NCBI GenBank assembly: GCA_903873715.1
Contig: CAIQPS010000128.1
Location: 1-36,474 of the forward strand
Direction of reading: 5' to 3'
Length of the DNA: 36,474 nt
Source of the DNA: an uncultured Actinomycetes bacterium
GTDB taxonomy: Bacteria > Actinomycetota > Thermoleophilia > RBG-16-64-13
Shown here: positions 1 through 36,474 of the stretch, one piece after another
Layout: each line of letters starts with the position of its first letter
Position numbering within the stretch: position 1 is the first letter of the stretch
Made by a program: the position numbers and the translations under genes
The notes under the pieces: model-generated
Database searches by the model: none
What the model was told of the DNA's origin: nothing
Seen by the model: the letters and a program-made list of their open reading frames with translations, nothing else

Positions 1-188
1 CCGACGGCAGCCGGCAGACGGTGCAACTGCAGGACGCGCAGGGCATCCAGGTCATCGCGCCTTCCGGCGACGTCGAGCAGGTGGTGGAGACCCAGTGGAT
101 CAAGTTCACGGTCCTCTCTGTCTACCCCGACTACAAGTTCGCGAGCGCGGCCCTTTCGGACATCAGGGTCTACGAGGCGATGCAGTAG
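1..188 (+). CDS. C-terminal end of a protein with a discoidin/NADase-type glycan-binding-like domain (partial)
   Basis: Only the last 61 codons are in the window; the reading frame is open from base 3 to the TAG at 186-188 and the start lies upstream. The end of the protein has the pattern VVETQWIKFTVLSVYP followed by ALSDIRVYE. This resembles the last strands of the discoidin-like domain found at the C-terminus of many bacterial zinc-ribbon or membrane proteins (pattern W/V-R-x-T-I-x-S-V-Y-P, then I-S-E-I-x-V/F). The usual role of such domains is carbohydrate or surface binding. The rest of the protein is unseen, so no specific function can be given. It is convergent with dinB. The 43 bp between them holds a GC-rich inverted repeat, CCCGG at 196-200 and CCGGG at 214-218, without a T-run; it is at best a weak terminator. 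Confidence 0.6.
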   Translation, partial: DGSRQTVQLQDAQGIQVIAPSGDVEQVVETQWIKFTVLSVYPDYKFASAALSDIRVYEAMQ

Positions 189-231
189 CAGCAGCCCCGG
201 GCGGCTCCGCGCGCCGGGCATGCCCTCCGTT

Positions 232-1425
232 CTACCGCGTCTCGGCCGCTCCGCGGCGGATGGCGTCCTTGCCGTACTTGTCCCGGATGGTGTCCAGCTT
301 CAGATCGAGTTCCCGGAGCAGCGGCAACTCCTGGTCGAACAGGTCGTCCTGCCAGGCTCGGGGCACAAGGTTGCTGACCCCCACCCCCAGCAGCCGCAGA
401 TGGTAGCGCCGCCGCCTCCCCTGCCGGAACAGCGCCAGCACCTCTTCGAAGAACACCTCGTCCACGTCCATGGGGCGCGGCAGTGTATGCGAGCAGGTGT
501 GGGTGACGAAGTCCGAGTAGCGGATCTTCACCGTGACCGTCCGGGCTTCCAGCTGCTTGTGCCTGAGGCGCCGGCACACGTCCTCCGTGAGGGCGATGAG
601 CGTCGACTCGAGCACGCCGGCATCCCCCACGTCCTCCTCGAACGTGTGCTCCCGGGATATCGACTTGACCTCTTCCCTGGGCGTCACCAGCCGCGGGTCC
701 TCCCCTCGGGCCCGGTGGGCCAGCAGTTCGCCCCACTCCCCGAACGAGAGCCGGAGCAGATGCGGCGGGATGAGTACCAGGTCCCCGACCGTGACCACCC
801 CCCGGTCGTGCAGTTGCGACAGCAGGGCCGGGCCCACCCCGGGCAGCCGTTCCACTGGGAGCGGCGCCAGGAAGGCCTCCTCTTCTCCCGGACGGACCAC
901 GGTGAAGCCGTGCGGCTTCCGCAGGTCCGACGCCACCTTGGCGACCAGCTTGTTGGTGGCCAGTCCCACCGAGATGCTCAACTGCAGTTCGTCCATGACC
1001 CGCTTCTGGATGAGCCGCAGCGTGCGCACCGGCGGGCCGAACAGCTTCTCGGTGCCGGTGAGGTCGAGGTACGCCTCGTCGAGGCTGACCTGCTCCACCA
1101 GCGGGGAATACTCGTCGAGCATGTCCATGAGGCGCTTGGAGTACTCGGAGTACAGCCTGTGATGCCCGGTGAGATACACCCCATGGGGACAGAGGCGCCT
1201 GGCGGTGCGCAGGGGCATGGCGGAATGGACGCCGTACCGCCGGGCCACGTAGTTGGCCGTGGCGACCACGCCGCGCTCCCCGCCGCCGACGATGACCGGC
1301 TTCCCCTTGAGGGACGGGTCCAGGTTCTCCTCGACTGCGGCGAAGAAGGCGTCGAAATCCAGATGGGCGATGACCCGGTACGGCGCGCGCGGCCTCTCGG
1401 ACTGCTGTAGATCATCCCGCTCCAT
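232..1425 (-). CDS. dinB: DNA polymerase IV (Y-family translesion polymerase)
   Basis: The 397-residue protein is a full-length Y-family polymerase for error-prone synthesis past damaged bases. The palm motif HLDFDAFFAAVEE (Asp23) and the second catalytic motif VSLDEAYLD (Asp116, Glu117) are both present, as are the nucleotide-contacting YxVHSAMPL stretch and a helix-hairpin-helix region near LPGVGPALLSQL. The sequence QDDLF near the C-terminus fits a QxxLF beta-clamp binding motif. The open frame continues upstream to 1704. The ATG at 1425 is chosen because homologous sequence begins shortly after it and because a LexA operator and promoter end just upstream. No Shine-Dalgarno sequence precedes it, which agrees with a leaderless message. 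Transcription is expected to be SOS-induced. Confidence 0.95.
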   Translation of the reverse strand: MERDDLQQSERPRAPYRVIAHLDFDAFFAAVEENLDPSLKGKPVIVGGGERGVVATANYVARRYGVHSAMPLRTARRLCPHGVYLTGHHRLYSEYSKRLMDMLDEYSPLVEQVSLDEAYLDLTGTEKLFGPPVRTLRLIQKRVMDELQLSISVGLATNKLVAKVASDLRKPHGFTVVRPGEEEAFLAPLPVERLPGVGPALLSQLHDRGVVTVGDLVLIPPHLLRLSFGEWGELLAHRARGEDPRLVTPREEVKSISREHTFEEDVGDAGVLESTLIALTEDVCRRLRHKQLEARTVTVKIRYSDFVTHTCSHTLPRPMDVDEVFFEEVLALFRQGRRRRYHLRLLGVGVSNLVPRAWQDDLFDQELPLLRELDLKLDTIRDKYGKDAIRRGAAETR

Positions 1426-1431
1426 GGTGCG

Positions 1432-1460
1432 AGCATATACGAACATTTGTTCGTTGGCAA
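1432..1460 (-). promoter_or_regulatory. dinB promoter, probably leaderless
   Basis: On the minus strand there is a -35 TTGCCA (1455-1460), a 17-bp spacer and a -10 TATGCT (1432-1437). Six bases separate the -10 from the dinB ATG, so the predicted start of transcription falls on or next to the A of the start codon. The message would have no 5' leader, a common arrangement in Actinobacteria. The LexA operator fills the spacer. The element matches are visible; leaderless transcription is inferred. Confidence 0.65.
1440..1453 (-). promoter_or_regulatory. LexA (SOS) box
   Basis: Read on the minus strand the site is CGAACAAATGTTCG, a full match to the Gram-positive/actinobacterial LexA consensus CGAAC-RNRY-GTTCG. 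It lies between the -35 and -10 of dinB, where bound LexA would block RNA polymerase. Confidence 0.9.
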
Positions 1461-1502
1461 GCAAGCCGGCACGCGGAGCGTTGGAAAGGGCGGAAAAGCG
1501 GT

Positions 1503-1529
1503 CCGGCCGTGGGGGCTCCCCACGGCCGG
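1503..1529 (-). terminator. Perfect 12-bp hairpin downstream of the repeat-protein gene
   Basis: CCGGCCGTGGGG at 1503-1514 pairs perfectly with CCCCACGGCCGG at 1518-1529 around a 3-nt loop. On the minus strand the hairpin is followed within a few bases by TTTT. It lies 60 bp past the stop of the minus-strand gene at 1589 and before the dinB promoter, so it probably ends that transcript and insulates dinB. Confidence 0.65.
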
Positions 1530-1588
1530 GTAGATTCGCGACCAGGAAGGGCCGGCCCCGGGAGACATCCCGAGACCCGCCCGCAGCG

Positions 1589-2167
1589 TCAGTCTGCCAA
1601 CATCCAGCCCGCGCGCACCCAGGAGGAGTCGGTGGTCCGCTCCGCGCCCGCACCCTTGACCGGAGCGCTGCTGAAGACCACGGCCCTATCGTGCACCACC
1701 GCACCTATGAGGCGCCTGTCGGTGAGAAGCACGAAGCGCAGGGCGGGATGGGCCGAGCCCGGGGCCATGAAGGCGTCGTTGTCGGGCGTCGGTTCGGGGC
1801 GGGCATAGGCGAACACGTCCGTGTCCTCCGGGCGGCCTCCACGGGCGTATCCCATCACGTCCGGCACGCGCCGCGCGCGCTCGAGGTCGTAGGCGAAGAC
1901 ATCCGTTTGAGGGGCCGCTTCGCGCCGCACGTAGTGGAATACGTCGGTCTGCTCCGCGGTGCTTCCAGGAGTATAGGAGAAGGCATCAACCTCGGCCCGG
2001 TCGAGCGGCGGCCGGCCGGCGTACGCAAGAAGGGTCTCCCCCGGCTCCAGATAGGAACTGAGTGTCTCCAGGGCCTGCTGACGGCGCCCGTTCGCCCGCT
2101 CCGCCCGGTCTGACAACAACGCTTCCAGACTACGCCGGAACTCCGGATCGCAGGCAAAAGTGCTCAC
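1589..2167 (-). CDS. Unrecognised protein with six exact 14-residue D-V-F-A-Y repeats inside a PH-like frame
   Basis: This is a 192-residue soluble protein I cannot assign to a named family. Residues 37-49 (SYLEPGETLLAYA) and 144-158 (RFVLLTDRRLIGAVV) resemble the first and a later strand of bacterial PH-like (YokE/bPH-type) domains. Between them, residues 60-134 contain six copies of a unit beginning [TPVN]-D-[VA]-[FM]-x-[YA]. Its aspartates fall at 61, 75, 89, 103, 117 and 131, an exact 14-residue period. There is no signal peptide or membrane segment. The GTG start at 2167 follows a good Shine-Dalgarno (GGGAGG, 4-5 nt away). The gene has its own strong promoter (2356-2383) and a hairpin terminator, so it looks monocistronic. 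The PH-like reading is a weak resemblance; the repeat is plainly visible. Function unknown. Confidence 0.75.
   Translation of the reverse strand: MSTFACDPEFRRSLEALLSDRAERANGRRQQALETLSSYLEPGETLLAYAGRPPLDRAEVDAFSYTPGSTAEQTDVFHYVRREAAPQTDVFAYDLERARRVPDVMGYARGGRPEDTDVFAYARPEPTPDNDAFMAPGSAHPALRFVLLTDRRLIGAVVHDRAVVFSSAPVKGAGAERTTDSSWVRAGWMLAD
1739..1990 (-). repeat. Six tandem 42-bp coding repeats (14 residues each)
   Basis: This is the part of the preceding gene that encodes the D-V-F-A-Y units. The spacing is constant at 42 bp, with no insertion or deletion across the six copies, while the DNA and the non-core residues have diverged. This suggests an old array kept in register by selection on protein structure, not a recent slippage product. 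Confidence 0.8.
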
Positions 2168-2336
2168 AGATCCTCCCTTGAGACTGGAGACGCGTCACCG
2201 GTCTTGACGTGGGTGAAGGGCGAGGGATTCCCCGCCGGGCGAAGGCATCGGCCCTGGAAGTTCCGACGATCGGCAGTCGACATTCCGCTGTTCCCCTTTT
2301 CAGTAGCGCCCGAAGAGCCAAAGGGAAGACGTCCGA

Positions 2337-2345
2337 TGTGGATAA
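2337..2345 (-). promoter_or_regulatory. Single perfect DnaA-box match
   Basis: The minus strand reads TTATCCACA, the exact high-affinity DnaA box. It lies just downstream of the predicted transcription start of the repeat-protein gene. No second box or AT-rich unwinding element was seen nearby, so this is not an origin. It may be DnaA-dependent regulation or chance. Confidence 0.35.
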
Positions 2346-2355
2346 GGTGCCCAAC

Positions 2356-2383
2356 ATTATAACCGTACTAATGATTCGTGCAA
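2356..2383 (-). promoter_or_regulatory. Sigma-70-type promoter for the repeat-protein gene, with a ~180-nt leader
   Basis: On the minus strand there is TTGCAC (2378-2383), a 16-bp spacer and a perfect TATAAT (2356-2361). Transcription would start near 2349 and leave a leader of about 180 nt before the GTG at 2167. That leader contains a possible long-range stem (GGGCG with CGCCC) closing a CCGA-loop-TCGG hairpin. I do not recognise a known riboswitch in it. Apart from this leader and the cooC terminator, the interval 2168-2445 holds nothing else I can support. Confidence 0.75.
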
Positions 2384-2393
2384 GGGGGTTGCG

Positions 2394-2418
2394 AAAAGCT
2401 CCGGCCCCATCGGGAGCT
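2394..2418 (-). terminator. Rho-independent terminator of the zinc-ribbon/cooC operon
   Basis: On the minus strand AGCTCC and GGAGCT (2397-2418) form a 6-bp stem around a 10-nt loop, followed directly by TTT(T)CG. The site lies 28 bp after the cooC stop and before the next minus-strand promoter. Confidence 0.7.
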
Positions 2419-2445
2419 GGGAGCCCTCCACCACGGTCGCTTCTG

Positions 2446-3231
2446 TCAGTCCCCCTCGGAGATCAGCCCCGAGACCTTGGCGATCGCCTTGACGCGTTCG
2501 GCAAGATCGGAGCTTGCGTCGTAGACGGCGGCGCTCAACTGGTCCGCCTCGACCACCCGGTCGTCACGCGGGAGCCAGCCGGCGAGCGGCACGTCGCCGA
2601 TGTGCTTGCGGATGAAGTCGAGGTCCTCCTCGGCCCGCACCTTGTTGGCCACGACCCACACGGAGGGGATGTTGAGCTCCTTGGCCATGCGCGCGATGTC
2701 CTCGGCCACGCCGATGCTGCGCTGGCCGGGCTCCACCACTATGTACATGGCGTCCACCGCCGCGGCGGTGCCGCGGCCGAGATGCTCGAGGCCGGCGACC
2801 ATGTCGAGGAGGACGGTCTCCTTCTCCCTCAGGAGCAGGTGGGTGACCAGGGCTTTGACCATCGTGTTCTCAGGGCACACGCAGCCGGTGCCGGCGCCCC
2901 GCACCACGCCCATCTCGAGGAGCCGGATGCCCCGGTATTCGACGGCGAAGCGCGCGGGTATGTCGTCCACGCGCGGGTTCAGACGGAAGTACGACCCGGA
3001 ATCTCCCGGGACCGCACCCGTGCGTTCCTGCACGAGGTCCTTCATCTCGATGATGGGGACCACCTGGTCCTGGAGTTCCTGGGGGAACCCCAGCGCCTGG
3101 CCCAAGGTAGGGCTGGAATCGGCGTCGATGGCGTACACGGTCTGTCCAGCAGCGGCCAGCACATAGGCCAGCACCGCGCTGAACGTGGTCTTGCCCACCC
3201 CGCCTTTGCCGGCCACGGCGATCTTAGGCAT
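2446..3231 (-). CDS. cooC: CooC-type nickel-insertion ATPase for CO dehydrogenase
   Basis: The 261-residue protein is a SIMIBI-class (MinD/NifH-like) ATPase that acts in building the Ni-Fe-S C-cluster of CO dehydrogenase. It has the deviant Walker A GKGGVGKTT (residues 8-16), the IDAD switch region (35-38) and the DMVAGLEHLGRGT motif (143-155). The CxC pair C117-V-C119 is the site through which CooC dimers bind a metal ion in characterised members. Its ATG overlaps the end of the upstream 86-residue zinc-ribbon gene by 8 bp, so the two are probably translationally coupled. It is divergent from the Rrf2-cooS cluster. A second homologue, AcsF, lies at 13287, so this copy may serve CooS and the other AcsB; that split is an inference. 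Confidence 0.93.
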   Translation of the reverse strand: MPKIAVAGKGGVGKTTFSAVLAYVLAAAGQTVYAIDADSSPTLGQALGFPQELQDQVVPIIEMKDLVQERTGAVPGDSGSYFRLNPRVDDIPARFAVEYRGIRLLEMGVVRGAGTGCVCPENTMVKALVTHLLLREKETVLLDMVAGLEHLGRGTAAAVDAMYIVVEPGQRSIGVAEDIARMAKELNIPSVWVVANKVRAEEDLDFIRKHIGDVPLAGWLPRDDRVVEADQLSAAVYDASSDLAERVKAIAKVSGLISEGD

Positions 3232-3484
3232 GCTCTTCCCCCCCGTCCTTTGCCGCTTTGTCGGCTTGATACGCCAGCCAGCGCTCTTCGCCGATGCATT
3301 CGCGGGCCATCGCGCACCACTCCACGCAGGACGGCACCACGTCTCTATCTATATGGTTGCCACACACATGGCAGCGGACGCGGCACTCGTCTGAGAACAT
3401 CTCGACCTCGGCCCCGCACGAGGGGCACGTCACTGTCGATACGCTCAGCGAACGTCCGTCCTGGCCTGGACACCGCCCCGACAT
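3224..3484 (-). CDS. Zinc-ribbon protein with Cys-rich C-terminal tail, coupled to cooC
   Basis: The 86-residue protein has a rubredoxin-like zinc ribbon, CPSCGAE (C20, C23) and CHVCG (C38, C41). A second Cys motif follows, PSCVEWCAMARECIG at about residues 51-65. A similar motif occurs in small proteins of acetogens and other anaerobes whose function I do not know. Residues 1-48 align without gaps to the neighbouring 57-residue protein (26 of 48 identical), so the pair arose by tandem duplication. The ATG at 3484 is chosen because it puts the N-termini in register with that paralogue; the frame overlaps cooC by 8 bp. The context suggests a role in CODH maturation, metal delivery or redox sensing, which is unproven. 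Confidence 0.8.
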   Translation of the reverse strand: MSGRCPGQDGRSLSVSTVTCPSCGAEVEMFSDECRVRCHVCGNHIDRDVVPSCVEWCAMARECIGEERWLAYQADKAAKDGGEEHA

Positions 3485-3519
3485 CGCACATCACCACCCT
3501 GCGTCCTGGACTATCGAGG

Positions 3520-3693
3520 TCAGTCGCCGGTCCCGTCGTACTTGGTGCCGTCTTTGTTGACCCACGTCCCGCAGACATGGCACTTGACCCGTTTTTCGTC
3601 GGAGAACAGCTCCAGATCGGCGCCGCAGTTGGGGCAGACGATCTCGGTGACACCGAGGTCCCGGCCTTCGTGGCCCGCGCAATGCTCGCTCAT
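3520..3693 (-). CDS. Short zinc-ribbon protein, first gene of the cooC operon
   Basis: A 57-residue ORF that starts ATG (3693) and ends TGA (3520), preceded by a purine-rich AAAAGGGGGG. It contains CPNCGAD (C20, C23) and CHVCG (C38, C41), a rubredoxin/zinc-ribbon fold signature, and lacks the C-terminal PSCxxWC motif of its downstream paralogue. The DNA also encodes longer frames here, but only this one shows the conserved Cys pattern and the colinear match with the 86-residue protein. It lies 35 bp upstream of that gene and is presumably co-transcribed with cooC from the 3694-3801 divergent region. Its function is not known. Confidence 0.82.
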   Translation of the reverse strand: MSEHCAGHEGRDLGVTEIVCPNCGADLELFSDEKRVKCHVCGTWVNKDGTKYDGTGD

Positions 3694-3728
3694 CTCACGA
3701 CCCCCCTTTTTTTTCTCAAGATCAGGAC

Positions 3729-3759
3729 TTGACGTATCGTGACAGAACGCCTATATAAT
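3729..3759 (+). promoter_or_regulatory. Promoter of the Rrf2-HMA-cooS cluster
   Basis: TTGACG (3729-3734) is followed by an AT-rich TATATAAT stretch. TATATA at 3752-3757 gives a 17-bp spacer and TATAAT at 3754-3759 a 19-bp spacer. This is the only AT-rich promoter-like sequence before the 15-kb gene run. A candidate operator lies immediately downstream. I found no equally convincing -35/-10 pair on the minus strand for the zinc-ribbon/cooC operon, although it must begin in the same interval. Confidence 0.7.
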
Positions 3760-3763
3760 AGCA

Positions 3764-3775
3764 ACCTAATAAGGT
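3764..3775. promoter_or_regulatory. Candidate Rrf2 operator
   Basis: ACCTAATAAGGT has perfectly inverted 4-bp arms (ACCT/AGGT) and overlaps the predicted transcription start of the Rrf2 gene. The 9-mer CTAATAAGG inside it recurs in the same orientation and position in the promoter of the second Rrf2 gene (19391-19399). This suggests autoregulation and possible cross-control; no binding data are implied. Confidence 0.5.
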
Positions 3776-3801
3776 AAAAGAGCATTAGATTGGGGAATCA
3801 A

Positions 3802-4239
3802 GTGCTCTGCATCTCCAACAAAGGACGATCCGCGACTCGGATCCTGACATTGTTGGCGTCCGGGGGGGCGAAGAGAATCTACTCTAGCACAGACATCTGC
3901 ACGGCAGAGGGCATCAACCCCGGTTACGTCCAGCAGATCATGGGATCCCTGCGAGACTCTGGCCTCGTTGTGAGCCATCGTGGCAAGCAAGGCGGCTTCG
4001 AACTCGCACGCCCCGCAAGCATGATCACCCTCGCCGACGTCCTGCACGTCATGGAAGGCGAGACCCGTCTGGCCCCCTGCCACGACGGCACCGTATGCGA
4101 GCGGGTCCCAACCTGTGCCGCGCGCTCCGCCTGGGTGGAGGCCGCGTCTGTAATGGACAGTTTCTTCGAACAGATCACGATCGAGCAATTGGCAAACCGG
4201 GCCCAAGAGCTGGCAGCCCAAAGGGAAGGTGAGGGATGA
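3802..4239 (+). CDS. Rrf2/IscR-family transcriptional regulator, probable Fe-S sensor
   Basis: The 145-residue protein has an N-terminal winged helix with the Rrf2 landmarks INPGYVQQIM and HRGKQGGFELAR. Cysteines C93, C99 and C105 match the C-x5-C-x5-C spacing of IscR, with Arg at the position of the fourth IscR ligand (His). This points to a [2Fe-2S] or [4Fe-4S] cluster that responds to redox state, oxygen or Fe-S supply. The frame opens at a TTG at 3790. GTG at 3802 is preferred because it follows TTGGGGA at good spacing and gives the MLCISNKG N-terminus, matching MMCISTKG of the second Rrf2 protein here. It is first in the CODH/ACS cluster and its stop overlaps the next start (ATGA). It probably represses or activates that cluster and itself through the site at 3764. 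Confidence 0.9.
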   Translation: MLCISNKGRSATRILTLLASGGAKRIYSSTDICTAEGINPGYVQQIMGSLRDSGLVVSHRGKQGGFELARPASMITLADVLHVMEGETRLAPCHDGTVCERVPTCAARSAWVEAASVMDSFFEQITIEQLANRAQELAAQREGEG

Positions 4240-4568
4240 AGCAGATAGTGTTGGAAGTGCCGGGAATGTATGGGGATCACCACGTGATGGCGGTCCGTGA
4301 GTTGCTCCTGGGCACAGATGGTGTGACCGAGGTCACCGCGAGCGCCGCCCGGCGCAAGGTCGCGGTGGGCTTCGATGAGGCCAAGACCTCGGCCGACAAG
4401 GTCCAGGACGCGCTCGCCGCGGCGGGCTACATGGGCGCCGATCCTTCAATCATGGAAGGCCTGCCCGACCGGCACAAGGACGGCTCCGCATGGCACGTGC
4501 TCGGCGACCGGTCGACCATCACCGAGCGCAAAGACCGCGAGATGTCCGGCGACCACCGGCGCTATTAG
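4236..4568 (+). CDS. HMA-like (ferredoxin-fold metal-binding) protein lacking the CxxC site
   Basis: The first 70 residues of this 110-residue protein have the beta-alpha-beta pattern of heavy-metal-associated domains: IVLEVPGM, then AVRELLLGTDGVTEVTASAA, then KVAVGFDEAK, then a final helix and AAGY. The metal loop GMxCxxC is replaced by GMYGDHH (residues 10-16), so Gly13 and His16 stand where the cysteines would be. The last 40 residues are charged and have no recognisable domain. It overlaps the Rrf2 stop by 4 bp and lies 47 bp before cooS. It may bind nickel or another borderline metal through the His pair, or act as a structural partner; both are inferences. Confidence 0.8.
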   Translation: MKQIVLEVPGMYGDHHVMAVRELLLGTDGVTEVTASAARRKVAVGFDEAKTSADKVQDALAAAGYMGADPSIMEGLPDRHKDGSAWHVLGDRSTITERKDREMSGDHRRY

Positions 4569-4615
4569 AACGCCACCGCTGACTCTGATCCAGAGCCAAA
4601 AGGAGAGACTGAAGA

Positions 4616-6622
4616 ATGCCTTCTTACAACAGCTTGGATAGCGCGGCGTGCGAGATGCTGTCGGCGTGCGAGGGGGTCGTCGAGACTTCCTTCAGCCGGG
4701 CGGACGCGATGCTGCCCTGCTCGATCGGCGCGGACGCGCTGTGCTGCCGGCACTGCGCCATGGGGCCGTGCCGCCTGATAGGCCCTCACATGACCGGCGT
4801 GTGCGGCGCCACTCGCTCCACAGTCGTCGCCCGTAACTTCGCCCGCGCCGTCGCCGCCGGGGCTGCCGCTCACTCCGACCACGGGCGCGACATCGTGTTC
4901 GCCCTGCTCGCCGTCGCCAAGGGCGAGGCCAAGAGCTTCCGCATCCGCGACGAGGCCAAGCTCCGTGAGGTGGCCGGCCATCTCAACGTCAAGACAGAAG
5001 GGCGCACCACCGAGGAGATCGCTCTCGATGTCGCCGAGAAGGCCTTAGCGGAGTTCGGCAAGCAGACCGGCTCGCTCTCCTATTTCAGAAGGGCCACCAT
5101 CCCCCGCCAGGAGATTTGGCGCGAGCAGCGTGTGATGACCAGAGGCATCGACCGCGAGGTCGTGGAGCTCATGCACCGCACCCACATGGGGACCGACCAG
5201 GATCCGAAGAACCTGCTGGACGGCTGCATCCGCGCGGCCCTCGGCGACGGCTGGGGCGGCTCGATGCTGGGCACCGACCTCAGCGACGTGCTCTTCGGCA
5301 CTCCCAGCCCGCTCAAGAGCAAGGTGAACCTCGGGGTCCTCAAGGACGATGAGGTGAACGTCGTGGTCCACGGGCACGACCCGATCCTCTCCGAGATGAT
5401 CGTGGCTGCGTCCACCGATCCCGAGATCATCGAATACGCCAAGAGCAAGGGCGCCAACGGGATCAACCTCGCGGGTATCTGCTGCACCGCCAATGAGGTC
5501 CTCATGCGTCACGGCATCCCGCCGGCAGGCAACTTCCTCTCCCAGGAGCTGGCCATCGCCACCGGCGCCGTGGAAGCCATGGTGGTGGACGTCCAGTGCA
5601 TCATGCAGGCACTGGCCAAGCTGTCCCAGCAGTTCCACACGAAACTCATCACCACCTCGCCCAAGGCCAAGATCGAAGGCGCGGACCACTTCGAGTTCGA
5701 CGAGCATCACGCATACGAGGACGCCAAGAAGATCATCCGCACCGCCATCGACAACTACGGCAACCGTGGCAAGACCAAGATCCCGCAGGTCAACGAGGCG
5801 CTGGTGGCTGGCTTCTCGCACGAGTACATCCGCTACATGCAGGGTGGCCACTTCCGCGGCTCGTTCCGCCCGCTCAACGACGCCATCGCCGCCGGCCGTA
5901 TCCGCGGCCTCGCGGCAGTCGTCGGCTGCAACAACGTCCGCGTTACCCACGACGCGCCCATCTCCCAGACGATCAAGGCGCTCATCGAGAACGACGTCCT
6001 GGTGGCCGTCACCGGGTGCGCCGCCAGCGGCGCCGCCAAGTACGGCTACCTCAAGCCGGAGTTCATGGAGCAGGCCGGCGCCGGTCTGCGCGAAGTCTGC
6101 GAGGCGATCGGCATCCCGCCGGTCATCCACGTGGGCTCGTGCGTCGACAACTCCCGCCTGCTCACCATCCTCACCGAGTGCGCCACTGAAGGCGGCCTGG
6201 GCGAGGACATCTCCGACCTCCCGGCGGTGGGTATCTGCCCCGAGTACATGTCAGAGAAGGCCCTTTCCATCGGCACCTACTGCGCGGCCTCCGGCGCCTA
6301 CACCCTGTTCGGCCTCCCCTCCCCCGCGGCGGGCAGCCCGGCCGTCATGGACATGATGCTGAACGGTTGGATGGAACGCTTCGGCGGCGGGATCGACTTC
6401 GAGCCCGACATCGACAAGCTGATCGAGAAGGCCCTCGCTCACATCGACCTCAAGCGCAAGGAACTCGGGCTCACCGAATACGATCCCGAGCGCTACGGCC
6501 AGAGCGGCGACCGCCTGATGGAGGAGATCCTCGAGCAGGCCGGCGATTTCGCGCCTCTCAACCTGTACTCAGTCAAGGACGCTGCGGCCGCCGCGTCCGC
6601 CGGCAACAAACAGACCGTCTAA
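4616..6622 (+). CDS. cooS (acsA): Carbon monoxide dehydrogenase, catalytic subunit of CODH/ACS
   Basis: The 668-residue Ni-Fe CODH interconverts CO2 and CO and feeds CO to acetyl-CoA synthase. The N-terminal cysteines for the D and B clusters are present (C35, C43/C44, C47, C52, C63). All C-cluster ligands are present: H254 in VHGHDP, C290 in GICCTANE, C328 in VDVQC, C438 in VVGCNN, C468 in VTGCAASG and C509 in VGSCVDN. The SEKALSIGTY segment, which carries the catalytic Lys, is also present, so the enzyme should be active. The ATG at 4616 follows AAAAGGAGAG. A small inverted repeat (CTCTG 4583-4587, CAGAG 4591-4595) lies just before the ribosome site. Adjacent acsB supports assignment as the ACS-associated CODH and not a monofunctional one. 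No in-frame break. Confidence 0.97.
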   Translation: MPSYNSLDSAACEMLSACEGVVETSFSRADAMLPCSIGADALCCRHCAMGPCRLIGPHMTGVCGATRSTVVARNFARAVAAGAAAHSDHGRDIVFALLAVAKGEAKSFRIRDEAKLREVAGHLNVKTEGRTTEEIALDVAEKALAEFGKQTGSLSYFRRATIPRQEIWREQRVMTRGIDREVVELMHRTHMGTDQDPKNLLDGCIRAALGDGWGGSMLGTDLSDVLFGTPSPLKSKVNLGVLKDDEVNVVVHGHDPILSEMIVAASTDPEIIEYAKSKGANGINLAGICCTANEVLMRHGIPPAGNFLSQELAIATGAVEAMVVDVQCIMQALAKLSQQFHTKLITTSPKAKIEGADHFEFDEHHAYEDAKKIIRTAIDNYGNRGKTKIPQVNEALVAGFSHEYIRYMQGGHFRGSFRPLNDAIAAGRIRGLAAVVGCNNVRVTHDAPISQTIKALIENDVLVAVTGCAASGAAKYGYLKPEFMEQAGAGLREVCEAIGIPPVIHVGSCVDNSRLLTILTECATEGGLGEDISDLPAVGICPEYMSEKALSIGTYCAASGAYTLFGLPSPAAGSPAVMDMMLNGWMERFGGGIDFEPDIDKLIEKALAHIDLKRKELGLTEYDPERYGQSGDRLMEEILEQAGDFAPLNLYSVKDAAAAASAGNKQTV

Positions 6623-6638
6623 TCGGAGGTTCAGTCAG

Positions 6639-8897
6639 ATGTCGAAATACATCGCGAAGGCGGCCATCCGAGGCGCGACTGCGATCGTCAACGAGGCCGA
6701 CCAGTTGCTCGAAGCGGCCATCGCCGACCTGGGTGCGGACAAAGAGGTGGCGTTCACCAACACCGCCTACTATCTCCCGACCATCCTGGGCTTCACCGGC
6801 AAGGAAGTCAGCAACCTCGGCCAGTTGCGCGACGTGGTGGCGCACTGCAAGACGCTGCTGAACGAGCCTCCGGGCGACGAGCTCTGGCTGCCCTACCTGG
6901 GTGAGACCCTGGACAGCGGCGCCGCCACCCTGCTCGCCGCCGAGACCATCGAAGCCGTGCGGTTCGTCCGCGGCCAGCAACCGGAGAAGATCGACGGCCT
7001 GCAGTTGGTGGGCACCAGCGCGCCCGGTGGCCCGGGCTACGCCAACGGTCCCATCGACGACATCCAGCTCCGCGCCTGGGGCATCCAGCTCGTGGACGGC
7101 CGCATGCCCGGCTTCGCCGCCATCGTCGGCTGCGCCCGCAGCAACGAAGCGGCCGTGACCCTCATCCGCGAGCTCCAGAAGCGTAATATCTTGGTGTTCC
7201 TGTCCGGCAACGTGAACGGTCGCAGCATCATCGACCAGTTGCAGGAAGAGGGCGTCGAGATGGGCTACGACACCTACATCGTGCCCTTCGGCCGCGACAC
7301 CATCTCGGCCATCTACGCCTTGGGCTTCGCCACCCGCTCCGCGCTGACCTTCGGTGGTATGTCCGGCGGCCAGATCCGCGACATCCTGCTCTACAACAAG
7401 TTCCGCGTGTTCGCCTTCGTCCTCGCCCTCGGCGAAGTGGACGACCTCAAGTACGCGGCCGCGGCCGGCGCCATCAACTACGGCTTCCCGGTCATCGCGG
7501 ACACGGTCATCCCGCAGATCCTCCCGACCGGCGTCACGGCCTACGAGCACGTCGTCAGCATGCCGTTCGACGACATCGAGGGCGACACCGACACCGACAA
7601 GGCCCGCCGCATGGTGCAGCGCGCCATCGAGGTCCGCGGCGTCAAGATCAAGATCACCGACGTTCCGATCCCCGTCCCCTACGGTTCCGCCTTCGAGGGC
7701 GAGCGCATCCGCCGCGCCGACATGCGCGTCGAGTTCGGGGGCAGCAAGTCCACAGCCTTCGAATATCTGCGTATGGTCGATAGCGACTCGATCGAAGACG
7801 GCAGGATAACCGTGGTCGGGCCGGACTTCTCGGAGATCAAAGACGGCGGCGCGATGAACATGGGCATGGTCATCGAGGTGGCCGGCCGCAAGATGCAGGA
7901 AGACTTCGAGCCCGTCCTCGAGCGCCAGATGCACTACTTCGTCAACGGCGCCTCCGGCATCCAGCACGTGGGTCAGCGCGACATCACCTGGATCCGCTTC
8001 AGCAAGGCTGCCGTAGACAAAGGCTTCGGTCTCAAGAACCTGGGCGACATCGCCCACGCCCGTTTGCACGCGGAGTTCGGGGCGATCGTCGACAAGGTGC
8101 AGGTGACCATCTACACCGACCCGGAGAAGTTCGAGGAGTGGCTAGCGAAAGCCCGCGAAGCGTATCTCAACCGCAACGTCCGGCTGGCCGGCCTCATCGA
8201 CAGCAACGTCGAGGAGTTCTACAGCTGCACGTTGTGCCAGAGCTTCGCCCCCACCCACGTGTGCGTCATCTCGCCTGAACGTCTGGGCCTGTGCGGCGCC
8301 TACAACTGGCTGGACTGCAAGGCTTCCTACCAGATCAACCCCACCGGGCCCAACCAGCCCATCTACAAGGGCACCTGCATCGACGCGGACAAGGGTGTCT
8401 GGGAGGGCAGCAACGCGTTCGTGTATGCGAACTCCCAGCAGGCCGTGGACAACGTGTCGCTGTACTCCATCATGGACAGCCCGATGACGGCGTGCGGTTG
8501 CTTCGAGTGCCTGGTGATGCTCATCCCCGAGGCCAACGGCGTCATGGTCGTCTCCCGCGAGGACCCGAGCATGACCCCGGCCGGCATGACCTTCTCCACC
8601 CTGGCCGGCGTGGCCGGTGGCGGTCTGCAGTCGCCGGGCATCATGGGCGTCGGCAAGTACTACCTCACCAGCAAGAAGTTCATCGCTGCCGAGGGCGGCT
8701 TCAAGAGGGTCGTCTGGATGTCCAGCAACCTCAAAGCCATCATGGCGGACGAACTCAAGCAGGTGGCCGAGCGCGAGGGCGATCCCGACCTCATCGACAA
8801 GATCGCCGACGAGCGCTCCGCCACGACCGTCGAAGAACTGCTGCCCTTCCTCGAAGAGAAGGGGCATCCGGCTCTCGTCATGGAATCCATCATCTAG
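6639..8897 (+). CDS. acsB: Acetyl-CoA synthase subunit of CODH/ACS
   Basis: The 752-residue protein joins CO, a methyl group from the corrinoid protein and CoA into acetyl-CoA. It is of the long bacterial type, with an N-terminal CODH-binding domain of about 310 residues, a middle domain, and a C-terminal A-cluster domain. The A-cluster ligands are C530, C533, C542 and C552 for the [4Fe-4S] and bridging sites. C619-G620-C621 (ACGCFEC) binds the distal nickel. Numbering is shifted by 24 relative to the Moorella enzyme, with identical spacing. It starts 16 bp after cooS behind CGGAGG. Nickel loading is likely to need AcsF, encoded downstream. Confidence 0.97.
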   Translation: MSKYIAKAAIRGATAIVNEADQLLEAAIADLGADKEVAFTNTAYYLPTILGFTGKEVSNLGQLRDVVAHCKTLLNEPPGDELWLPYLGETLDSGAATLLAAETIEAVRFVRGQQPEKIDGLQLVGTSAPGGPGYANGPIDDIQLRAWGIQLVDGRMPGFAAIVGCARSNEAAVTLIRELQKRNILVFLSGNVNGRSIIDQLQEEGVEMGYDTYIVPFGRDTISAIYALGFATRSALTFGGMSGGQIRDILLYNKFRVFAFVLALGEVDDLKYAAAAGAINYGFPVIADTVIPQILPTGVTAYEHVVSMPFDDIEGDTDTDKARRMVQRAIEVRGVKIKITDVPIPVPYGSAFEGERIRRADMRVEFGGSKSTAFEYLRMVDSDSIEDGRITVVGPDFSEIKDGGAMNMGMVIEVAGRKMQEDFEPVLERQMHYFVNGASGIQHVGQRDITWIRFSKAAVDKGFGLKNLGDIAHARLHAEFGAIVDKVQVTIYTDPEKFEEWLAKAREAYLNRNVRLAGLIDSNVEEFYSCTLCQSFAPTHVCVISPERLGLCGAYNWLDCKASYQINPTGPNQPIYKGTCIDADKGVWEGSNAFVYANSQQAVDNVSLYSIMDSPMTACGCFECLVMLIPEANGVMVVSREDPSMTPAGMTFSTLAGVAGGGLQSPGIMGVGKYYLTSKKFIAAEGGFKRVVWMSSNLKAIMADELKQVAEREGDPDLIDKIADERSATTVEELLPFLEEKGHPALVMESII

Positions 8898-8924
8898 ATC
8901 CGGCAGGCATCGAAAGGAGACCCT

Positions 8925-9875
8925 ATGGCAGTCCCTGAGGTAAAAGAGAAGTACGCCGGTCGGATACAAGAGGTGACCCTGGGCGCCGGCAGCCGCGGCA
9001 AGACGGTCGCCATCGGCGGCGAGTCGACCCTGCCCTTCCTCCACTTCGAAGGCACCGTGGCCAACCGCCCGGCGATCGCCATCGAGGTGAGCGACCGCGA
9101 GCCCGACGACTGGTCCCCGCTCCTCAAAGAGGCGTGGGGCGACGTGATGGGCGACCCGGCAAAGTGGGCGGCCAAAGCCGAGGAACTCGGCGCGGACGTC
9201 ATCGCGCTCTCGCTCGACAGCGCCCATCCGGAGCGCGGCAACACGGGCGCCGACGACGCCCGCAAGACCGTGCGCAAAGTGCTGGAGGCCACCACCCTCC
9301 CGCTCATCGTCTACGGCCCCGGCCAGAAGGACAAGGACAACGAGGTCCTCGTCGCAGCGGCCGAGGAAGCCAAGGGCGAGCGCATCGCCATCGGTAACGC
9401 CGAGGAGAAGAACTACCGCACGATCGTGGCGGCAGCGCTGGCGAACGACCAGGTCGTCATCGCCAAGAGCCCCATGGACGTGAACCTCGCCAAACAGCTC
9501 AACGTGCTCATCGGCGACATGGGCATCCCCAAAGACCGCATCATCATGGACCCGACCACCGGCGCCCTCGGCTACGGGGTCGAGTACAGCTACTCGGTCA
9601 TGGAGCGCGTCCGCCTCGCCGCCCTGGGTGGCGACGCCACCCTTCAGCAGCCCATGGTGCTGACGGTGGGCTACGAGGCCTGGCGCACCAAAGAAGCCCG
9701 GACCAACGACGAAGTCCCCCAGGAATGGGGCGACTGGGCCCAGCGCGCGATCCTCTGGGAAGCCAACACCGCCATCACCCTGGTCAACACCGGGGCGAAC
9801 CTGCTGGTGCTGCGGCATCCCCAGTCGGTGGCGCTGGTCCGCAAGGCCATCGACCGGCTCATGGCCGGAGCCTAG
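8925..9875 (+). CDS. acsD: Corrinoid/iron-sulfur protein, small subunit
   Basis: The 316-residue TIM-barrel protein forms the CFeSP heterodimer with AcsC and holds the corrinoid cofactor at the subunit interface. Family landmarks include PFLHFEG near the N-terminus, LSLDSAHPE, PLIVYGPG and IIMDPTTGALGYGVEYSYSVMER. The length is typical. It starts 27 bp after acsB, with AAAGGAG before the ATG, and is followed by acsC after a 44-bp gap. No unusual features were noted. Confidence 0.95.
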   Translation: MAVPEVKEKYAGRIQEVTLGAGSRGKTVAIGGESTLPFLHFEGTVANRPAIAIEVSDREPDDWSPLLKEAWGDVMGDPAKWAAKAEELGADVIALSLDSAHPERGNTGADDARKTVRKVLEATTLPLIVYGPGQKDKDNEVLVAAAEEAKGERIAIGNAEEKNYRTIVAAALANDQVVIAKSPMDVNLAKQLNVLIGDMGIPKDRIIMDPTTGALGYGVEYSYSVMERVRLAALGGDATLQQPMVLTVGYEAWRTKEARTNDEVPQEWGDWAQRAILWEANTAITLVNTGANLLVLRHPQSVALVRKAIDRLMAGA

Positions 9876-9919
9876 GCGCTATCAGTACACATCCGAGTAC
9901 AGACGAAAGGAGCGCCTAG

Positions 9920-11263
9920 ATGGCCCTCAGTGGGATTCAGATCTACAAGGTACTGCCGCAGACGAACTGCAAAGAGTGCGGCGTGGCCACCTGCTTGGCC
10001 TTCGCCATGAAGCTGGCCGCCCGCCAGGCAGAGCTGTCGGCGTGCCCGTACGTGTCCGACGAGGCGAAAGCCATGCTGGACACCGCGGCCGCCCCGCCCA
10101 TCCGCCTCATCACGCTGGGCGCCGGCGACCGCAAGCTGGAAGTCGGCAACGAGACCGTGGTCTACCGGCATGAGAAGACCTTCGTGCACCAGCCCGGCCT
10201 CTTCCTGCGGCTGCCCGCCTCTCTCTCCGACGCCGACTTCGCAGCCGGTGTCGACAAGGTGGCCGGCTACACCGTCGAGCGCGTCGGCCAGATGCTGCGC
10301 ACCGACGGCGTCGCAATCGAAGGCGCGTCCGCCGATGCCTTCGCCGCTCGCGTCAAACAGGCCGTCGACAAGGGCCTGGCCGTCATCCTGCTCGCGTCCG
10401 ACCCGGCCGTCATCGAAGCCGGTCTCGCCGCCGCAGGCAACACCAAGCCGCTCATCTACGCCGGCGCCGGCGCCGACTCGGCAGCCCTGGCCCCGCTGGC
10501 CAAGAAGTACTCCGCCAGCCTCACGGTCGGCGCCGCGGGCGACCTCGAAGCCCTGGCCGCCGCCACCGAGAAGGCCGTGGCCGCAGGTGCCGAGGATCTG
10601 GTGCTCGACCCGGGCATGACCGGTTGGGCCGACGCCCTGGCGCTCCCCGCCCAGCTGCGCCGTGCCGCCATCAAGAAGAACTTCAAGCAGCTCGGTTACC
10701 CGATCATCGCCTTCCCGGGGTCGCTCAGCGACAGCGCCGAGGAAGAAGCGATGCTGGCGAGCCTGCTTATCGGTAAATACGCGGGCCTCATCGTCCTCGA
10801 CCGGTTCGACCAGGCCGTGGTCTACTCGCTGCTGGCTCTCCGCCAGAACATCTACACCGACCCGCAGAAACCCATCCAGGTCAGCCCCGGCCTGTACGAG
10901 ATCGGCGAGCCCGAACCGGGCTCCCCGCTGCTCGTCACCACCAACTTCTCCCTCACCTACTTCTCGGTGGCGGGCGAGGTCGAAGGCAGCGGCCGCAAGG
11001 CCTGGCTCCTCGTGGCCGACTCCGAGGGCCTCTCGGTGCTCACCGCCTGGGCGGCCGGCAAGTTCGACGCCGAAGCGATCGCCAAAGCGGTCAAGACCAC
11101 CGGCGTCGCCGAAAAGATCAACCACAAGAGCATCGTCCTTCCGGGAGCCGTCGCCGGTCTGTCCGGTGAGCTCGAGGAAGAACTGCCGGGCTGGAAGGTG
11201 CTTGTCGGCCCGCGCGAATCCATCGGTATCCCCTCCTATCTGAAGCTCCTGGCCTCTCAGTAG
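9920..11263 (+). CDS. acsC: Corrinoid/iron-sulfur protein, large subunit
   Basis: The 447-residue subunit carries methyl-cobamide between the methyltransferase AcsE and AcsB. The N-terminal [4Fe-4S] domain has C17, C20, C25 and C42 (TNCKECGVATC...ACP), the low-potential cluster used in reductive activation. A TIM barrel follows, then a C-terminal B12-binding domain. A good ribosome site, AAAGGAG, precedes the ATG. It is separated from acsV by only 5 bp. Confidence 0.95.
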   Translation: MALSGIQIYKVLPQTNCKECGVATCLAFAMKLAARQAELSACPYVSDEAKAMLDTAAAPPIRLITLGAGDRKLEVGNETVVYRHEKTFVHQPGLFLRLPASLSDADFAAGVDKVAGYTVERVGQMLRTDGVAIEGASADAFAARVKQAVDKGLAVILLASDPAVIEAGLAAAGNTKPLIYAGAGADSAALAPLAKKYSASLTVGAAGDLEALAAATEKAVAAGAEDLVLDPGMTGWADALALPAQLRRAAIKKNFKQLGYPIIAFPGSLSDSAEEEAMLASLLIGKYAGLIVLDRFDQAVVYSLLALRQNIYTDPQKPIQVSPGLYEIGEPEPGSPLLVTTNFSLTYFSVAGEVEGSGRKAWLLVADSEGLSVLTAWAAGKFDAEAIAKAVKTTGVAEKINHKSIVLPGAVAGLSGELEEELPGWKVLVGPRESIGIPSYLKLLASQ

Positions 11264-11268
11264 GATCC

Positions 11269-13290
11269 ATGCCACTGAGCGACGACACAGCTCTCCTTGA
11301 CGGCACCACGGCCGGGGCGCAAGCTCCGGACGTGGCCGTCCGCCTGGAGCCCGCCGGCGTGACGGTCACCGTCCCGGCAGGCTCGCTCCTGGAGGACGCC
11401 ATCTCCAAGGCCGGCCTTCGCGTCGCACTGCCCTGCGGGGGGCAGGGCCGCTGCGGCCGTTGCGTCGTACAGGTGAAGGAGGGCTCTGTCCGTCGCCGGT
11501 CCACCGTCCGCCTCGGGGCCGAGCAGATCGAAGAGGGTTACGCTCTGGCCTGTCAGACCCTGGTCAACAGTGATGCGGTGGTCCTCCTGATCGACGCGGA
11601 GCCGCGGCAGGAACGGATCGTCGGCGGGGACCTGGCGGACAAGGTGGCCAGAGAGAGCGTTCCGTGCGATCGCCGGCGTGCGCCCGTCGTGTCGGCCTAC
11701 CGGGTGGTCGTACCTCCCCCGGACATGGCCGACAACACCCCGGATTTCGAGCGCCTGCAGCGGGAGATGGCTCTCCAGTACGGCATCAGGCGCATCACTC
11801 CCTCTCTGACCGCCTTGGCTCGCCTGCCGGAGTCCCTGCGGAACGGGGAGTGGACGGTCACGGCAGTGATCGAGCAGCGCGACCCGGACGTGGCCTTGGC
11901 CTTGGACCCCACGGACTCGGCGGGCTCCTATCGTCTGCTGGACGTCTTTCCCGGCGACCAGCCACCTCGGCTCTATGGGGCGGCTATCGACATCGGGACG
12001 ACCACCGTAGTGGCATATCTGACCGACCTAGCCACCGGTGAGGTCGTGGACGGCCTCTCCGCCTACAACGACCAGATCGCGCGGGGCGAGGACGTCATCT
12101 CCCGCATCATCTACGGGAAACAGCTGGCGCGGCGGGTCGAGTTGCGCGAGCGCGTGGTCGGCACCATGAACGGCTTGCTCGACGAGATGCTGTCCCGCAA
12201 GCGGCTCACACGCGACGACATCCTCGCCGTGGTCGTGGCGGGGAACACCACCATGACACATCTGTTCCTGGGTCTCGACCCGGCGAACATCCGGCTGGAG
12301 CCCTACGTGGGCGCCGCGGGCAAGTTCCCGCTCGTACCCGCCTCGACCCTCAGCCTGCACGTACACCCGGAGGCGCTCGTCGACTGCATGCCGGCCGTCG
12401 GAGCGTACGTCGGCGGCGACATCACCGCGGGCGCACTCATATCCGGCATGACCGAGGGGGAAGAGATAGCCCTGTTCCTGGACATCGGTACCAATGGCGA
12501 GATGGTCCTCGGCAACAACGAATGGCTCATCAGTTGCGCCTGCTCGGCCGGCCCAGGCTTTGAAGGAGCCGGTGCGAGTTCGGGCATGAGGGCCGTCCGG
12601 GGTGCCATCGAGGAGGTCTGGATCGACCCGGTCACCTTCGAACCCACCGTCACCACCATCGGTGGCGACGTGCCCCGCGGCATCTGCGGCTCGGGGATGA
12701 TCTCGCTCATGGGCGAACTCATGATGACGGGGATCATCAACAAGAGTGGCCGCATATCCCCCGATATCCCCACCAAGCGCATCCGTGAAGGCCACAACGG
12801 CTTGGAGTACGTGGTGGTGTGGGCCGACGATACCGCGACCGGCGAGCGGGACATCATCCTGGACGACACCGACATCATCAACCTGCTTCGGGCCAAGGCC
12901 GCCATCTACGCCGGCGCCGCCGTGCTCTGCGAGAGCGTGGGCCTGTCCATCACGGACGTCGACCGGGTGCTCATCGGGGGGTCGTTCGGCAAACACATCG
13001 ACGTCGAGAAGGCCATCCAGATCGGCCTCTTGCCGGATCTGCCCTGGGACCGCTTCTCGTACCTGGGGAACACTTCCCTCCAGGGCGCGTACCACGCGCT
13101 CGTCTGCCGGACATGCCGGGCGGAGATCGAGGACATCGCCTCGAAGATGACCTACCTGGAGCTGAGCGCGGACAACCGGTTCATGGACGCGTTCACATCC
13201 GCCCTGTTCCTGCCCCACACCGACGAGAGCCTCTTCCCGTCGGTCCAACAAAGCCTCGAGGCCCGTAAACAAGGAGTGTCCGCCGTATGA
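11269..13290 (+). CDS. acsV: Corrinoid activation protein (RACo/AcsV type), 2Fe-2S ASKHA ATPase
   Basis: The 673-residue protein reactivates the CFeSP when its cobalt is oxidised from Co(I) to Co(II), using ATP and an electron from its own cluster. It begins with a plant-type [2Fe-2S] ferredoxin domain (C56, C62, C65, C95). Next come a linker and middle domain, then the ASKHA ATPase core with AAIDIGTTTVVAY, VVAGNTTMTH, LFLDIGTNGEMVLG, SAGPGFEGAGASSGM and VLIGGSFGKHID. The first ~20 residues before the ferredoxin domain look dispensable, but TAGGA just before 11269 supports this start. Its stop overlaps acsF by 4 bp (ATGA). Confidence 0.94.
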   Translation: MPLSDDTALLDGTTAGAQAPDVAVRLEPAGVTVTVPAGSLLEDAISKAGLRVALPCGGQGRCGRCVVQVKEGSVRRRSTVRLGAEQIEEGYALACQTLVNSDAVVLLIDAEPRQERIVGGDLADKVARESVPCDRRRAPVVSAYRVVVPPPDMADNTPDFERLQREMALQYGIRRITPSLTALARLPESLRNGEWTVTAVIEQRDPDVALALDPTDSAGSYRLLDVFPGDQPPRLYGAAIDIGTTTVVAYLTDLATGEVVDGLSAYNDQIARGEDVISRIIYGKQLARRVELRERVVGTMNGLLDEMLSRKRLTRDDILAVVVAGNTTMTHLFLGLDPANIRLEPYVGAAGKFPLVPASTLSLHVHPEALVDCMPAVGAYVGGDITAGALISGMTEGEEIALFLDIGTNGEMVLGNNEWLISCACSAGPGFEGAGASSGMRAVRGAIEEVWIDPVTFEPTVTTIGGDVPRGICGSGMISLMGELMMTGIINKSGRISPDIPTKRIREGHNGLEYVVVWADDTATGERDIILDDTDIINLLRAKAAIYAGAAVLCESVGLSITDVDRVLIGGSFGKHIDVEKAIQIGLLPDLPWDRFSYLGNTSLQGAYHALVCRTCRAEIEDIASKMTYLELSADNRFMDAFTSALFLPHTDESLFPSVQQSLEARKQGVSAV

Positions 13291-14069
13291 CCTTGACCAT
13301 AGCCATAGTCGGGAAGGGCGGCACCGGCAAGACCACGTTCGCTTCTCTCACCGTCAAGTATCTGACCGAGATCGGGATGACCCCGGTCCTGGCCATAGAC
13401 GCCGACCCCAGCGCGAACCTCAACATGGCCCTCGGCATGGAGCTCGGCGACACCGTCGGCCAGATCCGCGAAGACACCCGCGACCAGGTGACCGGCGGGA
13501 CCTTCGCCCCAGGCGTCTCCAAGCCTGACTGGTTCCAGTACCAGGTGGAGAACTGCGTGGTCGAGGGCGACGACGTGGACCTCATCTCCATGGGCCGGCC
13601 CGAAGGGCCCGGCTGCTACTGCGCCGCCAACCACATGCTGCGCGAGGCCATCGACCGGCTCGGCAACTCCTACAAGGCCGTCGTGATCGACAACGAAGCC
13701 GGCATGGAGCACATCAGCCGGCAGACCACCCGCGACGTCGACTGGCTGTTCATAGTCACCGACCCGTCCCAGCGCGGACTGGTGGCGGCGGAGCAGATCG
13801 TCTACCTCATCGATTCCCTCGGCGCGCGCATCGCGCACGCGGGCCTCGTCGTCAACCGGGTGACCGGCGACCTGTCCCCCGCGTGGAGCGAGCGGGCCGC
13901 GGCGCTGGGAGTGCCGCTGCTGGGCGCCGTGCCGCAAGACCCGGGCGTCTCCGTGCGGGACGCCGACGGCCTGCCCCTCGTCGACCTCGATGGCTCTTCT
14001 GCCATCTACCCTGCCGTGAAGGCCATCCTCGAGAAGTGCCTTATGGAAACGACCGCCCAGCGTCCGTAG
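13287..14069 (+). CDS. acsF: AcsF/CooC-family nickel-insertion ATPase, probably for acetyl-CoA synthase
   Basis: The 260-residue MinD-like ATPase has the Walker A GKGGTGKTT (residues 9-17), the IDADPSANL switch, the metal-binding pair C110-Y-C112 in GPGCYCAANHMLR, and the DNEAGMEH motif. It is encoded inside the ACS part of the cluster, translationally coupled to acsV. Characterised AcsF proteins promote nickel loading of the ACS A-cluster. It is clearly distinct from the CooC at 2446 (GVGKTT, C-V-C). Assignment to AcsB and not CooS rests on position and family, not on a unique motif. Confidence 0.9.
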   Translation: MTLTIAIVGKGGTGKTTFASLTVKYLTEIGMTPVLAIDADPSANLNMALGMELGDTVGQIREDTRDQVTGGTFAPGVSKPDWFQYQVENCVVEGDDVDLISMGRPEGPGCYCAANHMLREAIDRLGNSYKAVVIDNEAGMEHISRQTTRDVDWLFIVTDPSQRGLVAAEQIVYLIDSLGARIAHAGLVVNRVTGDLSPAWSERAAALGVPLLGAVPQDPGVSVRDADGLPLVDLDGSSAIYPAVKAILEKCLMETTAQRP

Positions 14070-14084
14070 ATAGGAGGACCTTTA

Positions 14085-15005
14085 GTGCTCATCATCGGCG
14101 AGAACATCCACATCATCTCCCCTCACATCAAAGAAGCGATCGCCAATCGGGACACCGCCGCCATCCAGAAGCTGGCGCTCGAGCAGGCGGCCGCCGGGGC
14201 CGGCATCCTTGACCTGAACATCGGCCCCCAGAAGAAAGAAGGGGTCGAGGTGATGCGCTGGATGACCGAGGCCGTCCAGGAAGTCACCGACCTCCCCATC
14301 TCGTTCGATACCACCAACCTGGAAGCCATCCGCGCCGGCCTCCGTCTCGCCAAGGTCCAGGGCATGGTCAACTCGGCCTCCGCCGAACCGCAGCGCCTCG
14401 CGGACGTGCCTCCGGTGGCAGCCGAGTTCGGCGCCCGGCTCATCGCCCTCACCATGGGCGCGGCCGGTATCCCGGTGACCGCCGAGGAGCGCGTGGCCAT
14501 CGCCATCGAGACCCTCATCCCCCGGGCCGTCGAACTGGGCATCCCCATGGAGAACCTCTACCTGGACCCGCTGTTCATGACGGTGTCCGGCTGCCAGGAA
14601 TACTGCCCGCCGGCCATCGAGGCCGTGCGCTACATCAAGCTGGGCATGGACCCGGCGCCGATGACCACCGGTGGCCTGAGCAACGTGTCCAACCGGGTGC
14701 CCGCTGAGGGCCGCAGCCTCCTGAACCGCGTCTACATGGCCATGATGATGGCCGTGGGTCTCGATTCGGCCATCGCCGACCCGCTGGACAAGGAACTCAT
14801 GAAGGTCATCCGCATCGTCGAGACGCGCGACGACTCGTCCGCGGCCGGCTCCCTGCTCCTGCTCCTCCACGACCGCGTGGCGGCCATGGAAGAACTGGAA
14901 GCCGGGGACGTCGACATGAACGAGCCGGATCAGGTCGAGATCTGGAAGACCTACCAGGTGTTGATGAACAAGGTCATCTACACGGACAACTACCTGCGGG
15001 CCTAG
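14085..15005 (+). CDS. acsE: Methyl-tetrahydrofolate:corrinoid/iron-sulfur protein methyltransferase
   Basis: The 306-residue pterin-binding TIM-barrel enzyme transfers the methyl group of CH3-H4folate to AcsCD. It has the N-terminal LIIGENIH, ILDLNIGP, SFDTTN, the asparagine motif VNSASAE, LYLDPLF and GLSNVS. It is longer than the ~262-residue Moorella enzyme. The extra ~45 residues fall near the C-terminus, after GLDSAIADPLD and before the final VLMNKVIY segment, and include an acidic stretch. The start is GTG at 14085 behind ATAGGAGG. It lies 15 bp after acsF and completes the carbonyl-branch set. Confidence 0.94.
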   Translation: MLIIGENIHIISPHIKEAIANRDTAAIQKLALEQAAAGAGILDLNIGPQKKEGVEVMRWMTEAVQEVTDLPISFDTTNLEAIRAGLRLAKVQGMVNSASAEPQRLADVPPVAAEFGARLIALTMGAAGIPVTAEERVAIAIETLIPRAVELGIPMENLYLDPLFMTVSGCQEYCPPAIEAVRYIKLGMDPAPMTTGGLSNVSNRVPAEGRSLLNRVYMAMMMAVGLDSAIADPLDKELMKVIRIVETRDDSSAAGSLLLLLHDRVAAMEELEAGDVDMNEPDQVEIWKTYQVLMNKVIYTDNYLRA

Positions 15006-15038
15006 TCCCGGCACCTACCTGGCGAAAGGAGTGACCGG

Positions 15039-15245
15039 ATGGATGCTTCCACCCAAGAGATAAAGAGCCTGCTGGAGTACTTGGTGAAGCACAACGCGGA
15101 CCACGCGGGCGAGATCATGGAACTGGCGGATCGGGCGCAGATCCTGGGCAACCAGGAGGCCTACAAGCACATCGTCGAGGGCGTGCGCCTATTGAACGAC
15201 TCGAACGAGAGCCTGCGGGCCGGCCTGGCCGCGCTGGAGGCCTGA
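15039..15245 (+). CDS. Small helical protein next to cooT
   Basis: The 68-residue, almost fully helical protein has the pattern LLEYLVKHNADHAGEIMELA followed by a heptad-like leucine repeat in VRLLNDSNESLRAGLAALEA. It has no cysteines, no membrane segment and no motif that I can tie to a function. I recall similar short helical proteins encoded beside CooT-type proteins, but cannot name one confidently. The ATG follows AAAGGAGTG. It ends one base before the cooT start, so the two are probably translated together and may interact. Confidence 0.75.
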   Translation: MDASTQEIKSLLEYLVKHNADHAGEIMELADRAQILGNQEAYKHIVEGVRLLNDSNESLRAGLAALEA

Positions 15246-15246
15246 G

Positions 15247-15510
15247 ATGTGCCTGGCCAAAGCATACGTCCGCCCCGTGAACGACTGCCCGGTCCCGGTC
15301 CCGGCCACTCCGGGCACCACTGAGGGCACGTTCCTGCTCATGGAGAACGTGACCCGGCTCGAGATCGACGGGGACGACCTCACGGTGCGGTCCCTGCTCG
15401 GGGCCACCCAGTCGCTGCATGCCCGGGTAGCAAGTATCGATTTCGCGGAGGGCAAGTTGGTCCTCCAGTGTTTGGAGCCAGCCACGGTGATGGAGGCGAA
15501 GAATGTCTGA
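15247..15510 (+). CDS. cooT: CooT-family nickel-binding protein
   Basis: The 87-residue protein begins MCLAKAYV. In characterised CooT the second-position cysteine binds Ni(II) in a dimer and the protein takes part in CODH nickel supply. The following strands (VTRLEIDGDDLTVRSLLG, then ASIDFAEGKLVLQCLEP) fit the small CooT beta-barrel. It is about 20 residues longer than typical CooT because of a proline-rich loop (VNDCPVPVPATPGTTEG, residues 11-27) and a short tail. It overlaps the next gene by 8 bp. The family assignment rests on the N-terminus and strand pattern. Confidence 0.82.
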   Translation: MCLAKAYVRPVNDCPVPVPATPGTTEGTFLLMENVTRLEIDGDDLTVRSLLGATQSLHARVASIDFAEGKLVLQCLEPATVMEAKNV

Positions 15511-15961
15511 ACAGACGACGGTCGACATGGCGGAACTGCTTGGGCGCTATGGGGGTGATAAATCCCAGCTCATCCAGGTCCTGCTCGAGATCCAGCGCCG
15601 CAAGCGCTGGCTTTCCGCGGAGGACCTCGAAGCGGTCAGCACCTCGCTCGGCATCCCGTACACCCAGGTGTACCACGTGGCGACGTTCTACAAGGCCTTC
15701 AGCCTGGTCCCCAAGGGCAAGCATTCCATCTCCGTCTGCCTGGGCACGGCGTGCCAGGTGAGGAACGCCCCGCGGCTCCTCGACCGCATCGTCGACATCT
15801 TCGGCGTCAAGCCGGGCGACACTTCCCAGGACATGCAGTTCAGCCTGGATACGGTCAACTGCCTCGGCTGCTGCGCCCTCGGTCCCGTCATGATGATGGA
15901 CGGCCAGTACTACAGCAAACCCACTAACGAAGAGCTCGAGCGGCTGGCCTCGGCCGAGTAG
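15503..15961 (+). CDS. NuoE-like [2Fe-2S] thioredoxin-fold subunit
   Basis: The 152-residue protein carries the thioredoxin-like [2Fe-2S] cluster of complex I, formate dehydrogenase and bifurcating hydrogenase peripheral arms. Ligands are C79 and C84 (SVCLGTACQ), then C120 and C124 (NCLGCCALGP). The N-terminal helical bundle with YHVATFYKAF is typical. It overlaps cooT and is followed by nuoF- and nuoG-like genes, so it is part of a three-subunit NAD(H)-linked module. It resembles HydC or NADH-dependent FDH gamma subunits equally well; the partner enzyme is not in the window. Confidence 0.92.
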   Translation: MSEQTTVDMAELLGRYGGDKSQLIQVLLEIQRRKRWLSAEDLEAVSTSLGIPYTQVYHVATFYKAFSLVPKGKHSISVCLGTACQVRNAPRLLDRIVDIFGVKPGDTSQDMQFSLDTVNCLGCCALGPVMMMDGQYYSKPTNEELERLASAE

Positions 15962-15981
15962 CTCCTGACGGGGAGGAAAAC

Positions 15982-17910
15982 GTGCCCAAACTAGATTCAG
16001 GTGCAGCCCTCGAGTCCTTCCGGCAGAGCCTTCAGGCCGCCCAGGAAGCTCAGAGGCCGTGCGTCACCATCTGCTCCGGTACCGGCTGCCACGCCTCGCG
16101 CAGCGACAAGGTCAACGCGGCCTTCGTCGAACAGCTCCAAGCGCAGGGCCTAGCCGACAAGGTTGACATCAAGCGCACCGGGTGCCACGGGTTCTGCGAG
16201 CTCGGCACCATCGTGGCGATCCTGCCCCAGGAGGTCACCTACCTGCAGGTCAAGCCCGAGGACGTGGCGGAAGTCGTCACCACCACTCTGGTGGAGGGCG
16301 GCGTGGTCGAGCGCCTCGTCTATCACGATGCGGTGATCGGCGCCATCCCGCGCGAGGACGACATCCCGTTCTACAAGCCCCAGACCCCGCTGGTCTTCGG
16401 CCAGAACCGCTACATCGACCCGTGCGACATCGACAGCTACATCGTCAAGGGTGGCTACGCCGCGCTGGCGAAAGCACTGTTCAGCATGTCACCCGACGAG
16501 GTGCTCAACGAGGTCAAGGCCTCGGAACTCCGTGGGCGCGGCGGCGGTGGCTTCCCCACCGGGGCCAAGTGGAAGACCACCAAGGAGGCCGCTGACCCGG
16601 TCAAGTACGTCGTGGTCAACGCCGACGAAGGCGACCCGGGCGCGTTCATGGACCGCTCGCTCTTGGAGGGCAACCCACACCGGGTCATAGAGGGCCTCAT
16701 CATCGGCGCCTACGCCATCGGCGCCCATCAAGGCTACGTCTACGTGCGCCAGGAGTACCCGATCGCGGTCGATAACCTCACCGTCGCCCTGCAGCAGGCC
16801 CGGGAATACGGCCTTCTGGGCGATAGCGTGCTGGGCTCCGGCTTCTCGTTCGACATCGCCATCCACCGCGGCGCCGGCGCCTTCGTCAGCGGCGAATCGA
16901 GCGCCCTCATGGCCGCGATCGAGGGCCACGTCGGCGAGCCCCGGCCCAAGTACGTGCGGACGGCCGTCAGCGGTATCTACGGCCATCCCACCAACCTCAA
17001 CAACGTCGAGACCTGGGCGACCGTACCGCTCATCATCGAGAACGGCTCCGAATGGTTCCGCGGCATCGGCACCGAGGGCAGCAAGGGCACCAAGATCTTC
17101 TCGCTGGTGGGCAAGGTCAAGAACACCGGTCTGGTGGAGGTGCCCATGGGCATCCCGCTCCGCCAGGTGGTCTTCGACATCGGCGGAGGCATCCCCAAGG
17201 ACCGCAAGTTCAAGGCGGTGCAGACGGGTGGTCCTTCCGGGGGCGTCATCCCCGAGAAGATGATCGACGTGCGCGTGGACTTCGACGACCTGTCGGCCGC
17301 CGGTTCCATGATGGGCTCCGGTGGTCTGATCGTCATGGACGAGGACACCTGCATGGTCGACACCGCCCGCTACTACCTCAACTTCCTCTCTGAGGAATCG
17401 TGCGGCAAGTGCGTGCCCTGCCGCGAGGGCATCTACCAGATGCTCGGGCTGCTGACCGCCATGTGCGAGGGGACGTCCCAACCGGGCGACATCGAGCGCC
17501 TGGAGGAGATCTCCGGAGTGGTCAAGGACTTCTCCCTGTGCGCCCTGGGCACCACCGCGCCGAACCCGGTGCTCTCCACTCTCGCCCACTTCCGGGATGA
17601 GTACGAAGCCCACGTCAACGAGAAGCGTTGCCCCGCCGGCGTCTGCAAGCCGCTTGTCAACTACTACATCGACCCGGACAAGTGCCGGGCCTGCATGCTC
17701 TGCTTCAAGGAATGCCCCGCGGCCGCCATCACCGGCGCCCGCCGCGAGATCCACATCATCGATCAGAGCAAGTGCACCAAGTGCGGCGCCTGCTTCGACG
17801 TCTGCCCGTCCCGCTACAACGCGGTGGCGCGGCTCAGCGGTGTGCCCGTACCGGAGCCCGTGGCCGCCGGCACCCCCGTGTCTCCGAGGAAAGGGGGCGA
17901 CGATGAGTGA
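15982..17910 (+). CDS. NuoF/HydB-like flavin-iron-sulfur NAD(H)-binding subunit
   Basis: The 642-residue multidomain protein starts with a [2Fe-2S] thioredoxin-like domain (C31, C36, C68, C72). The FMN/NAD(H)-binding domain follows, with GRGGGGFPTGAKW from about residue 185 and ADEGDPGAFMDRSLLEGNP. Then come an SLBB region, the N3-type [4Fe-4S] site C474/C477/C480 with C520, and a C-terminal pair of ferredoxin clusters (C568-C578 and C598-C608). This architecture is that of HydB and related electron-bifurcating flavoproteins, not plain complex I NuoF, which lacks the terminal domains. The GTG start follows GGGGAGGAAAAC. It overlaps the next gene by 8 bp. Confidence 0.93.
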   Translation: MPKLDSGAALESFRQSLQAAQEAQRPCVTICSGTGCHASRSDKVNAAFVEQLQAQGLADKVDIKRTGCHGFCELGTIVAILPQEVTYLQVKPEDVAEVVTTTLVEGGVVERLVYHDAVIGAIPREDDIPFYKPQTPLVFGQNRYIDPCDIDSYIVKGGYAALAKALFSMSPDEVLNEVKASELRGRGGGGFPTGAKWKTTKEAADPVKYVVVNADEGDPGAFMDRSLLEGNPHRVIEGLIIGAYAIGAHQGYVYVRQEYPIAVDNLTVALQQAREYGLLGDSVLGSGFSFDIAIHRGAGAFVSGESSALMAAIEGHVGEPRPKYVRTAVSGIYGHPTNLNNVETWATVPLIIENGSEWFRGIGTEGSKGTKIFSLVGKVKNTGLVEVPMGIPLRQVVFDIGGGIPKDRKFKAVQTGGPSGGVIPEKMIDVRVDFDDLSAAGSMMGSGGLIVMDEDTCMVDTARYYLNFLSEESCGKCVPCREGIYQMLGLLTAMCEGTSQPGDIERLEEISGVVKDFSLCALGTTAPNPVLSTLAHFRDEYEAHVNEKRCPAGVCKPLVNYYIDPDKCRACMLCFKECPAAAITGARREIHIIDQSKCTKCGACFDVCPSRYNAVARLSGVPVPEPVAAGTPVSPRKGGDDE

Positions 17911-18517
17911 GATCACCCTGACCATCAACGGCCAAGAGGTCGTCGCTCAGGAAGGCCAGACGGTCCTCGAAGTGGCGAAGGCTGCGGGTGTGGACATCCC
18001 CACCCTCTGCAACCTCCCGGAACTCGTCCCGTCGGGCGCCTGCCGCCTGTGCACCGTGGAGATCGAGGAGCGCGGGCGCAAACGCCTCGTGGCTTCCTGC
18101 GTCTACCCGGCCGAGCAGGGTCTCAAGGTGGAGACCGAGACGCCGCAGGTGGCCTCCGGCCGCAGGCTCGTGCTCGAACTGCTCATGGCCCGCGCTCCGG
18201 GCGTCAAGCAACTCACCGAGTACGGCATCCGCTACGGAGTGGACCCGCGCAAGTTCGACGACACCGACGCCGACATGTGCATCCTGTGCGGCATCTGCGT
18301 GCGCTACTGCGCCGAGGTGAAGGGCTTGAACGCTATCGGTTTCGTGGGCCGCGGCGTGGACCGGGAGGTCATGTTCATCCCGGAGATCGCCGCCAAAGAG
18401 TGTGCGGACTGCTCGGAGTGCTTCCGCCTCTGCCCCACCGGGGTGCTGCCGTCCAACTACGGCATCAACCGCGTTCCCCACTTCGACTTCCCGCCGAACT
18501 CGTTCTGCAAGCCGTGA
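17903..18517 (+). CDS. Short NuoG/HydA-N-like iron-sulfur subunit without a catalytic domain
   Basis: The 204-residue protein has an N-terminal [2Fe-2S] ferredoxin domain (C36, C47, C50, C66) and two [4Fe-4S] sites (C126, C129, C132, C136 and C167, C170, C173, C177). The His-Cys [4Fe-4S] motif that usually lies between them in NuoG and HydA is absent, since there is no cysteine between 66 and 126. There is no H-cluster or molybdopterin domain, so this is an electron conduit. With the NuoE- and NuoF-like genes it forms a three-subunit core like those used in bifurcating enzymes. The terminal partner must be encoded elsewhere or be a soluble protein. The ATG at 17903 is followed at once by recognisable ferredoxin sequence. 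Confidence 0.9.
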   Translation: MSEITLTINGQEVVAQEGQTVLEVAKAAGVDIPTLCNLPELVPSGACRLCTVEIEERGRKRLVASCVYPAEQGLKVETETPQVASGRRLVLELLMARAPGVKQLTEYGIRYGVDPRKFDDTDADMCILCGICVRYCAEVKGLNAIGFVGRGVDREVMFIPEIAAKECADCSECFRLCPTGVLPSNYGINRVPHFDFPPNSFCKP

Positions 18518-18524
18518 GGCTTGC

Positions 18525-18719
18525 GTGACAGACTCCGACGAGATCCGGAGACTCGAAGGCCAGCTCGCCGATCTGAAGGCGCGCTGGCCTTCTCACTCTG
18601 TCCCTCCAGCCATGTGGGACGAGTTGGAGATGCTCGAGGAGGAGCTTGAGACCGCCCACGCAGCGGCGGGCACCGGCGTGTCCGCCGCTGATGGCAGTGA
18701 GGACGACCGAGATGGCTAA
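18525..18719 (+). CDS. Small coiled-coil protein of unknown function
   Basis: The 64-residue protein consists of two short amphipathic helices (IRRLEGQLADLKARW and MWDELEMLEEELETAHAA) separated by PSHSVPPA, then an acidic, low-complexity tail. I recall similar short proteins with an ARWPxHSVPPAM core in other anaerobes, but know no function. The GTG at 18525 lies 7 bp after the stop of the preceding gene; the next gene overlaps its end by 8 bp. This spacing and the intact helices support a real gene. Confidence 0.7.
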   Translation: MTDSDEIRRLEGQLADLKARWPSHSVPPAMWDELEMLEEELETAHAAAGTGVSAADGSEDDRDG

Positions 18720-18921
18720 GATGGCGGTGGTCGATTACCGCCTCTGCGACCCGGCATGCTGCCCCGACGGCATCTGCCCGGCCACGCGGGCCTGCGATCA
18801 GAAAGTGCTCAAGCAGGAAGGGCCGTTCGAGACCCCTATGCCGGGGTCATCGCCGTGCCGAGCATGCGGGGAGTGCGTTCGCGTGTGCCCTCTGGGCGCC
18901 ATCAAGCTTGTCACCGGCTAG
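18712..18921 (+). CDS. Small ferredoxin-like protein resembling the Fe-S domain of ABCE1/RLI
   Basis: This is a 69-residue protein. Its C-terminal half holds a standard [4Fe-4S] motif (C49, C52, C55, C59, ending VCPLGAIKLV). The N-terminal half (AVVDYRLCDPACCPDGICP) has five cysteines (12, 16, 17, 22, 28). It recalls the RLI-type Fer4-like domain that precedes the ferredoxin domain in archaeal and eukaryotic ABCE1, here without any ATPase. The alternative start at 18721 would remove three residues. It is the last gene of the plus-strand run; its final 75 bp overlap the 3' end of the convergent Rrf2 gene. It is a likely one-electron carrier for the cluster. The RLI comparison is from memory of the family. 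Confidence 0.78.
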   Translation: MAKMAVVDYRLCDPACCPDGICPATRACDQKVLKQEGPFETPMPGSSPCRACGECVRVCPLGAIKLVTG

Positions 18922-19362
18922 GAACGGGGCACCCGGCAGCAAGAGTCCAGCCGCTTCGGAATCGCGATCCCGCAGCAGATCGGCGATCGTGGTGCTGTCG
19001 AGCAGTTCGTTGACGGCGCGCATGACGCGCAGCCAGAACGGACGAGTAGCGCAATGGTCGGCCCGGGCGCACTCGTCGGCGTCGTCACACGGTACCGGCT
19101 CCACCCGGCCCTCCGTGCAGCGCAGGACCTCACCCACCGTGATCGTCTCCGGGTCCCGCGCCAGCGAGAAGCCGCCGGCTTTGCCCCGGTAGCTCTTGAC
19201 GATGCCCGCGCTCAGAAGCGTGCCCATGATCTGCTGAAGGTACCCCGGCGTGACCTGCTCGGCCTCGGAGATCTCCGTCTTGGTAAGGGGACGGCCGGGC
19301 CACTCGGCGAGAAAGGTGACGACACGTAGCGCGTACCGGCCCTTGGTGGAGATACACATCAT
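18847..19362 (-). CDS. Second Rrf2/IscR-family regulator, probable Fe-S sensor
   Basis: The 171-residue protein begins MMCISTKGRYALRVV and has the Rrf2 winged helix (VTPGYLQQIMGTL, YRGKAGGFSLAR). C92, C98 and C104 sit at exactly the IscR cysteine positions, with Arg107 in place of the IscR histidine. The last ~25 residues are encoded antisense to the ferredoxin-like gene and have no conserved look, so the gene may have extended into its neighbour. It lies opposite the end of the CODH/ACS run and downstream of pgi, but has its own promoter. The shared operator motif suggests that it and the first Rrf2 regulator see related sites. Confidence 0.9.
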   Translation of the reverse strand: MMCISTKGRYALRVVTFLAEWPGRPLTKTEISEAEQVTPGYLQQIMGTLLSAGIVKSYRGKAGGFSLARDPETITVGEVLRCTEGRVEPVPCDDADECARADHCATRPFWLRVMRAVNELLDSTTIADLLRDRDSEAAGLLLPGAPFLAGDKLDGAQRAHANALPACSARR

Positions 19363-19390
19363 GGCGATGGCACCCTCTTACGGTCAGTGT

Positions 19391-19445
19391 CCTTATTAGA
19401 ATACCCTTCCATTATCCCACATACTGAGCGAGCGTTCTAATAGAA
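19391..19445 (-). promoter_or_regulatory. Promoter and two candidate operators of the second rrf2 gene
   Basis: On the minus strand a -10 GATAAT (19411-19416) is preceded, 18 bp away, by a weak -35 TTAGAA (19435-19440). Two AT-rich elements flank it. TTCTAATAGAA at 19435-19445 is a perfect 11-bp palindrome over the -35. CTAATAAGG at 19391-19399 lies just after the predicted start of transcription and is identical to the core of the site at 3764-3775. The arrangement fits autorepression. Confidence 0.5.
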
Positions 19446-19457
19446 TCGGCCTCTTCT

Positions 19458-20822
19458 CTACCGAATCCGGCCCGCAAGATCCTCGTAGCCGGCCCTTCCC
19501 ATCAGGGCATAAGTAGCCTTCTTGCTCAATTCGACACCCGGCTGGTCAAAAGCGTCGATGTCGTACAGTTCGCCGGCCACCGCGGTCGCCATCTCCAGCA
19601 TGTACATGAGGGCCCCTACGGAACGCGCTTCTACTTTGGGGACCGTGATCGTCAGAGACGGACGGCCCTTCTGCGCCAACGCCCACGCTGTGGCCCTCTG
19701 CTCCGCCCAGAGCAATCCTCCCAGGGTGTGGCCGCCCAGGTAGGAGAGCGCCTCTGCCTCCGGCCCGGGCGCCGGGATCTGAAGGGTCTGCGCGAACTCG
19801 CCCACTCCCAGGAAGGTGATGATCTTGTCGTCCGGCCCTTCGGCGTAGAGCTGGAGTTGCGAGTGCTGGTCAGTGACCCCGAGGCTCTTCACGGGAGTCG
19901 GTCCGCAGTCGATGGGTCGGCCCTTCCGGTCGACGCTCTTGCCGAGACTCTCGGCCCACAACTGGCGGTACCAGTCGGCGATGTCGCGCAGGTGGGCGGA
20001 GTACGGCATCATCACGCTTATCCGTCGGCGGAACTCCACGTCGTTGAGGTACTGGACGCCCGCGAAGGCGCAGGCCGGGTTGTCCCAACCGGCGCTCTCC
20101 TCGATCCAGGAGGCCATGTCGGCCGCACCGGCGAGCAGGCCGGAGACGTCCATGCCCGTGAGAGCGGCGGGCAACAGGCCCACCGGGCTGAGCACCGAGA
20201 ACCTCCCTCCGATACCTGGGCCGAGGTCGAACATGGGCACGCCGGTCTCGTTGCCGATCTGCCGGAGGGTGCCGCCCGCCGGGTCGGTGGTGAACACCAG
20301 GTGCTCCTTGACCGCCCGGGGGCCGACGACGGCCTCCAGCCGCTGTTTGATGATGAGATATCCGGCCATCGACTCGCCCGTGGTGCCCGACTTGGAGATG
20401 ACGTTCACCAGGGTCCGCTCCAGGTCGAGGCGGTCGAGGAGCGCGACCGTCTCATCCGGGTCGACGTTGTCGAGGACGTACAACCGGGGCATGTGCCGGC
20501 GCCGGGTGGGACTCAGCTCGTTCCAGTAGAAGGGCAGCAGGGCGGTGGCCAGAGCTATGGGACCCAACGCCGAACCGCCGATGCCGATCACCATGAGGGC
20601 GTCGTATCTGCCGTGGTTGGCTGCCGCGTAGCTCACCAAGGCCCCCGGGTCCTTCGCCGGCAGTTCGGTCCATTCGAGCCACCCCGTACCGGCGGCCGCG
20701 TGAACGGCGGCCAGTGCTTCGTCCAACCGGGGCCGCAGCGCCTCCATCATCTCGGGAGTCAGACCCCGGGCGATCGTCCCGCCCGCCATGCACCGCGCCA
20801 GATCGAGGGAAAGCCTGTCCAT
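19458..20822 (-). CDS. pgi: Glucose-6-phosphate isomerase
   Basis: The 454-residue enzyme interconverts glucose 6-phosphate and fructose 6-phosphate. It shows the phosphate-binding VIGIGGSALGP and ISKSGTTGES motifs, GGRFSVLSPVGLLPAALTG, and the C-terminal signature DQPGVELSKK with the catalytic lysine. The length suits the shorter bacterial form. The ATG at 20822 follows TAGGGAGAC. It is divergent from nfo. The stop lies 95 bp before the second rrf2 gene. Central carbon metabolism; no visible link to the CODH cluster. Confidence 0.95.
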   Translation of the reverse strand: MDRLSLDLARCMAGGTIARGLTPEMMEALRPRLDEALAAVHAAAGTGWLEWTELPAKDPGALVSYAAANHGRYDALMVIGIGGSALGPIALATALLPFYWNELSPTRRRHMPRLYVLDNVDPDETVALLDRLDLERTLVNVISKSGTTGESMAGYLIIKQRLEAVVGPRAVKEHLVFTTDPAGGTLRQIGNETGVPMFDLGPGIGGRFSVLSPVGLLPAALTGMDVSGLLAGAADMASWIEESAGWDNPACAFAGVQYLNDVEFRRRISVMMPYSAHLRDIADWYRQLWAESLGKSVDRKGRPIDCGPTPVKSLGVTDQHSQLQLYAEGPDDKIITFLGVGEFAQTLQIPAPGPEAEALSYLGGHTLGGLLWAEQRATAWALAQKGRPSLTITVPKVEARSVGALMYMLEMATAVAGELYDIDAFDQPGVELSKKATYALMGRAGYEDLAGRIR

Positions 20823-20853
20823 GTCTGTCTCCCTATCGTTCGTCGCCGTATGT

Positions 20854-20889
20854 CAGGTGGGCCCCATCGGCCTATCGAGGTTCCACCTG
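20854..20889. promoter_or_regulatory. Inverted repeat between pgi and nfo
   Basis: CAGGTGG (20854-20860) and CCACCTG (20883-20889) form a 7-bp inverted repeat with a 22-bp gap in the middle of the 94-bp divergent interval. It could be an operator for either gene. TATATT (20902-20907), 9 bp before the nfo ATG, is a possible -10. Confidence 0.3.
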
Positions 20890-20916
20890 TCGCTACGATT
20901 CTATATTCTCCCCGCT

Positions 20917-21912
20917 ATGGACATGAGTCACAAACCACAGAAGCCGGACCGGACTGCGCATACCACCCACGAGAAGAGCCACGCAGCCCCGCTCCACCCC
21001 GCTGCCCCGCCCCGCCCCGCCATCGGCGCCCAACTCTCCACGGCGGGCGGCTTCCTACCGGTGCCCCAGCGTGCGCTCGACATAGGCGCGGAGGTGGTGC
21101 AGGTCTTCAATACCAATCCGAGGATGTGGAAGCCTCGCGTTCCCGGCCCGGGCGAGTTGGAAGGCTTCAGGGATGGTCTGCGGGCGAACGGGCTGCGTCT
21201 GGTGTTCCACAGCACCTACCTCATCAACCTGGCCTCTCCGGATGACGGGCTGAGGGAGCGGTCGTCCGAGGCCCTTGCCCTGGCCCTGACCACCGGCGCG
21301 CTTTGCGGCGCCGAAGGCGTGGTGACCCACGTGGGGTCGCACCGGGGCGCGGTGGACGAGGCGGAGCGACGGGTCATAGCCGCGATCGGAAGGGCAGTCG
21401 AGATGGCGCTGGAGGCGGCCGGCGACCCCCTGCCCCCGCTCCTTCTGGAGACTGGGGCCGGTGCCGGCAACACCCTGGGCGGGAGGCTCGAGGAGCTACA
21501 GATCCTGCTCCACCTGGAAGAGGCCGTCGGTCTGGCCGGCGTTCTGCCTCTCGGTATCTGCATCGACACCGCGCACCTGTTCGCCTCCGGCTACCCGGTA
21601 GATGAGGAAGCCGGTCTGGAGGACCTGATCGGCTCGCTGCGCCGCCTGGGGCTGCTCGACCGCGTCCGGCTGGTGCACCTCAACGACTCCAGGACCCCGC
21701 GAGGCGTCAAACGCGACGTCCACGAGAATCTGGGCGACGGGCGCTTGGGCTACGAAGGCCTCGCCCGGGTGGTCCGCCACCCGGCATTGAGCGCAGTGCC
21801 GTTCGTCCTCGAGACCCCCGGCCTCGACGGTCACGGTCCCGACGCTGCCAACATGGAAGTCGCCCGGGCCATGCGGGCCGGCCTGCCGGCGTCGAAGCGC
21901 CGGGGCCGCTGA
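20917..21912 (+). CDS. nfo: Endonuclease IV (AP endonuclease)
   Basis: The 331-residue TIM-barrel enzyme cuts at abasic sites in base-excision repair. Zinc-ligand and active-site segments are present: VQVFNTNPRMW, VFHSTYLINLASP, THVGSHRG, LLETGAGAGNTLGG, CIDTAHLFASGY, VHLNDSRTPRG with DVHENLGDG, and the final VLETPG. The frame is open further upstream. The ATG at 20917 (or 20923) is taken because family homology starts at about residue 30 (AIGAQLSTAGG) and upstream sequence looks like a promoter. The first ~28 residues are a Pro/His-rich extension of doubtful value. Confidence 0.93.
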   Translation: MDMSHKPQKPDRTAHTTHEKSHAAPLHPAAPPRPAIGAQLSTAGGFLPVPQRALDIGAEVVQVFNTNPRMWKPRVPGPGELEGFRDGLRANGLRLVFHSTYLINLASPDDGLRERSSEALALALTTGALCGAEGVVTHVGSHRGAVDEAERRVIAAIGRAVEMALEAAGDPLPPLLLETGAGAGNTLGGRLEELQILLHLEEAVGLAGVLPLGICIDTAHLFASGYPVDEEAGLEDLIGSLRRLGLLDRVRLVHLNDSRTPRGVKRDVHENLGDGRLGYEGLARVVRHPALSAVPFVLETPGLDGHGPDAANMEVARAMRAGLPASKRRGR

Positions 21913-21937
21913 ACTACCGCCGGGGCCGCTGAGCTAC
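21898..21937. repeat. 20-bp tandem duplication at the nfo/aminotransferase junction
   Basis: CGCCGGGGCCGCTGAACTAC (21898-21917) is followed at once by a copy with one A-to-G change (21918-21937). The first copy contains the nfo stop and the second the stop of the convergent aminotransferase gene. It appears to be a small recent duplication. Confidence 0.85.
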
Positions 21938-22836
21938 CTTCCGGCGGCCAAAGGCCGCGGCTCCGGCAGCCCCACCAATGCGGCCTGGATCTGCCGGAAG
22001 CGGTCCAGCACGGTCAGAGTCACGGTGCCGGCCTTGCCGTCGCCCACCTGATGGGACCCCACGCGGACCACGGGCAGCATGTCCTTGAGGGTCGACGCGG
22101 TGAAGACCTCACAACCGGCCGGCGCCGCGGAGGTGATGTCCGCCAGGGTGAAGGCCCGCTCCTCGACGGTGTATCCGAGTGCGCGCGCGATCTCGATGAC
22201 GTGCAGCCGGGTGATGCCGCCCAGTATGCGGTTGCTCAGCGGGTGGGTGCGGATGACGCCGTCAAGCACGGCGAACACGTTCGAGGACCCGCCCTCACGC
22301 ACCAGCCCCTCCGAGTCGAGGAAGAGGGCCTCGTCGGCTCCAGCCTCCTTGGCTTCCTCCTTCGCAAGTACCGCCGCCAGAAGGTTCGTAGACTTGATGT
22401 CGCAGCGCGCCCAGCGCATGTCCTCGACGGGGTGCAGCACGGTGCCCCGGTGGATCTCCTCTTCGGTGGGCAGCTTCTTCGCCCGCGCATAGGCGAGCAC
22501 GGTGGGGTTCGGGGGATGCGGGAACACGAAGTCCCGCGGCGCGTGCCCGCGGGTGACCTGGACGTAGACCATCCCGTTCGCGATGCCGGACCGTTCCACC
22601 AGTTCCGGGAGCACCGTCTCGAACTCGTGTCCGACCGAGGCATCCGTCAACCGGATCTCCCCCAGGCTGCGATACAGGCGGACCAGGTGGTCCTCCAGCC
22701 AGACCGCCTTGCTGTTCATGACCTTAACGACCTCGTAGATGCCGTCCCCGAGTTCGAAGCCCCGGTCCTCGATGCGGACCCAGCCGTCTTCCAGAGACTT
22801 GAACTCACCGTTCAGATAAAGGACCTCAGCATCCAT
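21934..22836 (-). CDS. Class IV aminotransferase, probably D-amino-acid (D-alanine) aminotransferase
   Basis: The 300-residue PLP enzyme has RGFELGDGIYEVVKV near the N-terminus, VTRGHAPRDFVFP, the PLP lysine K148 in CDIKSTNLLAAVLAKEEA, and EGLVREGGSSNVF. The VTRGxAPR segment and overall length suit D-alanine transaminase (Dat), which supplies D-glutamate or D-alanine for the cell wall. Branched-chain aminotransferase or aminodeoxychorismate lyase are less likely alternatives in the same fold. An AGG-rich ribosome site precedes the ATG. Only 16 bp separate its start from the divergent GNAT gene. Confidence 0.85.
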   Translation of the reverse strand: MDAEVLYLNGEFKSLEDGWVRIEDRGFELGDGIYEVVKVMNSKAVWLEDHLVRLYRSLGEIRLTDASVGHEFETVLPELVERSGIANGMVYVQVTRGHAPRDFVFPHPPNPTVLAYARAKKLPTEEEIHRGTVLHPVEDMRWARCDIKSTNLLAAVLAKEEAKEAGADEALFLDSEGLVREGGSSNVFAVLDGVIRTHPLSNRILGGITRLHVIEIARALGYTVEERAFTLADITSAAPAGCEVFTASTLKDMLPVVRVGSHQVGDGKAGTVTLTVLDRFRQIQAALVGLPEPRPLAAGR

Positions 22837-22852
22837 CTGCTAACCTCGCCTC

Positions 22853-23371
22853 ATGATCGCGTATCGCCGAGCAACCGAAGCGGATGCACCCGCCGTGCTT
22901 TCCCTCCTCGAGGAGATCATGGAGCACCACGGCGTCCATCCACCCGGGCGCGACCTGCTGACCTCCATCGTCTCCCGCATTATCGCAGCGCAGGACCATT
23001 GTTTCCTCCTCGCCGTCGACCGTGGCGCGCCGGAGGTTCCGGCCTCCAGTCCGGAAACGGCCAGGGTGGCGCCGGAGGGCGGTCGCATCGTGGGGATGTG
23101 CGCCCTGGTGTTCACCCTCAGTTCCTGGTCCGCGGCACCGGTGTGCGAGGTGCAGGACGTCATCGTGACGGCCGCGAGCCGGCGCGAGGATGTGGGCGCG
23201 GGCCTGCTGGCGGCCGCGGAGGCCGCGGCCCGGGAAGAGGGCTGCGCCAGGCTGTTCCTGCTGGCGGAATCGTGGAACCTGGGGGCGCACGCGTTCTACC
23301 GCAGTCTCGGGTTGGCCGAGAAGACCTGCCTCTACTTCGAGCGGGACCTCAGCGGCGGCGCCGAAACCTGA
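22853..23371 (+). CDS. GNAT-family N-acetyltransferase
   Basis: The 172-residue protein has the GNAT fold: YRRATEADAPAVLSLLEEI at the N-terminus, a core strand VCEVQDVIVTAASRREDVG, and the acetyl-CoA-binding region with AGLLAAAEAAAREEGCARLFLL, closing with AHAFYRSLGLAEK. The substrate cannot be predicted. There is a loop rich in Ala, Glu and Pro around residues 57-75. No clear ribosome site precedes the ATG. A TAACCT hexamer sits 6 bp upstream, so a leaderless message is possible. It is convergent with ftsZ. Confidence 0.85.
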   Translation: MIAYRRATEADAPAVLSLLEEIMEHHGVHPPGRDLLTSIVSRIIAAQDHCFLLAVDRGAPEVPASSPETARVAPEGGRIVGMCALVFTLSSWSAAPVCEVQDVIVTAASRREDVGAGLLAAAEAAAREEGCARLFLLAESWNLGAHAFYRSLGLAEKTCLYFERDLSGGAET

Positions 23372-23383
23372 GGCGCGCCCGAA

Positions 23384-23397
23384 GCACGTCCACGTGC
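23384..23397. terminator. Possible bidirectional hairpin between the GNAT gene and ftsZ
   Basis: GCACGT (23384-23389) and ACGTGC (23392-23397) form a 6-bp perfect stem with a 2-nt gap in the 58-bp convergent interval. No T-run follows on either strand, so terminator function is uncertain. Confidence 0.3.
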
Positions 23398-23429
23398 GTC
23401 CCTCCCCGCGCCGCGCAGAGCCTGGGCGG

Positions 23430-24707
23430 CTACTTCAGGAAGGACGGCACCTCGAGATCGTCGTCCCCACCTTCTGGAGCGGCAGGAGCGTCCTGAGCCA
23501 GGCCTCTGGTGGCCTCTATGGCATCCTCGCGGGATAGGATCGCCCCGGTACCGGCGGGTTTCGGCTCCTCCGCAACTGGCGCAGCAGGGGCTGGGCGGGC
23601 GGCTTCCTGTTTGGCCGGCGCGTGCATCTCGAACGGCTCCTCGATGGTCCCGTCGAAACCGGCCGCGACTACGGTGACCCAGAGGGTGTCGCCCAGGGTC
23701 TCGTCGACCACTGCACCGAAGATGATGTTGGCCTCAGGATCGGCGGCGGAGTTGATGATCTCCGCGACTTCGTTGACCTCATACAGCGACAGGTCGTTGC
23801 CGCCGCTGATGTTGAGCAGGATGCCCCGGGCGCCGTCGATGGAGGTCTCGAGCAGCGACGAGTTGATAGCCATCTCCGCAGCCTTCTGCGCCCTGCCGTC
23901 GCCCCTGCCCCGGCCGATGCCCATGTGGGCGGTGCCGGCGTTGGTCATGATGGTGCGGACGTCGGCCAGGTCGAGGTTTATGAGGCCCGGCACGGTCACC
24001 AGGTCGCAGATGCCCTGCACGCCCTGACGGAGCACGTCGTCGGCCAGCCTCAGGGCGTCCAGCATGGAAGTGCCCCGATCGGCGACCAGCAGCAACTTGT
24101 CGTTGGGCACCACGATGACGGTATCGGCCTTCTGGCGCAGCATGCGCACGCCGTCCAGGGCCTGGAGCCCGCGGCGCTTGCCTTCGAACGCGAACGGCCG
24201 CGAGACGACCCCGATGGTGAGCGCGCCGATGGACTTGGCGATCTCCGCGACCACGGGCGCAGCCCCGGTGCCCGTCCCCCCGCCTTCGCCGGCGGTGATG
24301 AACACCATGTCGCTGCCCTTGATCATCTGCTTGATCTCGTCGTAGGCCGCCAGAGCGGCTTCCCGGCCCACCCGCGGGTCGGAGCCGCCGCCGAGGCCCT
24401 TGGTCAGTTCCCGGCCGATGCGAAGCTTGTGGTCGGCCTCGCACATGGCCAGCGCCTGCGCGTCGGTGTTGATGGCGATGAACTCCACACCCTCGAGGTT
24501 GGCCTCGAGCATGCGGTTGATGGCATTGGTGCCTGCGCCGCCCACTCCGACCACGCGGATGACGGCCGGGAAGGTGCGGGACGGCTGGATGAGGGACCGG
24601 CGCGCGGCGTCGGTCTCCTGGTCCTCGGGCCTCTCCTCTTCAGCGCCTTCGGTGCCTCGGAAGAGGAAGCTGAGGCCGCTGTCTTTCATGCTAGATCTTT
24701 TTTCCAC
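23430..24707 (-). CDS. ftsZ: Cell-division GTPase FtsZ
   Basis: The tubulin-like protein polymerises at mid-cell. It contains VVGVGGAGTNAINRM, FIAINTDAQAL, the tubulin signature GEGGGTGTGAAP and the T7-loop catalytic NLDLADVRTIM. The linker is Ala/Pro-rich and the protein ends in DDDLEVPSFLK, the actinobacterial-style C-terminal peptide that binds division partners. The start is uncertain. GTG at 24707 has AGAGAGG at ideal spacing but overlaps parA by 17 bp; ATG at 24689 begins one base after the parA stop. Either way there is a charged ~45-residue N-terminal extension before the GTPase core. It follows parA directly instead of lying in a dcw cluster. Confidence 0.95.
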   Translation of the reverse strand: MEKRSSMKDSGLSFLFRGTEGAEEERPEDQETDAARRSLIQPSRTFPAVIRVVGVGGAGTNAINRMLEANLEGVEFIAINTDAQALAMCEADHKLRIGRELTKGLGGGSDPRVGREAALAAYDEIKQMIKGSDMVFITAGEGGGTGTGAAPVVAEIAKSIGALTIGVVSRPFAFEGKRRGLQALDGVRMLRQKADTVIVVPNDKLLLVADRGTSMLDALRLADDVLRQGVQGICDLVTVPGLINLDLADVRTIMTNAGTAHMGIGRGRGDGRAQKAAEMAINSSLLETSIDGARGILLNISGGNDLSLYEVNEVAEIINSAADPEANIIFGAVVDETLGDTLWVTVVAAGFDGTIEEPFEMHAPAKQEAARPAPAAPVAEEPKPAGTGAILSREDAIEATRGLAQDAPAAPEGGDDDLEVPSFLK

Positions 24708-25449
24708 TGAGCACCTCTCTTGCGAGCTGCCTGTATGCGTTGGCCGCCTGGCTGTCCGGGGCGTACTTGAGCACCGATTCCCCCTTGACCGGTGCCTCGG
24801 CGAACTTGATCGTCTTCCGGATGGGGGTGCTGAACACGAGGTCCCCGAAGTTCTGCCTCAGGACCTCGACGGCCTCTCTCCCGTGCACCGTACGAGAATC
24901 GTACATCGTGGGCACGATGCCGGCGATGTGGACCTTGGGATTGAGGTTCTCGCGCACCAGTTCGAGGGTCTTCTCGAGCTGAGCCAAGCCGCGCAGGGAA
25001 AGATACTCGCACTGGACCGGCACTATGACGGCGTCGGCCGCGGTGAGGGCGTTGATGGTGAGGAGCCCCAACGAGGGCGGGGTGTCGATGACCATGTAGT
25101 CGTAGCGGTCGTGCAGGGGGAGCAGCGCCTTGCTGAGCACCCGTTCCCGCCCGATGATGGAGCTGAGGGCGATCTCCGCTGCCGCCAGGTCGATGCTCGA
25201 GACGACGACGTCGAGCTCCCGCCGGAGAAGAGCCTGCTCCGCGCCGACGCCGTTCACGAGTACGTCGTACATGCTCGGGCGGACCTGGTCCGGGTCGAGG
25301 CCGAGGCTCATGGTGAGGTTGCCCTGCGGGTCCATGTCGACCGCGAGGACCTTGTACCCCATCTCCTGCAGGGCGACGCCCATGTTGAGCGTCGTGGTCG
25401 TCTTAGCGACGCCACCCTTCTGGTTTGCAAAGGCCAAGACCTTGGCCAA
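24691..25449 (-). CDS. ParA/Soj-family ATPase encoded directly upstream of ftsZ
   Basis: The 252-residue Walker-type ATPase has the deviant P-loop KGGVAKTTT (Ala in place of the more common Gly), VDMDPQGNLTMSLG and IDTPPSLGLLT. Such proteins segregate chromosomes or plasmids, or position cell structures. A ParB gene or parS site was not seen nearby. The start is TTG at 25449 behind GAGAGGGGG; an ATG seven bases upstream is out of frame. The coding overlap or near-contact with ftsZ indicates co-expression, hinting at a division-positioning or segregation-coupling role. The 164 bp upstream (25450-25613) hold no gene and no promoter I can support. Confidence 0.9.
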   Translation of the reverse strand: MAKVLAFANQKGGVAKTTTTLNMGVALQEMGYKVLAVDMDPQGNLTMSLGLDPDQVRPSMYDVLVNGVGAEQALLRRELDVVVSSIDLAAAEIALSSIIGRERVLSKALLPLHDRYDYMVIDTPPSLGLLTINALTAADAVIVPVQCEYLSLRGLAQLEKTLELVRENLNPKVHIAGIVPTMYDSRTVHGREAVEVLRQNFGDLVFSTPIRKTIKFAEAPVKGESVLKYAPDSQAANAYRQLAREVLSGKKI

Positions 25450-25613
25450 ACGTCATCCCCCTCTCGGGTACGAAATCGAAAACAGATTGCCCTTGATATT
25501 CTTTCGGAAAGGGTTGGGGAAATCCTCCCTGTGAGGGCTTGCGCCGACCGATGACACGGTATCGCGCCGCCAAGTGCTCTCCGGCGGCCGGGGCTTGGTC
25601 CTTGAGCGGCCCT

Positions 25614-27089
25614 CTAGGCCGTTGGGGTCTCCAGACCCGGACCCAGCGCACCCAAAGCGGAACTCTGCTTGGAACCCTTGAAGGGATCGTCGGGGACCGG
25701 CGGCCGCTGCTTGGACGAGTACTCCTTCAGCTCCCTGAGGAAGGCCCTGTTCTCCGGCACGTGCTCCCACGAATGGGCCAGCGCATAACCCTGCCACTGG
25801 TGCTTCCGGTACCGCGGAGAGTTCGGGTGCATGGTGAAGACGCGCCTGCCGGTGTAGAACCGCTTGTGGGCGTCCAGGGTGGCGATCTGCAGGTCGTACG
25901 GTGTCATCTGCTTGGGCCAGAACACCACGTGATGCCCGTCGTACAGGCTCCAGTTGTGAGTGAAGACCCGGCCCTCCCGCTCCAGCATATCGGTCTGGCG
26001 CGTGCCCGGGAGCGGCGTGAGCGCGAGGAACTGGACCGAGTTAAGACCGTTCTGTGAGGCGAAGTCCGCCGTCATGGAGAGCGACTCGATGGTGTCCGAA
26101 TCGGCCCCGAACACGAACATGCCGTGCGTGTGGATGCCCCGCTTGTGAAGGGCGTCCAGGCCGCCGACGATGTCGTCGATGCTGGCTTCCTTGTGATATT
26201 CCTTGAGGGTCTCCGGGTTGACCGACTCCAGCCCGAGGTACACGATGCGGCAGCCCGCCTCCCACATGAGGTCGAGGAGTTCCTGGTCCACCTTGCCGTT
26301 CTTGCACACCGAGTCCACCCGGATCTGCGCGAAGAACGGGAAGTTCATCTTCTCCTTGGCCATGAGGGCCAGCAGTTCGCGGCCCCGCCGCTTGCTGATG
26401 AAGAAGTTGTCGTCGTAGAAGAACACCTTGGTCGGCCGGATGCGTTTGAGCTCCCGCACGACCTCCTCCGGGTCCACGGCGCGCACCCGCCGGCCGAACA
26501 TCATCACCACGGAGCAGAACTCGCAGTCGAACGGGCAGCCCCGCGACGAGAGGATGGGGGTCGGGTGGATCTTCTCCCCTCCGACGACCAGGCTCAGGTC
26601 GGGCCAGGGCAGATCGGTGAGCCCGCCGAGCAGCGCCCGCTCGGGATTGTCCACCTGTTCGCCCTCCGGGTTCCTGTAGGACAGGCCCTGGATGTCCGAG
26701 ATCGCCCGCTTGCCTTCGAGGAACTCGACCAGCTCGACGATGGCGTCCTCGCCCTCGTTGCGGATGACGTAGTCGCAGAAGTCGAGCGCTTCGCGAGCCA
26801 TGAAGGTGACGTGCGGGCCACCCATGACCACCGGCACACCGGCGTCGCGGGCCCGCTGGGCGTAACGATAGGCTCGAACGGCGGTGGAAGTGGTGGTGGA
26901 CACCCCTACCAGGTCGGACGAGAGCACCTCGTCCCAATCGACCTCGCCGAGGCTCTCGGCATAGACTTTCACTTCGTGGCCGTGCTGCTTCAGGATAGCT
27001 CCCAGCAGCGGCAGCCCAAGACGCATCTGTTTGACGAAACTGTATACGTGGAAACCCGGTGCGGCGGGTTCGATGAACGTGATTCGCAC
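25614..27089 (-). CDS. B12-binding-domain radical SAM protein
   Basis: The 491-residue protein has an N-terminal Rossmann-like cobalamin-binding domain (residues ~1-130) without the DxHxxG histidine, as usual in this class. A radical SAM TIM barrel follows, with the cluster motif RGCPFDCEFC (C185, C189, C192), FFYDDNFF, LGLESVNPE and GMFVFGADSD. The C-terminal ~130 residues (around WPKQMTPYDLQIATLD) form an extra domain. The class includes methylases and ring-forming enzymes in lipid, tetrapyrrole and natural-product pathways; the substrate here cannot be told. GTG at 27089 is chosen over the longer frame because AGAGG lies 7 nt upstream and VRITFIEPA is the typical beginning. It is divergent from gcvPA across 136 bp. 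Confidence 0.88.
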   Translation of the reverse strand: MRITFIEPAAPGFHVYSFVKQMRLGLPLLGAILKQHGHEVKVYAESLGEVDWDEVLSSDLVGVSTTTSTAVRAYRYAQRARDAGVPVVMGGPHVTFMAREALDFCDYVIRNEGEDAIVELVEFLEGKRAISDIQGLSYRNPEGEQVDNPERALLGGLTDLPWPDLSLVVGGEKIHPTPILSSRGCPFDCEFCSVVMMFGRRVRAVDPEEVVRELKRIRPTKVFFYDDNFFISKRRGRELLALMAKEKMNFPFFAQIRVDSVCKNGKVDQELLDLMWEAGCRIVYLGLESVNPETLKEYHKEASIDDIVGGLDALHKRGIHTHGMFVFGADSDTIESLSMTADFASQNGLNSVQFLALTPLPGTRQTDMLEREGRVFTHNWSLYDGHHVVFWPKQMTPYDLQIATLDAHKRFYTGRRVFTMHPNSPRYRKHQWQGYALAHSWEHVPENRAFLRELKEYSSKQRPPVPDDPFKGSKQSSALGALGPGLETPTA

Positions 27090-27225
27090 GGCACGCCTCT
27101 GGGTGATCTCGTGGGTCAGAGTGCAGGGTATGGTAGCACACACCCCCTACACCCCCCGGCAAAAGAGGGGCTCGGCGGTACTCCTTGGGCCACGGATGGC
27201 GCCCGCGAGCTAATATGAGGTGGTG

Positions 27226-28638
27226 ATGCCTTACACGGTTCACAGCGACCAGGACAGGCGGCGCCTGCTCGACTCCATCGGGGCCTCGAGCGCAGTGGAC
27301 CTATTCGCCCAGATCCCGCGCATTCTCCTGGATGCGGCCGTGCTGGGCCTGCCTCCCGGGTTGAGCGAGCAGGAGACCCGCGACCGCACCGACGCCCTGG
27401 CCGCCGCCGACCGGGTCCCCGGTCCGGCCTCGTTCTTGGGGGCGGGACTCTACCGGCATTTCGTGCCGGCCGCCGTGCGCTCCCTGGCCGCCCGCAGCGA
27501 GTTCGCCACCGCCTACACCCCGTATCAGCCGGAAGTCAGCCAGGGCACTCTGGAACACATCTTCGAGTTCCAGACCTGCATGTGCGAGTTGACCGGCATG
27601 GACCTGAGCAACGCATCGCTGTACGACGGGGCTTCCGCGCTGGCCGAGGGCGCCTTCATGGCTCTGCGCTCCACCCACCGTGACGCGGTGGCGGTGTCGG
27701 CCGGGGTCCATCCGGAGGCTCGTGAGGTGCTGCGCACGTACGCGAGCGGTCCGCAGATAGCCATCCACAGCCTCGCCCTCCACGATGCCACCGGGCGCAC
27801 GGGCGGCCTCGACGGCTGCCCGGCGGACGTCGGGGCCGTGCTGGTACAGCAGCCCAACTATCTGGGGGTGATCGAGGACCTGGCGCCGCTGGCCGACGCG
27901 GCTCACGCGATCGGCGCCCTGCTCGTCGTCTCCGTGAATCCGTCCAGCCTCGGCCTGCTCGAGACTCCGGGCGCACTCGGCGCCGACATCGCCGTGGGTG
28001 ACGCCCAGGTGTTCGGCTGCTCCCCGTCGTTCGGCGGCCCGACCGTGGGCTTCCTTGCCTGCCGCACCGCCTACATGCGGCAGATCCCAGGTCGTCTGGT
28101 GAGTCAGACCGTCGACGAGGACGGCCGGCTCTGCTACACCCTCACGCTGCAGGCCCGGGAGCAGCACATCCGCAGGGAGAAAGCGACGTCCAACATCTGC
28201 TCCAACCAGGCGCTCAGCGCCCTGGCTGCGACCATCCACCTGGCGCTGCTCGGACCCGCCGGTCTGGCCCAGCGCGCGGACATCTGCCTGCAACGGGCGC
28301 ACCACCTGCAGGCGCGGCTCTGCGCCCTGCCGGGGGTGCAGCCCTTCGTCACCGGCCCGTTCTTCAACGAGTTCTCCCTGCTCCTGCCCTGCTCGGCCGC
28401 GGGGTTCCGCACCGCCATGCGGGATCGCGGGGTCGACCCCGGAGTGCCTTTGGAGCACCTGTTCGCGGACACACATCCGGGCCTCGGCCCGGGTCGCGCC
28501 GGCCTCGCGGGCCGGCCTCCCGGCGCCGGCCGCTGCCTGCTGACCGCGGTCACGGAACTGAACCCTCCGGAAGCCCTCGACGCGTACGTCGCCGCCGCGA
28601 GTGAAGTCCTCGCCGCCGGCCCGGAGGTGGCGCCATGA
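27226..28638 (+). CDS. gcvPA: Glycine dehydrogenase (decarboxylating), subunit 1
   Basis: The 470-residue N-terminal half of split glycine decarboxylase (P-protein) forms an (alpha-beta)2 PLP enzyme with GcvPB that releases CO2 from glycine, or works in reverse with the reductive glycine route. Characteristic segments are FATAYTPYQPEVSQGTLEHIF, MDLSNASLYDGASALAEG, VLVQQPNYLG, FGCSPSFGGPTVGF and EKATSNICSNQAL. The ATG at 27226 is chosen from three adjacent candidate starts because of GAGG five bases upstream; TAATAT (27211-27216) is a possible -10. It is coupled to gcvPB by an ATGA overlap. GcvT, GcvH and Lpd are not in the window. Confidence 0.95.
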   Translation: MPYTVHSDQDRRRLLDSIGASSAVDLFAQIPRILLDAAVLGLPPGLSEQETRDRTDALAAADRVPGPASFLGAGLYRHFVPAAVRSLAARSEFATAYTPYQPEVSQGTLEHIFEFQTCMCELTGMDLSNASLYDGASALAEGAFMALRSTHRDAVAVSAGVHPEAREVLRTYASGPQIAIHSLALHDATGRTGGLDGCPADVGAVLVQQPNYLGVIEDLAPLADAAHAIGALLVVSVNPSSLGLLETPGALGADIAVGDAQVFGCSPSFGGPTVGFLACRTAYMRQIPGRLVSQTVDEDGRLCYTLTLQAREQHIRREKATSNICSNQALSALAATIHLALLGPAGLAQRADICLQRAHHLQARLCALPGVQPFVTGPFFNEFSLLLPCSAAGFRTAMRDRGVDPGVPLEHLFADTHPGLGPGRAGLAGRPPGAGRCLLTAVTELNPPEALDAYVAAASEVLAAGPEVAP

Positions 28639-30116
28639 TCCCCGGCCCGCTGGAACCGCCCATCTTCGCCCACAGCATCGCCGGGCACCAGGGCGTCGAC
28701 CTGCCCGCCGCGGGCGTGCCCCGCGTGGAGCCGGCCGTCCTGCTTCCGGGCGTGGCACTGCGCTCCGCGCCGCCACTGCTGCCCCGGGTGGCCGAATCCC
28801 AGGTGGTGCGGCACTACACCCGGCTGTCGCATCTGAACCACTGCGTCGACACCGGGTTCTACCCTCTGGGTTCGTGCACGATGAAGTACAACCCCAAGCT
28901 GGACGACGAGGTGGCGGCTCTACCCGGCTTCGCCGAGATGCACCCCTACCAGCCCGAAGCCGACACGCAGGGCATCCTCCAATTGATGCACGAGTTGGAG
29001 AAGGGCCTTCTGGCGGTCACAGGGATGCACCGGGCGAGCCTCCAGCCGGCCGCGGGCGCCCAAGGGGAGCTCACCGGCATCCTGATGATCAAGGCCTACC
29101 ACCGCGACCACTCGGGATCGGAGCGCGACCAGGTCATCGTCCCGGACTCGGCTCACGGGACCAACCTGGCATCCGCGACCATGGCCGGCTACCACGTGGT
29201 GGAGCTGCCCAGTTCGCCGCGCGGGCTCGTGGATCTCGAGGCACTGCGCGCCCATCTGTCCGAACGGACCGCGGCCATCATGCTCACGAACCCCAACACG
29301 CTCGGGCTGTTCGAGGAGGACATCCTGGAGATCTCCCGGCTCGTGCACGACGCCGGTGCCCTCTGCTACTACGACGGCGCCAACCTCAACGCCATCATGG
29401 GCAAGGCCAGGCCGGGCGATATGGGGATGGACGTGGTCCACGTGAACCTCCACAAGACCTTCTCGACCCCGCACGGGGGCGGCGGCCCGGGAGCGGGCCC
29501 GGTGGCGGTCACGGACCGCCTGGAGCCCTACCTGCCGGCGCCGCTCGTCACCAGGGACCCCGACGGCACCTACCGTCTCGATCGCGACCGCCCGTCGAGC
29601 ATCGGCAGGGTCAAGGCTTTCCACGGCAACGTCGGCGTCCTCGTCCGAGCCTACAGTTACCTGCTGCGCATGGGTTCCGGCGGACTCACCCAGGCGAGCG
29701 AAGACGCCGTTCTCAACGCCAACTACCTGCGCACGCGCCTGCACGGCCTCTTTCCCGTGCCCTACGACGGACCGTGCATGCACGAGTTCGTCCTGTCCGC
29801 CTCGGAGCACGGAGCCGGCGCCGCGCGCGACATAGGCAAGCGGATCCTGGACTTCGGCATGCACGCTCCCACGGTGTACTTCCCGCTGATAGTCCACGAG
29901 GCTCTGATGATCGAGCCCACCGAGACCGAGGACATCGCCACGCTGGACCGCTTCGTCGAGGTGATGACCCGGATAGACACCGAGTTCCGGAGTGACCCGG
30001 ACGTGGTCAGGACCGCTCCCCACACCACCCCGGTCCGGCGTCCGGACGAAGCGCACGCAGCCCGGGAGCCGGTCCTGCGCTGGTCGCCTGAAGCGCGGCC
30101 CCGAGAGTCGCGCTGA
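28635..30116 (+). CDS. gcvPB: Glycine dehydrogenase (decarboxylating), subunit 2
   Basis: The 493-residue C-terminal half of the P-protein carries PLP on K274 in HVNLHKTFSTPHGGGGPG. Other landmarks are FYPLGSCTMKYNPK, PDSAHGTNLAS, LTNPNTLGLFE, YYDGANLNAI and a C-terminal HAPTVYFPL. Full length for the split form. It overlaps gcvPA by 4 bp. Glycine cleavage would supply methylene-tetrahydrofolate to the methyl branch, or fix C1 units into glycine; the direction is not shown by the sequence. Confidence 0.96.
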   Translation: MIPGPLEPPIFAHSIAGHQGVDLPAAGVPRVEPAVLLPGVALRSAPPLLPRVAESQVVRHYTRLSHLNHCVDTGFYPLGSCTMKYNPKLDDEVAALPGFAEMHPYQPEADTQGILQLMHELEKGLLAVTGMHRASLQPAAGAQGELTGILMIKAYHRDHSGSERDQVIVPDSAHGTNLASATMAGYHVVELPSSPRGLVDLEALRAHLSERTAAIMLTNPNTLGLFEEDILEISRLVHDAGALCYYDGANLNAIMGKARPGDMGMDVVHVNLHKTFSTPHGGGGPGAGPVAVTDRLEPYLPAPLVTRDPDGTYRLDRDRPSSIGRVKAFHGNVGVLVRAYSYLLRMGSGGLTQASEDAVLNANYLRTRLHGLFPVPYDGPCMHEFVLSASEHGAGAARDIGKRILDFGMHAPTVYFPLIVHEALMIEPTETEDIATLDRFVEVMTRIDTEFRSDPDVVRTAPHTTPVRRPDEAHAAREPVLRWSPEARPRESR

Positions 30117-30177
30117 TGTACACTCGACTCAGGTCCTTGCGAATCTGCCGACCCACCAGATCGAGAAGGTGGTAGCC

Positions 30178-30531
30178 ATGGATGTCAGGGTCTCGCTCCT
30201 TGGAGAGGCGCCGCTCATCGAAGCCCACGGCGACATCGACCACAACAACTGTGGGACCGTCGAGTCGGCTCTGACCAATGCGCTCGAAGAGGGCAAAGTG
30301 GTCGTCCTGCTCGACCTGCGCGATGTGAGCTACATCGACAGCGGGGGGCTTTCCGTCCTGCTGTCGGGCGTGCGGCACCTTCGTGACCGCGGATGGCTCG
30401 GTGCCGTCGGCCCCAACGCGAACGTCCGGCGACTCCTGGAGATAGTGGGCCTGCTGGTGGACCCGGACTTCCGCGTGTTCGCCGATCTGGGCGAAGCCGA
30501 AGCGGCGGTGGCACAACCCGCGATCCGTTGA
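30178..30531 (+). CDS. STAS-domain protein (anti-sigma factor antagonist-like)
   Basis: The 117-residue single STAS domain has VVVLLDLRDVSYIDSGGLSVLLSGVRHL at its centre. In SpoIIAA/RsbV-type antagonists the phosphorylated Ser or Thr is the second residue after Asp in D-S-[ST]-G-L; here the sequence is D54-S55-G56-G57-L58, so that position is Gly. The domain may act without phosphorylation, use S55, or belong to another STAS branch. No partner kinase or sigma factor is adjacent. The ATG at 30178 is preceded by GAAGGTGG. It lies 61 bp after gcvPB and is convergent with selD, 13 bp between stops. Confidence 0.85.
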   Translation: MDVRVSLLGEAPLIEAHGDIDHNNCGTVESALTNALEEGKVVVLLDLRDVSYIDSGGLSVLLSGVRHLRDRGWLGAVGPNANVRRLLEIVGLLVDPDFRVFADLGEAEAAVAQPAIR

Positions 30532-30544
30532 GGCCTGCGGCCCG

Positions 30545-31630
30545 CTAGATCCTCGCCGCCGAGACGCGCATCATCACGTCACCGGCCTGCACCACGCGGC
30601 CGATGACGGCAGCAGCCGGCGTGCCCCGCTCCACGAGGGCCGCCACGGCGCTCTCGACCCGCTCCTCGGGCACGCACAACACAAGGCCGCCGGACGTCTG
30701 AGCGTCGGCGCACAGCAGGCGCTGCCACGGTTCGAACGTCCCCGGGAAGGCGGTCCAAGGCTCGACGAACTCCAGGTTGCGCCGTGTGCCGCCCGGCGCC
30801 ACGCCGGAGCGGACCAGATCGACGGCTCCAGGCAGGAACGGCAGCGAATCGAACCAGAGTTCCACCGATACCCCGCTCGCTCGGCACAGCTCGCTCAGGT
30901 GCCCCAGCGGGCCGAAGCCGGTGATGTCGGTGAGGGCTTTGACGCCCATCTCCCGGGCGACTTCCGAGCCCGCGCGGTTGAGATGGGCCATGGATTCGGT
31001 CGCCGCGGCGACGATCTCCGGAGCGGCCTTGCCCTGCTTGATGGCCGTGGCGATGATGCCCGTCCCCAGCGGTTTGGTGAGGATCAGATGGTCGCCGGGC
31101 CGGGCGGCGGCGTTGGTCATCTGCTCGCCGGGCTTCACGATGCCCGTGACGGCCATCCCGTACTTGGGCTCCGGGTCGTCGATGGTGTGACCTCCGACGA
31201 TGGTGGCGGACGCCTGGCGGGCGATCTCGGCCCCACCGAGGAGGATGCGGCCCAGATAGTCCAACGGAAGCGTCCCGGATGGGAACGACACGATGTTGAG
31301 AGCCGTGAGCGGCCTCGCCCCCATGGCGTAGACGTCCGAGAACGCGTTGGCGGCGGCGATGCGCCCGAAGTCGAACGGGTCGTCCACCACCGGTGTGAAG
31401 AAGTCGACCGTCTGCACCAGCGCGAGGTCGTCGCTCAGGCGGTAGATGGCCGCGTCGTCGAGCGTGTCCGCGCCGACCAGGAGGTCCGGGTCGTCGACAG
31501 GCGGCAGCATGGCCATGACCTGCCCCAAGTCCTTGGGGCCGAGCTTACATGCTCAGCCGGAGCCGTGGGACAACGTGGTCAGCCTCGGGATCTCTCCCCA
31601 GGCTCCCTCGCCGTTCGTCGTGTCCGCCAT
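30545..31630 (-). CDS. selD: Selenide, water dikinase, a selenocysteine-containing SelD (UGA at 31553-31555)
   Basis: SelD makes selenophosphate for selenocysteine and selenouridine synthesis. The frame appears to begin at 31528 only because it is interrupted by TGA. Reading through to the ATG at 31630, just behind a perfect AAGGAGGTGA, gives the full N-terminus RLTTLSHGSG-U-ACKLG. The UGA falls exactly on the catalytic Cys/Sec position (residue 26), with the essential Lys at 29. A SECIS-like hairpin follows. The rest is typical: GADTLDDAAIY, TVDFFTPVVDDP, GGHTIDDPEPKYGMAVTG and LTKPLGTG. Total 361 residues. The gene is divergent from the Fur-family regulator. It implies that SelA, SelB and tRNA-Sec are encoded elsewhere in the genome. 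Confidence 0.95.
31522..31555 (-). promoter_or_regulatory. In-frame UGA (Sec) and candidate bacterial SECIS hairpin in selD
   Basis: On the minus strand the UGA (31553-31555) is followed 13 nt later by a 7-bp perfect stem, GCCCCAA/UUGGGGC (31533-31539 with 31522-31528). The 4-nt apical loop is GGAC. Bacterial SECIS elements sit in the coding sequence just after the UGA and carry GG in the apical loop, as here. SelB binding is inferred. Confidence 0.75.
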
Positions 31631-31767
31631 GACCATCACCTCCTTCCGCCTTCAGGCACCCTCGCCAGCCTCCGGGAGACAGGCGCCCGTGCTCAGCAGA
31701 CACTACCAGACACGCGCACCGGCATCCACGGCCACCCGGACGGAAGCTTGTTGCGAACGCCGCGAAG

Positions 31768-31796
31768 TTGACAAGTGATGGCTATTGCAATAAATT
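31768..31796 (+). promoter_or_regulatory. Promoter of the Fur-family regulator and nickel transporter operon
   Basis: A perfect -35 TTGACA (31768-31773) is followed, after 17 bp, by TAAATT (31791-31796). Transcription would start at about 31803, two or three bases before the ATG at 31806, so the mRNA would be nearly leaderless. The Nur-like box covers the -10. Confidence 0.65.
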
Positions 31797-31801
31797 CGCA
31801 T
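31785..31801 (+). promoter_or_regulatory. Nur-like (nickel regulator) operator
   Basis: TTGCAA-TAAAT-TCGCAT matches the Streptomyces Nur-box layout TTGCAA-N5-TTGCAA in spacing. It keeps the TGC-N9-GCA core exactly, with two changes in the right arm. It overlaps the -10 of the regulator-nikMNQO promoter, where Nur with bound nickel would repress uptake. Confidence 0.6.
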
Positions 31802-31805
31802 CAAC

Positions 31806-32291
31806 ATGACCCACCATGCCACCAAGACACTTCAGGAGCTCGGGTACCGCCTCACTCCCCAGCGGACACTGGTCTGGGACGTGTTGCGGGCGAGCGACGG
31901 CCACATGAGCGCCGAAGAGGTCTGCGCCCAGGTCCAGAGCAGCTTCCCGCACATCAACATCTCCACCGTGTACCGCACGCTCGAGTTGCTGGTGGAGCTC
32001 CATCTCGTCCGGGAGACCCAGCTCGGTCCCACCCGGCGCTTCTTCGAGGTGGAGGAGGAAGTGCCGCACCACCATCTGGTATGCGAGCGCTGCGGCTCCG
32101 TGGCTCACGTGCACGACGAGGACCTTGGCAGCCTCCATCTCACGCTGGCCAAAGGCCAGGGCTTCGCCGCCAAGCAACTCACCATCTTCGGCATCTGCGA
32201 CACGTGCGCCGCCGAGGGTGACCGGGGAACGGCACCGGCCGGTGAAGTGGGCCCCGCTGCAGATGCGGCCGGCGACGCCGCCGGCGCGTAG
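31806..32291 (+). CDS. Fur-family metalloregulator, probably nickel-responsive Nur
   Basis: The 161-residue protein has the Fur winged helix (YRLTPQRTLVWDVL, NISTVYRTLELLVE). H33 and the H88-H89-H90 cluster are present, with C93/C96 and C131/C134 as the structural zinc site. H33, H88 and H90 correspond in number to histidines of the nickel site of Streptomyces Nur. The C-terminal ~25 residues are an Ala/Gly-rich tail. Fur-family proteins are hard to split into Fur, Zur, Nur and PerR by sequence alone. The nickel reading rests on the operator and on the transporter 15 bp downstream. It is divergent from selD. Confidence 0.85.
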   Translation: MTHHATKTLQELGYRLTPQRTLVWDVLRASDGHMSAEEVCAQVQSSFPHINISTVYRTLELLVELHLVRETQLGPTRRFFEVEEEVPHHHLVCERCGSVAHVHDEDLGSLHLTLAKGQGFAAKQLTIFGICDTCAAEGDRGTAPAGEVGPAADAAGDAAGA

Positions 32292-32306
32292 AGCTCAGGC
32301 CCGGGC

Positions 32307-34193
32307 ATGCATATCCCTGACGGATATCTCAGCCCGCAGACGTTCATCGTGCTCGACGTCGCCATGGTCCCCATCTGGGTGATCGCGGCCCGCAAGGTCA
32401 AGAAGACCCTGAAGACCAAGCAGGTGCCGCTCATGGCCCTGGGCGCGGCCTTCGCCTTCATCATCATGATGTTCAACGTGCCGGTCATCGGCGGTTCGAC
32501 GGGACACGCGGTGGGCGGCACGCTCATCGCCATCATCCTGGGGCCATGGGCCGCCGTCCTCGCCATCTCGGTCGCCCTCATCATCCAGGCCCTGGTCTTC
32601 GGGGACGGTGGTATCACGGCCATCGGGGCCAACTGCCTGAACATGGCGGTCGTACTGCCCTTCGTCGGCTATTACGTCTACCGGCTGCTCTTCGGCGAGG
32701 GCCGCTCCAATGCCCGGCGGCTGGTCTCTGCCGGAGTGGCCGCCTACGTGGGTATCGTCGCCTCGGCGGTGTGCGCAGGCATCGAGTTCGGCCTGCAGCC
32801 GTACATCGCCCACACCGCCGCCGGCCAAGCGCTGTACGCCCCCTATCCCCTGACCATCGCGGTCCCCGCCATGGCCATCGAGCACATCCTGTTCTTCGGC
32901 TGGGTGGAGGCCATCGTCACGGTTGGGGTCGTGGCCGCGCTCGCCAAGTCGGACACCGCCCTGCTCTCCGGTAGACCGGCCGCCAAGCCGCTCCGCTGGC
33001 TCTGGGCCGGCATCGGGGCGCTCATCATCCTGGTCCCCCTGGGGGCTCTCGCACCCGGTACGGCGTGGGGAGAATGGAGCAGCGGGCAGATCGAGTCGCT
33101 CGTGGGATATGTCCCCGGCAACCTCGAGAGCCTGGGATCGGTGTGGAAGTCCGCCCTACCGGGCTACACGGCCCCCGGCGTGAGCCACTCCTCGGTGGGA
33201 TATCTCTTCGCGGCCGTCATCGGCGTGATCCTGTGTGTGGCCGTGGGATGGGGTGCCGCAGCGCTCCTCGCCCGCCGGCACCGCCCGGCTGTGGCCGGTG
33301 CGACAGGCCCCCACGACGAGGGAGACATCGCCCAGGCGGTCCATGCCAGGCGGCCGAGGGTCCGGTCGCTCGCCCGCAAGACGGCGGACTCGCTGGGCCG
33401 GGCCATCAGCGAGGTGCTGGAGAACGAGGAGCATGCCAGCCGTCCCGGCCTGCTCCAGCGCCTCGATCCCCGGATAAAGCTCTTCTCCATCGTGCTGATG
33501 GCGGTGACCGTGAGTCTCGTCCACTCTTTCTGGATGCTCGTGCTCTTCGTCGCGGTGGGAGCGGCTCTGGCGGCAGCGTCCCGCCTGAGCGTCGCCTCGT
33601 TCTCCCGGAAGGTGTGGCTTTCCGCGGGGCTGCTCGCGCTCATCCTGGTGATCCCGTCGACCACCGCCTGGGTCACCCCGGGCGCCGTGGTGATCCCAAT
33701 GGGCCGTTTCTCGATAACCGAACCGGGGCTCGTAGGCGCAGCCACGCTGGTGCTGCGGGTGGTAGCCGCGGCGGGGTTCTCCCTCCTGGTGCTGTGGACG
33801 ATGCGGTGGGCGCAGCTGCTCCAGGCACTCACGGCGCTCCGGGTCCCGGGCGTCATAGTCGCCACGCTGGCCATGACCCACAAGCAGATCGTCACGCTGC
33901 TCCGCACCGTCGAGCAGATCCACCTGGCGCGCGAGAGCCGCCTGGTCACCGCGGGGTCCACCCACGACAACCGGGCATGGGTCACCGACCGGATGGCGTT
34001 CGTGGTCCGCAAATCCATGAAGACCGCGGACGACGTCTACGACGCGATGCTGGCCCGGGGCTATTCGGGCCCGGTGCGCACCCTGGTGCAACTCAAGACC
34101 ACCCGCCGTGACTGGGTGTGGGTCACCGCCTGTGTGGTGGGCTGCGTGGCCGCCGTGGCCGTCGACAGGCTGGTACTGGGAGTGCTGGCATGA
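32307..34193 (+). CDS. Fused nickel/cobalt ECF transporter NikM-NikN-NikQ
   Basis: This is a 628-residue membrane protein with three parts. Residues 1-~215 are the CbiM/NikM substrate-binding subunit with the N-terminal MHIPDGYLSP. Met1, His2 and H67 (GSTGHAVGG) are the metal ligands in the family. Residues ~228-325 hold two membrane segments flanking an extracellular loop, like NikN/PDGLE. A cytoplasmic linker follows, and residues ~380-628 form the CbiQ/NikQ transmembrane coupling subunit, with RLDPRIKLFSI and a C-terminal coupling region AMLARGYSG. These parts are separate genes in many bacteria. No frameshift or stop lies between them. Nickel, not cobalt, is inferred from the Nur-like control and the CODH/ACS context. 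The gene overlaps nikO by 4 bp. Confidence 0.9.
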   Translation: MHIPDGYLSPQTFIVLDVAMVPIWVIAARKVKKTLKTKQVPLMALGAAFAFIIMMFNVPVIGGSTGHAVGGTLIAIILGPWAAVLAISVALIIQALVFGDGGITAIGANCLNMAVVLPFVGYYVYRLLFGEGRSNARRLVSAGVAAYVGIVASAVCAGIEFGLQPYIAHTAAGQALYAPYPLTIAVPAMAIEHILFFGWVEAIVTVGVVAALAKSDTALLSGRPAAKPLRWLWAGIGALIILVPLGALAPGTAWGEWSSGQIESLVGYVPGNLESLGSVWKSALPGYTAPGVSHSSVGYLFAAVIGVILCVAVGWGAAALLARRHRPAVAGATGPHDEGDIAQAVHARRPRVRSLARKTADSLGRAISEVLENEEHASRPGLLQRLDPRIKLFSIVLMAVTVSLVHSFWMLVLFVAVGAALAAASRLSVASFSRKVWLSAGLLALILVIPSTTAWVTPGAVVIPMGRFSITEPGLVGAATLVLRVVAAAGFSLLVLWTMRWAQLLQALTALRVPGVIVATLAMTHKQIVTLLRTVEQIHLARESRLVTAGSTHDNRAWVTDRMAFVVRKSMKTADDVYDAMLARGYSGPVRTLVQLKTTRRDWVWVTACVVGCVAAVAVDRLVLGVLA

Positions 34194-35011
34194 CCACCCC
34201 CGACTTCGAACTCGCGGGAATCGGACTTGAATACCGGGCAGGCGTGCGGGCCCTCGATTCCATCGACCTCACCATCCGGCGGGGCGAGCAGGTGGCCATC
34301 GTGGGCGCCAACGGGTCGGGCAAGTCCACGCTCCTCAAGATCCTCGACGGTCTGGTGTTCCCCACGTCCGGCTCCATCAAGGCGTTCGGCGCCACCCTGA
34401 CGGAGCATGCCCTCGAGGACCCTGCATTCCGAAAGGACTTCCGCTCCCGGGTGGGCTTCGTGTTCCAGGAGGCGGACGTCCAACTGTTCTGCTCCAACGC
34501 GCGCGACGAACTGGCCTTCGGCCCTCTGCAACTCGGCCTGGATGCCGGGGAAGTGGAACGCCGGGTCAACGAGGTGGCGGCGCAACTGCGCATCGAGAAG
34601 CTGCTCGACCGCGCCCCCTACACGCTCTCCGGAGGCGAGAAGAAGCGGGTGGCCATCGGCTCGGTGCTCACCATGGAGCCCCAGGCGTTGCTCATGGACG
34701 AGCCGAGCAGCGCCCTCGACCCCCGCAGCCAGGTGTGGCTCCTCAGCGTGCTCGACGAGTGGAAGCGCCAGGGGCGCACGGCCATCATCGCCACCCACGA
34801 CCTGTCGGCGGCGGCGGAATCGGCCGACCGGATGGTCGTGCTGTCCGAGGACCACGTGGTGGTGGCGGACGGGCCGCCGGAGAAGGTACTGGCTCAGCGC
34901 GAGCTACTGCTGGCGGTGAACCTCATCCACGAGCATGCCCACCGCCACCAGACGGTGACGCACACCCATCCGCATCACACCCACCCGCACACGCACCCGC
35001 ACACCACCTAG
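34190..35011 (+). CDS. Nickel/cobalt ECF transporter ATP-binding subunit with a His-rich tail
   Basis: The 273-residue ABC ATPase of the NikO/CbiO type powers uptake through the fused transporter. It has Walker A GANGSGKST (39-47), Q-loop VFQEADVQLF, signature LSGGEKKRVAIGS, Walker B ALLMDEPSSALD and the ATHD switch. The last ~28 residues contain about ten histidines alternating with Thr and Pro (HTHPHHTHPH), suited to binding Ni(II) or Co(II) in the cytoplasm. The ATG overlaps the upstream stop. Confidence 0.92.
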   Translation: MTTPDFELAGIGLEYRAGVRALDSIDLTIRRGEQVAIVGANGSGKSTLLKILDGLVFPTSGSIKAFGATLTEHALEDPAFRKDFRSRVGFVFQEADVQLFCSNARDELAFGPLQLGLDAGEVERRVNEVAAQLRIEKLLDRAPYTLSGGEKKRVAIGSVLTMEPQALLMDEPSSALDPRSQVWLLSVLDEWKRQGRTAIIATHDLSAAAESADRMVVLSEDHVVVADGPPEKVLAQRELLLAVNLIHEHAHRHQTVTHTHPHHTHPHTHPHTT

Positions 35012-35071
35012 GCCCGGCCGACGCCGTCCGGCGCCAGCGGGCGCGGCCCTGCGCCGTTCCGGGTGCCGGGC
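35012..35071. terminator. Nested GC-rich stems between nikO and the PspC gene
   Basis: GCCCGGC (35012-35018) pairs with GCCGGGC (35065-35071), enclosing a second stem GGCGC (35030-35034)/GCGCC (35051-35055). It occupies the whole convergent interval. With no T-run it is at best an imperfect bidirectional terminator. Confidence 0.35.
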
Positions 35072-35329
35072 TCAGCGCATCCGGGGCGGCCTGCCGGAGC
35101 GCGGGCCGCGAGAACCGGCCGGTGGCATGCCTGACGAGCCGGGCACGTCCAGCGGGATGATGATCCAGAGGACCAGGTAGAGCAGGAGGCCGCTCCCGGC
35201 CAGGAAGGCCACGAGCACCCACAGCACCCGCACCACCGTGGGGTCCATGCCGAGGTATTCGGCTATGCCGCCGCAGACCCCGGCGATCATCTTCTCGGTG
35301 CGAGACCTATGCAGCCGCTTGGGAGGCAT
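35072..35329 (-). CDS. PspC-domain membrane protein
   Basis: The 85-residue protein has the PspC signature LHRSRTEKMIAGVCGGIAEY followed by LGMDPTVVRVLWV and a hydrophobic segment (residues ~33-60, VLWVLVAFLAGSGLLLYLVLW). A Gly/Pro/Arg-rich cytoplasmic or external tail ends the protein. PspC proteins take part in envelope-stress signalling, but standalone small copies are common and poorly defined. It starts 3 bp after the stop of the upstream small gene, so both belong to the minus-strand run 36474-35072. Confidence 0.93.
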   Translation of the reverse strand: MPPKRLHRSRTEKMIAGVCGGIAEYLGMDPTVVRVLWVLVAFLAGSGLLLYLVLWIIIPLDVPGSSGMPPAGSRGPRSGRPPRMR

Positions 35330-35332
35330 GAC

Positions 35333-35536
35333 TCACCGGTCCGTCCGGTCGGCCATCTGCTCCCTGATGATGTCGGTCTTGAAGAGGACGCAGTCCGGGT
35401 TCACGCAGAACCACACCCGGTAGGTGGCACATTCGCCGGTGGAGCGGCTCACGCCGGTACCCGTGCGCTCCTCCTCCTCGACCCGGTCGCACAGGGCTTT
35501 GCCACATTCCATACAGGTCTTGACTTCTGCGGTCAT
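35333..35536 (-). CDS. Small cysteine-containing protein of unknown function
   Basis: The 67-residue protein has C8 and C11 (KTCMECGKALC) and a second pair in FCVNPDC, so a zinc ribbon-like site is possible. Acidic residues fill the gap between the pairs. A good ribosome site (AAGGGGGGATCG) precedes the ATG at 35536; the longer frame upstream overlaps the flavoprotein gene and lacks support. It lies between an iron-sulfur flavoprotein and PspC genes. It is not a close relative of the zinc-ribbon pair at 3224-3693. Confidence 0.75.
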   Translation of the reverse strand: MTAEVKTCMECGKALCDRVEEEERTGTGVSRSTGECATYRVWFCVNPDCVLFKTDIIREQMADRTDR

Positions 35537-35546
35537 CGATCCCCCC

Positions 35547-36137
35547 TTACGTGTCGCGTTGCCGGCCCAGCCTGCGGCCCAGGTCCTCGGCCGCCGCGCG
35601 GGCCTCGGGATGCGCAAGCACCTCGCCCTTCTCGTCCACCTTCGGCACCAGCACCTCCCCGGCGGGCGTCACTCCCAGGACGTGCCACAGGTAGCGCACC
35701 ACCCGCCGGCTGCCGGAGAACACCTCGGGAAGGTCCGTCCCCGAGCAGCACAGGAAGGCGCCCAGCCTCTCGGGGCCCTCCGTCCGCGCGAGCGGCTGCT
35801 TGAGTATGTACTTGAGAGCCCAGAACGGCTGACAGCGGTCGACGACTATCTTGGGCACGCCCGGCATCCCCATCGAGTAGATGGGCGACGCCAGCACGAT
35901 GGAGTCCGCGTCCCGCAGATGAGGATAGAGCAGGTGCATGTCGTCCTTCTGGATGCAGGTGCCGTCCTTGAAGCAGGCGTCGCAGGCCCGGCAGCCCCGC
36001 AGGTCCAGGTCGCAAAGCCGGAACTCCACCACTTCGGCGCCTTCGGCCCGAGCGGCGTCCAGGCACCAGCCGAGCAGCGTCTCCGAATTGCCGTTGCGCC
36101 GGGGACTGCCCGCCAGTGCCAGGACGGTGATGGCCAT
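35547..36137 (-). CDS. Iron-sulfur flavoprotein / flavodoxin-family NAD(P)H:FMN reductase
   Basis: The 196-residue protein has the flavodoxin-like phosphate loop LALAGSPRRNGNSETL and the compact Cys motif GCRACDACFKDGTC (about residues 49-62). That motif binds a [4Fe-4S] cluster in archaeal and clostridial iron-sulfur flavoproteins (Isf). VLASPIYSMGMPGVPK completes the FMN site. Such proteins pass electrons from ferredoxin to oxygen, peroxide or other acceptors. It lies 14 bp after the flavodiiron gene, suggesting joint work in oxygen or ROS removal in an anaerobe. Confidence 0.88.
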   Translation of the reverse strand: MAITVLALAGSPRRNGNSETLLGWCLDAARAEGAEVVEFRLCDLDLRGCRACDACFKDGTCIQKDDMHLLYPHLRDADSIVLASPIYSMGMPGVPKIVVDRCQPFWALKYILKQPLARTEGPERLGAFLCCSGTDLPEVFSGSRRVVRYLWHVLGVTPAGEVLVPKVDEKGEVLAHPEARAAAEDLGRRLGRQRDT

Positions 36138-36151
36138 GAGCGCCGCGCCGC

Positions 36152-36474
36152 CTAGACCTGCTCGCCCTTGACGCGACGGGCGATGCTGCGCCCCAGTTCG
36201 TGGCAGGCGTCGAGATCCTCCGGCTGAGGCATGTAGCGGGCCTCGAGAGGCTCGACCACGTCCAGTCCCAGGGCCCGCAGTTCGGCATCCACCTGCTTCA
36301 CCGCGCCGCCGCTCCAGCCGTAGGAGCCGTAGGCCCCGGCGATCCTCTGCTTGGGCTTGAGACCCTTGATGTAGGTGAGGAAGGCGCCCACGGTGGGGAA
36401 CATCGCCTGGTTGAGGGTCGGCGAGCCCACCAGGAAGGCCTGGCAGTCAAGCACCTGGCGGGCGAGCTCCGAGC
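36152..36474 (-). CDS. Flavodiiron protein (FprA family), C-terminal part, truncated by window end
   Basis: The visible ~107 residues are the C-terminal end of the flavodoxin domain, with AFLVGSPTLNQAMFPTVGAF, LTYIKGLKP and AYGSYGWSGGAVKQ. These are hallmarks of A-type flavoproteins that reduce O2 to water or NO to N2O. The N-terminal metallo-beta-lactamase di-iron domain would lie beyond base 36474 and cannot be checked. The frame is open to the window edge. It is the first gene in view of a minus-strand run with the iron-sulfur flavoprotein. Confidence 0.9.
   Translation of the reverse strand, partial: SELARQVLDCQAFLVGSPTLNQAMFPTVGAFLTYIKGLKPKQRIAGAYGSYGWSGGAVKQVDAELRALGLDVVEPLEARYMPQPEDLDACHELGRSIARRVKGEQV

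Follow-up and report, generated by a model that had tools for sequence, protein, structure and literature searches.

The window analyzed here, 36,474 nucleotides of contig CAIQPS010000128.1 from an uncultured Thermoleophilia bacterium, encodes a 192-residue protein built around six tandem units of 14 residues, which together with a single homologue forms a genuine and new repeat family, an orphan family of two whose function we infer from sequence. If this is correct, the known tandem-repeat proteins would gain a small architecture whose pitch is nearly fixed at 14 residues, from an actinobacterial lineage that has received little study, and with it a natural template for displaying peptides at even intervals; for a very small orphan repeat family, the weight of this finding is modest for now. 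The preliminary description of the gene had the ORF and its length right but gave no strand. We find that it is encoded on the minus strand, as the plus-strand frame at 1589-2167 is not open and contains an internal stop. The ORF and the segments of its product are as follows.

1589..2167, minus strand: repeat-protein ORF, 192 aa, with a GTG start at 2167 and a stop at 1589-1591; the homologue backs this frame
2012..2050, minus strand: segment LEPGETLLAYAGR, residues 40-52, with a predicted strand at 46-52; its counterpart in the homologue is QPGERPLAYADR
1946..1987, minus strand: repeat unit 1, residues 61-74, DAFSYTPGSTAEQT, core DAFSY
1904..1945, minus strand: repeat unit 2, residues 75-88, DVFHYVRREAAPQT, core DVFHY
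1862..1903, minus strand: repeat unit 3, residues 89-102, DVFAYDLERARRVP, core DVFAY
1820..1861, minus strand: repeat unit 4, residues 103-116, DVMGYARGGRPEDT, core DVMGY
1778..1819, minus strand: repeat unit 5, residues 117-130, DVFAYARPEPTPDN, core DVFAY
1736..1777, minus strand: repeat unit 6, divergent, residues 131-144, DAFMAPGSAHPALR, core DAFMA, lacking the Tyr
1661..1741, minus strand: segment RFVLLTDRRLIGAVVHDRAVVFSS, residues 143-169, with predicted strands at 143-149, 152-158, and 163-169; bacterial-PH-like by motif only

The Asp residues at positions 61, 75, 89, 103, 117, and 131 follow one another in exact 14-residue steps, which bears out the perfect period noticed at the outset. 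This regularity is rarely matched by chance, since 5 of 20,000 composition-preserving shuffles produced a ladder of six equally spaced Asp residues (any period from 5 to 30), while the lag-14 self-match of 29 was equaled at any lag from 5 to 40 in 22 of 20,000. The D-V-F-A-Y consensus originally given for the units proved too narrow: two of the six are exactly DVFAY, five fit the broader D-[VA]-[FM]-x-Y, and the last, unit 6, is without the Tyr. Each unit has a single hydrophobic stretch, five residues long, and then nine polar residues rich in Pro and charges. At the DNA level, the units agree with one another at only 14-27 of 42 bases, and Tandem Repeats Finder detected no 42-bp array in the gene. 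Such divergence means that the array does not stem from a recent 42-bp duplication, and that the repetition is old and has been maintained at the protein level.

The single homologue is an uncharacterized 242-aa ORF (G006:C106:1224-1949, in JADGPI010000037.1) from Thermoleophilia bacterium Chersky_299, a metagenome-assembled genome (MAG) that belongs to the same family as the window genome but to a different, sister genus. It matches the window protein with an E value of 4e-15 and a local identity of 32%. Loss of the reading frame in relatives, initially raised as a possible objection, is not seen, as the frame is intact in Chersky_299, and this one relative likewise has six repeats. Its units, which are in the same register, start at residues 63, 77, 91, 105, 118, and 132, that is, with spacings of 14, 14, 14, 13, and 14, so that array length has changed by one residue, once, while the C terminus has undergone large length changes and the homologue is ~50 residues longer. 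Glu replaces Asp in its unit 1, and unit 6 lacks the Tyr in both proteins, which nevertheless share the N-D-A and subsequent H-P of this divergent unit. Alignment of the two proteins in register gives 16 identities among 30 comparisons at the motif positions (-1, D, V/A, F, and Y) and 7 among 48 in the spacers, while over the 12 units D is found in 11, Y in 10, and V/A after D in all 12, figures that rest on two sequences and represent a two-point estimate. On its own, the lag-14 signal of the homologue is not significant (6,422 of 20,000 shuffles), and the value of this protein is as an aligned homologue. Since the core is kept and the spacers are not, the array is older than the split of the two genera, across which, on this two-point estimate, it appears to have been held at the protein level. 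Outside the array, the flanks P-G-E...LAYA (within an LxPGExxLAYA-like segment) and LLTDxRL are conserved, in contrast to the N and C termini.

Neither the repeat protein nor its repeat region matches any family in Pfam, NCBIfam, or PHROG, no PADLOC model of anti-phage defense matches the protein, and the best match in the PDB has a chance-level E value of 2.3. The earlier statement that no repeat of this kind has been described thus holds within these collections, and a confident match to a known repeat family is found in none of Pfam, NCBIfam, PHROG, and the PDB. Even at E<=10, Pfam returned nothing for either protein, with or without the repeats excised and with the bPH models included. Head repeats of YadA are 14-residue β-roll units and have the same period as the window array, which, in contrast, shows no Pfam repeat match, no glycine-rich pattern, and no autotransporter context.

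As for the segments on either side of the array, likened at first to strands of a bacterial PH-like domain, we retain this reading as a weak lead. The order of strands, P-G-E-x-x-L first and L-x-T-D-R-R-L second, is one that the flanks have in common with the bacterial PH-like domains bPH_3 (PF14470) and PF08000. Domains of PF08000 are ring-forming and thought to mediate protein-protein contacts (PMC2817789). However, bPH_3 matches are absent from genomes G000 and G006 (Chersky_299), and an hhalign comparison against four bPH_3 sequences from this class yielded an E value of 0.09 over 9 columns, corresponding to LLTDRRLI alone, which 9 of 200 column shuffles equaled. Foldseek found no significant match (none at E<0.001), the top probability in its viral library, among the matches listed, being 0.47 for a phage "Bacterial PH domain protein," with an E value of 1.3. 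To our knowledge, no such repeat insertion is known in bacterial PH-like families. A more far-reaching reading, that of a new type of repeat whose six D-[V/A]-[F/Y/M]-x-Y units, at a 14-residue pitch, are inserted into a loop within a divergent PH-like domain and act as a multivalent, regularly spaced scaffold peculiar to one Thermoleophilia order, seems to us unlikely as a whole.

Structure prediction with AlphaFold2, using a two-sequence alignment, gave a mean pLDDT of 39.5, with ~25-40 in the array and values near 60 for strands 46-52, 143-149, 152-158, and 163-169; confidence was low throughout when the homologue was used as the query, and that second model was set aside. The low values in the array may be a mere effect of the two-sequence alignment. 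Charge-hydropathy analysis places the array of both proteins on the disordered side of the boundary and their flanks on the folded side. The initial suggestion of a new solenoid does not sit well with units that have a single five-residue hydrophobic stretch and nine polar residues, nor with the pLDDT of the array. More generally, the array could be an ordered repeat fold, in which short D-V-F-x-Y β-strands alternating with nine-residue loops would build up a meander or a small solenoid, ~84 residues long and flanked by the strands of the platform. We consider this conceivable, if rather doubtful. The near-constant pitch in both proteins, with its single one-residue change, speaks for such a fold, as does the resemblance of the preceding strand, GETLLAYAGR, to a unit (LLAYAGR vs. 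DVFAYAR), which suggests that a strand of the platform could have been the source from which the units were copied. However, there is no second hydrophobic stretch per 14 residues, no Gly is conserved, the spacers are free to vary, and the model is of low confidence with no structural match.

Our best explanation, which we favor tentatively and with less than even confidence, is that the protein is a small β-rich platform displaying six copies of D-[V/A]-[F/M/Y]-x-Y as a multivalent docking surface. The platform would have a small helix-plus-β architecture, comprising helices at the N terminus, a strand (LEPGETLLAYA), and a hairpin (LLTDRRL), and the six units would be inserted between its two segments. 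Each unit would consist of a short motif, [TNP]-D-[VA]-[F/M/Y/L]-x-Y, and a polar spacer that is nearly fixed in length and free in sequence, the motif presumably being a binding site for a putative partner and the spacer a linker. The Asp/aromatic motifs would bind several partner molecules, or several sites on one oligomeric partner, and the 14-residue pitch would set the spacing of the bound partners; the protein itself is probably cytoplasmic. Several lines of evidence point to docking: the homologue matches the window protein in the number and order of its units, six in each, and nearly so in their spacing; the motif is conserved over the spacer, with its D, Y, and V/A kept in most or all units; array length has changed by one residue as against large changes in the C terminus; the array is on the disordered side and is modeled with a lower pLDDT than the flanking strands; and the limited DNA identity among units marks the repetition as old. 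On the other hand, near-constant spacing is unusual in flexible linkers, and a regular fold accounts for it about as well; moreover, the neighboring genes suggest no partner, and the two loci have none in common. The ligand-binding role first envisaged for the repeat is possible.

Two other uses of a repeated short motif were weighed against docking. The Thr preceding Asp could be a Ser/Thr-kinase site with an aromatic residue at +3, so that up to three phosphosites would be offered to a phosphopeptide-binding partner. Behind this reading is the idea of a kinase motif of this kind, of which we found no usable description in the literature. While T-D-[VA]-[FY] is present in three units per protein and is preceded by acidic or polar residues, Thr occurs in only 6 of the 12 units and is conserved less than Asp and Tyr, which makes phosphorylation quite improbable. 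It is hardly credible that the protein is the precursor of a multi-core modified peptide, with units as core peptides separated by spacers: although a short motif repeated between variable spacers could be read in this way, behind the array there is a conserved segment, whereas core peptides are usually found at the end of a precursor, and no modification enzyme or exporter adjoins either copy of the gene.

The expression signals of the repeat gene, all on the minus strand, are the following.

2172..2177, minus strand: Shine-Dalgarno sequence GGGAGG, preceding the GTG
2356..2361, minus strand: -10 element TATAAT, perfect in sequence
2378-2383, minus strand: -35-like TTGCAC, 3/6 matches in sequence, with a 16-nt spacer to the -10
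1503..1529, minus strand: G+C-rich hairpin with a perfect 12-bp stem downstream of the gene, -28.9 kcal/mol, z -4.6

The promoter, previously called strong, is better graded as fair, with a perfect TATAAT but a TTGCAC matching at three of six positions, and the pair scores below the threshold of a promoter scan. The leader, described earlier as long, measures ~180 nt and contains no known riboswitch, since an Rfam search of the window returned no matches. Downstream, the hairpin that had been described as a terminator has its perfect stem but a poor U-tract and is not called by a terminator scan; it is probably a terminator with a weak U-tract.

In the window, the gene, which is present in one copy in its genome, lies between dinB (encoding DNA polymerase IV) and the gene for a CooC-type ATPase, which is next to a CODH/ACS cluster. 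In Chersky_299, it lies between typA/bipA and an amidohydrolase-like gene, the latter assigned by reading of the sequence. The two loci are not syntenic and have no common neighbor, and dinB was not detected in G006, which is 93% complete, so that no partner is indicated. In the stretches examined from the 15 other family genomes with dinB, this gene adjoins neither cooC nor the repeat gene, and synteny provides no usable guide to function.

The adjacency to dinB in the window raises the idea of an array of sliding-clamp-binding peptides acting together with Pol IV. Compared with the β-clamp-binding pentapeptide, units 2 and 3 contain the closely similar QTDVF, and the adjacent Pol IV itself contains QDDLF. 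However, the Gln at pentapeptide position 1 is found in only 2 of the 12 units, being missing from four of the six in the window protein and from all those of the homologue, while the Tyr, which is outside the pentapeptide, is kept. Furthermore, G006 carries the repeat gene without a detectable dinB, and dinB in the window has a perfect LexA-type box, whereas there is none at the promoter of the repeat gene, and the hairpin lies between the two genes. With dinB undetected in G006, the Gln not conserved, and the promoter devoid of a LexA box, we set aside a Pol IV/clamp link as the main reading and regard it as highly improbable.

The repeat gene is very rare, being found in 2 of the 18 genomes of the order and accepted nowhere else among the genomes sampled. 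No other match was accepted in the remaining genomes of the order, in 399 genomes of the class, or in 397 genomes of the phylum, and a DNA pattern spanning two D-[VA]-[FY]-x-Y units revealed no further copy in class and phylum samples of 399 and 397 genomes, the reversed pattern used as a control giving none among the matches listed. Since the class and phylum samples overlap and were drawn from larger groups, this result is one of rarity rather than absence. Two contig scans seeded with short peptides, which depend on their seeds, recovered Chersky_299 as the sole match, and a phage search found none. Matches not accepted were those in G045 (E 4e-4, within an argC-like gene), G008 (E 0.009, out of frame across a TRAP-transporter gene), G011 (E 0.097 across 40 residues), and a Methylobacterium plasmid (E 0.7). 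A viral pattern match was rejected as well, as the matched part of this IMG/VR contig (L011:10460-10558) is an (ADAYAY)n tract of low complexity within a viral ORF and has no relation to the 14-residue repeat. The best reading of these searches is that the protein is order-restricted, genuine but very rare.

Such a distribution, together with the very unequal lengths of the C termini, might also be expected of an orphan without specific function, decaying or drifting neutrally with a relic repeat. This is improbable: the frame is open in both genomes, the ribosome-binding site is good, third-position G+C is 0.80, as expected for coding DNA in a GC-rich genome, and the motif positions are kept across two genera.

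Among the neighbors, dinB is present in 16 of the 18 family genomes, G006 being among those in which it was not detected. The perfect LexA/DinR-type box in the window, CGAACATTTGTTCG, is at 1440-1453, right upstream of dinB, and an exact CGAAC-N4-GTTCG box is found at dinB in ten other family genomes, which suggests that SOS control of Pol IV is conserved in this lineage. On the other side of the repeat gene, beside cooC, two adjacent small proteins encoded on the minus strand (3224-3484, CPSCGAEVEMFSDECRVRCHVCG; 3520-3693, CPNCGADLELFSDEKRVKCHVCG) share one CxxC...CxxC zinc-ribbon pattern and are apparently tandem paralogues. The CODH/ACS gene cluster of this Thermoleophilia genome, which spans 3790-14069, comprises two CdhD-family genes and the genes for an Rrf2 regulator, an HMA-domain protein, the CO dehydrogenase catalytic subunit, an acetyl-CoA synthase subunit, AcsV, and the CooC-type ATPase.
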